Below, in pieces: positions 1 through 64,000 of a stretch of DNA of 64,000 nt (position 1 is the first letter of the stretch; each line of letters starts with the position of its first letter). The translations under genes were made by a program, and so were the position numbers. Origin of the DNA: Archangium sp. (lineage in GTDB: Bacteria > Myxococcota > Myxococcia > Myxococcales > Myxococcaceae); assembly GCA_022843845.1 (NCBI GenBank), contig JALHMW010000004.1, positions 186,001 to 250,000 on the forward strand, in the 5' to 3' direction. Below the pieces are notes generated by a model that saw only the letters and a program-made list of their open reading frames with translations, was not told where the DNA came from and made no database searches.

Positions 1-96
1 CGACTCGATGCCGTTGTTCACCGCGTCGCTCTTCTTGCCGCACTTCGAGCAGCCCGCGAGCGCCAGCAGCACCAACAGCCCCAGCCGCTTCGTCAT
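1..96 (-). CDS. Lipoprotein, N-terminal fragment cut by window edge
   Basis: The first 32 residues are visible. They begin Met-Thr-Lys-Arg, followed by a Leu-rich core and the lipobox LALAGC, so this is an exported lipoprotein with the acylated Cys near residue 16. The mature part begins SKCGKKSD. The ATG overlaps the stop codon of the upstream gene as ATGA, so it is very probably translationally coupled to the PspA-containing operon that precedes it. The function cannot be told because the rest lies outside the window. Confidence 0.75.
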   Translation of the reverse strand, partial: MTKRLGLLVLLALAGCSKCGKKSDAVNNGIES

Positions 97-914
97 GAGC
101 GCACCTTCACCGACGACGAGCCGGGCACCGACGAGAGCTCCTCGGTGACGACCATGAACGACTCCATGTCGCGCACGGTCTCTTCGGTGGCGGCGACCTC
201 GGCCGACAGCGCGTCGAGCTGACGCGTGACGACCTGCGGGTCTCGAATCGCGATGGACTGCTCGTGAGTCAGACGCAAGAGATCCTCGATGCTCGCAAGT
301 TGGTGGCTCACCACTTCCCGGCTCTCTTCGGCCTGTACGAAGCGGGCCAGGCGTTTCTTCAGGATGTCGACGCGCCGGCTCTTCACCTCTTTGAGCCGCT
401 CGTTCTTCTCGCCGTCGACCTCGGCCACCAACTCCGACAGCTCGCGCTCGACGGATTGCCGGTCAGCAGCATTCAAGAACTTCCGGTAGCTGTTGAGCGT
501 GGTGACGAGCCGCAGAAACGAGGTGAGCAGCGTGTCGAGCCTCGACTCGCTCGAGGCCTGGAGCACGCCGCCGCCCGGCAGCTTGCCGTACTCGTCGAGG
601 ATGCGGCCCTTGAGCGCGCGCAGCTGCTCGTAGTGTTCGCGCTGGCTTGGGGCGAGCTCGGCCAACAACGCCTGCTCCTCCTCGGGGCTCGCGACCTCGG
701 CAGACGTCTGCGCCTCGGAGTTCGCGCGCACCGCCCGGCGGAACGAGGGAATCGTCGACAGGAAGGCGAGGTACGCGGCCGACGCTCCGCCGGCAGCGAT
801 GACCGGCGTCCAATCACCGATGATGACGGACGCGGCTGCGCCGGCCGCCAGCGCGAACAGGTTGGCCGGCATCAGGAGCGCGGCTCTCAGGTAGTTGGGC
901 TTTGGTTTCTTCAC
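93..914 (-). CDS. Coiled-coil membrane protein of the pspA operon
   Basis: 273 residues, start GTG overlapping the previous stop (GTGA). The N-terminus carries two hydrophobic stretches (about residues 10-30 and 33-52). The rest is a charged, helix-rich domain with long heptad-like segments (about 60-260), probably cytoplasmic. No enzyme motif was seen. The gene sits third in the run pspA - binding-protein-like gene - this gene - lipoprotein, with overlapping ends, so the four products probably act together at the inner membrane. Family not recognised; the membrane topology is inferred from hydrophobicity only. Confidence 0.8.
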   Translation of the reverse strand: MKKPKPNYLRAALLMPANLFALAAGAAASVIIGDWTPVIAAGGASAAYLAFLSTIPSFRRAVRANSEAQTSAEVASPEEEQALLAELAPSQREHYEQLRALKGRILDEYGKLPGGGVLQASSESRLDTLLTSFLRLVTTLNSYRKFLNAADRQSVERELSELVAEVDGEKNERLKEVKSRRVDILKKRLARFVQAEESREVVSHQLASIEDLLRLTHEQSIAIRDPQVVTRQLDALSAEVAATEETVRDMESFMVVTEELSSVPGSSSVKVRS

Positions 915-2050
915 GGGCGCTGCGTTGCTGAAACGTACTTCAGGGCCCCCAGGTCCGCAGTCTCTTCGGCAGTCGGCACGACCGAAGGGCCAGTGAGCTT
1001 CGACGAGAGCGCTACGGCCGACTGGTACAGCTCGGAGTAGGTGACGGGCGCCTCCCCCGTCAGACCGAAGAACGCGAGGTTCTCTTTCGTGCTGGCCGGC
1101 GGCGCGGCCTCGATGGCCTCGGTCGGGTCGCCCAGCTCCGGCGCGAAGGCGCCTAACGCGCGAGCCGCCGCTTCCGGCGCCTTCACGACCTGTCCGCTCG
1201 CGTCGAGCGCCCCTCGAATGAGCCGGCGCACGGCGTCGGGGTACCGGGCGGCGAACTCTCCACGCGCGACGAGCACCGTCGCCAGCAGGTGGGGCGCGTC
1301 GGCCGTCGTCGACACCAGCGAACCGCCGAGCTCTCGAACCATGGGGTGCACGTCACCCACGAACCCCGCGGCGACGTCGGCCTTCCCGGCCTTCAGCGCC
1401 GCTCCGGCCTCGAGCGCCGAATCCAGCGGGACCCAGGTCACGTCTCGCATCGACAGGCCCGCGCGCGAGAGCACCCAAAGGGTGAAGTAGTGGCCGGGAC
1501 TCCTGGGCTCGGTCGCGACTCGTTTTCCTGCCAGCTGCGACGGCGACAGCGTTCCACTGCGCGTGCCCAGCACGTCCTGCCCGCGGCTGCGGCCCAGCAG
1601 CATCACCGTGCGCGGCGCGGCGTCTCGCAGCGGCCCCGCCGACATGCCCAGCGTCGACACCGACAAGGCCGCGAGATCGACGCCGCCGTTCTCGGCGCCC
1701 TTCACCAGCGCGCGCCGGAGCGCGTCTTCAGAGTCGAAGCGCACCGTCTTCACGTCGAGGGCGTAGGCCGATCGAAAGAGCCCCGGGTGCGCGTCGTCTC
1801 CGGCGGCCAGGACGAGCGCCGCGACGGTGCCTCGTGGCACGACGCCAATCAGCACCGGCCGCGTGGGAATCGAGGCGACGTCGTCGACGGGCGCGGTGAC
1901 CCCAGCAGGAAAATCGCCGACCGCGAGCCTGATGGCGCGGCCCTGCACGCGGTCACGAACACGGTCGACGTAGCCGAGCCTCAGGGCCAGCAGGGCGCCG
2001 GCACCGAGGCTCGCGAACAACAGCGTGGCGATGAAGCGGCGGCCTCGCAT
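911..2050 (-). CDS. Membrane-anchored solute-binding-like protein
   Basis: 379 residues. A single N-terminal hydrophobic segment (about residues 7-24) without a clear lipobox suggests a membrane anchor or an uncleaved signal. The rest resembles type 2 periplasmic binding proteins of the NMT1/TauA kind: a GxxxxAxxLA-like start, a segment [15 protein letters not shown], then VDLAALS and [10 protein letters not shown] typical of ligand-cleft strands. No permease or ATPase gene lies beside it, so it may be a sensor or binding module rather than part of an ABC transporter. It starts 7 bases after pspA and overlaps the next gene by four bases. The family is assigned by reading motifs; the ligand is unknown. 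Confidence 0.7.
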
Positions 2051-2057
2051 CAGACCG

Positions 2058-2792
2058 TCACTTCACCTCGACCTTCTTGCCGATGGTCTTCTCGTTTCCC
2101 GCAGAGACGTCCGAGACGGGGGCAGGGCTGTCGAGGCCCATCTCCATCTTGAACTGCTTGACCAGCTCCGAGGCCTGCAGCTGCTCGGCCTCTTCTTCGA
2201 TCTTGATGCGCTCGTGATCGACCGACTCGAGCGCCATCTGCATGCGCGCCTCGTTGACGGCGGTCTGCTCCTCGACCTTGCGGAGCATCTCGTCGTGGGT
2301 CGCGTCGATGCCCGCCACCTCGAACGACTCCATGGCGTCGGCGACCTTCGCCTGCCACTTCGCCCGGCGCGCGTCGCGAATGGCCGACATGGCCTCGGCG
2401 GTCTTCTTGTCCTTCTCGCGCATGAACGCCTTCTTCACGTTCAAGGCCTTGTCGTAGGCGGCGCGCGCGGTCTGCAGCTGCGCGTCGTTACGGGCCAGGG
2501 CGCTGCGCTCCATCTGCAGGCGCGTCGCGTACTGCGCGGCGAGATCGTCGCGGCCACCAGAGATCGCGGCCTTCACCTTGGCGGTGAGATCACCGACCTC
2601 GGTCTTGTACTTCGCGTTCTCTTTCTCGAGCAGCGTCACGTTCGCTCGCACCATCGCGATCGACTCGTTCATCTTGGGCACCTGATCGTTCAGGTCCCTG
2701 ATGTTCTGCTCGAGGATCAGCTCTGGGTCTTCGATGGTGCTGACGAAAAACCCGACGAAGCTTCGCATCGCCCGCTTGAAGCGTTGCCACAT
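2058..2792 (-). CDS. pspA: PspA/IM30 family protein
   Basis: 244 residues beginning [19 protein letters not shown], the amphipathic N-terminal helix expected of PspA/Vipp1 proteins. The next segment, about [17 protein letters not shown], is the family hallmark, followed by a long helical coiled coil to about residue 220. PspA proteins bind stressed inner membranes and form ESCRT-III-like polymers. Here the gene leads an operon with a binding-protein-like gene and two membrane proteins. No pspF, pspB or pspC is visible, so this is not the enterobacterial psp arrangement. Confidence 0.93.
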
Positions 2793-2814
2793 GATGGCTC
2801 GATCTCCCTGATCT

Positions 2815-2835
2815 GTCGGGTGTGAAGGACCCGAC
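2815..2835 (-). other. Inverted repeat in the pspA leader
   Basis: Arms GTCGGGT and ACCCGAC separated by seven bases, about 23 bases upstream of the pspA start. It could be a small leader hairpin or an operator. No T-run follows, so it is not a good terminator. The role is guesswork. Confidence 0.3.
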
Positions 2836-2971
2836 CGTGCCCGATACTGTACAGCCCTTCGTTCAACACGTCTCGCGCCGGAGTGTGATTGCGTACTGAC
2901 GGCTCGAGAGTGCGAACAACCCGACCCGCGCGTCCGTTCCCGGAACGTGAAAGCGCGCGAAGTTGGGCAGG

Positions 2972-4984
2972 TTACTGGGCGTTGAGGGGCCGATCGTTGG
3001 GGCTGCCGGCGCGCAGCTTCGGCCCGAGCGGAGCGCTGCCCCAGGCGACGCCATCGACCCCGCCGCGGTTGATGACGAAGTCGACCTTGTAGTCACCAGG
3101 CGGCACGCGGAGCCGGTAGTTCGGCCCACCGCCGCTGAAGCCCCAGTTGTACATGCGCCCATCGAAGCGCTCGAGGCGCAGGCCGACCTCGTCGCCACCG
3201 ATGAGCTTCTGCACCACCTGGCCGCCGACGCGGATCGGCCCCGTCACCAGCACCGTGTTGTAGTTGATGTCGTCGTTGACCGAGGCCGCCTGCTCGATGA
3301 GCAGCTGCGTCGCCGTCAGCCGGAAGCCCGCCGCGTACTCGGGGTACACGTCGCGATCGATGACGAAGAAGATGTCGTAGTTGCCGATCGGCAGGCGAAT
3401 GCGGAACTGGCCGTCTTCGGCGGTGACGACCTTCTTGAGGAAGAAGCTGTTGCGGTACTCGGGCGCGCGGTTGGCGAAGTAGAACGTGCCCACGGGAATA
3501 CCAGGCGGCGGCGGCTTGCCGTCGATGTACACGCGGCCGCTGTAGTAGCCGGTCTTGATGTCGATCGGCATGCGCGTCGGGCCCTGCACCTGCTTGAAGC
3601 GGTCGACGACGTACCAGCCCGTGACCAGATCGTCGCCGAACTCGTCGGAGAGCTGCAGCACGGTGAAGTAGTTGCCCGCGAACGCGCGCAGGTTGAACGA
3701 CGCGGAGTCGAGCGGCACCTGGTACTCGAGGAAGCTGTCGTTGTTCGCCGTGCCGGCGAAGCCGTACATGAACATGTTCCAGTTGAAGTTGAGCTTCGGC
3801 TGCACCGGCACGCCGTCGATGCTGATGCTGCCTTCGATGAACTCGGTGCCCAGGTTGGCGGTCAGCCGCTGGTCGGCGCGAAGATCCAGGGCGCCCGCGA
3901 GCGACACGTTCGAGATCTCGGCGGGGTAGTTCTTGTCGGGCGTGCCCACGAAGCTCAGGGTGATGCCGTACTCACCGCGGGGCACCATGCCGGTGATGGT
4001 GCGGTAGCCACCCTCGTGGTGCGTCAGCACGGTCGCCTCGCGCTCACCGGGGATCGTGTAGTTCAGCGAGAAGTCGGTGCCGGCGCGGCGGTCGGGGAGC
4101 GGGCGCCCGTCCATGAGAATCTCACCCTCGAGCGTGGCCGTGGGGATGACGAGGTCGAGCGCCTGATCGCGGTCGAAGGTGAGCTGGGTCGGCACAGCCA
4201 TGTAGCGGCGCAGTTCGGTTCCGTAGAGCGCTGCCGGTGGCGAGTTGAGGAAGACCGCGAACTGCCCTTCGAGCAGCTTCAGCTCGTACGAGCCGGCCTG
4301 GCTCTGCGTGCTGACCCGCTGCGCTGCGGCAAAACCCAGGCGCGAGGCGCCGTACACCTCGAGGCCGGTGTCATTTGGCGTTCGGGTCTGCGTGAAGGGC
4401 AGCCCCCCGAACAACGCGGCGCCAGCCAGAATGTGCGTGCGCCCCTCGAGCCGTCGCGTCTGATCGGTGCGCAGGTCGAGCCGGCCGTAGTCGATCTGCC
4501 CCTCGTGCGTCGCGAACACGCCCGCGGGCTGGTAGTAGAAGAGGTCGTAGTTGCTGCGGAGCACCTTCACGTCGTACTGGCCCGTGGCAGGGAGCACGCG
4601 CTCGTACTCGGAGCGCACGTCCGACCCCTTGAACTCGAGCTTGAAGCCGGCTGCGGGCCGAGCATCGAGGAGCGCCTGACCCGAGACGACCCTCAACGAG
4701 GCGCAGAGGCCAAAGACGATCGAGCCGTCAGGCGTCTCTTCCACCCCGCCGTCGACGAAGACGACCCGGCCAAACGACTCCGGCGGGCACGGCTCCCCAG
4801 CAACCCACTCTTCTTCGGCTGCGCCACCATCGACCACGGGAATGACCGGACGGCCTCCGTCGGGGCGTGGCACGAAGACCTCGGTCGTCGGCTCAGGCGC
4901 CAGTGTGCTGGCCGGCGGCGGACAGCCAAGAATCAGCAGCGCCGCTGACACGACGGCCACCATCGGGCTCGACGAACGGTTCAC
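2972..4984 (-). CDS. Large lipoprotein with repeated beta-sandwich modules
   Basis: 670 residues. I chose the GTG start at 4984 because GGGAG lies 12 bases upstream and it gives a lipoprotein signal with an Arg: MNRSSSP, then MVAVVSAALLILGC; an ATG at 4963 is the alternative. After a Pro-Thr linker the protein consists of repeated modules of the type 'VxGxIxxDGxPLP ... G.Y.V', for example LEGEILMDGRPLPDRRAG and YSGRVYIDGKPPPPG. These resemble carboxypeptidase-regulatory-like or transthyretin-like beta sandwiches. Likely a cell-surface protein; function unknown. The open frame extends to 5653 only because it shadows the next gene. Confidence 0.8.
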   Translation of the reverse strand: MNRSSSPMVAVVSAALLILGCPPPASTLAPEPTTEVFVPRPDGGRPVIPVVDGGAAEEEWVAGEPCPPESFGRVVFVDGGVEETPDGSIVFGLCASLRVVSGQALLDARPAAGFKLEFKGSDVRSEYERVLPATGQYDVKVLRSNYDLFYYQPAGVFATHEGQIDYGRLDLRTDQTRRLEGRTHILAGAALFGGLPFTQTRTPNDTGLEVYGASRLGFAAAQRVSTQSQAGSYELKLLEGQFAVFLNSPPAALYGTELRRYMAVPTQLTFDRDQALDLVIPTATLEGEILMDGRPLPDRRAGTDFSLNYTIPGEREATVLTHHEGGYRTITGMVPRGEYGITLSFVGTPDKNYPAEISNVSLAGALDLRADQRLTANLGTEFIEGSISIDGVPVQPKLNFNWNMFMYGFAGTANNDSFLEYQVPLDSASFNLRAFAGNYFTVLQLSDEFGDDLVTGWYVVDRFKQVQGPTRMPIDIKTGYYSGRVYIDGKPPPPGIPVGTFYFANRAPEYRNSFFLKKVVTAEDGQFRIRLPIGNYDIFFVIDRDVYPEYAAGFRLTATQLLIEQAASVNDDINYNTVLVTGPIRVGGQVVQKLIGGDEVGLRLERFDGRMYNWGFSGGGPNYRLRVPPGDYKVDFVINRGGVDGVAWGSAPLGPKLRAGSPNDRPLNAQ

Positions 4985-5151
4985 CACGGTTGCTGCTCCC
5001 GGACAGGTGGAGGAAAGGCCCCCACATGTGCTCGCGCGATCAAGCAAACGCAACGCCATCGCGCAAGTCTCGATGCTTCCTGAAGAATTCTCGCGCAGCG
5101 AGAACGGGGGCGCGCCAGCCGACACAAAAATACCGCCGCACTTCTCGCGGT

Positions 5152-6495
5152 TTACTCGATCGTGGCCAACAGCCGGGTGGCGTGGCTGACGGCGTTGGCG
5201 CGCACGGTCCGGGCGTTCAAGGTCGTCGGGAGCCGATCGCGGAGGACCACCTGCCCGTCGATGATGACGTGACGCACGTCGCGCGACTGGGCCGAGTACA
5301 CGATGGTCGCGACGGGATCGTTCGACACCGGCGTCAGATGGGCTCCCGAGACGTCGACGAAGGTGAGATCGGCCTTCTTGCCCGGCTCGATGGAGCCGAT
5401 CTCGCCCTCGAGCCCCAGCGCCCGGGCGCCGTTGATGGTGGCGAGCTCGAGCACCTTCATCGCCGAGAAGCCGGTGGGCCCGACGCGCGGCAGGTGAATG
5501 AGCGCCGCGAGCCGCAGCTCGTGGAAGATGTCGAGGGTGTTGTTGCAGGGCGCGCCATCGGCGCCGAGGCCCACGGTAATGCCCTGCTCCACCAGCTCGG
5601 GGATCTTCGCCACGCCTGAGGCGAGCTTGAAGTTCGCGCTCGGGCAGTGACACACGCAGGTGCGCGTCTCGCGAAGCAGACGCTGCTCCGCGGCCGTCAC
5701 CCAGACGCAGTGCGCGAGCGTCGTCTGGGGCCCGAGCAGCCCGAGCGAGTGGAAGTAGGCGACGTTGTCGAGGCCGGTCTTCTCACGCACCAGATCGCAC
5801 TCGGTCGGGTTCTCGCTCGCGTGGGTGTGCACCCGCACGCCGCGGGCCTTCGCGAGCTCGCCCACCGTGCGCATCAGCTCCTCGGTGCACGAGAGCACGA
5901 AGCGCGGCGCGAAGGCGTAGGTGAGGCGGCCGTTCTCGGCGCCGTTCCACCGCTCGAGCAGACGAACGCTCTCCTCCAGGCTGGCCTTCGTCGTCTCCCG
6001 CAGCCCCGCAGGCACGCCCTGCCCCGCGTCCATCATGCACTTGCCGCCGACGAGCCGAATGCCAGCGTCGCGTGCCGACTCGAAGACGCTGTCGTAGTGA
6101 CGCACCGAGCCCATGTCGAGGCAGGCCGTGGCGCCCGAGGTGATGAGCTCGAGGAAGGTGAGGTCGGCCGAGGCGCGCATCGACGCGGCGTCGTGCGCGG
6201 CCTCGAAGGGCCAGATGCGCTCACGGAGCCAGTCGAGCAGCTCGAGCCCGTCGGCGTGGTTGCGGCACAACGTCTGGCACGCGTGCAGGTGGGAGTGGAT
6301 GAGCCCGGGCAGCACCACCAGCCCCTTCGCGTCGATGACCCGCGTCGCGTGGCGTCGATGGGCTCGCGAGTGCGGGCCCACGGAGGCGATGCGATTGCCG
6401 TCGATGACGATGTCGGCGTCGCGAAGCACTTCGCGCGAGGCGTTCATGGTGACGACGGTGGCGTTCCGAATGAGCAGCTCCACGGCGGCCAGCAT
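5152..6495 (-). CDS. TRZ/ATZ-type amidohydrolase (nucleoside or related deaminase)
   Basis: 447 residues, a metal-dependent amidohydrolase. The first metal motif HSHLH is at about residues 67-71. HTHASEN, LAHCVW and GLGADGAPCNN supply the remaining His, Glu and Asp ligands. The C-terminal small beta domain contains IEPGKKADLTFVDVS. The length and motifs fit the group containing methylthioadenosine/S-adenosylhomocysteine deaminase, 5'-deoxyadenosine deaminase and chlorohydrolases such as AtzA and TrzN. The substrate cannot be fixed from sequence; a purine nucleoside deaminase is the most likely guess. It is transcribed away from the neighbouring winged-helix gene, with only 36 bases between the starts. 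Confidence 0.88.
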   Translation of the reverse strand: MLAAVELLIRNATVVTMNASREVLRDADIVIDGNRIASVGPHSRAHRRHATRVIDAKGLVVLPGLIHSHLHACQTLCRNHADGLELLDWLRERIWPFEAAHDAASMRASADLTFLELITSGATACLDMGSVRHYDSVFESARDAGIRLVGGKCMMDAGQGVPAGLRETTKASLEESVRLLERWNGAENGRLTYAFAPRFVLSCTEELMRTVGELAKARGVRVHTHASENPTECDLVREKTGLDNVAYFHSLGLLGPQTTLAHCVWVTAAEQRLLRETRTCVCHCPSANFKLASGVAKIPELVEQGITVGLGADGAPCNNTLDIFHELRLAALIHLPRVGPTGFSAMKVLELATINGARALGLEGEIGSIEPGKKADLTFVDVSGAHLTPVSNDPVATIVYSAQSRDVRHVIIDGQVVLRDRLPTTLNARTVRANAVSHATRLLATIE

Positions 6496-6531
6496 GTTGG
6501 CTCACGCCGCAGCAGAGGTACACTTTTCGCC

Positions 6532-6942
6532 GTGCTGACGCTTCGTGCCTTCACCTTTCTCATCGACCTGCCCGGCCAGCCGCCCGACTACATCCGGCCT
6601 CCGGGCGCGACCACGCCGCGGTACATCGAGCTCCTCGAGAACAACACCCACCTCGTCTACCCGGCGCTCGCGGTGTTGGTGCTGGTGCTCATCTCGCTCG
6701 GCATTCTTCAGGCGTGGCGCTCCGAGGACATGGACGGCCTGCAGAAGGCCGAGCTCAAGCGTTCGATCATCAACGAGCTGCGCCGCGAGGTGCACGGCAT
6801 GAGCGCCGACGCCATCTCGAAGGCCGTCGGCGTGCCATCCCTCAAGCTGTTGCGCATTCTCGAGGAGATGCAGAAGGACAACATCCTCGAGTCGCGCACC
6901 GACACGCGCCGGCTCACGACCTGGAAGATGAAGGGAATCTAG
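6532..6942 (+). CDS. Membrane-tethered winged-helix protein
   Basis: 136 residues from a GTG start, with AGAGG 14 bases upstream. A transmembrane helix (about residues 43-62, VYPALAVLVLVLISLGIL) follows a short N-terminal segment. After it comes a compact helical domain with MSADAISKAVGVPSLKLLRIL, which reads as a helix-turn-helix, and a wing-like end ESRTDTRRLTTWKMKGI. This could be a DNA-binding domain held at the membrane, or a protein-binding winged helix. It begins 36 bases from the divergent amidohydrolase gene, so it might regulate that gene. Family not recognised. Confidence 0.75.
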   Translation: MLTLRAFTFLIDLPGQPPDYIRPPGATTPRYIELLENNTHLVYPALAVLVLVLISLGILQAWRSEDMDGLQKAELKRSIINELRREVHGMSADAISKAVGVPSLKLLRILEEMQKDNILESRTDTRRLTTWKMKGI

Positions 6943-6948
6943 GCGTCG

Positions 6949-8676
6949 TCACTGCGCGATGGCGCGCAGATTCGAGATCACGCAGCTGCCCGTCGTCGGG
7001 TACGGACACGGCGCACCGTAGGGATCATCGGTCTCGAACACCGCGAACACCCGGTACGCCGTGCCGACCTGCGGCGCGACGATGCCACCATCTTGCTGGC
7101 CGAAGCCGATCTGCCCGAGCACGCGGGTGATCGGCTGCGACGGCGACGGCGTGCCGTTGAGCTGGGTGGGCAGCGGCGGCGGCGTCGACCACCAGAAGAA
7201 ACGACACGCGCCGCCAGCGCCGGGCAGGCACTCTTCGAACGGCTCGGTGCCAGTGCCGCCATCGGCGAGGAACGAGGCCTGCCAGATCTGCGCGGTGCGA
7301 ATCGTCAGCGGCGCGTCGCCGAGGTTCGACAGGCCGTTGTAGTTCTGCGTGACGCTGGTCACCTGGCCCGACAGGCTGATGTTGATGTCGGAAGGCACGC
7401 CGCGAGGGAGCAACGACTGCCCGTTCAGGATGACGACGAACGACTGCGGCAGGCGGTTGGTGCCCAGCGGCTCGTTCTGGCGGCTCCAGAAGATCTGCGC
7501 CTGGTCGGCGGCGTCGTCGCGGCACAGAGACGTCGGCCGGTACGTGACGGTGACGGGCGCGGTCTCCCACGGCTTCGGGTCGCTCACCTGGTTCGGCAGC
7601 CTCGCGGAGGGCACCATGAAGCGGCCCGCGTCTGCCGCCGGCGCGTTCGAGAACTGGAAGTCGATGCCCGTGCCCGCGTCGCAGCGCCCGCCCGCGAGCA
7701 GGTTCAGGTTGAACGAGTACGAGACCGGCGTGTTGCCCTCGTTGCGTACGTAGAGCCGGCCCGAGCGCGCCGAGGCGACCGTCCCCCCGTCACCAGTCTG
7801 GCAGCGAATGCCGCCGTCTTCGGGGAAGAGGCGGTTGTCGCAGAGCGAGCCGAACGGGAACTGCAGCGTCGTCGTCGTCCGGTCGGTGCACGCCTCCATC
7901 GCGGAGTCGTCGAAGCGGAAACACACCCGGGGCACGGCTTCGATCGCCTTGCCGCGAATCGTGACGCGGAGCGGGTCGAGCCCACCACCCAGCGTGATGT
8001 CGATGGTCGCCGAGAGGTCGCCCGTCATCATCGGCGCGAACTTGAGCGTCGCCTTCGCGCTCGAGCCGGCCGTGAGCATCGTCTGGAGCGGCGTCAGGCT
8101 GCCCGACAGGCCCGCCGGCATCGCGGGCGCGAGCGTCGCGGCCGTCACCTGCAGCTCGTTGGAGCCCGCGTTCGTCAACGTCACGTCGAGCGACCTGTCC
8201 TCGCCCACGTAGACCTCACCGAAGTCGAGCGTGCGAGGCATCACGGTCGCGACCGCTGCAATGCCGGTTCCGAACAGCGAGATCTGCACGGTCTGCCGCT
8301 GCGGGTCGTCCGTCTTGAGTGTCACGGTGCCCATCTCGCGCAGGTCGGGCTCGGTCGGCTTGAAGGTGAAGGCGAACATCAGCTCGCCGTTCTGCTCGAT
8401 GAGCGCCGGGAGCACCTCGCCGCTGGCGAACTTCGAGTTCGAGAACGTCGCCTCGCTGATGGTGAGCACCGCCGTGCCCGAGTTGCGAAGGCGAAGGCGC
8501 GCGGTCGAGGTGGTGTTGAGCTGCACCTGACCGAAGTCGATGGCGCCGCGCTCATTGCCCATCTCGTCGATCACCTGGATCGTTGGGAAGGTGCGCTTCA
8601 CCCGGTCGTCACAGGAGCACGCGGGCAGCACGACGACGAAGAGCGCCAGGAGCGCCGGGACGAGACGAGGGTTCAT
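6949..8676 (-). CDS. Lipoprotein with choice-of-anchor D-type Ig-like domains
   Basis: 575 residues from the ATG at 8676; a GTG at 8685 that overlaps the gpsA stop is also possible. The signal MNPRLVPALLALFVVVLPAC is a lipobox. Two Ig-like domains follow, marked by IDFGQVQLNTTSTARLRLRN and by LDFGEVYVGEDRSLDVTLTN, a pattern of ASPM/SPD-2/Hydin or choice-of-anchor D domains. The C-terminal half is beta-rich with paired Cys (for example CLPGAGGAC and CPYPTTGSC). Probably displayed on the outer membrane. It lies directly after gpsA on the same strand. Confidence 0.82.
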   Translation of the reverse strand: MNPRLVPALLALFVVVLPACSCDDRVKRTFPTIQVIDEMGNERGAIDFGQVQLNTTSTARLRLRNSGTAVLTISEATFSNSKFASGEVLPALIEQNGELMFAFTFKPTEPDLREMGTVTLKTDDPQRQTVQISLFGTGIAAVATVMPRTLDFGEVYVGEDRSLDVTLTNAGSNELQVTAATLAPAMPAGLSGSLTPLQTMLTAGSSAKATLKFAPMMTGDLSATIDITLGGGLDPLRVTIRGKAIEAVPRVCFRFDDSAMEACTDRTTTTLQFPFGSLCDNRLFPEDGGIRCQTGDGGTVASARSGRLYVRNEGNTPVSYSFNLNLLAGGRCDAGTGIDFQFSNAPAADAGRFMVPSARLPNQVSDPKPWETAPVTVTYRPTSLCRDDAADQAQIFWSRQNEPLGTNRLPQSFVVILNGQSLLPRGVPSDINISLSGQVTSVTQNYNGLSNLGDAPLTIRTAQIWQASFLADGGTGTEPFEECLPGAGGACRFFWWSTPPPLPTQLNGTPSPSQPITRVLGQIGFGQQDGGIVAPQVGTAYRVFAVFETDDPYGAPCPYPTTGSCVISNLRAIAQ

Positions 8677-8681
8677 GTTTT

Positions 8682-9686
8682 TCACACCAGCTCCGACTTC
8701 GGGCTCCTCACCATGAGGTCGAGCACCGCGGCCTTCGGGCTCTTGCCTTCGTAAGCGATTTGGTACACCTGCGAGCAGATCGGCAGCTCGACCGAGAGCT
8801 TCGCAGAGAGATCTCTGGCGCTCTTCGCGGTCTTCACGCCTTCGGCGACCTGCTTCATCTCTTTGAGGATGTCGTCGAGCGAGCGGCCCTTGCCCAGCTC
8901 GATGCCGACCTTGCGGTTGCGCGAGAGCTCGCCCGTGCAGGTGAGCACCAGGTCGCCCATGCCGGCGAGGCCCGAGAGCGTCAACGGGTTGGCGCCCATG
9001 CGCATGGCGATGCGGCTGATCTCGGCGAGGCCGCGGGTGATGATCGCCGCGCGGGTGTTGTGGCCGAGGCCCAGGCCATCGCTCATGCCGGCGGCGATGG
9101 CGATGACGTTCTTGAGGCTCCCACCGACCTGCACGCCCACCACGTCGGTCGAGGTGTACGCGCGGAAGCGCTCGCTCGAAAACAGCGCCTGGGCCTTCTG
9201 CGCCGTCTTCTCCCACCGCGCCGCGATGGTGACGACGGTGGGCATGCCCAGCACCATCTCCTTCGCGAAGCTCGGGCCCGACAGCACCGCGATGCTCGGG
9301 TGGTACGCCTCGGGGAGGCACTGCTCGAGCACCTCGGTCATCGTCAGCAGCGTGTCGTTCTCGATGCCCTTCGCGACCGAGATGACGGGTACGTGGCTGG
9401 GCACCCAGGTCGCCACCTTCGACATCAGATCGCGCGTGGCCTGCGACGGCGTGGCGACCGCGACCAGCTCGGCGCCCTCGGCGGCGTGCTGCAGGTCGGT
9501 GCTCCCGCGGATCTTCGGCGAGAGCGTCAGGCCTGGCAGGTAGCCGGGGTTCTCATGACGTTCGTTGAGGGCGGCGACGGTGGCCGGGTCGCGGCCCCAC
9601 AGCACCACCTCGTCGAAGTTGACGGCCAACACCGAGGCGATGGCGGTGCCGAAACTGCCCGCTCCGAAGACGGTGGCTTTCTTCAT
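8682..9686 (-). CDS. gpsA: Glycerol-3-phosphate dehydrogenase [NAD(P)+]
   Basis: 334 residues, full family length. It reduces dihydroxyacetone phosphate to sn-glycerol 3-phosphate for phospholipid synthesis in the cytosol. The Rossmann motif GAGSFGTAIA is at residues 8-17. Typical motifs follow: LSGPSFAKEM, VGGSLKNVIAIAAGMSDG with the catalytic Lys, and TLSGLAGMGDLVLTCTG. The ATG gives a complete N-terminus. The downstream lipoprotein gene follows at once and may be co-transcribed. Confidence 0.97.
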   Translation of the reverse strand: MKKATVFGAGSFGTAIASVLAVNFDEVVLWGRDPATVAALNERHENPGYLPGLTLSPKIRGSTDLQHAAEGAELVAVATPSQATRDLMSKVATWVPSHVPVISVAKGIENDTLLTMTEVLEQCLPEAYHPSIAVLSGPSFAKEMVLGMPTVVTIAARWEKTAQKAQALFSSERFRAYTSTDVVGVQVGGSLKNVIAIAAGMSDGLGLGHNTRAAIITRGLAEISRIAMRMGANPLTLSGLAGMGDLVLTCTGELSRNRKVGIELGKGRSLDDILKEMKQVAEGVKTAKSARDLSAKLSVELPICSQVYQIAYEGKSPKAAVLDLMVRSPKSELV

Positions 9687-9758
9687 GAGGCCCGCTGTGT
9701 ATTCCTGCTCCGGCCCTCAAGTCGACCCGCAATCGCCGCGCGACGCTGCGTCACGCGT

Positions 9759-10589
9759 TCAGAACCCCGTGACGAGGCCGACCGAGACCGACGGCATCAC
9801 CGGGCTGTCGTCTGGCCGAAAATGCAGGTCGAGGCCCAGCGAGAAGAGGAAGCTGGTGCGGTCCGAGAGCGGCAGCTCGGCGCCGACCTTCGTCAGCACG
9901 TTGTGGCCGATGATGAAGCTCGCCGGCACGCCCTGCAGCGGCGTCGTCGCGAACGGCTCGGTGTCGACGGTGAGCATGTACCGCACGTCGACGAAGAGCC
10001 GCGCCGCCCGCAGCGACGCCGCCTGGTACGAGAGGATCGCGCCGGGCGCGAAGTTGAAGTTCCGGCGCCCGCTGATCCACCTCGTGCTGCGCGTCTCTTT
10101 ACTCGCGCGCTGGTTGAAAAACGCTGCGCCGCCCTCGAAGGCCAGCGCAAAGGTGACGCCGTTGCCCTTGCCGAAGCCGTACTTCACCAGCAGCCGGACC
10201 TCGTTCATCAACAGGTAGAAGCTGTCGTAGCCCACGCCGACGTCGAGGTTGTCGAGCAGCCCGATGGAGGCGCGGATCTGGAAGAAGGGAAAGCCCAGCA
10301 CGAAGGCCTGGCCGCGCTTCCACTGCCCGAGGGCGGGCGCGCCGAACATCGAGACCGAGTTGGGCTCCTCACGCGGACGAAGCCGGATGCGGACGTCGGG
10401 GAGCGGGGTCGAAATTCTGGAGGAAGGCGGCGCGCTGGGCGGAGGCGTCGGCGCGATCGGGGGCGGCGTCAGCGGCGCGGGCGGAGGCGACAGCGCGGGC
10501 GCGTTGGGGAGCGACTGCCACTCGTCTTCAGGCTGAGCCTGGGCGAAGGCGACCGACGAGAACAGTGAGAGCAGGAGCACGCGTCTCAT
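9759..10589 (-). CDS. Predicted outer-membrane or periplasmic barrel-like protein
   Basis: 276 residues. A Sec signal peptide (MRRVLLLSLFSSVAFAQA) is followed by a Pro-rich linker (about residues 30-60). A beta-rich domain of alternating hydrophobic and polar strands follows and ends VMPSVSVGLVTGF, with a terminal aromatic residue as in many outer-membrane barrels. No characterised family was recognised. A terminator for the upstream gene lies just before it, so it is probably transcribed on its own. Confidence 0.75.
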   Translation of the reverse strand: MRRVLLLSLFSSVAFAQAQPEDEWQSLPNAPALSPPPAPLTPPPIAPTPPPSAPPSSRISTPLPDVRIRLRPREEPNSVSMFGAPALGQWKRGQAFVLGFPFFQIRASIGLLDNLDVGVGYDSFYLLMNEVRLLVKYGFGKGNGVTFALAFEGGAAFFNQRASKETRSTRWISGRRNFNFAPGAILSYQAASLRAARLFVDVRYMLTVDTEPFATTPLQGVPASFIIGHNVLTKVGAELPLSDRTSFLFSLGLDLHFRPDDSPVMPSVSVGLVTGF

Positions 10590-10603
10590 GAGCGGAGGCC
10601 CTC

Positions 10604-10642
10604 ATAGAACGAAACGCCTCCTCCGGGTGGGCGGAGGAGGCG
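10604..10642 (-). terminator. Rho-independent terminator after the cytochrome lipoprotein gene
   Basis: An 11-base perfect stem (CGCCTCCTCCG pairing with CGGAGGAGGCG, 10615-10642) with a six-base loop. On the minus strand it is followed by TTTCGTTCTAT. It lies 21 bases past the stop of the gene ending at 10664 and before the next gene begins. Confidence 0.75.
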
Positions 10643-10663
10643 CGGGGAACGCGGGGAGCGACC

Positions 10664-12664
10664 TCAGAGCGACTTGAGGTAGACGACCAGGTCGGTCTTC
10701 TCGGGCTCGGAGAGCGTCGAGGTCACGCCGTGCTTGTCGGCTCCGTTGCCGAAGACGCGCGCCTCGAGGGTCGCCTCGCTGCCGTCGTGCAGGTACGGCG
10801 CCGACCGCGACAGGCCCTTGAGCGAGGGCACGTTGAACCCCTTGAGCACGACCAGGCCGTTGTCCCGCTGGGCGGGCACGGTGCTGCGGGTGTTGAGGGT
10901 GCCGACGTCGCGGTTGGAGTTGTCGGTCAGCAGCTCGCCCGCGTGGCAGGTCGCGCACTGCGCCTTCTCGAAGGCCGCGCGGCCACGGGTGGTCGCCTCG
11001 AGCGTCTTGGCGATGGGTGACGGCGCGGTGGGCAGGCTGGCGATGTACTTGTCGAGACGGTCGGCGTCGGGCTGCCCGAGGCCGACACCACCCATGCGCT
11101 CACGAACCGTGTGCACGTTGAAGTCGTTGATGGTGGGGAACTCGCCGCTCCAGTGGAACGGGGCCGTCTGGAGCAGGTCGCGACCAGCGAGCGCCGGCGT
11201 CTGGCGCGGGCCGTCGGGGAACATCCACACGTGGCCGTCTTCGCGGCCTTCGAGGTGGCACGTCGAGCAGGCGACGTTGGTCTGCGCCGAGCTCAACTTC
11301 GCGTCGAGGGCATCGAAGAACATCTTACGTCCCAGGGCGAGATCCTGCGTCAGCGTGTCGCCGGCGACCTTGATGTGCCGCATCGTGTTGACGACGACGG
11401 CCGTGTCTCCGCGGCCCTTCGCCTCGAGCGTCTCCACCTGGTGGTCGAACTGGCTGTAGACGTAGGCCTTCGTGCCGTCCTTCGAGATGGCGATGCCGTC
11501 GGCGCCCTGGCCGATGCGAACGAGGCTGCGAATCGAGGTGCCTGTGCTGTCGAAGTCGATGTCAGTGCCGGAGCGGCGGTCGGCCGGCATGATGGCGACG
11601 TTCTGCGACTCGCGGTTGACGATGAAGATCCACGCGCCCGTGGGGTCGGTCACGCCAACCGTCGGGCCCTGCACGGCCGCTTCAGAGCCGCCCCGGCTCG
11701 ATGCGAAGGTCGAGACAGGGAAGTCAGACGAGTCGTCGGTGTTGGTGCCGCTCGAGGCGCACCCCGTGAGGTCGTCCACCAGGGCCTGAGGCTGAGCGCC
11801 GCGGGCGTCGTACGTGACGATGCCTGCCGTGGCGACGGCGCCGATGCTGCACGGCCCGCCCGCCGAATAGTACCCGCCTGCCGACGAGGGCCGGCGCGCG
11901 ATGGCGCCTTCTCGGGCCCACACCACCGGCGTGAACGCACGAGTGCCGTCTGGCGTGGTGATGATGTCGGCCGCAGCGCGTGGGTGGAACGTCGAGACGG
12001 TCGTGCGGGTCGAGTTGCCGCTCGTGCGGCTCGCGTTCGCCTCGGTGTAGACCTGCGCGCGCGACGGGTCGGACGTGACAGCCTGGCGGTTCAAGTCGAC
12101 GGTGGCGAGCTCGCCCTTCTTGTAGAGCGAGACCAGCGCCTTGTTGCCGGCGACGACGGCGACGGCGCGGGGCTCCTCGCCCACGGGGAGCTCCCACTGC
12201 TGCTCCAGCGTCGCGGTGTCGAAGGCCATCAGCACGCCGTGAGCGGCAGTGTCGCGCGCGGTGTTGCACGTCACGAGGAGCTGGCGGCCATCGGCCGAGA
12301 GCGCGAGGCCCGTGGGCTCGACGGCGGTCTGCAGCGTGGCCGAGACCTCCTTCGCGCCCTTGCGAACGACCGAGATGCTGTTGCTGCCGCGGTTGGCGAC
12401 GTAGGCCGTGTCGTCAGGCCCGAGGACGACCCGCATCGGGCCTTGTCCGACCGGAATGAGCGTCTTCTGATCAGGCGCCGCGACCGGAATGATGGCGAGC
12501 ACGCCGTTGTCGGTGTCGACCGCGTAGAGCGTCGAGTCGTCGGAGGACAGCGCGAGAGAGCCGCTGGAGCGCGACGAATTGCCCTGCGCCGCCGGCGTGC
12601 AGCCCGTCAGCATCACGCCCGCAGCGAGCGCACCCACCAGCATCGTTCGTTTGAACCAGTTCAT
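10664..12664 (-). CDS. Beta-propeller and di-haem cytochrome c lipoprotein
   Basis: 666 residues. I chose the ATG at 12664 because GGGGAAACGA sits right before it and it gives the signal MNWFKRTMLVGALAAGVMLTGC, a lipobox. Residues about 35-440 form a YncE/Lactonase-like beta propeller (repeats such as ALSSDDSTLYAVDTDNGV and GLALSADGRQLLVTCNT). The C-terminal 200 residues carry two CxxCH haem motifs (CSTCH and CATCH) and resemble the MauG/cytochrome c peroxidase group. It probably acts outside the cytoplasm as a redox enzyme or electron carrier; the substrate is unknown. It is divergent from a histidine kinase gene 299 bases away. Confidence 0.88.
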   Translation of the reverse strand: MNWFKRTMLVGALAAGVMLTGCTPAAQGNSSRSSGSLALSSDDSTLYAVDTDNGVLAIIPVAAPDQKTLIPVGQGPMRVVLGPDDTAYVANRGSNSISVVRKGAKEVSATLQTAVEPTGLALSADGRQLLVTCNTARDTAAHGVLMAFDTATLEQQWELPVGEEPRAVAVVAGNKALVSLYKKGELATVDLNRQAVTSDPSRAQVYTEANASRTSGNSTRTTVSTFHPRAAADIITTPDGTRAFTPVVWAREGAIARRPSSAGGYYSAGGPCSIGAVATAGIVTYDARGAQPQALVDDLTGCASSGTNTDDSSDFPVSTFASSRGGSEAAVQGPTVGVTDPTGAWIFIVNRESQNVAIMPADRRSGTDIDFDSTGTSIRSLVRIGQGADGIAISKDGTKAYVYSQFDHQVETLEAKGRGDTAVVVNTMRHIKVAGDTLTQDLALGRKMFFDALDAKLSSAQTNVACSTCHLEGREDGHVWMFPDGPRQTPALAGRDLLQTAPFHWSGEFPTINDFNVHTVRERMGGVGLGQPDADRLDKYIASLPTAPSPIAKTLEATTRGRAAFEKAQCATCHAGELLTDNSNRDVGTLNTRSTVPAQRDNGLVVLKGFNVPSLKGLSRSAPYLHDGSEATLEARVFGNGADKHGVTSTLSEPEKTDLVVYLKSL

Positions 12665-12963
12665 TCGTTTCCCCGTTCTTGCTGTTCGACTACTGACGCC
12701 GTTCGAGTCTGCTTCCAAAAGCCCGTGACTTCCATGCCCTGTCGTCGAAGTCGTGCTGCGCACTGCTCCGCCCAAGTGCTCATTCTTCTGGGCCCCGTCC
12801 TCTCATGACCCGCTGCGCGGTTCCCCTGTGCAGGTGACGTGCCCGCCTGAATGGACTTGGCCGTGCGCAATTCCACACCACAGACGTTGCCAACGGACAC
12901 GGAAGTGATCGATTCACTGTGCAGTTTTCCTCCACGCGTGTGCAGCACGTTGCGCAGCAACCC
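12665..12963. other. Intergenic region between divergent genes
   Basis: 299 bases separating the cytochrome lipoprotein gene (minus) from the histidine kinase gene (plus). It must hold promoters for both, but I see no convincing -35/-10, sigma-54 or operator motif. If the kinase uses the GTG at 12919 the region is 45 bases shorter. Confidence 0.5.
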
Positions 12964-14475
12964 ATGGCGACCCCTCAAACGGCTGAATTCCTGAGCTTCC
13001 GGAGGACCTTCACCCTCCTCATTTTGCTCGTGGTGTTGCCATCGGCCGGCCTGTCGGGGTTCGGGGTGGTCGCGATCATCAACGAGCGGGCCGCCGTCGA
13101 GAAGCGCCTCACGGCGACCTGGTCTGGTCGGCTGACGACGGTGTGGGCCGACGTGAAGGCGCGCCTCGACACGCTCGAAGTGGTGTCGGAGTCGCCGCTG
13201 CAGGTGACGAGCAGCGAGATCACGCTCATCGAGTCGACCTTCGACGTCGACGATGGGGGCGTCATCGCGCAGGACGGAGCGCTCGAGCCCGTCGTGAAGA
13301 TCCTCCTGCCCCAGTTCTCGGTGGTGCCGCAGAAGCCCGTCGTCTTCTCGGCCTCGACGCCGCAAGGGGTCTTCCTGCTCATTGCGCGCCGAACCAACGG
13401 CGCCGTTCACGGCGGCTTCGTCTCGCAGGCCGCGCTGGAGCGCCTGGTTCGCGAGGTGGGCGCGCCGCTGCTCGCTGGTGGTGAGCCCGCCCAGCTGGCG
13501 CTGCTGCCCGTGAAGCCCGTGCCGGCAGAAGGCGTGCTCGCCCGCCTGGCCTCGGGCGTCACCGAGGCACGCGAGGCCGCCCTGGCGCCCCCGGAGCTGG
13601 CGTCGCTGGCGCTGCCGAGCCCGTTTCAGGACTACCGGCTGGTCGCGCAGGCCGTCGGAGAAGACCCGGTCGGCAAGGCCTCGGCGCGAAACCGCACCGT
13701 CTACGGCGTGCTGCTCGGCATCTTCTACGTCACCCTCGCGCTCGGCGTGCTCTTCACCGGCCGGACCCTGTACCGAGAGGCGCAGCTGTCGCGACTGAAG
13801 ACCGACTTCGTCTCGCTGGTGAGCCACGAGCTGCGCACGCCGCTGACCTCGATTCGCATGTTCATCGAGATGCTCGCGACGGGGAAGGTGAAGGACCAGG
13901 CCGAGATGCAGACAGTGCTCGATCTGCTGGTGAAAGAGACGACGCGCCTGTCGACGATGATCGAGACGGTGCTCGACTTCTCGCGCATCGAGTCGGGGAA
14001 GAAGCAGTACGAGCTGCAGCCGGTGCCGGTCGGCGAGGTGGTGACCGCGGCGGTCGAAGCGTTCCGGGCCCAGCGCGTCGGCGCCTCGATGACGCTCACC
14101 GTCGACGTGGCGCCCGATCTTCCCATCGTCGTGCTCGATCGCCACGCCATCGCAGGCGCGGTGCTCAACCTGCTGCAGAACGCCTTCAAGTACTCGGGCG
14201 ACGACAAGCGCATCACACTGAGAGCCCTCAGAGACGGGCCAGACGTCGTCATCGAGGTCCAGGACAACGGCATCGGCATTCCACGGCGGGAGCAGCGGCG
14301 CATCTTCGATCGGTTCTATCGGGTCGACTCCCTGCTGAGCCGACACACCGAAGGCTCAGGGCTCGGGCTGTCGATCGCGCAGCGCATCATCGAAGCGCAC
14401 GAGGGCCGCATCAGCGTCGAGAGCGCGCCGGGGCTCGGCAGTACGTTTCGCATTCATTTGAAGGCGGCTCAGTGA
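12964..14475 (+). CDS. Membrane sensor histidine kinase
   Basis: About 503 residues from the ATG at 12964; a GTG at 12919 would add 15. The first transmembrane helix is in TLLILLVVLPSAGLSGFGVV, then an extracytoplasmic sensor region of about 200 residues, then a second helix in TVYGVLLGIFYVTLALGVLF. The HisKA box is SHELRTPLTSIRMF with the phospho-accepting His. The ATPase domain has the N box LNLLQNAFKYSG, G1 DNGIGIP, F box IFDRFYRVD and G2 EGSGLGLSIA. All catalytic motifs are intact. The response regulator gene follows after 16 bases, so the pair is a two-component system. The signal is unknown. Confidence 0.95.
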   Translation: MATPQTAEFLSFRRTFTLLILLVVLPSAGLSGFGVVAIINERAAVEKRLTATWSGRLTTVWADVKARLDTLEVVSESPLQVTSSEITLIESTFDVDDGGVIAQDGALEPVVKILLPQFSVVPQKPVVFSASTPQGVFLLIARRTNGAVHGGFVSQAALERLVREVGAPLLAGGEPAQLALLPVKPVPAEGVLARLASGVTEAREAALAPPELASLALPSPFQDYRLVAQAVGEDPVGKASARNRTVYGVLLGIFYVTLALGVLFTGRTLYREAQLSRLKTDFVSLVSHELRTPLTSIRMFIEMLATGKVKDQAEMQTVLDLLVKETTRLSTMIETVLDFSRIESGKKQYELQPVPVGEVVTAAVEAFRAQRVGASMTLTVDVAPDLPIVVLDRHAIAGAVLNLLQNAFKYSGDDKRITLRALRDGPDVVIEVQDNGIGIPRREQRRIFDRFYRVDSLLSRHTEGSGLGLSIAQRIIEAHEGRISVESAPGLGSTFRIHLKAAQ

Positions 14476-14491
14476 CACACAGCGGGGACCG

Positions 14492-15181
14492 ATGACGGAC
14501 AAAAAGGGGCAGCGCATCCTGGTGGTGGAAGATGACCTCTCCATCCTCACCGGGCTCTCGATGAGCTTGCGCTACGAGGGCTTCGAGGTGCTGCAGGCGC
14601 AGGATGGCAAGGCGGGCCTGCAGAAGGCGCTCGACGAGGCGCCCGACCTCATGGTGCTCGACATCATGATGCCGCAGCTCAACGGCTATGAGGTGATGGA
14701 AGAGCTGCGCAAGCGAGGGAGCACCCTGCCCGTCATCGTGCTCTCGGCCCGCGGCCAGGAGCGCGACAAGGTGACCGGCCTCGACCTCGGCGCCGACGAC
14801 TACCTCGTCAAGCCGTTCGGGTTGCAGGAGCTGCTGGCGCGCATTCGCAGCGTGCTGCGCCGCCGGGAGCGTGACGAGCCGCAGCTGCTCGCGTTCGACG
14901 ACACCCGCATCGATCTGCGCTCCAAGAACGTCACCCGCACCGGCCTCGCGGTGGAGCTGACCGCGCAGGAGTTCAAGCTGCTCGCCCACCTCGTCGGCAA
15001 CCCGGGCCGCACCTTCAGCCGCGACGAGCTGCTCTCGGCCGCCTGGGGCTACGGCTACGAAGGCACCGCGCGCACCGTCGACAACTTCGTGAGCCAGCTG
15101 CGGCAGAAGTTCGAGAAGAACCCCGACGAGCCCGCCCACTTCTCGACCGTGCGAGGGTTGGGCTACCGCTTCGATCCGTAA
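14492..15181 (+). CDS. OmpR/PhoB-family response regulator
   Basis: 229 residues. The receiver domain (about 1-125) has the acidic pair in VVEDD, the phosphorylation site in LMVLDIMMP and the conserved Lys in DDYLVKPFG. The C-terminal winged helix (about 130-229) ends with TVDNFVSQLRQKFE and VRGLGYRFDP, as in OmpR/PhoB proteins. It is the partner of the histidine kinase 16 bases upstream. Its last 19 bases overlap the end of the convergent FHA gene. Confidence 0.96.
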   Translation: MTDKKGQRILVVEDDLSILTGLSMSLRYEGFEVLQAQDGKAGLQKALDEAPDLMVLDIMMPQLNGYEVMEELRKRGSTLPVIVLSARGQERDKVTGLDLGADDYLVKPFGLQELLARIRSVLRRRERDEPQLLAFDDTRIDLRSKNVTRTGLAVELTAQEFKLLAHLVGNPGRTFSRDELLSAAWGYGYEGTARTVDNFVSQLRQKFEKNPDEPAHFSTVRGLGYRFDP

Positions 15182-15678
15182 GTCGCGCCGCGATCGTGAA
15201 TCAACTTCACGAGGGCCTCGGGTGACAGGAACAACATCGACGCGTCACCGAACTTCAGGCGCGCACCGTCGGCGAGCTGCACCTTCTCGTTGGGCTTGAG
15301 CCGCTGCGCTCCGAGGAACGTGCCGTTCTTGCTCTCGGCGTCACACAGCCACCACTTCTTCTGCCGAGCGTCGAACTGCAGCCAGGCGTGGAAGCGGCTG
15401 ACCGAGCCGTCGTCGACGATGATGTCGTTGCTCTCGACGCGGCCCACGGTCACGCCCATGGCGAACGGGTTGGCGCGGCCCTGCACCTTCTCGATCGGGA
15501 ACACGAGCGGGTCAGCGGCGGTCGGGCGTGTCTTGAAGCCGGCGTCGGTGGGCGCCCAGTCCTCCTCGGGGTTCGACTCCGACGGCGGCGCTTCCCACAG
15601 GAGCACGGGCACGGTGGTCAGCGGTTGGCTCGGCTTCAGCACGAGCTGCCGCATGAGCTGGGACAACGAGATCGACAC
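15163..15678 (-). CDS. FHA-domain protein
   Basis: 171 residues. After an N-terminal region with no known domain (about 1-65) comes a forkhead-associated domain (about 70-150). Its diagnostic residues are all present: VGRVESNDIIV, SVSRFHAWL and SKNGTFLG. FHA domains bind phosphothreonine, so it is likely a reader of Ser/Thr kinase signals in the cytosol. It converges on the response regulator gene with a short 3' overlap. Confidence 0.9.
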   Translation of the reverse strand: MSISLSQLMRQLVLKPSQPLTTVPVLLWEAPPSESNPEEDWAPTDAGFKTRPTAADPLVFPIEKVQGRANPFAMGVTVGRVESNDIIVDDGSVSRFHAWLQFDARQKKWWLCDAESKNGTFLGAQRLKPNEKVQLADGARLKFGDASMLFLSPEALVKLIHDRGATYGSKR

Positions 15679-15772
15679 GGCAAAAGCCTACACGCAGGTC
15701 TTGCGGGGCGCTCTTTGATTCGAAAGACGAACTCGTGTGGCCGCCGCGCGCGGGCCGCGAGATACTTCGAGC

Positions 15773-16033
15773 ATGCATCGGCGCTACTCCATTCACCGTG
15801 ACGGCGACCTGTTGGTCGAAGAGCTCGACGCGAGCGGCAAGCCCATCGATCCCGAACCTGTGAAGCCCGAAGACCGGCTGCCGATCGAGGTGACCGTCCT
15901 GGGCCCCGACGACGCAGACTCGCGGGCAGCGCTGATCGATCTGCTCGAGATGGCGCTGGGCCTCGAGGTCGACGGGCCCGAGTCGGTCGGCCTTCGCAAA
16001 CGTGACGGGCAGAAGCTCAACGTCTTGAGCTGA
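15773..16033 (+). CDS. Small acidic hypothetical protein
   Basis: 86 residues from the ATG at 15773. The sequence starts MHRRYSIHRDGDLLVEELD and is rich in Asp and Glu with one central amphipathic helix. The in-frame extension upstream gives no better start. No family recognised and no signal peptide. Codon use looks like that of its neighbours, which supports a real gene. Confidence 0.6.
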   Translation: MHRRYSIHRDGDLLVEELDASGKPIDPEPVKPEDRLPIEVTVLGPDDADSRAALIDLLEMALGLEVDGPESVGLRKRDGQKLNVLS

Positions 16034-16116
16034 GACAAGCCGGCGCGCGCGGTGCGTCGTTCCAGGCAGGCCGGTGCGCTTGCAGCCGGGCGGGCGGCTG
16101 CGCTACCTGTTGGCCC

Positions 16117-16665
16117 ATGAACACCCTCCTCCTCTCGATCGCCCTCAGCTGTGCCCCCGGCCCCGATGGCAAGACCGCCTGCGCCGGAAACCACGACCAC
16201 GCGGCCACCAAGCCGGGCGCCGAGGCCGACTGTCACGGCGCCAGCGCCCAGGCGGCGGCCGCACCTGCGAAGGGTGACGCGCTGTTGACCCGCGGCGAGA
16301 AGCTCAAGGGCCTGCAGTCGGTGACGCTCGACAAGCTGCTCACCTCGCCCGCCGAGTTCGAGGGCAAAGCGGTGCAGGTCGAGGCGAAGGTGCGCAAGGC
16401 CTGCGAGAAGAAGGGCTGCTGGATGGAGCTCGCCCCGACGGACAAGGGCCCGGGCGTTCGGGTGACGTTCAAGGACTACGGCTTCTTCGTGCCGCTCGAC
16501 TCGGCTGGCAGCACCGCGAAGGTCGAAGGCACCGTGAAGGTCGCCGAGCTGGCGCCCGAACGCGCGAAGCACTTCGAGGCCGAGGGCGCGAAGGTCGCCA
16601 AGGGCAAGGACGGCAAGTACCGCGAGGTGCAGCTGGTCGCGCTCGGCGTCGAGCTCCGCCGCTAG
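16117..16665 (+). CDS. DUF4920-type periplasmic protein
   Basis: 182 residues. A weak N-terminal signal (MNTLLLSIALSC) with a possible lipidation Cys at residue 12, a His- and Cys-containing linker, then a DUF4920-like domain with VRKACEKKGCWMELAP (Cys pair) and VRVTFKDYGFFVPLD. Members of this family are uncharacterised exported proteins; the Cys pair may bind metal or form a disulfide. The next gene starts 15 bases after its stop and is probably in the same operon. Confidence 0.8.
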   Translation: MNTLLLSIALSCAPGPDGKTACAGNHDHAATKPGAEADCHGASAQAAAAPAKGDALLTRGEKLKGLQSVTLDKLLTSPAEFEGKAVQVEAKVRKACEKKGCWMELAPTDKGPGVRVTFKDYGFFVPLDSAGSTAKVEGTVKVAELAPERAKHFEAEGAKVAKGKDGKYREVQLVALGVELRR

Positions 16666-16680
16666 GCTTCGTCTCTTCCG

Positions 16681-17205
16681 ATGCCGCGCGCCTATTCGAT
16701 GCGCGGCGTGCAGGGCGCCGCCGATCGCGCCGTGCGCCTCGCGACCGACTTCCTCGAGCTGCAGGCTCCCAGGAGCCTCGTGCACGACGTGCAGGAGGAC
16801 CCACGCTTCCAGCACCGCGGCGTCGATCTGCTCTGGGACAAGGGCGACGGGCACGTGCTCGGCGTCGAGGTGAAGGGCGATCGGCAGGGCCGCCGCCGCG
16901 GGAACTACTTCTTCGAGCTGATCAGCAACGCCGAGAAGGACTCACCGGGCTGCTTCCTCTACTCGACGGCCGATCTCCTCGTGTACGTCTTCCTCGACGC
17001 GCGTGAGGTGCACTGCCTCGAGCTGAAAGCGCTGCGCGACTGGTTCATTCCGAAGACGAAGGAATACCCGCTCAAATCGACCCGTACGAAGACGGGCGCG
17101 GCGCTCTACACGACGGTCGGGGCGATCGTGCCGCTGCGCGACGTGAAGGCCGGGGTGCCCGCGGCGTTGACGGTGCACCGGTTCGCGCTGACGACGCCCG
17201 GGTGA
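16681..17205 (+). CDS. Possible PD-(D/E)XK-fold nuclease-like protein
   Basis: 174 residues. The segment HRGVDLLWDKGDGHVLGVEV, followed by Lys, has the spacing of a PD-(D/E)XK nuclease core (Asp about residue 49, then Glu-x-Lys near residue 68). It is followed by an alpha helix with ELISNAEKDSPG and a strand LYSTADLLVYVFLD. This could be a small restriction-like or repair nuclease, but the assignment rests on the motif alone. It follows the DUF4920 gene closely. No partner methylase is visible. Confidence 0.6.
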   Translation: MPRAYSMRGVQGAADRAVRLATDFLELQAPRSLVHDVQEDPRFQHRGVDLLWDKGDGHVLGVEVKGDRQGRRRGNYFFELISNAEKDSPGCFLYSTADLLVYVFLDAREVHCLELKALRDWFIPKTKEYPLKSTRTKTGAALYTTVGAIVPLRDVKAGVPAALTVHRFALTTPG

Positions 17206-17438
17206 GGCGTGACGCGGTCTGCACGAAGTCGTCCCTTCAACGACAGCGTCTGCCTCGTGGCCCAGGCGAGAACCCCGTCATGCGTTGTCGTCCCACAGCT
17301 CGTCGGTGATCTCCTCGGGCGGCCGCGTGTCGAGGGCCGTGCTCGACGGCCGCGCCGCTCCGTCAACGACTCACCCGGCCGCGCTGCAAGCTCGTTCCGG
17401 AGCCGCTCTGCTTCCGGACCCTGGAGTTTGACCGACAT
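17206..17438 (-). pseudogene. Remnant of a vapBC-type toxin-antitoxin pair
   Basis: The start is well formed: GAGGAAAG precedes ATG at 17438, and the first 27 residues (SVKLQGPEAERLRNELAARP, then GESLTE) look like a VapB/Psk-type antitoxin N-terminus. The frame is then lost. In another frame LDTRPPEEITDELWDDNA followed by TGA (stop near 17281) resembles a VapB C-terminus, so an internal deletion is likely. Downstream, LAWATRQTLSLKG and, after a one-base shift, DDFVQT resemble the C-terminus of a VapC PIN toxin. The toxin's N-terminal and catalytic parts are absent. It begins 9 bases after the stop of the polymerase-like gene. The identity is inferred from short motifs. Confidence 0.5.
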
Positions 17439-17447
17439 GTCTTTCCT

Positions 17448-19706
17448 CTACGGTTCGCCTTCTACCCTGCGACCGAGCATCACCTTCGCGACCCGATCAC
17501 GAACGGGGTCGACGTCGTGGTTCACCGCAGCCTGAATCAGAAACGGCCCCGGGCGTTTGAGCGCCTCGACCTGCGCAAGCCATCCCGTCGCTCGCTCCAG
17601 CCGGGGGCGTGGAGGATCGAAGCCGAGCTGGCGCGTCTGCGCGATGGCCTCCCGCCCAATGGGGACATGGACGACGACTGAGCCACCCGGGGCCAGCCCG
17701 AGCGCCTCGAACGCACGCACGCTCAGCGCGATGGCATTCGTGTCCCACAGCTCGACGTCGACCCCGAGCACGGCTGGCGCTTCGCCCGCGCATTCGTCGA
17801 CGACGAGCAGCGGGTGCGTCGCGCACAACGCCTGGACCGACTCGAGCGCGCGTGGGTCTCGGCTTTCGACGAGGCGCCTCGCCTGTTTGATGGTGGTGAC
17901 GTGCCCGGCGATCTCGAGCAGCGAATAGATGAGCGGCTTGAACAGCTCGAGCGCCATCGAGCGCGGCAACAGCATGGTTCGATCGGCCAACGACGCGAGG
18001 GGAACGGCGCGGGCGAGGCCCGAGTAGTCGACCCGTTTGTGCCTCGTGGCAGCGAGCTTCCCCTTCGGCCCCGCGAAGAGATCGACGAGCGAGACCAGGG
18101 CGCGGCGGTTCGGGCCCGTGATGCGGGTGCGACCGTGGTTGTCGAGCACGGCGTCGAGGGCCTGCTGCAGCATGCGCGCTTCGTTGCGGATGATGAGTTC
18201 GGGCGCGTTCAGCTCGAGCAGTCGGCGAGTGCGGTTGTTGCGATTGATCAGCCTTCGATAGAGGTCGTTCAGGTCGCTCGTCGCGAAGCGCCCTCCTTCC
18301 AATGGCACCAGCGGCCGAAGGTCTGCAGGCAGCACGGGCCAGCGTGTGAAACACCACTGCTCCGGCCTGCGACGCGTGCGCTTCAGCGCGGCGGCGAGGC
18401 CTTCTGCGCCAGGTGGCGGGCGATCGAGATCGACTGCCGCCAGCGCTGCCTGAATCGCGAGGCCGCCGGTATCCCCATGCTGCGCAGGCTCGTTGCCCGC
18501 GAGGGTCGCTTCTCCCAACAGCACCCGCTCGAACTCCGCCGGCGCCATGCCCAGGAGCGTCGCCGCGACACCTCGGGCCCAGGGGTGAAGGAGCGGCGCC
18601 GCGAGGGCGACGTGGCCCAATCTGGTGAATCGCTCGGGCGAAGGAATGTCCCCGAAGATCTCGGTACAGAACAGCCCACCAGGCTCGGGCCGGAGCGTGC
18701 GGTAGTTCAGCGTCTCGGGCTTCACCACGCGGCCAGGCGCGAAGGTGTCGATGGACGAGTCGGTCGACAGCCGCAGCTCGACCTCGGCTTCGGTGAAGTC
18801 GGCCTCGAAGCCCATCGACAGCAGCAGCGCCTCGAGCGTCTTCGTCGCGTGCGGCATCGAGGGCGGACGCAGCGCCTCGCCCTTCACGAGATCTTCGAAG
18901 AGCGCGACCCGACCCGCCACGTCGTCGGACTTGTGGGTCAGCATTTCGTGCACGACGTGCGTCGCGCCGCGATCGAGCAGCGAGTCGATGACGGCCACCG
19001 ACACGTGCTGACCACCGAACGACGCGCGTCCACCGAGCGGCTGCTGGGTCACGATCGAGTAGGGGCCGATGGAGCGTGCGTGGCAGACCTCCGCCGCAGC
19101 TGGACCGAGCCGATGGACGAGCCCCGTCGCTACGGCGCCTGGCCACAGCCCATCGACCTCGAGCGACGAATCGATCGCGCCCACCACGGCCGGTGCACCG
19201 CCTTCGAACGAAACGACATCGCCGGGCTCCAGCGGGTACTCGGAGCTGACGACGACGGTGAGCTGCTCTGGCGCTCCCTTCGTTTCGGGCGGCGTGCGCT
19301 CGATGGCCTCGACGCGCCCGTACAGACCCGGTGGACCACGAAGCGAGCCGTCGCGGCCCTGGGGCACTCCGAACGCGGCGTCGATGCCTGCCTCGTCGTC
19401 AGCGAGCTCGCCCAACGGGCGCGCGAGGCGTCCGACGAGCAACAGCCCCGGCACGACGCGAGTCCCCACTGGCGCGCACGAATCGGCGTCGAGGTGATCA
19501 GCCTCGCCGGGCTTCAGCATCGGCAGATCGTTCGTCAGGCGGTCGCCCGGGTACAGCGGCAGCGTGAGCCGGCTCGTCACCGAGTACGTCAGCAACGCTG
19601 CGGCGGCCGGCGACAGGCGCACCTCGGGGCCGAGGTGGGCTTTCAGGGTCAGCGGCCGGGAGCTCGTGGCGACGAGGAGTGGAGTCGGCGTGTGTTTCGA
19701 GCTCAC
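17448..19706 (-). CDS. Catalytically degenerate RNA polymerase beta-beta' mini-fusion
   Basis: 752 residues from the GTG at 19706; the open frame upstream has no better start. Residues about 83-305 match the C-terminal part of RpoB: VVPGLLLVGRL, then HARSIGPYSIVTQQPLGG, FGGQ and HEMLTHKSDDVAGR. Residues about 327-690 match the N-terminal half of RpoC: KPETLNYRTLRPEPGGLFC, LGHVALAAPL, LPADLRPLVPLEGGRFATSD, INRNNR, IIRNEARMLQQALDAVLDN, KRVDYSG and MALELFKP. Both catalytic signatures are gone: beta GDKMAGRHGNKG reads GDVVSFEGGAPA (162-173), and the beta' NADFDGD before MAVHVP reads roughly LGLAPGGSV before VVHVP (669-682). The beta' zinc-finger loop, bridge helix and trigger loop are absent. The clamp helices that bind sigma in true RpoC are kept (about 462-523). 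Not an active polymerase; perhaps a sigma or regulator binder. Confidence 0.88.
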   Translation of the reverse strand: MSSKHTPTPLLVATSSRPLTLKAHLGPEVRLSPAAAALLTYSVTSRLTLPLYPGDRLTNDLPMLKPGEADHLDADSCAPVGTRVVPGLLLVGRLARPLGELADDEAGIDAAFGVPQGRDGSLRGPPGLYGRVEAIERTPPETKGAPEQLTVVVSSEYPLEPGDVVSFEGGAPAVVGAIDSSLEVDGLWPGAVATGLVHRLGPAAAEVCHARSIGPYSIVTQQPLGGRASFGGQHVSVAVIDSLLDRGATHVVHEMLTHKSDDVAGRVALFEDLVKGEALRPPSMPHATKTLEALLLSMGFEADFTEAEVELRLSTDSSIDTFAPGRVVKPETLNYRTLRPEPGGLFCTEIFGDIPSPERFTRLGHVALAAPLLHPWARGVAATLLGMAPAEFERVLLGEATLAGNEPAQHGDTGGLAIQAALAAVDLDRPPPGAEGLAAALKRTRRRPEQWCFTRWPVLPADLRPLVPLEGGRFATSDLNDLYRRLINRNNRTRRLLELNAPELIIRNEARMLQQALDAVLDNHGRTRITGPNRRALVSLVDLFAGPKGKLAATRHKRVDYSGLARAVPLASLADRTMLLPRSMALELFKPLIYSLLEIAGHVTTIKQARRLVESRDPRALESVQALCATHPLLVVDECAGEAPAVLGVDVELWDTNAIALSVRAFEALGLAPGGSVVVHVPIGREAIAQTRQLGFDPPRPRLERATGWLAQVEALKRPGPFLIQAAVNHDVDPVRDRVAKVMLGRRVEGEP

Positions 19707-19803
19707 GCGGCGCCTTAGAGGGCGCTGCTGCGGAGCGGTCAAGCACCCGTGTCGCGAGCTGTTGCGCATGCGCCCACACAGGCGAGCCGCCGCCGAGCCG
19801 ATT

Positions 19804-19819
19804 GGTCAGGCACCTGACC
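19804..19819. promoter_or_regulatory. Palindrome between the polymerase-like gene and clpS
   Basis: GGTCAG and CTGACC separated by GCAC form a near-operator palindrome. A TTGACT hexamer follows at 19822-19827, pointing toward clpS, but no well-spaced -10 box is obvious. It lies 48 bases upstream of the clpS ATG and about 100 bases from the divergent polymerase-like start. Regulatory role is inferred from symmetry and position. Confidence 0.35.
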
Positions 19820-19867
19820 CTTTGACTTCGAGCACTTCGATCAAGGTCTGTTACCTTCCGTCAAGCC

Positions 19868-20196
19868 ATGGCGAAGCAGCGCCCAGATGATGGCGACACG
19901 GGAGTCGCGACAGAGACGAAGAAGAAGGAGTCGCTGAAGAAGCCCCCCCTGTTCCGGGTGGTCTTCCACAACGACAACTACACGACGATGGAGTTCGTCG
20001 TCTTCGTGCTGCGCTCCGTCTTCCACAAGTCCGAGTCGGACGCGGTCGCCGTCATGCTGAACATTCACAAGACGGGCATGGGCGTCGCCGGCGTGTACAC
20101 GAAGGAAATCGCCGAGACGAAGCTGCAGAAGACGCACGCGTTGGCCAAAGAGCACGAGTACCCCCTCAAGCTGAGCCTGGAACCAGAGGACCCCTG

Positions 20197-20197
<1 letters not shown>
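19868..20197 (+). CDS. clpS: ATP-dependent Clp protease adaptor ClpS
   Basis: 109 residues. ClpS delivers N-degron substrates to the ClpA unfoldase. The family core is clear: FRVVFHNDNYTTMEFVVFVL, then VFHKSESDAVAVMLNIHKTG and VAGVYTKEIAETK, with the substrate-pocket Asn-Asp and Met positions kept. A charged N-terminal tail of about 25 residues precedes it. Its stop overlaps the clpA start as TGATG, so the two are translationally coupled. Confidence 0.96.
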
Positions 20198-22475
<2,278 letters not shown>

Positions 22476-22479
<4 letters not shown>

Positions 22480-23522
22480 GAGCGCCGGGCTGGCTTGTCG
22501 TCGTCGGCACGCTCCTGGTGGGGTGCGGAGCTCCGCAGGGCCCTGTCGATGGCGGTCTCTCCCCTGACGCAACGGTGGTCGACGCGGCGGTCGTCGACGC
22601 GGCAGTGGTCGACGCGGGTGCGCTCGGCTCGAACGACGGCGGCACGTGGCTCGCCCTGCCCTCCCTCCCTCGGGCTCAACAGGAGTGCGGAGTCGCCGCG
22701 CTCAACGGCGCCGTCTACGTCGTCGGAGGGTTTGGCCCGCAGGGCGCGCTGCTCTCCGACGTCAACCGGTACGACGTCGACGCGGGGCGATGGTCGGCCG
22801 TGCGGCCGCTGCCCAGGGCGCTCCACCACGTCAACGTCGCCACGCTCGACGGCAAGCTCTACGCGCTCGGAAATCTCGAGGGTCGAGGCTTCGCCGCGCG
22901 AGGTGACGTCTTCGAGTACGAGCCTGCCGCCGACACGTGGACCGTCCGGGCGCCACTACCCGCAGGGACGGAGCGCGGCGGCTCGGCCGTGGGCGTCATC
23001 GGAGGCGAGATCATCGTCGCGGGCGGCTACCGCGCCGGTCGGGCCGTCACCGACGTGACGGCCTACACACCCTCGTCGAACACGCACAGGGTGTTGCCGC
23101 CGCTCCCGGTCGCCACCGAGCACGTCGTCGGCGGCGCCGTCGGCACGCAGCTCTTCGTCATCGGCGGCCGTGACGGCGCCATCAACAGCGTCACCAGGCG
23201 GGTCTTCATCTACGACAGCGCCAGCACTCGATGGACGAGCGGCCCCGACCTGCCCACCGCGCGCGGAGGTCACGCCGCCGCCGTCGTCGGCACCCGCATC
23301 GTCGTCGTTGGAGGAGAAGGAAACGCCGCGGTGAGCTCAGGCGTGTTCGCGCAGACCGAGGTGCTCGAGACGACGTCGCTCACGTGGTCCACCGGCGCCC
23401 CGATGCGCTCGCCACGTCACGGCACTGGCGCCGCCACCGTGGGGACGCTCGTCATCGTGCCGGGAGGCGCAGGCGTCGAAGGGCTCGGCCCCGTCGCCAT
23501 CGTCGACGCGTTTTCACTCTGA
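22476..23522 (+). CDS. Kelch-repeat lipoprotein, probable CTG start
   Basis: 348 residues if translation begins at CTG 22476, which overlaps the clpA stop as CTGA. That start gives the lipoprotein signal LRAPGWLVVVGTLLVGC. No ATG, GTG or TTG exists in frame upstream of the lipobox; the GTG at 22518 would remove the signal. A linker with three VVDAA-like repeats follows, then Kelch motifs such as VAALNGAVYVVGGFGPQGAL, with WSAVRPLP and WTSGPDLP, forming a beta propeller. Likely exported and surface-anchored; ligand unknown. The coding region is firm, the start is not. Confidence 0.75.
22572..22616 (+). repeat. Three 15-base in-frame repeats
   Basis: Units ACGGTGGTCGACGCG, GCGGTCGTCGACGCG and GCAGTGGTCGACGCG encode a repeating Thr/Ala-Val-Val-Asp-Ala linker just after the lipobox of the Kelch lipoprotein. 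Copy number may vary between strains. Confidence 0.8.
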
Positions 23523-23900
23523 GCAGTTCGAGCGCTCGGACAGCGCCGACACCACCGCGAAGCCAGCCGTGGTCTTCAACGCCCGGCGCTCGGCGCGGGT
23601 CGACGCCCTGAACGTCGCGAGCGGGTACAGGCGCGCGATGTTGCGCAAGCGCTGCTCGACGAACGCATCGATGCCACCTGAAGCCGTGACGCGCAGACCG
23701 CCCTCTTCGAAGTGCCCCTCGATGGAGCCGCTCGAGACGGTGCGCAGCGCGCTCCGGTAGTCGGCCAGCATGGGGCCCGGGAGCCACCCGCCGACGACCG
23801 TCACCGCACCGTTCATGACGCGCAACGTGAAGGCACGGCGCGACCGGCGCAGCCACCACACGACCGAGAGTCCGACGACGATGATGGCGAGGGTCCACAT
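23514..23900 (-). CDS. DUF3634-like membrane protein
   Basis: About 128 residues from the ATG at 23900; a GTG at 23918 would add six. A single N-terminal transmembrane helix (TLAIIVVGLSVVWWL) is followed by a small basic and beta-rich domain: FTLRVMNGAVTVVGGWLPG, then VTASGGIDAFVEQRLRNIA. The pattern resembles DUF3634 proteins, known mainly from Vibrio, whose role is unknown. Its end overlaps the end of the convergent Kelch gene by nine bases. Confidence 0.7.
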   Translation of the reverse strand: MWTLAIIVVGLSVVWWLRRSRRAFTLRVMNGAVTVVGGWLPGPMLADYRSALRTVSSGSIEGHFEEGGLRVTASGGIDAFVEQRLRNIARLYPLATFRASTRAERRALKTTAGFAVVSALSERSNCSE

Positions 23901-23943
23901 GGCGTCTGTGGGACCCACCTGCCCACCGGCGTGTGCAGTTTTC

Positions 23944-25814
23944 TTACCGGCCGTTGCCGCGCAGGGTGAACGTGTCGCCCTGGTCCGGCAGGGTGTTCAG
24001 GTTGGTGTCGAGCCACTCGTAGATGTACCAACTGTCGGGGTAGCTGGCCCGGTTGGGCAGCATCACGTTGGCCCAGTACCAGGCGCCGGTCTGCGTGCCG
24101 TAGCCGCCGGAGCACAGGCCGTAGCTGATGAGGGCCAGGGTGCCGCTCGTCGGGTCGGTGGCGAGCGTGACGAGGAAGACGTCTCGGTTCGGGCTGCAGT
24201 TGGCCTGGGGGAAGCTCACCACGTTCGAGTTGTCGGAGCGCTTACGGAAGTAGAAGGTGTCGAGGGAGTTGGTGGCGAAGAAGACCTTCGTCACCTGCCG
24301 CGTGCGCTCGAGCCACTGCACCGGCTTGTTGGGGAACGGGCCTCCCGCGGTGACGACGGTGGAGCCGCCGCCCAGCAGCAGCGCGCCGTTCGTCTGGTCG
24401 ACCCACGAGGCGTTCGTCTGAGGGCCGTACTGAATCGTCGTCTGCGTCGAGCAGTTCGCGCGAATGGTGCTGGCGAGCACGTTGGTGGCGGCGTCGTCGA
24501 GCGGGCGGCCGTCGTAGATGGCGAAGACGCTCCGGTTCGCGCAGAACTCGGGGAACGTCTGGTTGCGGCAGACGGTGCCGTCGCAGAACTGGTCGGCGCC
24601 GCAGCGAATGCCGCAGCCTCCGCAGTTCGAGAGCGAGTTGGTCGGCGTGCACGCGTTGTTGCAGCAAGCCGCGCTCGCGCCGCACTGCACGCCACACGCA
24701 CCGCAGTCGTTCGTGGTGTTCAGCGCCTTGCACTGGCCCTGGCAGCAAGCTCCCGAGGCGCCGCACGAGGTGCCGCACGCGCCGCAGTTGCCGGTGTCAG
24801 CGCGGGTGTCGACGCAGCGCCCGGTGCAGCACTCGCGGCCTGAGCCACACGGGTTGGTCGCGCTGCAGGCGGGCGTGCAGGAGCCTCCGACGCAGACGTT
24901 GCCCGCGGCGCATTGGGCGTCCATCGTGCACATCGCGCAGGAGCGGTTCGGCAAACACACGCCCGAAGGACAGTCGGTGCCCGTCTTGCAGCCGCGCTCG
25001 CAGGTGAAGTCGTTGCGGCAGTATTCGCCCATCGGGCACGTGTCGTTCGACGGCAGGCACTGCACGCACCGGTTGCTGGCGACGTCACACTGCGGCGTCG
25101 CGCCGCTGCACTGCGCGTTGGTGGTGCACTGCACGCACTGGCCGGCCGCGCTGCAGACCTGGCCCATCGGACACGGCTGGTTCGGCGTGCAGCCGGTGGT
25201 GCAGACGTTCGCCTGACAGACCTGGCCTCGCGGGCACTGCGCGTCCTGCACGCACGACACGCACGTCTTCGTCGACGGGTCGCAGAAGGGTTTGCCCGGC
25301 GTGGTGCAGTCGCCATCCATCACGCAGCCGACGCAGGTATTCGTCGCCGGGTTGCAGGTGGGCAGGCCCGGCGTGGTGCACTGCGCATTCGTCGTGCACG
25401 TGACGCAGCGCCCTGGCTCGCGTCGCACATCAGGCCGGAGGGACAGACGGGGTGCTGCGCCGAACAGCCCGGCACGCAGGCGTCGTTCTGACAGAGGCGC
25501 CCCGGGCCACACTGCGCGTCGGTGCGGCACTCGACGCAGGCCGCGCCCTCTTTGCAGAACTGGCCCAGCTCGCAGCGGCCGCGCTCGTCACGACAGCCGG
25601 CTTCACAGGATCCGTTCGGGCTGCACACGAAGCCGTTCGCGCATTGATCGTCCGACAGGCACTCGACGCAGGCACCCAGCGCGGGCGCACAGTACGGGCG
25701 CGAGCCATCAGGGCACTGGAGTGAGTCCTGGCACCGCGTTCCGGGAGCACCGCAGTCACAGCCGACGAAGAACAACACCGCCATCAACGCTTCAGCTCGA
25801 ACGGAGGATTTCAT
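23944..25814 (-). pseudogene. Cys-rich repeat lipoprotein broken by a frameshift
   Basis: Translation starts at ATG 25814 (MKSSVRAEALMAVLFFVGC, a lipobox) and runs through Cys-rich repeats to CPSGLMCDASQG. It then leaves frame at a GGG run (25411-25413 on the plus strand as CCC). One extra G would join it directly to GRCVTCTTNAQC, and the second frame then continues to 23944. Together they would encode about 620 residues: repeated CVxCxxDxQCxxGxxC units, then a C-terminal domain (about the last 190 residues) with few Cys. The upstream frame alone ends at 25320. This could be a real inactivating mutation, a phase-variable tract or a sequencing error; the reading cannot decide. Confidence 0.75.
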
Positions 25815-25902
25815 GGACACGCCAACCGGGAAGGGGGTGGTGCGCCTTTGCCTACATCTCCGCACAAAACACAAGCGACGCTCTTGAAGCGTCTGAAACC
25901 GC

Positions 25903-26733
25903 TCAGCTTTGCGGCTTGGTCGGCTCTTCGACGATGGATGCGAGGGACACGGGCTCGGCGCCGATGGCGTGGAAGCCACCGTCGACCCGAATCTGCTCGC
26001 CCGTCGTCTTCGGCATCCAGTCCGACAACATCGCGCAGGCGGTGCGAGCGACCGCGTCGCTCGCGGCATCGGAGCGCGCGTCCCACCCCAGCGGCGCCTG
26101 CGAGCCCCACTTGCCCTCGAGGTACTTGAAGCCGGGAATGCCCTTGGCCGCGATGGTGGCGATGGGGCCCGCGGCGAGCGCGTTGACGCGAATGCCCTTC
26201 GGCCCGAGATCTCTCGCGAGGTACCGCACCGTCGAGTTGAGCGCGGCCTTGCACACGCCCATCCAGTCGTAGAGCGGCCAGGCTTGCGTCGAGTTGTCGA
26301 AGTCGAGCGTGACGATGCTGCCGCCGTTCGTCATCAGCGGAGCGACCGCCGAGGCGAGCTCCTTGAGCGAGAAGGTCGAGACGCGGAAGGCCTGCTGCAC
26401 CGACTCCCACGGCGTGGTGAGGAACTTGCCGCCCAGCGCGTCTTCAGGCGCGTAGGCGATGGCGTGCAGCACACCGTCGACGCGGCCCCACTTCGCCTTG
26501 AGCATCTCGGTCAGCTTCGGGAAGTGCTCCGGGTTGGTGACGTCGAGCTCGAGCACTTCGGGGGGCGTCGGGCCGAGCTTGCGCGCGGTGCGCTGGGTCA
26601 ACGACATCGGCCGGCCGAACGAGGTGAGAACGATCTCCGCCCCCTCCTTCAACGCGAGCTCGGCCACCCCGTAGGCGATGGACTGCGGGGTCAAGACGCC
26701 GGTGATGAGCAGCTTCTTGTCCTTGAGGAGCAT
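25903..26733 (-). CDS. fabI: Enoyl-[acyl-carrier-protein] reductase (NADH)
   Basis: 276 residues from the ATG at 26733. It reduces trans-2-enoyl-ACP in the last step of each fatty-acid elongation round. It has the NAD-binding N-terminus LLITGVLTPQSIAYGVAEL, then SIVTLDFDNSTQAWPLYDWM with the catalytic Tyr and Lys spaced as Y-x6-K (YDWMGVCK). AAGPIATIAAKGIPGF and VDGGFHAIG complete the short-chain dehydrogenase fold. The Tyr-spacing and sequence style resemble InhA/FabI. The gene is divergent from the sigma-54 activator. Confidence 0.93.
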   Translation of the reverse strand: MLLKDKKLLITGVLTPQSIAYGVAELALKEGAEIVLTSFGRPMSLTQRTARKLGPTPPEVLELDVTNPEHFPKLTEMLKAKWGRVDGVLHAIAYAPEDALGGKFLTTPWESVQQAFRVSTFSLKELASAVAPLMTNGGSIVTLDFDNSTQAWPLYDWMGVCKAALNSTVRYLARDLGPKGIRVNALAAGPIATIAAKGIPGFKYLEGKWGSQAPLGWDARSDAASDAVARTACAMLSDWMPKTTGEQIRVDGGFHAIGAEPVSLASIVEEPTKPQS

Positions 26734-26820
26734 GGCGGGCTCCCTAGCCCGGGCCTCGACGAGCGCAAACGAAGAACTCTGGGTTGCGCGCCCTGACGGG
26801 GACGTGGGAGGAAACAGCCC

Positions 26821-28182
26821 ATGACTTCGCCTCCTGACGATGGCGCACCGCAGGTCACTGGTGCCGCCGACGAGACGATTCGGGTCGTGCCAGCCTCGGG
26901 CTACCGGCTGGCGCCGACCGTGCGCCGCTTTCGCCTCACCAACGAAGGCGATCAGACCGACACCGAGTTTCTCACTGGCCGCTGCCAGGTGGGCTCGCAC
27001 GCCGGCGCCGAGCTGCAGCTGACCGACCCGACCGTGTCGCGCTTCCACTGCGAGATCGTCGTCGAGGGCCAGCGCGCCATCGTGAAGGATCTCGGGAGCA
27101 CCAACGGCACCTTCATCGACGGCGTGCGCGTGAAGGAGGGCTACCTTCGACACGGCTCGGTGCTGAGCGTCGGCAACTCACGCCTGCGCTTCGATCTCGA
27201 CGAGAAGGTGAGCGCGCTCCCGGTCAGCCAGCAGGCGCAGTTCGGCACGCTGCGCGGGAACAGCTCGTCGATGCGCCAGGCCTTCATGCTGCTGGAGAAG
27301 GCCGGCAAGTCTGACGCGACGGTGCTGCTCGAAGGCGAGACGGGCACTGGGAAGTCACGCGCGGCGCAGGCCCTGCACGCGGCCGGCGCGCGGAAGGACG
27401 GGCCGTTTCTCGTCGTCGACTGCGGCGCCCTGCCCGCCTCGTTGCTCGAAGCCGAGCTCTTCGGTCATGAGAAGGGCGCTTTCACCGGCGCGGCCGGCAG
27501 ACGGCTGGGCGTGTTCGAAGAGGCGAAGGGCGGCACCGTCTTCCTCGACGAAATCGGCGAGATGCCGCTCGAGCTGCAGCCGCGGTTGTTGCGCGTGCTC
27601 GAAGATCGCCAGGTGCGCCGGCTGGGCCAGAACCAGTGGACGGCGGTCGACGTGCGCATCGTCGCGGCGACGCATCGAGACCTGCGCGCCGACGTGAACG
27701 CCGGCAAGTTCCGCTCCGATCTCTACTTCCGCCTCGCGGTGGTGCGCGTCACCCTGCCCTCGCTGCGAGAGCACGCCGAAGACGTGCCCGACATCGCCAG
27801 AGAGCTGCTGAAGGATCTCGGCGCCACCGAGCGGTCGCACCCGTTTCTCTTCTCGCCTGAGTTCATCGCCCAGCTCACCGCGGCGACGTGGCCAGGCAAC
27901 GTGCGCGAGCTGCGGAATCACCTCGAGCGCTGCATCGTCTTCGAGACGCCCGAAGCGCCCGGCCGCGTCGACGTCGTCACCAACCCGGGAGCCGGCGCCG
28001 ACTTCACGCGCGGGCCGCTGGTCGACGCTCGCAAACGGGCCGTGGAGCGTTTCGAGAAGGAATACCTCACGGCGCTGCTGGCCCGGCACAACGGCAAGGT
28101 GTCGCAGGCCGCCGTCGAAGCCGAGGTCGATCGCGTCTCGCTCTATCGCTTGATGCGGAAGATCGGCCTCAAGCCCGAGTAG
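26821..28182 (+). CDS. FHA-domain sigma-54-dependent transcription activator
   Basis: 453 residues. An N-terminal FHA domain (about 55-125; [15 protein letters not shown] and [16 protein letters not shown]) would bind phosphothreonine. The AAA+ domain (about 140-370) has Walker [13 protein letters not shown], the sigma-54 contact loop GAFTGA, and [21 protein letters not shown] Fis-type helix-turn-helix (about 405-453) ends the protein. FHA-linked activators are characteristic of myxobacteria and couple Ser/Thr kinase signalling to sigma-54 promoters. All key motifs are intact. The target promoters are unknown. Confidence 0.95.
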
Positions 28183-28202
28183 CGGCTCGATTCTGCGGGT
28201 GC

Positions 28203-28838
28203 TCAGGCGCGGCGGACGCCGAAGTGCACGTGATCGTAGTGGCCGCGCACCTGCCACAGCAGCTGCACCGAGAAGCGCTGCCCACCGACGTTGATGGTGT
28301 GGCGGTTGTAGGTGCCGATGCTCGAGCGGGGAATGCCATACGCGTCGGCGATGCGGCGGGCGAGATCGGTGCCGCGCGAACCGCTGACGCCGTAGTCGAC
28401 GGCGTACGCGTTGGTGTTGCCCGTGTAGTGATCGGAGCCGGTCGTCGAGCCGACGCGGCGCGTGGTCGCCAGGTCGCGCTTGGTGCTCGTCACGGGAATG
28501 CCCATGCTGCGCGCGATGGAGGTCGCTCGGTCAGCGACGCCCTGAGAGCCGCCCCACCCGCCACCGGCGCGAACGCCCGTGGTGCCACCCGTGCCGCCGG
28601 TCTGAAAGTCGCTGCGACCGTCGTAGTACTTGCGATCGCTCGAGCCGAAGAGCGAGCGGCTGGTGTTGGGGCCGACGACGCCGTCAGCCGAGAGGCCACG
28701 CGAGCGCTGGAACGCGGCGACCGCTGCGCGCGTCCGCGAACCGAAGATGCCGTCAGCGCCGCCGGGGTTGAAGCCGCGCGAGGCCAGGGTCTGCTGAAGC
28801 CGGGTGACGTCGGAACCGCGAGTGCCAGTGGTGAGCAT
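28203..28838 (-). CDS. Peptidoglycan-binding protein with M15-like peptidase domain
   Basis: 211 residues. GGAG lies eight bases upstream of the ATG. Residues about 5-65 are a PG_binding_1 domain (DVTRLQQTLASRGFNPGG, ADGIFGSRTRAAVAAF). The C-terminal half has SDHYTGN, AYAVDYG and YDHVHFG, a His/Asp/His set like M15-type D-Ala-D-Ala or L,D-peptidases. There is no N-terminal signal peptide, so export would need another route or lysis. Endolysin-like or toxin-like use is possible, but no phage genes are nearby. Confidence 0.78.
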   Translation of the reverse strand: MLTTGTRGSDVTRLQQTLASRGFNPGGADGIFGSRTRAAVAAFQRSRGLSADGVVGPNTSRSLFGSSDRKYYDGRSDFQTGGTGGTTGVRAGGGWGGSQGVADRATSIARSMGIPVTSTKRDLATTRRVGSTTGSDHYTGNTNAYAVDYGVSGSRGTDLARRIADAYGIPRSSIGTYNRHTINVGGQRFSVQLLWQVRGHYDHVHFGVRRA

Positions 28839-28961
28839 GAGGTGTTCTCCAGAAGTGAGCAGACACCTTCATTGTCTGCCGACCTCCCACCTCGTTTTGC
28901 GAGACCTCTGGCAATGCCGCTGACAAACCCGGGGCCATTTCCCGGGCATTTCTCCCGGTTT

Positions 28962-29618
28962 TCAGTTCCCTGCGCGGAAGGTCAACGAGATGCCCAGCGT
29001 CCAGAACGAGCCGCCGGTGCCTCTGGGAACCGGCACCGTGTTCCCCGGCAAATCGCGGCCGTTGTAGTCGATGTAGAACTTGTCCCACTGCAGGAAGGTG
29101 CCCTTGGCGAAGAGCCCGACGCCGAAGTAGCGGGCGAAGAAGTAGTCGGCGTTGAAGCCCCACTGCAACACCAGGCCGTCCATCCCGCGGTTCTCGCCCA
29201 TGATGCCGTAGCCGACGCCGAACATGGTCGATACGTCGAGGCCGATGGGACGCTGCTCCTTCTTCATCCACACCAGCTCGAGGGGGTGCCACGCCAGGTA
29301 ACCGGTGACGAACCCACCACCACCACGGTTCGCCATGCTGACGTCCCAGCCGGTGGCGCTGAAGTCGACCCCGAGCGAGGCGTGCCCGAGGATGTTGTAC
29401 CCGGCGCGCAAGGAAACGGTGTGGCTGGTGACGGCGTCCGCTATGAAGAGGTCGGCGTTTCCGGCGCCGACCTGCTCAGCCAGAAGGGTGCGGTTGAACC
29501 CCCAGATGCCGGGGCCGTACATCACCGAGAAGAGGAAGCCCCCCTCCGAGAACTTCGGCGGATCAGCCAGCCCCGCGCTTCCGGTCAGCAGCCCTGCCAC
29601 GACGACACAACGAATCAT
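28962..29618 (-). CDS. Barrel-like exported protein
   Basis: 218 residues from the ATG at 29618; a GTG at 29627 is an alternative. It has a cleavable signal (MIRCVVVAGLLTGSAGLADP) and a beta-rich domain of aromatic and Gly-rich strands (SLRAGYNILGHASLGVDF, GSFWTLGISLTFRAGN) that resembles an outer-membrane beta barrel. No characterised family recognised. Its start lies 37 bases from the divergent sucA start. Confidence 0.72.
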   Translation of the reverse strand: MIRCVVVAGLLTGSAGLADPPKFSEGGFLFSVMYGPGIWGFNRTLLAEQVGAGNADLFIADAVTSHTVSLRAGYNILGHASLGVDFSATGWDVSMANRGGGGFVTGYLAWHPLELVWMKKEQRPIGLDVSTMFGVGYGIMGENRGMDGLVLQWGFNADYFFARYFGVGLFAKGTFLQWDKFYIDYNGRDLPGNTVPVPRGTGGSFWTLGISLTFRAGN

Positions 29619-29655
29619 GGAGCGCACCACTTGCTCCGAATAAAAGGACCGTGCC

Positions 29656-32494
<2,839 letters not shown>

Positions 32495-32505
<11 letters not shown>

Positions 32506-33700
32506 GATCAAGGTACCGACGCTCGGAGAGTCGATCTCCGAAGCCATCATCGGGAAGTGGCACAAGAAGGTCGGAGACTCGGTCGCCGTCGACGAGCCGG
32601 TGGCCGTGCTCGAGACCGACAAGGTGACCATCGACGTGCAGTCGCCCGAGTCGGGCACCATCGAGACCATCAGCTTCGCCGAAGGCGCGAAGGTGAAGAT
32701 CGGCGACGTGCTCGCGAAGCTGACCCCCGGCGCCGCGACGCCCAAAGCGGCTCCGAGCCAGGCGCCCGCGGCCGCCGTCGTTCCGCCTGCCGCCGTGCAG
32801 ACCTTCGCGAAGGCCGAGCCCACCGGCGGCCCCAGCATCACGCCCGTCGCGCGGAACGTCGCAGCGGCCACCGGCGTCGACCCCTCGAAGGTGCAGGGCT
32901 CGGGCGCCAACGGCCGCGTGATGAAAGACGACGTGTTGAAGGCCGCGACGCCGGCCGCCGCGCAGGCGCCCTCGACGCCGCTCAATGTGCCCACCGGCCC
33001 GCGCAGTGAAGAGCGCGTTCGCATGACGCCACTGCGCAAGCGCGTCGCCGAGCGGTTGCTCCAGGCGCAGTCGAACGCCGCCATTCTCACCACCTTCAAC
33101 GAAGTCGACATGAGCGCGGTGATGGCGACGCGCAAGCAGTACAACGAGAAGTTCGAGAAGAAGCACGGCGTGAAGCTGGGCTTCATGAGCTTCTTCGTGA
33201 AGGCGTCGATCGAGGCGCTCAAGACGTTCCCGGCGATGAACGCGTTCATCGAGGGCGACGAGGTCGTCTTCCACCACTACTACGACGTCGGCATCGCGGT
33301 GTCGGGCAGCCGCGGCCTGGTGGTGCCCATCGTGCGTGACGCCGACCAGAAGTCGATGTCGGAGCTCGAGAAGACCATCGGCGACTACGGCGCGCGCGCG
33401 AAGGCCGACAAGCTGACGCTGCCTGAGCTGCAGGGCGGCACGTTCACCATCACCAACGGCGGCATCTTCGGCTCGATGTTGTCGACGCCGATCCTCAACC
33501 CGCCGCAGACCGGCATTCTCGGCATGCACAACATCGTCGAGCGCGCGGTGGTGAAGGACGGGCAGATCGTCATTCGCCCCATCATGTACGTCGCGCTCTC
33601 GTACGATCACCGGCTCATCGACGGCCGCGAGGCCGTGCAGTTCCTGGTGCGCGTGAAGGACTGCATCGAAGACCCGGAGCGCATCCTCCTCGAGATCTGA
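32495..33700 (+). CDS. sucB: Dihydrolipoyllysine-residue succinyltransferase (E2)
   Basis: 401 residues. N-terminal lipoyl domain (about 1-77; [19 protein letters not shown] with the lipoyl Lys), a Pro/Ala linker, a peripheral-subunit-binding domain (about 110-145; [15 protein letters not shown]) and a C-terminal acyltransferase with the catalytic His in [12 protein letters not shown]. It transfers succinyl groups to CoA. It overlaps sucA and is followed by a terminator, so the operon probably ends here. Confidence 0.97.
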
Positions 33701-33708
33701 GGTTCTCC

Positions 33709-33747
33709 GAAGCCGGCGCACGAAATGAGGCGCCGGCTTCTTCGTTT
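33709..33747 (+). terminator. Rho-independent terminator of sucAB
   Basis: An 11-base stem (GAAGCCGGCGC and GCGCCGGCTTC, 33709-33719 and 33730-33740) with a ten-base loop, followed by TTCGTTT. It lies nine bases after the sucB stop. Confidence 0.8.
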
Positions 33748-33776
33748 CTGAAGTCTCCTTCGAACCCGAGGTGCGC

Positions 33777-34196
33777 ATGGCTTCCGCCGACGAGCTGATC
33801 CTGCAGATGCAGCACCTGGCCGCGCAGGCGAAGGCCACGCGCGCCGCGAGCGGACAACGCGCTGGCCTCGATCGCCTCAAGTCATCGACGCAGAAGATGG
33901 CGTTCGAGAAGCAGACCGAGGTCGACGCGCTGACCCAGGCCATCAGCGGTGCTGAGGAGCGGGTGGAAGAGCTCCGAAAGGGCGGCATCGTCGGTGATGA
34001 GGCGAAGGAATACGTCGCGCTGCGAAACCTCATCGACGACTCGAAGAAGCAGCTCGTGAAGTCGAACGCCCAGCTGCAGTTCGCGCTCGATCGCATGGAG
34101 CTGATGGAGCGCCGCGAGTACGAGGCGTTTCACGCCGAGGTGAGAGCCGAGACCCACGGCCAGCTCGCCGAAGATCCGCTCTTCAACAAGACGTGA
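33777..34196 (+). CDS. Small coiled-coil protein
   Basis: 139 residues; GAGG lies six bases before the ATG at 33777. Nearly all is predicted helix with heptads (for example LTQAISGAEERVEELRKG and EYVALRNLIDDSKKQLVK). No signal peptide and no catalytic motif. The sequence is reminiscent of cytosolic coiled-coil scaffolds. The function is unknown. Confidence 0.72.
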   Translation: MASADELILQMQHLAAQAKATRAASGQRAGLDRLKSSTQKMAFEKQTEVDALTQAISGAEERVEELRKGGIVGDEAKEYVALRNLIDDSKKQLVKSNAQLQFALDRMELMERREYEAFHAEVRAETHGQLAEDPLFNKT

Positions 34197-34333
34197 GTCG
34201 AAGCGCCTCCGCTCTCCTCGCGAGCCCTCCGAAACCATCGTTGCCTGACGCCTGTCACCACCTCGTTGCAGGGGGGGCATGGATCTCTGCGTGTGCGTTT
34301 CGGTAGGTTTCACCTGTCTTCCGGTGGGGGACC

Positions 34334-34356
34334 GTGGAGCGCACGTCGCGCTCCAC
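34334..34356 (+). other. Leader hairpin upstream of the cold-shock gene
   Basis: Perfect arms GTGGAGCG and CGCTCCAC with a seven-base loop, 22 bases before the start codon. Cold-shock genes often have structured leaders; whether this one senses temperature is untested. Confidence 0.4.
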
Positions 34357-34377
34357 GACGACTTGGAGTCAGGCTGC

Positions 34378-34581
34378 ATGGCAACTGGAACAGTGAAGTG
34401 GTTCAACGATGCGAAGGGTTTTGGTTTTCTCGTGCAGGACGGTGGTGGCGAAGACGTGTTCTGCCACCACACGGCCATCCAGATGGATGGCTTCCGGACG
34501 CTGGCGGAAGGACAGCGCGTCAGCTTCGACGTGACGAAGGGCCCGAAGGGCCTGCAGGCACAGAACGTCAAGGCTGCCTGA
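34378..34581 (+). CDS. Cold-shock domain protein
   Basis: 67 residues. The nucleic-acid-binding core is complete: [20 protein letters not shown] (RNP1), [10 protein letters not shown] (RNP2-like) and [20 protein letters not shown]. It is a single-domain CspA-family RNA chaperone. It lies between a hairpin in its leader and a strong terminator, so it forms its own unit. Confidence 0.95.
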
Positions 34582-34625
34582 TCACCCGTTTCATCGGCTG
34601 ATCACTCCGTCAGATGGTTCGATCG

Positions 34626-34660
34626 AAGGCCCGGCACTCCGACAGGAGACCGGGCCTTTC
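34626..34660 (+). terminator. Rho-independent terminator of the cold-shock gene
   Basis: Arms AAGGCCCGG (34626-34634) and CCGGGCCTT (34650-34658), a loop of 15 bases, then TTCGCTT. It lies 45 bases after the stop. Confidence 0.75.
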
Positions 34661-34735
34661 GCTTGTGCGCAGCCTTGATTGCTTCGCTGACCCTCTTCGG
34701 GCAAATCCATCACCGGCTCGTTTCAAGAGGTGGCA

Positions 34736-35809
34736 GTGGACGCGACGACGATGAACAAGCTGTTGACGTACGGCGTTCAGAACGGCGCGTCTGACATTCA
34801 CTTCCGGCCCGGCGACCCGCCCACCTTCCGCGTCGGCGGCATGCTGCGGCCCATCAAAGGCGACAAGCTGGGCCCGACGCACACGCGGCAGGTGGCGATG
34901 AACGTCATCTCGAACCCCGCGATGCAGACGCAGGTCGACACCCTTCAGGAATACGACACCTCGTACATGCTGGCCGGCGTCGCGCGCTTTCGCGTGAACG
35001 TGTACCGGCAGCGCGGCTCGCTCGCGGTGGTGTTGCGGGTGATTCCCACCGAGGTGCCGACGCTCGAGAGCCTCAAGCTGCCGCCCATCATGAAGGCCAT
35101 CGCGTCGAACGAGCGCGGCCTGGTGCTGGTGACGGGCAGCACGGGCGCGGGCAAGTCGACGACGCTCGCGGCGATCGTCGATCACATCAACCGCAACGAC
35201 TCGGTGCACATCCTCACCATCGAAGACCCGATCGAGTTCATGCACCGCAACATCCGCTCCAGCATCTCGCAGCGGGAGATCGGTCACGACACCAGCGACT
35301 TCGGCGCGGCGATGCGCTCGGCGCTGCGGCAGGACCCCGACGTCATCCTCGTCGGCGAGATGCGAGATCACGAGACCGTCGACATCGCGCTGAAGGCGGC
35401 CGAGACGGGCCACCTCGTGCTCTCGACGGTGCACACCACCGACGCCATCAAGACCATCAGCCGGCTGCTCTCGTTCTTCCCCGGTGACGAGCAGGCCGCG
35501 GTGCGTGGCCGCTTGTCGGAAGCCCTCAAGGCGACGGTGTCGCAGCGCCTGCTCCCGAAGGTCGATGGGCAGGGCATGGGGCTCGCGATGGAGATCATGA
35601 TCCAGACGAAGACCATTCAGGAGTACATCCTCGATGCGACCCGCACCGGCGGGCTGAAGGACGTGATCGAGAAGGGCCGCACGTACGGCATGCAGTCGTT
35701 CGATCAGCACCTGTCGGAGCTGTTCAAGACGGGCATGATCTCGATCGAGACGGCGCGCGCGGCGGCGTCGAACCCGGCCGACTTCGAGCGCAACCTGGCG
35801 TTCGAGTAG
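34736..35809 (+). CDS. PilT-family twitching ATPase paralogue
   Basis: 357 residues. I chose the GTG at 34736 because AAGAGG ends five bases before it; a GTG at 34730 is less well placed. The N-terminal domain is followed by Walker A GSTGAGKST, the Asp box IEDPIEF and Walker B DPDVILVGEMRDHET, and HTTDAIKTISRL. These are hallmarks of type IV pilus retraction ATPases. The PilT C-terminal signature AIRNLIRE is not seen; the segment reads about GGLKDVIE, so this is more likely a PilU- or PilT-paralogue than the main retraction motor. No other pilus genes are near. Confidence 0.9.
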   Translation: MDATTMNKLLTYGVQNGASDIHFRPGDPPTFRVGGMLRPIKGDKLGPTHTRQVAMNVISNPAMQTQVDTLQEYDTSYMLAGVARFRVNVYRQRGSLAVVLRVIPTEVPTLESLKLPPIMKAIASNERGLVLVTGSTGAGKSTTLAAIVDHINRNDSVHILTIEDPIEFMHRNIRSSISQREIGHDTSDFGAAMRSALRQDPDVILVGEMRDHETVDIALKAAETGHLVLSTVHTTDAIKTISRLLSFFPGDEQAAVRGRLSEALKATVSQRLLPKVDGQGMGLAMEIMIQTKTIQEYILDATRTGGLKDVIEKGRTYGMQSFDQHLSELFKTGMISIETARAAASNPADFERNLAFE

Positions 35810-35818
35810 CCGCTTCGC

Positions 35819-36430
35819 TCAGTGCACGAAGAAGCGACTGAGCTGCTCCGAGGTGAGCATCAGGCGCGCCCACCACACGGCGAAGAGCAGCTGCGCCACG
35901 AGCATCGTGATGGCCGTGGCGTCGAGCCCACCAAAGGCCGAGCGCAGCGACACCTCGGCGATCACCCCGGTCACGAGCGCGCCCAGCATCCACCTCGGCG
36001 CGGCGCTGCGTCTGGCCAGCGCGAGCCGCAGCGCCACCATCGCCACCACCGTCACCAGCGCCCGCGTCACCAGGTGGCCCAGCGTCAGGAGCAGCCACTC
36101 GCGCGCCTCGAGCTCCATCAACACCTCGACGCTTCGCTCGCGCAGCCCGTCCCACGCATGCGCGAGGCTCTGCACGAAGCGCAGCGGCGCCAGAAACAGC
36201 AGCACCGTCGCCAGCAGGGACCAGCCAGCGAGCGCCGGCGCCTCGCGGGAGAACGGCTGACAGCCATCACAGAAGACCTGCGTGTCACGCATGCGGCGAC
36301 ACACCGCGCAGACGACCCGGCCGCACTGCGCGCAGCGCCCTTCCCCCACCGCCTGATGCACGGGACACGTCATCGCCGGGTCCACGTCCACTGCGCTCGC
36401 CATTCCCAGCGGTCGCGTCGGGCCGGTCAT
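35819..36430 (-). CDS. Membrane protein with zinc-finger-like N-terminus
   Basis: 203 residues from the ATG at 36430; later ATG codons are possible. Residues about 22-57 contain CPVHQAVGEGRCAQCGRVVC, then CRRM and VFCDGC, resembling a B-box/double-zinc motif. Four or so transmembrane helices follow (for example LAGWSLLATVLLFLAPL and MLGALVTGVIAEVSL). No family recognised; it may be a membrane-anchored zinc-binding protein. Confidence 0.75.
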   Translation of the reverse strand: MTGPTRPLGMASAVDVDPAMTCPVHQAVGEGRCAQCGRVVCAVCRRMRDTQVFCDGCQPFSREAPALAGWSLLATVLLFLAPLRFVQSLAHAWDGLRERSVEVLMELEAREWLLLTLGHLVTRALVTVVAMVALRLALARRSAAPRWMLGALVTGVIAEVSLRSAFGGLDATAITMLVAQLLFAVWWARLMLTSEQLSRFFVH

Positions 36431-36463
36431 CGCCTGCCACCGATCGGACCGATCATCACGCGC

Positions 36464-38848
36464 TCAGAGGCAGTAGCCCGTCGTCGTGTTGCACGTGCCA
36501 CCACCGGGGCAGCCGAAGCTCGCCGTCGTGCACGCCGGCCGGCAGATGCCGGAGCTGCTCGCGGCGCCAAAAGCGGCACAGACGTAGCCGGTGCGGCAGG
36601 TCGACTGCCCGCCCTGCGGATTGGGACAGGTCGCCGCACAGAACGGGACCGTCGCTCCAGAGCCGATGCACGCAGCCCCGCTGGGGCAGTTCCCCGCGCA
36701 CTGCTGCCACGTCGGGCACGAGCCCGTCATTCCAGTGCACGCAGACGAGCAGTAGCCACCGTTGGGCCAGGGGAAACAGATGCCGGTGAAGGAGGGCTCA
36801 CACTGGGTGTTCGTGGTGCAGGTCGCGCCAGTGGGGCTCAGCGCCGCCGTGCAGCTCCCGTTCGTGCAGACCGAGTTTGGCGGGCAGCTGAAGCACTGGT
36901 TGCCGAAGTTCCCGCACGCCGCAGGGGAGTTGCCCATCTGGCAGAAGCCGTTCAGACAACAGCCCGGACAGTTCGCCGGCGAGCACGACGGGCCAGCGTC
37001 GATGCGGGTGCAGGCCCCTCCCGAGCAGACAGAGCCGCCGGGGCAGTTGACGCACTGGCTCCCGAACGCGCCACACGCGACCGTCGAGCTACCAGGCCGA
37101 CAGACGCCGTTCTGGCAGCACCCTGCGCAGTTCGCGGGCGAACACGGGGGCGGCGCCGAGCAGGTGCCATTCAGACAACTCCAGCCAGTGGGACAGTTCG
37201 CGCACTGGCTGCCGAACGCTCCACACGAGAAGGCCGAGTTGCCCGGTTGGCAGACCCCGTTCTGACAGCACCCCGCGCAGTTCGCCGGCGAACACGAGGG
37301 CGGCGCGGTGCAGAAGCCATTGGAGCAGACGGAGCCGCCGGGGCAGTTGACGCACTGGTTGCCGAATGAGCCGCACGCGAACGTCGAGTTGCCGACCTGA
37401 CAGACGCCGTTCTGACAGCAGCCACCGCACGTCATCGGGCCACACGACGGCGGCGCGCAGGTGCCGTTCTGACACTGGAACGGCTGCGGGCACGAGAGGC
37501 ACGCCTGGCCACCGAGGCCGCACTCGAACTGGCTCTGGAACGGGCCAGGCACGCACGTGCCGTTCGCGCTGCAGCAGCCACCGGGACACGTCGACGCGTT
37601 GCAGACCCCTGCGTCTGGCGGCGACTGGCACGCGCCGTTGTTGCAGATCCGCCCCGGGCCACACGAGGCGCACTGCTGACCGAAGAGGCCGCACACGTTC
37701 GCGTTCTGGAATTGTCGCAGCAGGCATTGGCCGCCGATGCAGCAGCCGTCGGGGCACGTCTGCGGGCTACACGACGGCGCCGAGCAGAAGCCGTTGGAGC
37801 ACACGCCCCCTGGCGGACACGCCGAGCACTGCTGACCGCCGGTGCCGCATCGCGCGGAGCTCTGCGCCGGCTGCGTCACGCACTGGGTGTTGCTGCAGCA
37901 GCCGTTGGGACAGGTGCGCGCGTTGCACGTCGGCGGGCCTCCGGTGCACTGACCGTTGACGCACGTCTGCCCCGGGTTGCACGACCCACACATCACGCCG
38001 TTGGCGCCACAGACCGTCTCGTTCTGAATGAACGGCGCGAGGCACGAGCCCTGAATGCAGCAGCCCGCGCACGACATCGGCCCGCAGGGCGGACCAGGCA
38101 CGCAGGCGCCCTGCGCGCTGCAGTTCGTCCCCGGAGGACATTGGGTGCACGTCGCCCCGCCGCGGCCGCACGCGAAGTTGAGCTGCGCGGCAAGGGGCAC
38201 GCATTGCTCCGCCCCTGGAGTTCCGTCACAACAGCCCGGGCAGGTCATCGCGTTGCAGCCCGCGGTGGGCCTGCACTGGCCAGCCTGACACGTCTCGTTC
38301 AGCGGGCACTCGAGGCAGACTGCCCCGCCGGCTCCGCAGACGGGCGTGCCCGTGGGATCGAAGCACGTGCCGTTGAGGAAGCAACCAGTGCACGGCCCGC
38401 CTCCGCCGAAGCCACCAGCGAAGCCGCCCGCAGAGCCACCGGCGAAGCCACCCGCGACGCCGCCGCCCGTCGGGCGTCCGCCACCACCACCGACGCCGCC
38501 GCCCATCGGGCGTCCACCGCCACCGACGCCGCCACCCGTGACGAAGCCACCGCCGGTGGGGAGGCCGCCACCCGTCACGAAGCCGCCGCCCATCGCCCCT
38601 CCGCCTGCGCTCCCACCGCCCGTCGGCCGTCCACCACCGCCGGTGACGAAGCCGCCGCCCATCGCTCCTCCGCCCGCGAAGCCACCATCACCGGAGCCCG
38701 GCGGCACGCACCTGAAGTTCACGCACTGCCACCCGCTCCCGCACGGCGCGAGCGCGTCACACTGCCGCTCCTCGACGGGCTCGAAACAACTGCACGAGGC
38801 GACCGTGACGACGAACACGGCGCTGACGACTGAACGGAGTTCGCGCAT
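36464..38848 (-). CDS. Gly-rich and Cys-rich repeat lipoprotein
   Basis: 794 residues. The signal MRELRSVVSAVFVVTVASC is a lipobox. Residues 51-151 are a Gly-rich tract of GGGFVTGGG and GGRPTGGG units. From about residue 152 the protein is made of Cys-rich repeats of about 45-50 residues (for example SPANCAGCCQNGVC, then CGAFGSQCANCP), some nearly identical at DNA level. The last 90 residues differ but remain Cys-rich. Likely a rigid disulfide-linked surface or matrix protein. It is divergent from the kinase operon. Confidence 0.85.
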   Translation of the reverse strand: MRELRSVVSAVFVVTVASCSCFEPVEERQCDALAPCGSGWQCVNFRCVPPGSGDGGFAGGGAMGGGFVTGGGGRPTGGGSAGGGAMGGGFVTGGGLPTGGGFVTGGGVGGGGRPMGGGVGGGGGRPTGGGVAGGFAGGSAGGFAGGFGGGGPCTGCFLNGTCFDPTGTPVCGAGGAVCLECPLNETCQAGQCRPTAGCNAMTCPGCCDGTPGAEQCVPLAAQLNFACGRGGATCTQCPPGTNCSAQGACVPGPPCGPMSCAGCCIQGSCLAPFIQNETVCGANGVMCGSCNPGQTCVNGQCTGGPPTCNARTCPNGCCSNTQCVTQPAQSSARCGTGGQQCSACPPGGVCSNGFCSAPSCSPQTCPDGCCIGGQCLLRQFQNANVCGLFGQQCASCGPGRICNNGACQSPPDAGVCNASTCPGGCCSANGTCVPGPFQSQFECGLGGQACLSCPQPFQCQNGTCAPPSCGPMTCGGCCQNGVCQVGNSTFACGSFGNQCVNCPGGSVCSNGFCTAPPSCSPANCAGCCQNGVCQPGNSAFSCGAFGSQCANCPTGWSCLNGTCSAPPPCSPANCAGCCQNGVCRPGSSTVACGAFGSQCVNCPGGSVCSGGACTRIDAGPSCSPANCPGCCLNGFCQMGNSPAACGNFGNQCFSCPPNSVCTNGSCTAALSPTGATCTTNTQCEPSFTGICFPWPNGGYCSSACTGMTGSCPTWQQCAGNCPSGAACIGSGATVPFCAATCPNPQGGQSTCRTGYVCAAFGAASSSGICRPACTTASFGCPGGGTCNTTTGYCL
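38396..38698 (-). repeat. Gly-rich tandem repeat tract
   Basis: Imperfect in-frame repeats encoding GGGFVTGGG, GGRPTGGG and GGFAGG units, about 300 bases within the Cys-rich lipoprotein. Such tracts are prone to copy-number change. Confidence 0.8.
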
Positions 38849-38996
38849 GGCGTCAGCAGGGTAGCCCCTGAGGCGCAGGGGGCAACAGACCGGCTGGTCG
38901 TTGGCCGACGAGCGTCCTTCGGAGCGGTGCGCCTGCGTGGTACACCGTCAGGCGCGGCCACCCCACTCCCAGCACCCGAACGGCCGCGGGGGTGTC

Positions 38997-40598
38997 ATGT
39001 CGGAAGCTGGTGTCGACGATCCGCTCCTGGGCAAGATCCTGAGCGGACGCTTTCAGATCGTCGAGCCGATCGGCATGGGCGGCATGGGCCGCGTCTACAA
39101 GGCCATTCAGCAACCGCTCGATCGCGTCGTCGCCCTCAAGGTGCTCAACCCCCGCTACGACGGCAGCCGCGACCCGGGCTTCGAGCGGCGCTTCTTCCTC
39201 GAAGCGTCGATGACCGCCAAGCTCAAGCACCCCAACACCATCACGGTGCACGACTACGGCCGCACCGACGACGGCATCTACTTCATCGCGATGGAGTACC
39301 TCGAGGGCGAGACGCTCCAACAGGTGCTCAGCCGCGAAGGCCCGATGCCGTGGACACGCGCGCTCGCGGTGGGCGCTCAGGTGGCGCGCTCCCTTCGTGA
39401 GGCCCACAAGCTCGGCCTGGTGCACCGCGATCTGAAGCCGGCCAACGTGATGCTGCTCGCCGAGGGCACCGGTGGTGACGTGGTGAAGGTGCTCGACTTC
39501 GGGCTGGTGAAGGCCTTCGCCTCGGACCTGATGCAGAAGAGCGACACCGAGCTGACGCAGGCGGGCGTGCTGCTCGGCTCGCCGCTGTACATGGCGCCGG
39601 AGCAGGCGCGCGGCGACACCGATCAGCGCACCGACATCTACTCGCTGGGCGTGCTGCTCTTTCAATGCCTCGCGGGCCGGCCTCCGTTCCAGGGCAAGGA
39701 CTCCATCGACATCATCGTCAAGCACGTGAAGGAGAAGCCGCCCGAGCTCAAGAGCCTGCGCGCCGAGGTGCCGAACGAGGTGAACGACCTGGTGATGAAG
39801 TGCCTCGAGAAGACGCCGACGACGCGGTACCAGTCGATGGACGAGCTGCTCGAGGCGATGCGCGTCGCGGTGTCAGGCCAGGGCATTTCGGGGCTCTTCA
39901 TCGACCCGCGCACGTTCTCGAACCCGATGTCGCCGTCGGCCTCACAGGCGATGAAGGCGCCGAGTTCGACGCGCGTGAAGATCGCGTCACCGTCGGTGCT
40001 CGACCCCTCGGCGACGCGCAACGGCCGGGTCATCGAGATCCCTTCGGTCGAGGTGGAGATCACCGAGAGCGGCACGCACCCGGGCGGCCGCTCGAAGCTG
40101 CCCCTCGTCATCGGCGTGGTCGCGCTGGTGATCCTCGGCGTCGGCGTCGGTGGCGCGCTGGCGTGGCGCAGCACGAACAAAGACGTCGTCGAGGTCCCCG
40201 CCCCGCCGCCCCTGGTGAAAGAGCCGGTGAAGGCCGGCGACCCCGTCGTCGCGCCTGACACGCCGCAGACGCCTTCCGTCGAGGTGGTGTTCGACGTCGA
40301 CAGCGAGCCGCAGGGCGCGACGGTCACGCTCGGAGGAGCGGTCGTCGGCACCACGCCCTTCTCGTTCTCGGTCACCCGCACCGATGACGCGCCGGCGCGC
40401 GCAGAGCTGGCGTTCTCACTCGACGGCTACCACGGCACGACGATGGTCGCGCAGGGCGCCGCGGGCCATGTGCCAGTCAAGCCGACGCTCACCGTGCGCA
40501 AGGTGGCGACACCTCGACCGAACCCCAGACCGAAGAACCCGAAGAACCCGAAGAACCCCAACCCCGACACTGGCTACAAGGACGACCCCTACCAATGA
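38997..40598 (+). CDS. Membrane Ser/Thr protein kinase with PEGA-like tail
   Basis: 533 residues from the ATG at 38997, preceded by GGGGG. The Hanks kinase domain (about 18-290) has the Gly loop IGMGGMGRVYKA, VALKVL, the catalytic HRDLKPANV, DFGLVK and the APE motif MAPEQAR, all intact. One transmembrane helix (about 366-385; VIGVVALVILGVGVGGAL) is followed by an extracytoplasmic tail with a PEGA-like unit (DVDSEPQGATVTLGGAVVG). It is coupled to the TonB receptor gene by an ATGA overlap, so it probably senses or controls that system. Confidence 0.94.
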   Translation: MSEAGVDDPLLGKILSGRFQIVEPIGMGGMGRVYKAIQQPLDRVVALKVLNPRYDGSRDPGFERRFFLEASMTAKLKHPNTITVHDYGRTDDGIYFIAMEYLEGETLQQVLSREGPMPWTRALAVGAQVARSLREAHKLGLVHRDLKPANVMLLAEGTGGDVVKVLDFGLVKAFASDLMQKSDTELTQAGVLLGSPLYMAPEQARGDTDQRTDIYSLGVLLFQCLAGRPPFQGKDSIDIIVKHVKEKPPELKSLRAEVPNEVNDLVMKCLEKTPTTRYQSMDELLEAMRVAVSGQGISGLFIDPRTFSNPMSPSASQAMKAPSSTRVKIASPSVLDPSATRNGRVIEIPSVEVEITESGTHPGGRSKLPLVIGVVALVILGVGVGGALAWRSTNKDVVEVPAPPPLVKEPVKAGDPVVAPDTPQTPSVEVVFDVDSEPQGATVTLGGAVVGTTPFSFSVTRTDDAPARAELAFSLDGYHGTTMVAQGAAGHVPVKPTLTVRKVATPRPNPRPKNPKNPKNPNPDTGYKDDPYQ

Positions 40599-43102
40599 CG
40601 AACACGTCGTCGGCCCGCCTCGCTGCGGGCCTTCTGCTGGTGTGGGCGACGACGACGCTGGCCGACCCACGCGTCGAGGCTCGCCGTCACTTCAAGACGG
40701 GCATGTTCCTCATCAACGAGGGCCGCTACGACGAGGCTATTTCGGAGCTGCTCGAGGCGTACTCGATCAAGCCGCACCCGAACGTGCTCTTCAACGTCGC
40801 GCGTGCGCACGAAGCCGCAGGCCGCGCCGTCGAGGCCGTGAACTTCTACCGGCGATACCTCGACACCAACCCGCCCGACGCCGACAAGGTGCGCGAGACG
40901 CTCAACAAGCTCGAGCCGCTGCTGCCGAAGAAGGTCGAGCCGGTCGTCGAACCGGTGAAGGTGGTGGAGCCGAAGAACGATCCGAAGCCGAAGGTCAGCC
41001 CCGCCGTCGACGACGCGACGCTCGCGAAGATGGCGGCGCTGACGGAGCGGCTCGAGAAGGCCGTGGCGCAGGCCGAGCGCCGCGCCGAGGCCGATTCGGA
41101 GGGGCTCCAGACGCCGAAAGAGGCGGCCGCGGCTCCAGCGCCGACGGACGACTTCGGGGTGCCCTACGAAGAGACCGTCGTGGCCGCCGCCCGTCGAAGC
41201 CAGTCGAGCCTCGAGGCGCCCAACGCCACCACCGTCATCACCGGCGACGAGATTCGCGCGTCGGGCCTCACCAGCATTCCTGAGATTCTGCGCCGTGTGC
41301 CCGGGGCCGAGGTGATGGCGATGGGCTTCTCGAGCAGCAACCTGTCGATTCGCGGCTTCAACCAGCGCATCAACAACAAGGTGCTGGTGCTCGTCGACGG
41401 CCGCCCCGAGTACCAGGACTTCCTCGGCGTCACGCTGTGGCCCGTGCTGCCCGTGGGCATCGAGGAGATCGAGCGCATCGAGGTCATTCGTGGGCCGGCC
41501 GGAGCCCTCTACGGCGCCAACGCGATGCTCGGCGTGGTGAACATCATCACGCGCGCGCCGGGCACGGGCCCACGGGCCGAAGCGACGGGGCTGTTCGGCA
41601 ACGGCAACCTCGCGGGCGGCAGCTTCGTGGCCTCGGGCGGAGAGACGCTCAAGTACCGCGCGTCGGTGGGCTACCTGCAGGCCGACAAGTTCACGCGCGA
41701 CTACGAAGAAGGCCGGCCCGACGTCGAGAGCGCGGTGGCCGAACCGAACCTGGCCTTGCGCTCGGCCCGCGCGAACCTCACGGCCTTCTACGCCTTCAAC
41801 AAGACCTTCAGCTTGGCGGCCTCGGGCGGCGTGAACCGGCTCTTCACCGAGGTCTACGGCATCGGCCTGCTGCGCAACTTCTTCCTCGACGGCGTGGGCG
41901 GCTACGCGAAGGCCGACTTCACCGGTGGCCCCATCAAGGCGCGCTTCTTCTGGAACCACCTCAACGCGACGGCGGGCCCGCAATACAACGTGCTCGGTCA
42001 GCGCAGCCTGCAGACGACGCTCGACTCGAACGTGTTCGACGCCGAGGTGCTGTTCCAGCAGGGGTTCGACCTCGCGGGGCGCCACCAGCTCGCGGTCGGC
42101 GTCTCAGGCCGACTCAAGCGGCTCGACTGGGGCTACACCAGCGGCCTCACCGAGGAGCTCCATGCGGCTGCGTTCTTCCAGGACGAGTGGCGCGTGATTC
42201 CGTCGCTCACCATCGTCGGCAGCTTCCGCATCGATCGCCACCCGCTCATCGACAAGGGCAAGCCGGGCGTGGTGCCGTCGCCTCGCCTGTCGCTCGTCTT
42301 CTCTCCGTTCGAAGGCCACGCCTTTCGCGGCATGGTGTCGAGCGCCTTCCGGCAGCCCACCTTCCTCGAGAGCTACGTGAACCTGCCGATCCCCACGCCG
42401 GGCGTCTCGGGCGCGTCGGTGCTCACGCAGGGGAACCGGGAGCTCAAGCCAGAGAGCCTGCTGTCGTTCGAGCTCGGCTACCGCGGCGAGGCGGCGCGGC
42501 TCGGCCTCTCGTGGGACTTCGCCGGCTACATCAACTTCGTGAACAACCTGATGGTGCTCTCGGCGGTCGCGCCGTTGACCGCCGACGCGGCGTTCGACGC
42601 GCGCTCGCAGACGTACCTGCTGGGGCGTTCGACGTTCGTGAACGACCCGGGCAACTACCGCGCGATCGGTGGCGAGCTGGGCCTGACGTGGAACGCGACG
42701 CGAGGCCTCGACCTGCGCGCCTCGGCGGCGGTGCAGACGATTCAGTCGGTCGAGAACGCAGCGGTGTGTGGCGCCTGCACCCAGGCGCCTGCGCTCAAGC
42801 TCAACGGTGGCGTCATCTATCGCAGCCCCGTCAACCTCGACGTCTCGGCCGACCTCTCGTACGTGACGAGCACCGTCTGGGTCGAGCGGGAGCCGTCGCC
42901 GAGCGACCCCACGCAGATCCTCAACGTGCGCAACGCGCTGCCCGGCTTCGCGGTGGTGAACGCGCGCATCGCCTACCGGTTCCTCGACGACAAGGTGACC
43001 TTCGCGGTGGTGGGCCAGCAGCTCGCGGCCGCGCACCAGGAGCACCCGTTCGGCAACAACATCAACCGCCGCGTCTTCGCGCAGCTCTCGGTGCAACCAT
43101 GA
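40595..43102 (+). CDS. TonB-dependent outer-membrane receptor with N-terminal TPR
   Basis: 835 residues. A signal peptide (MTNTSSARLAAGLLLVWATT) is followed by a TPR-like helical region (about 30-130; NEGRYDEAISELLEAYSIKP), then a TonB-box-like segment EETVVAA near residue 191. The plug domain (about 200-330) has VLVLVDGRPEYQDF and IEVIRGPAGALYGANAMLGV, then a 22-strand-type barrel ending RRVFAQLSVQP. It imports a ligand across the outer membrane. It overlaps the kinase gene upstream and the lipoprotein gene downstream by ATGA. The substrate is unknown. Confidence 0.92.
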   Translation: MTNTSSARLAAGLLLVWATTTLADPRVEARRHFKTGMFLINEGRYDEAISELLEAYSIKPHPNVLFNVARAHEAAGRAVEAVNFYRRYLDTNPPDADKVRETLNKLEPLLPKKVEPVVEPVKVVEPKNDPKPKVSPAVDDATLAKMAALTERLEKAVAQAERRAEADSEGLQTPKEAAAAPAPTDDFGVPYEETVVAAARRSQSSLEAPNATTVITGDEIRASGLTSIPEILRRVPGAEVMAMGFSSSNLSIRGFNQRINNKVLVLVDGRPEYQDFLGVTLWPVLPVGIEEIERIEVIRGPAGALYGANAMLGVVNIITRAPGTGPRAEATGLFGNGNLAGGSFVASGGETLKYRASVGYLQADKFTRDYEEGRPDVESAVAEPNLALRSARANLTAFYAFNKTFSLAASGGVNRLFTEVYGIGLLRNFFLDGVGGYAKADFTGGPIKARFFWNHLNATAGPQYNVLGQRSLQTTLDSNVFDAEVLFQQGFDLAGRHQLAVGVSGRLKRLDWGYTSGLTEELHAAAFFQDEWRVIPSLTIVGSFRIDRHPLIDKGKPGVVPSPRLSLVFSPFEGHAFRGMVSSAFRQPTFLESYVNLPIPTPGVSGASVLTQGNRELKPESLLSFELGYRGEAARLGLSWDFAGYINFVNNLMVLSAVAPLTADAAFDARSQTYLLGRSTFVNDPGNYRAIGGELGLTWNATRGLDLRASAAVQTIQSVENAAVCGACTQAPALKLNGGVIYRSPVNLDVSADLSYVTSTVWVEREPSPSDPTQILNVRNALPGFAVVNARIAYRFLDDKVTFAVVGQQLAAAHQEHPFGNNINRRVFAQLSVQP

Positions 43103-44328
43103 CGCGCTTTTGCTTCAGCCTCGTGCTGATCGTCGTCCTCTCGAGCTGTGAGCCGCCGCCGGTCTTCCCCGGCGCCGATCGCCGGCAGAACTCGAGGCCT
43201 GCGCGCATCGAGGGCGAGGTGGTGGTGTCGTCGACGGCCCGCGGCAACGTCGTGGTGTTGCTCTTCGACGCGGCCCGCCCTCCTCCACCGACGGGAACCG
43301 GGCGGCCGCTCACGTTCGCGCTGGTGCCGCGCCTGAGGCTCTTCGGCGACGTGGGTGACTTCGACACCGGACCCTTCGTCGCGCCGTTCGCGTTCTCGTT
43401 CGTCAACCCCGGCCAGTACCAGGTGCGCGCCTTCATCGACGCGAACGACGACTTCGTGCCCTGGTACGGCGTGACGAACGAGGTGAACAGCGGCGACGTC
43501 GGCGGCGCGGCCATCGACTCCATCAGCAGGCTGCCGTTGACCATCATCGTGCCCGCGCAGGAAGACGGAACGCCGACGCCTGTGCTCGATGTTCCCGTGA
43601 GCATCGCAGACACCGCGCGCGTGCCCGTCGACCGGCCCGTCTTCGAGGTCGCGATGGCTGGAACGAACGTGCCGCTCACCGAGGTGATGCTGGCGGGGGC
43701 TCCGTTGGCGCTCGACCTGCGCGTCAAGCCCGTCACCGACGGCGTCATGCGCCAGGCGCAGCCGATCTTCCTCGCGCGCTTCGTCGACGACAACGGCGAC
43801 GGCATGCCCGACGACGCGAATGGAGACGGGGTGCCCGACATGTGGCCGCGCGTGGTGGTGCGGAAGATGGCCAACGAGGCGGTCGGGGTGAACCCCCTCG
43901 CTGACGAGAACGATCTCGATCGCAACGGCGTCATCGACGAGACCGGCGCTGACTACGATCACGTGAACCCGATGGGCGGAGCCACCATCCCCGCTGACGG
44001 CACGCCCGATCTCGTGGTGCTCGCTGCGGGCATCAACCCGACGGAGCTCGCTCCTCAGCTGCTCGACGCCATGGGCCGGGTGAAGACCACGCCGACGCCC
44101 ATCACGCGTCTGCCCATCGTCATTCGCCCCACCGCGCTCGACGCGACGGACTCCCGTCGTCCGGTGCCCATCAAGGGCGTGCCCGAGGGCCGCTACGCCA
44201 TCACGGTGATTCAGCAGACCGGCCAGACGTGGCGTGTGCCCAACGAGCTGCAAGACGGGCTCGCCACCCGGTTCGGGCTGCCCGTCGTGCCGAGCCAGAC
44301 CTTCGTGGTGCGCGTCGGCCCGCGGTGA
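43099..44328 (+). CDS. Lipoprotein with EF-hand-like repeats
   Basis: 409 residues. The lipobox is VLSSC at about residues 13-17, then a beta-rich domain and Asp-rich loops such as DDNGDGMPDDANGDGVPD and DLDRNGVIDE that resemble calcium-binding thrombospondin type 3 or EF-hand-like repeats. It is the third gene of the kinase-receptor operon (ATGA overlap). It may be the surface partner of the TonB receptor. Family not recognised. Confidence 0.8.
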   Translation: MTRFCFSLVLIVVLSSCEPPPVFPGADRRQNSRPARIEGEVVVSSTARGNVVVLLFDAARPPPPTGTGRPLTFALVPRLRLFGDVGDFDTGPFVAPFAFSFVNPGQYQVRAFIDANDDFVPWYGVTNEVNSGDVGGAAIDSISRLPLTIIVPAQEDGTPTPVLDVPVSIADTARVPVDRPVFEVAMAGTNVPLTEVMLAGAPLALDLRVKPVTDGVMRQAQPIFLARFVDDNGDGMPDDANGDGVPDMWPRVVVRKMANEAVGVNPLADENDLDRNGVIDETGADYDHVNPMGGATIPADGTPDLVVLAAGINPTELAPQLLDAMGRVKTTPTPITRLPIVIRPTALDATDSRRPVPIKGVPEGRYAITVIQQTGQTWRVPNELQDGLATRFGLPVVPSQTFVVRVGPR

Positions 44329-44407
44329 CGCAAAGGTGACGGCTTCGCCTGTTCCGTCGGGAGCCCGGTGGTGTATGGGCCAGCCACACCTGCAGTGGGG
44401 GCTCACC

Positions 44408-44944
44408 ATGACGGCAAAGAAGACGACGAAGACGACCACGAAGGCGAAGCGTCCTGCGAAGAAGAAGACCGAGGCGAAGACCGCGACGCCGGCGATCGCG
44501 AAGCCGCTGAACGACATCTACTCGCTGCAGCTCGGCACCGGCTTCAGCCTGCTGACCCAGCTCGTCCCCGGCGGCGCGGTCGCGGTGACGCGGGTTCCGG
44601 CCGGCGCTGACCTCGCGGTGTCGTACTGGAAGGAGCCCACGCACCGGGCCCACCCTGAGGCGAAGCTGACGCGCATCACCATGCACGTGCGGCTCGACGG
44701 CGTGCTCCTGACCCCGCTCGTCGTCGCGCAGCGTGACGACTCGGACCGGCTCGTGCGGCTGTCGCCGATGATGACCGTGCCCGCCAACGGCAAGCTCTTC
44801 GAGTACTGGTTCGAGCTCGAGACCGACGCGAACGAGACGCTCTGGGACAGCAACTGGGGCAACAACCACTGGCTCGAGCTGGTCGACGCGTCGGGAACCA
44901 CGAGCTCGGCTGCGGCCACGCCGTCGAACCACGCCGAAGCCTGA
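44408..44944 (+). CDS. Lys-rich-tailed beta-domain protein
   Basis: 178 residues from the ATG at 44408 (GGGGG upstream); an ATG at 44375 would lengthen it. The first 35 residues are a Lys- and Ala-rich tail (KKTTKTTTKAKRPAKKK) with no signal peptide. The rest is a beta-sandwich-like domain ending LWDSNWGNNHWLEL, which faintly resembles carbohydrate-binding CBM21-type ends. Function unknown. Confidence 0.68.
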   Translation: MTAKKTTKTTTKAKRPAKKKTEAKTATPAIAKPLNDIYSLQLGTGFSLLTQLVPGGAVAVTRVPAGADLAVSYWKEPTHRAHPEAKLTRITMHVRLDGVLLTPLVVAQRDDSDRLVRLSPMMTVPANGKLFEYWFELETDANETLWDSNWGNNHWLELVDASGTTSSAAATPSNHAEA

Positions 44945-44989
44945 CCTGCGGCATGGAGCGCTTGTGGTGAACGCCTTCGGAGCTGCTCC

Positions 44990-45907
44990 ATGTTGACGGC
45001 GGTGTTGTCTCGCGCCGAGGTCTCGCGGCACATGCAGGCGCTGCACCTGCTGACCGAGGTGCGCCAGGCGTTCGGCACGCGCGGCCTGGTGGGGACGGAG
45101 CAGTCGAGCTTCGACGCTCCGTCGGGAAACGGACCGACGCTGGTTCGGCAGGGGACGCACCCGCGCATTCCGGCGTGGAGCCTGATGGTCCGCGCTGCGC
45201 TCCCGGCCTCGTCGAAGTCGTCGGGCGCGCTGCTGCAGCTGCACGACAAAGAGAGCGGTCAGCTGCTGGCCGTGATGGATGGTGGGCACCTCACGGCGTT
45301 GCGCGCGTCCATCGTCGGAGCGCTGGCGGCCGACGTCCTGGCGAAGCCCGAGGCGAAGAACGTCGCGCTGCTGGGAACGGGGCCTGCGGTGTCGAGCGCG
45401 CTGAAAGCCCTGCGGCTGGTGCGAACGCTCGAGCGCGTCACCTTGTACGACTTCGATCTCGCCGCCTCGACGGAGCAGGCGCTCAAGCTGCACCAGACGC
45501 TCTCGGCTCGCGTGCGCGCGTGCGAGTCACCGGAAGAAGCCGTGTCGCGCGCCGATCTCGTGGTGCTCGCGGGGAACGTGCCGCTGCCGACTGATTCCCT
45601 CGCGCCCGGCACGCACGTGACGGTGATGAACGCCGAGAAGCACCTCGTCGCGCCGCTGCCGCCGAGCTTGATGGAGCGCGCGCGCTGTTTCTGTGACGAC
45701 GTACGGGCGCCGATGCCGTGGGCTCCGAAGCTGATGGGTGAGCTCGCGCAGGCGATCAGCGGCGCGGTGCCCGCGAGGACGTCGGCGGATGATGTGACGG
45801 TGTTCTTCTCGATCGGCCCACCGTTCCTCGATCTCGTGGCGGCGTGGCATGTCTACGAAGGCGCGAAGGCCGACGAGACGTTGACCCGGCTCGATCTCGA
45901 GGCGTGA
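44990..45907 (+). CDS. Ornithine cyclodeaminase / mu-crystallin-like protein
   Basis: 305 residues. The Rossmann core is typical of the family: LAVMDGGHLTALRASIVGAL, then KNVALLGTGPAVSSALKAL and VTLYDFD. The family's substrate-binding Lys, normally in a KxVN-like segment, is replaced around MVRAALPASSKSSG, so activity on ornithine is doubtful. It might instead be a ketimine reductase-type or other NAD(P)-dependent enzyme. It converges on an SRPBCC-type gene. Confidence 0.8.
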   Translation: MLTAVLSRAEVSRHMQALHLLTEVRQAFGTRGLVGTEQSSFDAPSGNGPTLVRQGTHPRIPAWSLMVRAALPASSKSSGALLQLHDKESGQLLAVMDGGHLTALRASIVGALAADVLAKPEAKNVALLGTGPAVSSALKALRLVRTLERVTLYDFDLAASTEQALKLHQTLSARVRACESPEEAVSRADLVVLAGNVPLPTDSLAPGTHVTVMNAEKHLVAPLPPSLMERARCFCDDVRAPMPWAPKLMGELAQAISGAVPARTSADDVTVFFSIGPPFLDLVAAWHVYEGAKADETLTRLDLEA

Positions 45908-45921
45908 GCAACCGCCAAGGC

Positions 45922-46308
45922 TCAGCGCCGGCCCACGAACTCGACGAACGCGCGCACGACGTCGGCTTCGTGGCCGGGCCCGCGCTCCTGCTCCTTGAGC
46001 GCCTCGAGGTGGTAGTGCATCACGCAGCCGGTCGCTGCCGGCTCGAACCACACGCTCCCCGACACGCCGTCACGCACGCCCGAAGACGGCACCCAGCGCG
46101 ACTTGCAGGCATCGTCGTCCCACACGAAGACGAGCGCGTAGGCCAGCGACTCGCCGAACTCGTAGAACACCTCGAGCGGCCGGCCGCGCGCATCGGAGCG
46201 CACCACCTTCACCGTCTTCAGGCCCGGCACCCAACGGCGCTGCTGAACGACGTCACAAAACGCCCGGTAGGCCTCTGGAGCCGAGAGTGTGAGCGGCTGC
46301 ACTTCCAT
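45922..46308 (-). CDS. SRPBCC-fold protein
   Basis: About 128 residues from the ATG at 46308 (GGGGAA upstream). The pattern MEVQPLTLSAPEAYRAFCDV, then PGLKTVKVVRSDARGRP and GCVMHYHLEALKEQ resembles START/polyketide-cyclase-like SRPBCC proteins, which bind hydrophobic ligands in a helix-grip fold. The ligand is unknown. Confidence 0.68.
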   Translation of the reverse strand: MEVQPLTLSAPEAYRAFCDVVQQRRWVPGLKTVKVVRSDARGRPLEVFYEFGESLAYALVFVWDDDACKSRWVPSSGVRDGVSGSVWFEPAATGCVMHYHLEALKEQERGPGHEADVVRAFVEFVGRR

Positions 46309-46396
46309 TTCCCCAGTGTCTCGCGAGCAACGCGCCGTTGCGTGACGAGACTGTAACAACTCAACCGTGATGGGCACGGCGGGCTATGCGCGACCC

Positions 46397-47623
46397 ATGA
46401 CTGCTGCCGCCCTCGCCTCGACCAGCCGACAGACGCCCATCGAGCGGGTACGAACCCTCGAGGAGCTGGGGCCCCGGCGCGTCACCGGCACCCCGCTCGA
46501 GAAAGAAGCGCAGGCGTTGCTCGGCCGAGAACTCGAGGGTCTCGGCTACCAGCTCGACTGGCGCGCCTTCAGGTGGACGCAGAGCCTCTACGCCAACCTC
46601 ATGGTGCACTTCGGGCTCGCGGCGCTGGCGACGGGCATCGGCCTGACGGCGCCGTTCGTCGGCGCGGCGATTCACGCGCTGGTCGCCGTCTCGTATGCGC
46701 TCGAGTCGAACCGCCGCGCGTTGCTGATCCGCAGCCTGTTCCCCTCCATCACCTCACAGAACCTGCTCGCGACGCGCCCTGCGAAGGGCACCCGGAGGAA
46801 GCGCATCGTCCTCATTGCGCACGCCGACGCCGCGTACACCGGCGTGCTCTTCCACCCGTCCATCCTCAAGGTGGCCACCGCGCAGCCACCTCCCGGGCTC
46901 GGCTTTTTCAAGAAGCAGCTCGGGATGGCGACGACGACGGTCGCGGTGATGGCGGTGCTCGAGGCGCTCGCCGGCGCCGGCGTGTGGAGCGCTCCGACGT
47001 GGCTGCGCGGCGTCATCACCATTCCGGCGACGCTCACCTTCCTGCTCAACCTCGACGTCGTCTTGCGCAACCGCGTCGTGCCCGGCGCCGGCGACAACCT
47101 CTCGGGTTGCACCGGCTCCGTCGAGCTCGCGTATCGCCTCGACGGCAAGCTGCCTGACGACGTCGAGCTCGTCATCGTCATCTCGGGCGCCGAAGAAGCG
47201 GGCACCGGCGGCGCGCTGCGGCTCGCGGAGCAGATGATGAAGACGAAGGAGTGGACGCCCGCCGACACCATCGTGCTGGGCCTCGACACCCTCTCGAACG
47301 GCACCTTGCGCGTCCTCGAAGAGGGCGAGTTCTGGCGGCTGCCGATCGCGCCCAGCCTGCTCGACGCGGTGAAGGCCGAGAACGAGGCGCGGCCCGACCT
47401 GCTCCCCGTCACCACGTATGTCATTCCCACTGGTGCCAGCGACGCGTTGCCGTTCCGCGTGCGCGGGTTCACCACGGTGACGCTCACGTGCATCGACCCT
47501 GTCATCGGCGCGCCTCGCCACTACCACTGGCCGACCGACACCTGGCGCAACCTCGACGCGGGCGAGCTGGAGCGCAGCATCGAGTTCGCCGAGCGCCTCA
47601 TTCTGCGGTTGAGCCGAAGCTGA
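46397..47623 (+). CDS. Membrane-associated M28-family metallopeptidase
   Basis: About 408 residues from the ATG at 46397; a GTG at 46367 is possible and neither has a strong ribosome site. Three or so hydrophobic segments (about 70-100, 165-185 and 195-215) suggest membrane attachment. The peptidase core has metal-binding AHAD, the bridging Asp in GAGDNLSGC, GAEEAG, GLDTL and HYHWPTD, a complete M28 set. It is likely a zinc aminopeptidase acting at the membrane. Confidence 0.85.
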   Translation: MTAAALASTSRQTPIERVRTLEELGPRRVTGTPLEKEAQALLGRELEGLGYQLDWRAFRWTQSLYANLMVHFGLAALATGIGLTAPFVGAAIHALVAVSYALESNRRALLIRSLFPSITSQNLLATRPAKGTRRKRIVLIAHADAAYTGVLFHPSILKVATAQPPPGLGFFKKQLGMATTTVAVMAVLEALAGAGVWSAPTWLRGVITIPATLTFLLNLDVVLRNRVVPGAGDNLSGCTGSVELAYRLDGKLPDDVELVIVISGAEEAGTGGALRLAEQMMKTKEWTPADTIVLGLDTLSNGTLRVLEEGEFWRLPIAPSLLDAVKAENEARPDLLPVTTYVIPTGASDALPFRVRGFTTVTLTCIDPVIGAPRHYHWPTDTWRNLDAGELERSIEFAERLILRLSRS

Positions 47624-47727
47624 GCTGAGGTTTTTCCTGACGGTGAGGCCTCGCCGCGCTGGCTCTCTCGTCAGGTGAGAAGGCCGAAACACTGGCCGCT
47701 GGCGGACGAAGCCCCGTTGACGAGAGG

Positions 47728-49896
47728 ATGCCCCCCGTGACGACTTCGCTCCGACGCCTGCTGCCGCTGCTCTGGCTCACCCTCGCTGGCTGCACCTGCG
47801 GCCCGACCGGAAAGCCGTGCCGAACGAGCGACGAGTGCAACACAGGGCAGGTCTGCATTCAGGGCCAATGCCGTGGCGGCACCTCTGACGTCGACTCCGG
47901 CGTTCGCGCGGGAGGCAGCGCGGGCGCGGGCGCCGACGCCGGCTCGATGGCCGGTGGCAGTGCGGCCGGTGGAGCAGCTGGCGGCATGGCTGTCCTCGAT
48001 GCGGTGGCGGTGGAGATCGACCCGCCGATGGCGACCCTCACCACGACGCCGGGCAACGCGATCAGGCAGACCTTCACCGCGAAGCTGCGGCTGCGTGATG
48101 GCAGCTTCCGCACCGCAGGCGTGATTCCCACGTGGAGCGTGATGACTCGCACGTACGGCGACATGAACAGCGTCACCGGTGAGTTCACCGCCACTGGTGC
48201 CCAGGGCGGCACCACCACCATCTCGGCCTCGGTCGTCGCGCCGGGCACCTCGACGACGCTGGTCGGCACCGCGAGCGTCACCATTCAGCTCACGCGCACG
48301 GTCACCGGCCCCGGCATTCCGGGCACCATTCTCTCGAACTTCGCCACGCTGCTGCCGTTCGACCCGACGTTGTCGGCCGACCTCGCCTACCCGCTCGACC
48401 ACGCCGTGATGCCGCAGAACGTCTTCCCGGCCGATCTGCAGTGGCTCAATGGCGCGCCCGGCGACTTCTTCCGCGTCACCTTGAAGAAGCCGAACGCCGA
48501 GATCATCGCCTTCTTCCAGCACTCGGGCCCGGGCTTCGACAACCACTGGCTCGTCGAGGCCGCGGCCTGGAGAGCGTTCGCGCAGACCAACCCCGACGTC
48601 GAGGGCGTCATCACGGTCGATCGCTGGTCGGCGGCGACGCAGGCGGCGTACCGCTCCAACGAGGTGCGCGTGCGCTTCGCGAGGGCTGCGCTCACCGGCA
48701 GCGTCTACTACTGGGCCGTCAACGAAGGCCGCGTGTACCGCATCGACGACGGCACCAACCAACGCATCGCCTTCATGCCCACGCCGCCATCGGTGCCAGG
48801 GAGCGAGACCGACCGCTGCCTGGGCTGCCACACCGTCTCGCCGAGCGGCCGCTACATGGCCGGGCGTATGGGCGGCGGCGACAACTTCGGCACCGTGTTC
48901 GATCTCACGGCAAACCTCACGGGCGACCCGCCGCCGAGCCTCTTCAGCGCCATGCAACAGAAGTGGTGGTTCTCGACGTGGAGCCCGAACGAAGACCGGT
49001 TGATCATCACCACCGGCCCGAGCCCCACCGGCCTCTCGCTGATGAACGCGATGACGGGAGTGCTGGTGCCGCCGCTCGGCGCGGGGCTGCCGGCGAACAA
49101 CGTCACGCACCCGGCGTGGTCGCCCGATGGGACGGCGATCGCGCTCGTGTCGGACGTGAGCGACTGGGGCACCGACTATCAGGACGGCACCATCTCGCTC
49201 ATTCCCGTCACCGGACCGGACACCTTCGGCGCGATGCAGCCGCTTCTCTCTGGCGTCAGCCCGTCGATTCCCAACCGGCCAGCGAACCTTCGCGCGCCGT
49301 CCTACCCGGTGTGGACGCCCGACTCGCGGCGCATCGTCTTCGCACAGGGCGCCTCGGCGCGCTCGTCGACGCAGCCGGCGATCCTCTACATCATGCAGCG
49401 CGACGGCTCCGACATCCGTCAGCTCTCGAAGGCCAACGGGCCGCGCGACCTGTCGTTCGAGCCGCGCATGTCGCCGTTCGACTCGGGCGGGTACTACTGG
49501 CTCGCGTTCCTCTCTCGTCGTGACTACGGCAACGCGCCGGCTGGGACGAGGGGCGCCAACCGCGAGCAGATCTGGGTGACGGCCATCAAGAAGAACCCGG
49601 CGGCTGGAGAGGACCCCAGCGAGGTCGGCTACTGGTTGCCCGGCCAGTCGGCGCAGTCGCGCAACATCTCGGCGTACTGGGCCGCGCGCGCGTGCCGGCA
49701 GACCGGCGTGGGCTGCAGCGTGAACTCGGAGTGCTGCACCAACGAGTGCCGCCCGCCTGCTGCTGGTGGGCCCTCGGTGTGCTCGCCGCCGCCGGCCAAC
49801 ATGTGCCGTGTCGAAGGCCAGAGCTGCAGCATGACGAGTGATTGCTGCACGACGCTGACGTGCACCAACAACGTGTGCTCAGGCGACATCAACTAG
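47728..49896 (+). CDS. Haem-binding PD40-propeller lipoprotein
   Basis: 722 residues. Lipobox LAGC at about residues 19-22, then a Cys-rich stretch and an Ala-Gly-Asp linker (GGSAGAGADAGS). After a beta-rich region comes one CxxCH haem motif (CLGCH, with TVSPSGRYMAGR following), then PD40/TolB-like repeats (HPAWSPDGTAIALVSDVSDW, PVWTPDSRRIVFAQG). The C-terminus has Cys-rich repeats ending SDCCTTLTCTNNVCSGDIN. Likely a surface redox or binding protein; function unknown. Confidence 0.83.
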   Translation: MPPVTTSLRRLLPLLWLTLAGCTCGPTGKPCRTSDECNTGQVCIQGQCRGGTSDVDSGVRAGGSAGAGADAGSMAGGSAAGGAAGGMAVLDAVAVEIDPPMATLTTTPGNAIRQTFTAKLRLRDGSFRTAGVIPTWSVMTRTYGDMNSVTGEFTATGAQGGTTTISASVVAPGTSTTLVGTASVTIQLTRTVTGPGIPGTILSNFATLLPFDPTLSADLAYPLDHAVMPQNVFPADLQWLNGAPGDFFRVTLKKPNAEIIAFFQHSGPGFDNHWLVEAAAWRAFAQTNPDVEGVITVDRWSAATQAAYRSNEVRVRFARAALTGSVYYWAVNEGRVYRIDDGTNQRIAFMPTPPSVPGSETDRCLGCHTVSPSGRYMAGRMGGGDNFGTVFDLTANLTGDPPPSLFSAMQQKWWFSTWSPNEDRLIITTGPSPTGLSLMNAMTGVLVPPLGAGLPANNVTHPAWSPDGTAIALVSDVSDWGTDYQDGTISLIPVTGPDTFGAMQPLLSGVSPSIPNRPANLRAPSYPVWTPDSRRIVFAQGASARSSTQPAILYIMQRDGSDIRQLSKANGPRDLSFEPRMSPFDSGGYYWLAFLSRRDYGNAPAGTRGANREQIWVTAIKKNPAAGEDPSEVGYWLPGQSAQSRNISAYWAARACRQTGVGCSVNSECCTNECRPPAAGGPSVCSPPPANMCRVEGQSCSMTSDCCTTLTCTNNVCSGDIN

Positions 49897-49905
49897 CGCG
49901 GCGAC

Positions 49906-50475
49906 TCAGCGCAACCACCAGCGGGTCAGCTCGAAGGCCGCGTCAGGAAACGGAGCCACCCCGGTCACCACGTCATCCTCCGACCAGGTCCCGAGCAGAC
50001 TCCACCGGCCGGCAGCCAACGCGAAGGCCTCGAGGACGTGGGCCTCGTCGATGATCCACAGGTGTGGGATGTGTTGCGCGGCGTACAGCTCACGCTTCGG
50101 GCCCAGGTCCTTGCGCCGAGTCGAGTCGCTCAGGATCTCGCACACCCAGTCTGGCCTGATGACGACAGGGTTCTCGTGTTCGTGCCCTGCGAGGCGAGCG
50201 CGAAGCCAGCCTGAGACATCGGGAACCACCTGCTCGAGCGTCGGGAAACGAACTTCGACCTCAGGAAGAATGAGCCAACCCGCAGGCGGTGGTTTCCCTC
50301 CACCACCAAAGCGCAGCGCGCCCGTCACCTCACCCTCGACGTTCTGGTGGCCGGGCGTGGGCCGACCCATGACGTAGAGCTCGCCGTCGATGACCTCGCC
50401 CGTCATGCGCTCCGGGAGCCGCGCGACTTCTTCGAGCAGTTCGGCGTTAGAGCGCTTCTTGAGAGCGACAGTCAC
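49906..50475 (-). CDS. Uma2-family (DUF820) nuclease-like protein
   Basis: 189 residues. The family pattern is clear: YVMGRPTPGHQNVEGEVTG, then VVPDVSGWLRARL, PDWVCEILSDSTRRKDL and KRELYAAQHIPHLWIID. Uma2 proteins have a PD-(D/E)XK fold and are often found in many copies, usually without known function. It is divergent from purL. Confidence 0.9.
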   Translation of the reverse strand: MTVALKKRSNAELLEEVARLPERMTGEVIDGELYVMGRPTPGHQNVEGEVTGALRFGGGGKPPPAGWLILPEVEVRFPTLEQVVPDVSGWLRARLAGHEHENPVVIRPDWVCEILSDSTRRKDLGPKRELYAAQHIPHLWIIDEAHVLEAFALAAGRWSLLGTWSEDDVVTGVAPFPDAAFELTRWWLR

Positions 50476-50576
50476 GAACGGAAGCGTAGCAAGCGTGGGC
50501 CGCGCCCGGAACCGACGGACCTGCCTGCTGCACCTTGCCGCTTCCTACGGGGCGCACCTGAGGCAGAGTGCCCGCC

Positions 50577-53500
50577 ATGCTGACGCTGCATGGTTCTTCG
50601 CCGTTCACCGCTGCCCGCCTGAGCCGCCGCCTTCACCGCCTGAAGGCCGGCAACCCGAAGCTCGAGCGCGCGACCGTCTCGAGCGTCTTCTTCATCGAGA
50701 CCACCCGGACGCCCACGAGCGACGAGATGCTCCGGTTGTCGCTGGTGCTGGCCGCGACGCAGACCGCGCCCGACCCGGTGTCGACGTTGCGCCTCGTGGT
50801 ACCTCGCCTCGGTACGGTCTCGCCCTGGTCGTCGAAGGCCACCGACATCGCGCGCAACTGCGGCCTCGACTTCGTCAAACGTGTCGAGCGCGGCACCGCC
50901 TGGCACCTGCACGGCAGCGTCACCGACGAGGCTTCTCTGCGCACCGGGCTGAGCGACCGCATGACCGAGTCGGTGCTCGGCTCGTTCCAGGAAGCCGATG
51001 CGCTCTTCTCGCACCACGCGCCCCGGCCGCTCTCGACGGTCGCCGTGCTGAAGCAGGGTCGCGCCGCGCTCGAGCAGGCGAACCGCTCGATGGGACTGGC
51101 GCTCGCGGAGGACGAGATCGACTACCTCGTCGACGCCTTCACGAAGCTCGGGCGCGACCCGACCGACGTGGAGCTGATGATGTTCGCGCAGGCGAACAGC
51201 GAGCACTGCCGGCACAAGATCTTCAACGCCGAGTTCGTCGTCGATGGCGTCACGGCGCCCGACTCGCTCTTCAAGTTGATCAAGCAGTCGACCGCGGCGT
51301 CGCCCACCGGCGTGTTGAGCGCGTACTCCGACAACGCCGCCGTCATCTCCGGCAACACCGCCGGCCGCTTCTTCGCGCACCCCGACGACTCGACGTACCG
51401 CTCCGAGACCGAGGCGATGCCGATCCTCGCGAAGGTCGAGACGCACAACCACCCGACGGCCGTCTCTCCCTTCCCTGGAGCCTCGACGGGCTCGGGCGGC
51501 GAGATTCGTGACGAAGGCGCGACGGGCAGGGGCTCCAAACCGAAGGCGGGGCTGGTCGGCTTCACGGTCTCGAACCTGCGGCTGCCCGACGCGCTTCGCC
51601 CGTGGGAGAGAGATCACGGCAAGCCCTCACGCATCGCCAGCGCGCTCGAGATCATGACCGACGGCCCGCTCGGCGGCGCTGCGTTCAACAACGAGTTCGG
51701 CCGCCCGGCGCTGTGCGGCACCTTCCGTACCTTCGAGCAGGAGATCGCCGGACCCAACGGCACGCGCGAGATCCGCGGCTTCCACAAGCCGATCATGATC
51801 GCCGGTGGCTACGGCCACATTCGCCCGCAGCTGGTGAAGAAGGGCGAGATTCCGGCGGGCGCGGCGATCGTGGTGCTGGGCGGCCCCGCGATGTTGATCG
51901 GCCTCGGCGGCGGCGCGGCGTCGTCGGTCGCTTCGGGCGCGTCGGCAGAGGAGCTCGACTTCGCCTCGGTGCAACGTGACAACGCCGAGATGGAGCGGCG
52001 CTGTCAGGAGGTCATCGACCGCTGCTGCGCCTTCGGTGAAGGCTCTCCCATCGTCTCGATTCACGACGTCGGCGCGGGCGGCCTGTCGAACGCGCTGCCC
52101 GAGCTGGTGCACGAGAGCCGAAAGGGCGCGACGTTCGAGCTGCGGAAGATCCCCTCCGACGAGCCGGGCATGTCGCCGCTCGAGCTGTGGTGCAACGAGT
52201 CGCAAGAGCGATACGTGCTCGCGATCGATCCCGCCGCCCTGCCCCGCTTCGAGGCGCTGTGCCGACGTGAGCGCGCGCCGTACGCCGTGCTCGGTCACGC
52301 GACGTCTGATGGACGGCTGCAGGTCACCGACGCGCTGTTCAAGAACACACCCATCGACGTGCCGCTCGAGGTGATGCTCGGCAAGCCGCCCCGCATGCGC
52401 CGCATCGCTGACCACGCAACCGTGACGCACGCGCCGTTGGAGCTGGCGGCGATCGACGTGAAGGAAGCGCTCCGCCGCGTGCTGCTCCTGCCGACCGTCG
52501 CCGACAAGTCGTTCCTCGTGCACATCGGCGATCGCACGGTGACGGGGCTGGTCGCGAGAGATCAGCTGGTCGGCCGCTTCCAGGTGCCGGTCGCCGACTG
52601 CGCCGTCACCATGACGAGCTACGACGTGTTCTCGGGTGAAGCCGTCGCGATGGGCGAGAAGGCGCCGCTGGCGTGCCTGAACGCCGCGGCCTCGGCACGC
52701 ATGGCCGTCGGAGAAGCGTTGACCAACCTCGCCGCAGCGAAGGTGGAGCGCCGCAGCGACATCAAACTCTCGGCGAACTGGATGGCGGCGGCCGGCTGGC
52801 CCGGAGAAGACGCGCGCCTGTTCGACGCGGTGAAGGCCGTCGGCGCCGAGCTCTGCCCCGCCCTCGGCATCGCGATCCCCGTCGGCAAGGACTCGATGTC
52901 GATGCGCACGCAGTGGAGCCAGGACGGCTCGACGCGCACCGTCGTCTCACCCGTCTCGCTGGTGGTGACGGCCTTCTCTCCGGTCTCCGACGTGCGCAAG
53001 ACGCTCACCCCGGAGCTGACGCTCGACGCAGGCCCGACCTCGCTCATCGCCATCGACGTCTCTGGCGGCAAGAACCGCCTCGGCGGGAGCGCGCTGGCGC
53101 AGGTGTTCAACTCGGTCGGCGTCACCGCGCCTGACGTCGACTCGCCTGCCGCGCTCGCCCACTTCTTCGACACCACGCAGCGCCTCAACGCCGAAGGGCT
53201 GCTGCTCGCCTTCCACGACCGCTCGGACGGCGGCGTGCTCACCACGCTCCTCGAGATGGCGTTCGCCTCGGGGTGCGGGCTCGACCTGACCCTCGACGGC
53301 CTGCCGGGAACGCCGCTGGAGTCCCTCTTCTCGGAAGAGCTCGGCGCCGTCGTTCAAGTCAAAGCGCGCGACGTTCAGCAGCTCGTCAGCGCGTACGCCC
53401 AGCACGGCGTGACGGCGACCGTCATTGGCACGCCGGCGTCAGGCGAGTCGGTGCGGGTGATGCGCGAGGGCCACCTGGTGCTCGAAGACGATCGCCACGC

Positions 53501-54434
53501 CTTGCGCTCGTTGTGGAGCGACACCACCTGGCGAGTCCAGCGGCTGCGCGACGACGCGGCCTCGGCCGATGAGGAGCACGCGCTGCGCACGGAAGAGACC
53601 TTCACGGGCCTGTCGGGGCGGCTCACCTTCGACCCGGCCGACGACGTCACGCGCGGCGTCTCGAACCGCAGGCCGAAGGTGGCGATCCTGCGCGAGCAGG
53701 GCGTCAACGGACAGGTCGAGATGGCGTGGGCGTTCACTCGCGCCGGCTTCACCGCCATCGACGTGCACATGAGCGATCTGCTCGAGGGCCGCGTCGACCT
53801 GACGGACTTCACGGGCCTCGCCGCGTGCGGCGGCTTCTCGTACGGCGACGTGCTGGGCGCGGGCATCGGGTGGGCACGCTCCATTCTCTTCAACGAGCGG
53901 GTACGCGAACACTTCCGCGCGTTCTTCCATCGGCCCGAGACGTTCAGCCTGGGCGTCTGCAACGGCTGCCAGATGATGTCCCAGCTCCGCGACCTGATTC
54001 CCGGCGCCAGCCACTGGCCCCGCTTCGCGCGCAACCGCTCGGAGCAGTTCGAAGCGCGCCTGGCGATGGTGCGAATCGAAGAGAGCCCGTCGGTGTTCTT
54101 CACGGGAATGGCCGGCACCATCGCGCCCATCGCGGTGTCACACGGTGAAGGCCGGGTGGAATCGTCCAACCTGCCGGGGCTCGATGCCTCGGGCCTGGTC
54201 GCCGCCCGCTTCGTCGATCACCTGGGTGAGGCGACCGAGCGGTTCCCCCTCAACCCGAACGGCTCGCCGGCCGGCATCACCGCCGTGACGACGACCGACG
54301 GCCGCGCGACGATTCTGATGCCGCACCCCGAGCGCGTCGTGCGCACCGCCAACCTCTCGTGGCACCCGCGCGGCTGGCCTGACGACAGCCCCTGGCTGCG
54401 GCCATTCCGCAACGCGCGCGCGTGGGTGGGCTGA
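50577..54434 (+). CDS. purL: Phosphoribosylformylglycinamidine synthase
   Basis: 1285 residues from the ATG at 50577, the large single-chain type. It converts FGAR to FGAM using glutamine and ATP in purine synthesis. Motifs include [49 protein letters not shown] and KDSMSMRT. The C-terminal glutaminase domain (about 1020-1285) has [19 protein letters not shown], the nucleophile Cys in [10 protein letters not shown] and PHPERVVR. Intact and full-length. Confidence 0.97.
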
Positions 54435-54437
54435 CGC

Positions 54438-54902
54438 ATGGCGGCTTCCCGGAAACGCCTCGAGCCAGCGATGCGCGTGCGGCACCTGCTCGCCATCGAC
54501 TCCAGCAACGTCATGGCGCGGCTCGCGGCGAGGCAGGACTCGATGGTGGGCCTCTTCTCGAGGCTGCGCGACCGCGAGCCGATGCTGGCCGTCCTCGACA
54601 CGTGGTTCGACACCATCACCTTCACCGAGCTCTCGACGCTGAACCCGACCGAACAGAAGTCGGTCAACCGCTTCTACGAGCTGCTCGCCGAGGTGCGCTG
54701 GTACCTCGCGTACACCGAAGACATGCCGGGCATGGTGCAGACGAAGCTGAACGCGATTCTGCGCAGGCTCGAGGCCTCGTACCGTGAGCTGGTGTCGGTC
54801 ATCGGGCCGCCTGAAGCCGATGGCGCGCGCATCGTCGAGGTGAAGGTCGTCTCGAAGGTGACGAAGCACCCGCGCCGGGCGAAGGCCCGCGTGCGCCGCT
54901 GA
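54438..54902 (+). CDS. Small hypothetical protein after purL
   Basis: 154 residues beginning MAASRKRLEPAMRVRHLLA, mostly helical, with a basic C-terminal tail (KHPRRAKARVRR). It starts three bases after the purL stop, so it is co-transcribed. No family recognised; perhaps a nucleic-acid- or protein-binding helper. Confidence 0.72.
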   Translation: MAASRKRLEPAMRVRHLLAIDSSNVMARLAARQDSMVGLFSRLRDREPMLAVLDTWFDTITFTELSTLNPTEQKSVNRFYELLAEVRWYLAYTEDMPGMVQTKLNAILRRLEASYRELVSVIGPPEADGARIVEVKVVSKVTKHPRRAKARVRR

Positions 54903-54954
54903 TCGGGCTGGTTTCCCTCGGATCTCCGGGCTGCTACAGCCGCGTGCACGCCCG

Positions 54955-56265
54955 ATGCAGAGCCGACTGTCCATGAGAGTTCTTCCATTGCTCCTGCTGG
55001 GGAGCTGCGCGGCCCTCGTGACCGCTCGCGCGCCGGCCACGGTGGCCCTGGCCCCGACGGACCTCGACGACGCCGGCTTTCCTGACGCTGGGCTGGCCGA
55101 GTGGAGCGCGCTGGGTGATGCCGGAGCCGTGGTGTCGCAGGTGTTCGACGCCGGCGACGACCTCGACAGCGAGCTGACCGGCGGCGACGAGCCAGGCGAG
55201 GAGGAGCGTGCCGGAGAAGAGCCGGGCGACGAGCTGGCAGACCAGGCACCGAGCGACGCGGGCTGGCAGTACACGCTCGAGCTGTCGGACGAGGCCCTCG
55301 CGAAGACGTGGAAGGACGCTCTGCCCGCGCTCGGCAGCATCTCGATGGGCTTCGTGCAGGAAGGCCGGTTGATCAACGGCGTGCCCTTTCCGCAAGGCGA
55401 TGGGTGGACGGTCGTCTCTCCCGAAGCGACGTACGGCACGCGGGAGACCGTCGACTTCGTGGCCTCGGCCATCCGCCAGGTGAAGGCGTGGCACCCCGAC
55501 GCACCGCCGCTCCGCGTGAATCAGATCAGCGCCCGCGAAGGCGGCTACCTGCGCCCTCACAAGACGCACCAGAACGGGCGCGACGTCGACCTGGGCTTCT
55601 ATTACCCCGGTGGCGAGACGGTTCGTGTGCGCGAGCGGGAGAAGGTCATCGACGTCGCGTTGAACTGGGCACTGGTGAAGGCGCTGGTGATGCACGGTGA
55701 CGTGCAGTTCATCCTCGTCGACCAACGGGTGCAGAAGGTGCTGTTCGAGCACGCGAAGAAGGCAGGCGAAGACCCGGTGTGGCTCGACTCGCTGTTTCAC
55801 GCGGGCAGAGGCTCGATGCTTCAGCATGCGCGACGGCACCGCGACCACTTCCACGTGCGGTACTTCAACGCACGCGCGCAGGAGCTGGGCGTTCGCGTCG
55901 CGCCGCTGCTCGCCGAGCGCCCGGAAGAGAACATCGCGATGCACCGGGTGAAGAAGGGCGACACGCTGGGAGGCATCGCCTCGCGCTACGGCTCGAGCGT
56001 CTCGTCGATCCGGAAGGCGAGCGGGTTGTCGAACAACCTGCTGCGCATCGGGCGCGTGTTGAAGGTGCCGCTGCGGAAGCCCTGCACCACCTGCCCGGTG
56101 CCGCCGCTGACCATCGTTCCACCGCGGCGACTGCCTCCGGTACCCGAGACGGCCGCGATCGTGACGGCGCCCGTCTCTGACGCTGGAGTGCCCGACGGGG
56201 CGGCCGACGCAGGCATCGACGCGACGGGCGCCGAGGTCACCGCGTCGCCTTCGGCTTCTCGCTGA
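54955..56265 (+). CDS. MepA-like (M74) murein endopeptidase with LysM
   Basis: 436 residues from the ATG at 54955; the ATG at 54973 is equally plausible. A signal peptide (RVLPLLLLGSCAALVTARA) is followed by an Asp/Glu-rich linker and a peptidase domain (about 100-315). The metal ligands PHKTHQNGRDVDLGFY and DHFHVRYF match penicillin-insensitive murein endopeptidase. A LysM domain (about 328-372; HRVKKGDTLGGIASRYG) binds peptidoglycan. It likely cuts peptide cross-links in the periplasm. Confidence 0.9.
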   Translation: MQSRLSMRVLPLLLLGSCAALVTARAPATVALAPTDLDDAGFPDAGLAEWSALGDAGAVVSQVFDAGDDLDSELTGGDEPGEEERAGEEPGDELADQAPSDAGWQYTLELSDEALAKTWKDALPALGSISMGFVQEGRLINGVPFPQGDGWTVVSPEATYGTRETVDFVASAIRQVKAWHPDAPPLRVNQISAREGGYLRPHKTHQNGRDVDLGFYYPGGETVRVREREKVIDVALNWALVKALVMHGDVQFILVDQRVQKVLFEHAKKAGEDPVWLDSLFHAGRGSMLQHARRHRDHFHVRYFNARAQELGVRVAPLLAERPEENIAMHRVKKGDTLGGIASRYGSSVSSIRKASGLSNNLLRIGRVLKVPLRKPCTTCPVPPLTIVPPRRLPPVPETAAIVTAPVSDAGVPDGAADAGIDATGAEVTASPSASR

Positions 56266-56290
56266 GGAGGCGCCCGAGCGCAGGGTGACG

Positions 56291-56446
56291 TCAACGGCAA
56301 GCGGAACGCCACGCGCTGCGCGCTGGCGAGGCCTGCAGCCGCGAGTCCTCGGCGACGGTCGACTGAAGCCCCGCGTCGGCCAACTCGACGCCCCCATCGG
56401 CCTCGGCGCTCGCCAGCACCACGCTCACCATCAGCAGACTGACCAT
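56291..56446 (-). CDS. Possible 51-residue exported peptide or broken gene end
   Basis: Too short for ordinary gene calling. ATG 56446 opens a 51-residue frame beginning MVSLLMVSVVLASAEADGG, a signal-like stretch, then VELADAGLQST and a Cys near the end, stop at 56291. It is on the same strand as the DUF4215 lipoprotein and starts 25 bases after that gene's stop. The ribosome site is weak. It may be a small secreted peptide, or a decayed lipoprotein. Confidence 0.4.
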   Translation of the reverse strand: MVSLLMVSVVLASAEADGGVELADAGLQSTVAEDSRLQASPARSAWRSACR

Positions 56447-56471
56447 GCAGGCCGTCTACCGCGCAGGTGCG

Positions 56472-58043
56472 TCACCGCAACCGTCGACAGTCGCGTGAGC
56501 AGCCATCACCATCGACGGTGTTGCCGTCGTCACACACCTCGCCGGCGTCGAAGCGACGGTCTCCACAGCGGGGCGCGGTGCAGTCGGTGCGGCAGAGCGT
56601 CGCCGTGTCGAGGGCCTCGATGGTGATGGGCTCGGTGCGGTTGAGCGCGATGCGGGTGCCGTCGTCTTTCACGAAGCCCCACGTCGTGATGCCGACCTGA
56701 AACCGGGGCGTGACGGTGATGCGCCAGCGGCCGGGGAACGGGAGCGGCCCGAGCGCGCCACCATCGCTGTTGCGCACGAAGCTCCAGCGACCAGACGCGG
56801 TGCCGTTGGGGCCGAGGAAGAACTCGCTCGGCGTGTCGTCGGTCACGTCGACACCCGTGCCGGCAGGGAGGCCGGTGATGTCCATCTCGACCTCTGACTG
56901 CGCCTGCGAGAGGCCGGTGCCGTCGAAGTCGATGCCGTGGGTGAGCACGAGCGAGAGCCGGCCCGTGTTCGCGTCGGCGAAGAGGTAGATGCGGCTCTCT
57001 CCGACGGCCTCGAGCCCCGTGTGCGAGCTGGCGGAGCGGTAGTCGTAGAACTGCTGAACCGTTCGCGGGCGAACGATGGCGTCGGTGCCGATGCGGGTGC
57101 CCGAGGGTTGGGTGATGCGGAACGCGGGCGTATCGCCGTTCATCGCGCCCAGGTCGCACGCCTCGCCGCCAGCCCGTCGCCCATCGCCACAGACCGGCGG
57201 GGTGCAGGCGTTGGTGCAGAAGTCATCGTCGACGGTGTTGCCGTCGTCGCACGGCTCGACGCCCGCGTGAACGAAGCCGTCTCCACACCTCGCAGGAACA
57301 CACGCGATGCACGCGTCGCCGTTCGTCTCGTTGCCGTCGTCGCAGGCCTCGACCCCACGTCGGACCTTGCCGTCGCCACAGCGCGCGAGGGCGCAGCTCA
57401 CGCAGGCGTCTTCGTCGTCGACGTTCGCATCGTCACAGGCCTCGACGCCTCGATGGAGCACGCCGTCTCCACATCGGGCTGGCACACACGCCGAGCGGCA
57501 CGCATCACCTTCGTCCTGATTGCCGTCGTCGCACTGCTCGACGCCACGCTGCACGAAGCCGTCACCACACCGAGCGAGCCGGCACTGAATGCACTCGTCG
57601 TCGTCCTGCTGGTTCGCGTCGTCACAGGCCTCGAGGCCCTGTCGAACCCGCCCATCGCCGCACGTCGCAGGCAGACACGAGTTGAGGCACGCGTCGTCTT
57701 CGCGGGTGTTCGCATCGTCACACTGCTCCGGCGCTTGCGTGACGCCGTCGCCGCACGAGATGGGCCCACAGCTCGTCGAGCACGTCATGGAGCCCATCGC
57801 GCCGTCGTCGCACTGCTCCACACCGGTCCAGGTGACGCCGTCTCCACAGCTGGCGCGCGTGCACATGGCCCTGCAGGCGTCGGTGTCGGTGGTGTTCCCG
57901 TCGTCGCACGCCTCGCCCTCGGCGATGACGCCATCTCCGCACCGGTTCGGAGGTGGTGGCACCACGACGGGCGCCGGAGGAACGAGGTCGGTCCGGCCAC
58001 ACCCCGACGCGAGCACGACACCGACCAGGAACAGAGACCGCAC
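56472..58043 (-). CDS. DUF4215 (Cys-rich repeat) lipoprotein
   Basis: 523 residues from a GTG at 58043; the signal (MRSLFLVGVVLASGC) is a lipobox. After a Pro-rich linker come eight full CGDG-x-C-D-D-G/A-N repeats of about 31 residues (35-280), as in TIGR02232/DUF4215 Cys-rich repeats of myxobacteria. A beta-rich insert (about 304-475) follows, then one more repeat (CGDRRFDAGEVCDDGNTVDG). The frame was open much further upstream only by chance. Likely surface-exposed. Confidence 0.88.
   Translation of the reverse strand: MRSLFLVGVVLASGCGRTDLVPPAPVVVPPPPNRCGDGVIAEGEACDDGNTTDTDACRAMCTRASCGDGVTWTGVEQCDDGAMGSMTCSTSCGPISCGDGVTQAPEQCDDANTREDDACLNSCLPATCGDGRVRQGLEACDDANQQDDDECIQCRLARCGDGFVQRGVEQCDDGNQDEGDACRSACVPARCGDGVLHRGVEACDDANVDDEDACVSCALARCGDGKVRRGVEACDDGNETNGDACIACVPARCGDGFVHAGVEPCDDGNTVDDDFCTNACTPPVCGDGRRAGGEACDLGAMNGDTPAFRITQPSGTRIGTDAIVRPRTVQQFYDYRSASSHTGLEAVGESRIYLFADANTGRLSLVLTHGIDFDGTGLSQAQSEVEMDITGLPAGTGVDVTDDTPSEFFLGPNGTASGRWSFVRNSDGGALGPLPFPGRWRITVTPRFQVGITTWGFVKDDGTRIALNRTEPITIEALDTATLCRTDCTAPRCGDRRFDAGEVCDDGNTVDGDGCSRDCRRLR
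57204..57941 (-). repeat. Eight tandem 93-base DUF4215 repeats
   Basis: Encodes CGDG...CDDGN modules, each about 31 residues, with conserved Cys and Asp positions. Units are similar but not identical, so the array is old rather than a recent duplication. Confidence 0.85.
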
Positions 58044-58092
58044 CAGCAGAGTGTCGCACCGGACGGTCGACCCGTCGAACGAGGGACGATCG

Positions 58093-58131
58093 ATGACAAC
58101 CGCACCGACCCGAAAGAGACTCGCGCCGTGA
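58093..58131 (+). CDS. Twelve-codon leader ORF upstream of the kinase
   Basis: ATG 58093 encodes MTTAPTRKRLAP and stops at 58131. A strong ribosome site (GAGGG, seven bases upstream) serves it. Its TGA overlaps the GTG start of the kinase gene as GTGA. The kinase start itself has only a weak site. This suggests a leader peptide whose translation couples to the kinase. It may be chance. Confidence 0.45.
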   Translation: MTTAPTRKRLAP

Positions 58132-60971
58132 CGCAGGCCGGCTGCCCCGATCCCGAGACGCTGGCCCGGTACGCAGAGTCGGCCCTGGACGCTTCGGCCG
58201 CGGAGGCCGTTCGAACGCACCTCGACGGCTGCGCGCAGTGCCGGGAGGTGCTCGTCACGCTGGTGCGCTCGAGCCACCCTTCGCCGGGCCCGAGCAATGA
58301 CACGCCGTGGGATGTCCCGCTGCCTGGCACGATGCTGGGCCGGTATCGCGTGACGGGAACGCGCGGCGCAGGCGGCATGGGTGTCGTCCTGGCGGCGTAT
58401 GATCCTCAGCTCGACCGGCAGATCGCGCTGAAGCTCCTTCGGCCCGACGCGAGCACCAGCACACCGGAGCGCAGCCACCAGCGCCTGGTTCGCGAAGCGC
58501 AGTTGATGGCCCGCGTGCGCCACCCGAACGTCGTCACCGTGCACGACGTCGTCCTCGAAGGTGAGCGCGTCGTCATCGCGATGGAGCTCGTCCAGGGCCA
58601 GACGTTGAGGGACTGGCTCGAGCTGAAGCCACGCTCGCGCTCGGAGGTCCTCGCCGTCTTCAGCGCTGCAGGCCGAGGACTCGCGGCCGCCCACGCAGCA
58701 GGGGTCGTGCATCGTGACTTCAAGCCCGACAACGTGCTCGTCGATGAGGGCGGGCAGGTGCTCGTCTCGGACTTCGGCCTCGCCTGGTCGCAGACGGCGC
58801 CGGGTCTCACCGTCGAGACCGCGCGCCCGCAGACGGTGACGTCGGGCCTGAGCCGGGCCTCCGCGACCATCGGCACGCCCGCGTACATGGCCCCGGAGCA
58901 ACTGCTCGGAGAGCCCGTCGACGCCAGGGCCGACCAGTTCTCGTTCTGCGTCGCGCTGTATGAGGCGATCGAGTACGCGCGGCCCTTCGAGGGAAACACC
59001 GTCAAGGAGCTGCTCGGCGCGATGGAGGCTGGCCGCATTCGACCGATGGTTCGCGCGGCCCCAGCGCATCTCGTCGCGGCGATTCAGCGTGGGCTCGCGC
59101 GCGCACCATCCGCCCGCTTCCCGTCGATGGAGGCGTTGCTCGAGCAGCTCCGTGAGAGGTCCCGAGTTCGTCGCGCCATGGCCATCGCCGTCGTGCTCGC
59201 GACAGTCGCCGTCGCTGGCGCCGTCTGGAGCAACCGTCACTCGAAGTGCGGCGAGACCCAGGCGCGCTTGAAGGCGGTGTGGCCGAAGGCGCGTGAAGAC
59301 GACGTCATCGTGAGACTCTCCAGGCAGGTCAGCGCGGAGCGGGCAGCGAGCGCTGGCGAAACCCTGCGCGACGTCGTCAGCAGCCTCGAGTCGGCGTGGA
59401 CGGGCGTGTGCGCGGGGACCGACGAGCGCTCGACGAGGACCCGCACCTGCCTCGAGGCGCGCGTGCAGCAGGCAGAGGTAACGGCGACCGTGCTCGCGCT
59501 CCCTCAGACCGAGCCGCGGGCAGTGCTCGCGCTCTCCGCCCGACTCGAAGGCGCCGACGCGTGCCTGGCGGGTGAGCTGCTCACCCTGCTTCCCCCTCCG
59601 ACGAACGACGCGACGCTCACGACGATTCGCGAGGCCAGGGTCGCGGCGATGACGGCTGACGCGGCGCGGCTCTCGGGGAAGCTCGACGACGCGGCAGGGC
59701 ACGCCAAACGCGCGGTCGAGCTCGCGCGCACCACCGGGTGGCGGCCGGTCGAGGCCGACGCGTTGCTCGCCAGCGCACAGGTCTCTCGGGCGCGCGGTCG
59801 CTTCGAGGAAGCCGAGGCGGTGCTGACCGAAGCGCTGCTGGCGGCCGAAGCAGGTCGTCACTTCGAAGCCCTCGCCCGCATCGCGGTGCAGCACGTGCTC
59901 GTCGTCGGCACGCAGACCGTGCGGCCTCGAGATGCCGAGCCCTGGGTGAAGCGCGCCGAGGCTGCGCTCGAACAACTCCCGAGGCCCAGGCTGCGCGCCG
60001 AGGTCGACGTCGCCATCACGATGCTCCGGGCGGCGCAGGGGCGCCTCGACGAGGGCATTGCCGTCAGCGATCGCGCGCTCGAGTGGACGACGAAGCACGA
60101 CCCGGTCTCCACGGGCGATCTCCGCTCGCTCCGAGCGCAGCTGAACCTGCAGCACGGCCGCCACTCGGTGGCCCTCGACGAAGCGCGCCTCGCGGCCGAG
60201 CTCCGGCTGTCGCTGCTCGGCCCGTCTCATCCGCTCTCGATGCACGCTCGGCTGACGCTGGGTGAGGCGCAGGCGCGCGCGGGCCTGGCGGCTGACGCGG
60301 AGAAGACGCTCACCGCCGCGCTCGATGAGGTGCGCAAGCGGAGCGACCTGAACCCCGTGACTGCAGCGACCGGACTCGCGGCGCTCTCCCTCGCGCTCGA
60401 GCAGCGTGGGCAACCTGCCGAAGCCCTCGTCGCCGCGACCCAGGCCCGAGAGCTGGTGGTCAGCCTCGTCGGCCCGAAGCATCGCTACGCAGCGCTGGCG
60501 GAGCGCGGAGTCGGTGAACGCCTCAACGCCATGGGACGGTACGACGAGGCAGTGGAGACGCTCCTGCGGGCCATCACGATCGGCAGCGAAGCCGTCGGCG
60601 CCGAGCACGCCGAGACCCTCGAGAGCCGCGCGGTGCTCGCGATCGTCCAGGCGAGCCACGGTGACGCTGCAGCGCGACGCGAAGCGATGGAGCTCATCGA
60701 GACGTGTGCGAGGACGCCCGCCGCATCAGGGAGCGCGCTGGTGCTCTCTCACCTGGCCCTCGCCTGGACGCCGGACGCGACGGCGGACGAGCGAAAGGCT
60801 GCGCTCACGACGGCAAAGCGCGTGCGAGGAGATACGCATCCAGACGTGCTCGACGCGCTGCTGCTCGAGGTCCGCGCGTCGAAGGATGCGACTGCAGCCG
60901 CCGAGGCGACCGCGATGTTCTCGCGGCTCCAGCTCGCCGACCTGTCCCTCGCACCGTTGACGCTGCCGTAG
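58128..60971 (+). CDS. Ser/Thr kinase with zf-HC2 N-terminus and TPR-like tail
   Basis: 947 residues from GTG 58128, the only start in this frame. Residues 1-46 hold the H-x3-C-x2-C motif (THLDGCAQCREVLVTLV) of zf-HC2 anti-sigma factors. The kinase domain (about 70-340) has GAGGMGVVLAA, ALKLL, HRDFKPDNVL, DFGLAW and APEQ, all intact. A transmembrane helix (AIAVVLATVAVAGAVW) is followed by about 570 residues of TPR-like helices. A sigma-factor gene lies nearby on the other strand. Probably phosphorylates or regulates a sigma factor. Confidence 0.9.
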   Translation: MTQAGCPDPETLARYAESALDASAAEAVRTHLDGCAQCREVLVTLVRSSHPSPGPSNDTPWDVPLPGTMLGRYRVTGTRGAGGMGVVLAAYDPQLDRQIALKLLRPDASTSTPERSHQRLVREAQLMARVRHPNVVTVHDVVLEGERVVIAMELVQGQTLRDWLELKPRSRSEVLAVFSAAGRGLAAAHAAGVVHRDFKPDNVLVDEGGQVLVSDFGLAWSQTAPGLTVETARPQTVTSGLSRASATIGTPAYMAPEQLLGEPVDARADQFSFCVALYEAIEYARPFEGNTVKELLGAMEAGRIRPMVRAAPAHLVAAIQRGLARAPSARFPSMEALLEQLRERSRVRRAMAIAVVLATVAVAGAVWSNRHSKCGETQARLKAVWPKAREDDVIVRLSRQVSAERAASAGETLRDVVSSLESAWTGVCAGTDERSTRTRTCLEARVQQAEVTATVLALPQTEPRAVLALSARLEGADACLAGELLTLLPPPTNDATLTTIREARVAAMTADAARLSGKLDDAAGHAKRAVELARTTGWRPVEADALLASAQVSRARGRFEEAEAVLTEALLAAEAGRHFEALARIAVQHVLVVGTQTVRPRDAEPWVKRAEAALEQLPRPRLRAEVDVAITMLRAAQGRLDEGIAVSDRALEWTTKHDPVSTGDLRSLRAQLNLQHGRHSVALDEARLAAELRLSLLGPSHPLSMHARLTLGEAQARAGLAADAEKTLTAALDEVRKRSDLNPVTAATGLAALSLALEQRGQPAEALVAATQARELVVSLVGPKHRYAALAERGVGERLNAMGRYDEAVETLLRAITIGSEAVGAEHAETLESRAVLAIVQASHGDAAARREAMELIETCARTPAASGSALVLSHLALAWTPDATADERKAALTTAKRVRGDTHPDVLDALLLEVRASKDATAAAEATAMFSRLQLADLSLAPLTLP

Positions 60972-60993
60972 GGAGCGCTTCTTCGAGCGCCGA

Positions 60994-61704
60994 CTACTTC
61001 GACACGGCACGCTTGCGACGCAGAGGGAGCTTCTTCCGCGAGGGCTTCGTCGACGGCGCCGCGCGCTTCGGCTTCGGCTTCGGAGCCGCGGCCAACTTCC
61101 GCGCTCCGGCGAATTTCGGCCGCAGGTTCTCGCAGAGGAAACACTCGCACCGCCCGCTCGAGGCAGCCGCGGCGAGGCGAGCCACATCGGCCTTCGACAG
61201 CGCGCCGAGCGACTGCGGTCCGACGTCGACGTCGAACACGAAGGTTCCAGGCTTTCCGCGCACGACGCCGACGAGGAACGGCTTCTTGTCGACGAGCACC
61301 TCCACCAGCGGAACGTCCGAGCTGCCGAGCAGCGCCGGGAGGTCGAAGGTCGGCCCTCTCCAGTCGATGTCGAACGCATTGAACCACTTCGCCAGGTGCG
61401 GGCGCGTCGCGAACATCGTCGCCAGGGCGAGCGTGGTCCAGTGGAGGCCGGCGGCAGCGGAAAGCGCGTATTCCTTGTCGGGGTCGAAGGTGAAGTCGAA
61501 CGGGCCCTTCAGCTTCGCAACCTGCCGCTCCAGCGAGTGCTCCAACCAGCCCAGCGAGTTGGTGTGCGAGGTGCGAGGGACGTACTTGATGCGGTTGCGA
61601 AGGCCCGGAGAGAGAAAGTTCGTGAAGAGCAGCTTCGCGAGCTTGCTCCACTGGGGCTTCTTCGATCCGCCGACTGGAACGAGGTCGAGCTCGAGCGTGT
61701 GCAT
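60994..61704 (-). CDS. Hypothetical protein with Cys cluster and basic tail
   Basis: 236 residues. The fold is mixed alpha/beta (LDLVPVGGSKKPQWSKLAKL, FDIDWRGPTFDLPALLG). Near residue 190 is CECFLCE, a CxCxxC cluster, then a long Lys/Arg/Pro-rich tail that may bind nucleic acid. No family recognised. It lies between the kinase gene and the sigma gene and shares the sigma gene's strand. Confidence 0.7.
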   Translation of the reverse strand: MHTLELDLVPVGGSKKPQWSKLAKLLFTNFLSPGLRNRIKYVPRTSHTNSLGWLEHSLERQVAKLKGPFDFTFDPDKEYALSAAAGLHWTTLALATMFATRPHLAKWFNAFDIDWRGPTFDLPALLGSSDVPLVEVLVDKKPFLVGVVRGKPGTFVFDVDVGPQSLGALSKADVARLAAAASSGRCECFLCENLRPKFAGARKLAAAPKPKPKRAAPSTKPSRKKLPLRRKRAVSK

Positions 61705-61731
61705 GGAGAGGCTAGCCTGCGACTCGCGTTC

Positions 61732-62628
61732 TCAATCCGACTTGTTGCGTGACGCGAGCCCCATGCCGAGGCTGATGGACAGGTTGCTCTGCACGGCGCC
61801 CATCATCTCGTCGAGCTCGGCCTCCGACACGCCCAGGCTCGCGGCCAGTCGCGTGCGCGTGCTGCTGACGAGGTGCTCCCGGGCCGCGGTCAGCCACCTC
61901 GCCGCCGTCGCGCGGTGCACGTCGTAGACCTTCCCGATGTCGTCGATGCTCAACCCGTCGACGAGGCTCATGCGCAACACGGTGCGCTCGCGTTGATCGA
62001 GCCCGGCGAGCGCGTCGGCGAAGCAGGCCTTGAAGTGACGCCGATGCTGTTGCTTCAAGAACCGCAGCTCGGGGTCGGCGTCTGGCGCGGGGAGCGTGGC
62101 GAGCCCTTCGTCCGACGCTTCGGCGTTCACGGCGGCGCCCCGGCGCAGCTTCTGAGCCGCCCGCACCGCGAGCACCTTCAGCCACACCGCGAGCGCACCG
62201 CGCCCGGAGTACGACAGGAACGCCGACGTCTGCCCGGGTCCTGGCGCGAAGAACTGGGCACGAATTCGCTGCAGCGCATCGGGCGCGAGGTCTGCATTGC
62301 CGTCGACCCGCGAGAGCACTCGGGTGAGCGGCGCGAGAAAAACCGACTCGAAGATCGACGCCGCGGCAGGCACTTCAGCGAGACACGCGGCGCAGAGCAC
62401 CAGCCCTTCTCCAGAGAGCTCTTCCAGGCCGGCGTCGTCGACGTCAGCCGGCGCCACGCGCGCAACGTGGGCGGCGAACGCGTCGAGTGAGAGGTCGAGG
62501 GCGGGCCAGGCCTCCGTCCCCTCGCGGTGGAGCGCGGTGAGTGAGCGATCGAGCTGCACCGCATCGCCCACGGCACGGCCCGACGCGCTCCAGGCAGCCA
62601 CGGCGGCGCTCGTCAGGGGGCGACCCAT
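61732..62628 (-). CDS. Sigma-70-family factor, Myxococcales type
   Basis: 298 residues from the ATG at 62628; a GTG at 62637 would add three. Regions 2-4 are compact: GQTSAFLSYSGRGALAVWLK, then ALAGLDQRERTVLRMSLVDG and the region 4 helix-turn-helix GLSIDDIGKVYDVHRATAAR. The length and sequence style fit the Myxococcales-specific group (TIGR03001-like). It is transcribed toward the neighbouring hypothetical gene and away from a propeller lipoprotein. No separate anti-sigma gene is adjacent; the zf-HC2 kinase about 0.8 kb away may serve that role. Confidence 0.8.
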   Translation of the reverse strand: MGRPLTSAAVAAWSASGRAVGDAVQLDRSLTALHREGTEAWPALDLSLDAFAAHVARVAPADVDDAGLEELSGEGLVLCAACLAEVPAAASIFESVFLAPLTRVLSRVDGNADLAPDALQRIRAQFFAPGPGQTSAFLSYSGRGALAVWLKVLAVRAAQKLRRGAAVNAEASDEGLATLPAPDADPELRFLKQQHRRHFKACFADALAGLDQRERTVLRMSLVDGLSIDDIGKVYDVHRATAARWLTAAREHLVSSTRTRLAASLGVSEAELDEMMGAVQSNLSISLGMGLASRNKSD

Positions 62629-62768
62629 CGGCGACACGATAGCCGACGACGTGCGGCACGACGGAGCGCTGTTCGAGTTCACCGGAGAGCGCGGCCCTCA
62701 AGCAGCTGAACGATTCCAAGACGATGCGATGCCGTGCGACTTCGGCACCATGTCGGGCTCCTCCCGAT

Positions 62769-63983
62769 ATGCGCCTCATTCTCCTGGCTGTCGTCGTCAC
62801 TTCGTCCTTCGCCTGTCAGACCCGCGCGGTCGTCGTGCGCACCATGGAGTGCCAGCGCGTGTGCCCGGGGTGCTGCGACGTGACCGGCGCGTGCCTCACT
62901 GGCGAAGACGACGACGCGTGCGGCGCTCCGGGTGCGGCGTGCTCGGCGTGTGGGCCCTCGGAGACCTGCTCCGCCGCGCGCAGCTGCGTGGGGCGCCCGG
63001 TCGATGGCGGCGCCGGCCAGACGTTCGATGGAGGACCCCGCGAGGTCGACGCAGGCGCCAGTGCGGTGGACGCGGGCGTGCTGCCGGTGCCCGACGCCGG
63101 AACCAGCACTCCGACGCCCTGCCCGCCCGACGGCTGGTGCATGGATGGGCTCGACGCGATGGGCCGGCCAATCACCACGACTCACCTGCGCTCGGTGTGG
63201 GCGCGCGCGGCAGACGACGTGTGGGCCGTGGGCGATCAAGGCACGGTGGTCCACTTCGACGGCGTGACGTGGCGGGCGGCGCAGGCAGGCATCAGCGACG
63301 ACTTGTTCGCCGTCTGGGCGGCCGGTCCCAACGACGTCTGGGTGACTGGCGGCAGCGGTAACCCTTCGCAGGACATCGGCGTCATCCTCCACTTCGACGG
63401 CGCGGCCTGGAGCGTCGTGCGTCGCGGCCTCAAACGAATCGACGCGGTGTGGGGCTCGAGCGCGTCTGACGTCTGGTTCGCGGGCAACGGCGGCACGATG
63501 CTCCGGTGGAACGGCGCGATGCTGTCGACGGTCGCCAGCAACACCACGCGAGACATCGTCGACCTCACGGGCAACGGGACCCGTGCGTGGGCGGTGGGCT
63601 CGTCGGGGCTCATCCTCTCGTGGGACGGCGCGAGCTGGAGCGAGGTGCCAACGGGCATGACGAGCGGGCTCACCTCGGCGCTCGCGTTCGGCGCGTCACT
63701 CACCTGGGTCGCCGGCGGCAACGGTGCGTTCGCGACGTGGGATGGCGCGACGTGGCGCACGCTCTCGGTCGGGCAGAACGTGACGGTGATGGGCCTGTGG
63801 GGCGCGCGGCCTGACGCGGTGTGGAGCGTCGGCCCCGACGGCGAGCTTCACTTCTTCAACGGCGTGTCACCGACGCTCAAGACGAGCCCGACGACGCGCT
63901 TCTTGCGTGACGTGCACGGGAGCGACGCGCGGAACATCTGGGCGGTCGGCTTCAGCGGAACGGTGCTGCGCTATCGGCCCTGA
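62769..63983 (+). CDS. Cys-rich and beta-propeller lipoprotein
   Basis: 404 residues from the ATG at 62769. The lipobox ends SSFAC. A short Cys-rich region (CPGCCDVTGAC, then CSACGPSETC) and an Asp-Ala-Gly linker (VDAGASAVDAGVLPVPDAG) are followed by WD-like propeller repeats (for example SVWARAADDVWAVGDQG and AVWGSSASDVWFAGNGG), a pattern common in myxobacterial surface proteins. It is complete; only 17 bases of window remain after it. Confidence 0.82.
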   Translation: MRLILLAVVVTSSFACQTRAVVVRTMECQRVCPGCCDVTGACLTGEDDDACGAPGAACSACGPSETCSAARSCVGRPVDGGAGQTFDGGPREVDAGASAVDAGVLPVPDAGTSTPTPCPPDGWCMDGLDAMGRPITTTHLRSVWARAADDVWAVGDQGTVVHFDGVTWRAAQAGISDDLFAVWAAGPNDVWVTGGSGNPSQDIGVILHFDGAAWSVVRRGLKRIDAVWGSSASDVWFAGNGGTMLRWNGAMLSTVASNTTRDIVDLTGNGTRAWAVGSSGLILSWDGASWSEVPTGMTSGLTSALAFGASLTWVAGGNGAFATWDGATWRTLSVGQNVTVMGLWGARPDAVWSVGPDGELHFFNGVSPTLKTSPTTRFLRDVHGSDARNIWAVGFSGTVLRYRP

Positions 63984-64000
63984 GCGGCGACCAGCCCGCG

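Follow-up and report, generated by a model that had tools for sequence, protein, structure and literature searches.

A shrunken, catalytically dead RNA polymerase copy in some myxobacteria and its possible role as a factor decoy

The fused gene and its parts

The window analyzed here is a 64,000-nt stretch of Archangium sp. (assembly GCA_022843845.1, contig JALHMW010000004.1, positions 186,001–250,000, forward strand). Its gene of interest opens with a GTG at 19706 and runs for 752 codons to a stop at 17448 (Table 1), the same intact frame that the first-pass annotation had reported. The start is provisional because a TTG and an ATG lie upstream in frame and the frame of the nearest relative, L036, has TTG as its first in-frame start codon. 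The gene is divergent to clpS-clpA and convergent to a gene for a 174-aa protein without a Pfam match (window 16681–17205), which is 89% identical in the relative G093.

Homology of the predicted protein to RpoB and RpoC of RNA polymerase (RNAP) is unambiguous and far above chance. It matches the Pfam families RNA_pol_Rpb1_1 (E = 4.5e-31) and Rpb2_6 (E = 5.1e-9), RpoC chains in the PDB (E = 5.4e-69), and the NCBIfam models for rpoC (TIGR02386, 242 bits) and rpoB (TIGR02013, 106 bits), far under the whole-protein cut-offs of 963.5 and 801, respectively. Besides dead copies, the genome (G000, 85.8% complete) holds one full-length RpoA, RpoB and RpoC each.

Table 1 Features of the window gene and related loci.
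Feature	Position	Strand	Remark
Dead RNAP fusion, family 1, 752 aa	17448..19706	-	GTG start; upstream TTG 19742 or ATG 19769 possible
beta flap-like region, residues 26-188	19143..19631	-	flap-tip helix degenerate (4/14)
beta catalytic lysine loop remnant, residues 162-175	19182..19223	-	GDKMAGRHGNKG replaced
beta C-terminal segment, residues 199-307	18786..19112	-	own RpoB about 1278-1380
beta' zipper segment, residues 323-352	18651..18740	-	KPETLNYRTLRPEPGGLFC; followed by the zinc finger deletion
beta' lid and clamp helices, residues 464-523	18138..18317	-	R275, R278, E295, Q300 and A302 equivalents retained
beta' VDYSG-to-barrel region, residues 557-694	17625..18038	-	
Lost catalytic Asp triad site, residues 670-676	17679..17699	-	
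C-terminal tail, residues 708-746	17469..17585	-	possibly a beta' C-terminal clamp piece (suggestive)
Decayed VapB remnant	17281..17438	-	directly downstream of the fusion gene; intact VapBC at this place in relative G095
Dead paralogue in G000, contig C5, 790 aa	L035:8964-11336	-	

A profile of three close relatives was aligned onto the RpoB and RpoC of G000. It covered RpoB residues 871–954 (flap) and 1278–1380 (C-terminus) and RpoC residues 18–66, 79–144 and 240–496. Read from this mapping, the layout of the window protein is a beta flap region, the beta C-terminus, the beta' zipper, lid and clamp helices, a dead beta' barrel, and a short tail. The earlier description of RpoB C-terminal motifs joined to RpoC N-terminal motifs is right about the beta C-terminus; it missed that the N-terminal third also holds the flap region.

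The beta lysine motif GDKMAGRHGNKG is changed to GDVVSFEGGAPAVV, the Asp-triad site reads GLAPGGSVVVHVP with none of its three Asp, and the zinc-finger segment is deleted. The matches of the family profile to RpoC stop at about residue 496 and leave the stretch up to about 1325 empty, with a weak match of the C-terminal tail beyond it, so the bridge helix and the trigger loop are missing. Identity to the own RpoC is 13/14 in the lid and 34/46 in the clamp helices, the sigma2-docking element, where the equivalents of R275 and E295 are both present; the A302 equivalent is retained in 4 of 6 dead copies. The first-pass annotation had called the protein a catalytically dead beta-beta' fusion with both motifs replaced, with the zinc-finger loop, bridge helix and trigger loop gone, and with well-kept clamp helices, and the mapping and homology searches agree with it on each of these points.

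The tail might correspond to the beta' C-terminus, which is suggestive only. Its best-domain scores are 1.6–3.6 bits; against one RpoB and 300 shuffles, the three true RpoCs came out 1st, 3rd and 4th. In the fold alignment of the Enhygromyxa model the E. coli-numbered rows stop at beta' 1357–1359 and the other rows listed stop near the C-terminal part of the chain, but for the window model only some rows extend that far. The AlphaFold model of the window protein is weak (pLDDT 64.4, pTM 0.44), and both models were made from 6-row alignments; AF2 may also recall RNAP.

A discrete clade in Myxococcota

Homologs were sought in 512 genomes, comprising 195 of the phylum around G000 (including 96 of its family and 145 of its order) and 317 of the class of Enhygromyxa. 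Many of these genomes are not complete, and a search scores only the top candidates of its first look, so absence from a genome is not proof. With the tail profile, nine genes of the first set (195 genomes) scored at least 140 bits and the next match scored 31 bits, a clean separation. The second set (317) gave five genes or fragments at 129–159 bits, one at 75 bits and one fragment at 34 bits, with the others among the matches listed at about 32 bits or lower. The clade comprises 14 intact genes in 11 of the 512 Myxococcota genomes (the window gene, L035, L036, L037, L038, L039, L041, L069, L083, L089, L109, L110, L111 and L122), plus three decayed copies in G010, G307 and G350, for which assembly error is possible. 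A profile search had been suggested along with the first-pass annotation, and it does recover a discrete family without an intact Asp triad.

Bacterial RpoB and RpoC span about 2800 aa in two chains, whereas the clade proteins have 722–929 aa with beta and beta' in a single chain in 13 of 14 cases; the exception, L069 of G093, was counted as intact though it consists of two ORFs. The NADFDGD triad is intact in none of the 14 (a single Asp aligns in L037 and another in L122), the catalytic lysines of beta (E. coli K1065 and K1073) are absent from all, and the bridge helix and trigger loop are likewise missing. By alignment, the window protein is a catalytically dead RNAP fragment-fusion that belongs to this discrete clade.

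Coverage beyond Myxococcota consisted of a scan of 84,980 named species genomes and of phage, plasmid and viral collections. The scan confirmed six loci among 41 pattern matches, including those in Enhygromyxa salina SWB007 (L089) and in MAGs labelled Archangiaceae, Myxococcaceae, Archangium, Myxococcales and Deltaproteobacteria; it is not exhaustive because its query was one short peptide pattern. With the window protein as tblastn query, none of 17 matching phage records and none of 65 matching plasmid records cover 80% of the query, and the 17 phage rows and the best 20 of the 65 plasmid rows begin at query residue 188 or beyond, like true RpoB and RpoC. The tail profile found no relatives in viral contigs. 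A phage or plasmid origin of the clade was rejected, as these searches with the window protein and the tail profile found no member. In five genomes (G273, G332, G348, G365 and G434) the RpoB profile gave four to six matches each where two are usual, possibly from duplicate rpoB, split contigs or contamination.

The dN/dS ratio across four pairs is 0.24–0.54, above 0.5 in two pairs, and is higher than for the flanking clpA (0.05) and kinase (0.12) genes within the same pair. Judged by these ratios, the clade is under purifying selection. Pseudogene features (dN/dS near 1, a disrupted frame) are absent from the window gene, and the intact clade together with the dN/dS values supports the earlier view of a retained pseudo-polymerase rather than decay.

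When the three window-family loci and five module-B loci were compared all against all, synteny appeared only among the window, L036 and L037 and between L035 and L038, besides one weak 28% match between neighbors of L039 and L040. The window and L036 share both flanks and L037 shares one; the remaining dead copies lie in differing surroundings. For the loci L069, L083, L089, L109, L110 and L111 the comparison was limited to inspection by eye.

Two docking modules and the catalytic elements

We divided the aligned columns into module A (zipper, lid and clamp helices; 85 columns), module B (flap tip and zinc domain; 59 columns) and a catalytic set C (lysine loop, switch 2 and barrel; 125 columns). 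The reference subunits were those of G000 for the window and module-B families, of G149 for L083, and of G302 for L089, L109, L110, L111 and L122, in four of which they are not the own subunits (Table 2).

Table 2 Identical columns in the docking modules and the catalytic set.
Protein	A (of 85)	B (of 59)	C (of 125)
True control, E. coli vs G000	78	52	109
True control, G302 vs G000	79	54	116
Window protein	63	13	33
Window orthologues (two)	66 and 64	10 and 13	36 and 31
Five module-B paralogues	14-19	48-52	23-30
L109 and L110	27 and 26	49 and 47	21 each
L083 (undivided)	52	47	35
L089 (undivided)	62	48	30
L111 (undivided)	61	47	27
L122 (G506)	15	5	29

True RNAPs conserve docking surfaces and catalytic elements alike (87–93%). 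Of the 14 dead copies, 13 retain 61–88% identity in one or both docking modules, with catalytic elements down to 17–29%. Fisher p-values go down to 4e-20 and are descriptive, given that the columns depend on one another and that the alignments had been seen before the modules were drawn up. Switch 2 is retained at 3–9 of 20 (13 genes). L122 is intact and keeps neither module.

By these identities most members keep one or both docking modules at near-RNAP level, and module B usually comes with an RpoA alpha-CTD, detected in 8 of the 10 genes with module B and absent from all three of the window family (L122 was outside the scan). L083, L089 and L111, from other lineages, hold both modules in one protein, and L111 is the most complete member with flap tip, zinc domain, zipper, lid, clamp helices and alpha-CTD in one chain. 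In each case seen, a gene with module A only is accompanied by a B-bearing gene in the same genome (3/3: G000, G093 and G095), and module B occurs without A in four genomes (G092, G009, G302 and G304). The losses fall in two blocks, one of zipper, lid and clamp helices and one of flap tip, zinc domain and alpha-CTD, and would provide a directly testable map of the RNAP surfaces that act as independent modules.

The second dead copy of G000, L035, has a pattern opposite to that of the window gene. Identity to the own subunits is 12/14 in its flap-tip helix and 38/45 in its zinc domain, its clamp helices are reduced to 26 aligned columns of 46, and lid and zipper are mostly gone. The C-terminus is an alpha-CTD of RpoA type (PF03118, 38.4 bits; cut-off 23.8). 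In the module-B family the joint between beta and beta' is the N-terminus of RpoC itself or a variant of it (MKDIF.FF-like). The simplest reading is that the dead copies descend from an rpoB-rpoC operon, probably by internal deletion followed by fusion.

At L069:8312-10584 (G093), a mini-rpoB and a mini-rpoC are two ORFs with an ATGA overlap, a possible pre-fusion snapshot, and AGAAGGAG stands directly upstream of the start of the second ORF. Frames of 2823–2874 aa were recorded at the rpoC matches of G002, G005, G010, G044, G045, G086, G087 and G091, where rpoB and rpoC may be one frame or fused; several of these genomes give about 1400 aa at rpoC elsewhere in the analysis.

Possible functions of the dead copies

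The shrunken, dead RNAP copy of some myxobacteria keeps mainly the docking surfaces for sigma and other factors and may be a natural decoy controlling factor access to the real enzyme. Since docking surfaces are kept and catalysis is dropped, such proteins should bind factors without transcribing. In RNAP the clamp helices hold sigma2 and the flap tip holds sigma4, according to PMC8321222 and PMC4642336; the latter has the clamp helices also bind NusG and the flap tip and alpha-CTD bind NusA. An isolated beta' clamp fragment reportedly enhances −10 ssDNA binding by a sigma fragment (PMC12000874).

Our tentatively preferred proposal is that the dead RNAP serves as a scaffold or decoy: via genuine RNAP surfaces it would bind sigma, perhaps also Nus factors, and so titrate them. 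The protein would fold like the RNAP clamp and flap. Module A would bind sigma region 2 in the manner of RNAP, and module B would bind sigma region 4 and/or NusA. Factors held off the true core would tune transcription, making the protein an RNAP-shaped anti-sigma or factor sponge. In the window lineage this job may be divided between the window gene (A) and the contig C5 paralogue (B and alpha-CTD). Sigma is not singled out as the partner because the same surfaces also bind NusG and NusA. Several findings count against titration: L122 keeps neither docking module, dN/dS lies above that of flanking genes, and patchy occurrence, three decayed copies and unconserved neighbors are unusual for a core regulator.

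Few known proteins are as conserved as RNAP subunits, and we know of no described bacterial pseudo-RNAP. The open-licence literature, with most subscription journals outside it, yielded no description of such a dead RNAP protein in the parts available. Rsd and AsiA are protein anti-sigma factors, and the proposed outcome, sigma kept off the core, would be like theirs; unlike with them, a fragment of RNAP itself, with genuine docking surfaces, would do the binding, and no homology is claimed. 6S RNA mimics promoter DNA and binds the holoenzyme. The dead copy would likewise titrate the transcription apparatus by mimicry, but it mimics RNAP and would bind the factors of RNAP. The isolated beta' clamp fragments of Young 2001 and 2004 cover the same clamp-helix region, which reportedly binds sigma away from the core in vitro; those were laboratory constructs, whereas the dead copies are natural genes with a dead barrel, a flap region and sometimes an alpha-CTD. 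Phage multisubunit RNAPs (PMC7481178) are, like the dead copies, beta/beta' homologs outside the host core enzyme. The phage enzymes are not known to have lost the catalytic motifs, which the dead copies lack. If the proposal is true, sigma and Nus factors would be under a new form of control, exerted by a family that has given up catalysis and kept the surfaces where factors dock. The copy in the named strain E. salina SWB007 should make experiments possible.

We favor titration of sigma, perhaps with Nus factors, over promoter occupancy, pure Nus-factor titration and a phage decoy, which are live rivals. A broader scenario seems unlikely, though worth stating: the half of RNAP that recognizes promoters and docks factors would have parted from the catalytic one and become a single chain of beta flap, beta C-terminus, beta' clamp and alpha-CTD, which works with sigma as a promoter-occupying repressor or a sigma reservoir, one lineage then splitting sigma2-side and sigma4/alpha-CTD-side docking between two genes. 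Rather unlikely is a dead holoenzyme, in which the sigma-loaded protein would sit on promoters by means of module A and module B/alpha-CTD and not transcribe, as a natural polymerase-shaped repressor. The full set of parts in the single chain of L111 would suit it, and module A is close to a beta' fragment (1–314) that, together with sigma, is reportedly sufficient for promoter melting; Young 2004 treats the minimal promoter-melting machinery. Against it, module B and the alpha-CTD are missing from the window protein, and among members the alpha-CTD positions R265 and K298, which we take to be DNA-binding, vary by eye.

Also rather unlikely is that the partners are NusG (at the clamp helices) and NusA (at the flap tip and alpha-CTD) rather than sigma. 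Against it, zipper and lid, which contact sigma and promoter DNA and are not known to contact NusG, are retained along with the clamp helices. The beta gate loop, also touched by NusG, presumably falls outside the retained beta segments as well. In favor of these partners, every alpha-CTD found belongs to a gene with a retained flap tip, and NusA-NTD contacts the flap-tip helix and NusA-AR2 the alpha-CTD (PMC4642336).

Very unlikely, in our judgment, is a decoy presenting attacked surfaces to phage-encoded RNAP-binding proteins or another RNAP-targeting agent. A decoy would have to mimic such surfaces, as the dead copies do, and patchy distribution, fast evolution, decayed copies and shifting genomic position suit a defence gene. 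However, PADLOC on 64 neighbor proteins gave no complete defence system among the best 25 of 53 matched models (matches not traced to each protein); those listed were kinase-type PD-T4-6, DndA/SspA-type, RtcR, mad6 and two weak SduA, the latter (DUF4263) matched by two of the 64 proteins. The Pfam scan of the same neighbors listed mixed, mostly housekeeping genes among 25 of 112 matched families. An operon or defence-island partner is unsupported by these scans and the all-against-all comparison. A decoy for switch-region antibiotics was rejected in view of the poor retention of switch 2, which we take to be the myxopyronin site. Least probable of all is a slowly decaying, functionless rpoBC duplicate, a reading that the three decayed copies, the loss of both modules in L122 and the two higher dN/dS pairs would fit and that the overall dN/dS range disfavors.

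Also against titration, no sigma or anti-sigma gene recurring beside the loci was seen by eye or among the best 25 of the 112 Pfam families; an ECF sigma factor-like gene was noted by eye at L109:15263-16180 (G302), at a distance of about 3 kb from that genome's dead copy. VapBC adjoins or lies within 4 kb of several loci (window 17281–17438; L036:10865-11517; L039:10340-11013; L041:4315-4979), and the window itself has a decayed VapB and almost nothing left of VapC. In a post hoc count over the 14 genes, PIN genes at a distance of up to 1 kb were expected 0.028 times and seen in two independent cases; for 4 kb, 0.113 were expected and three seen. By eye, a TamA-like gene lies near both L041 and L069.
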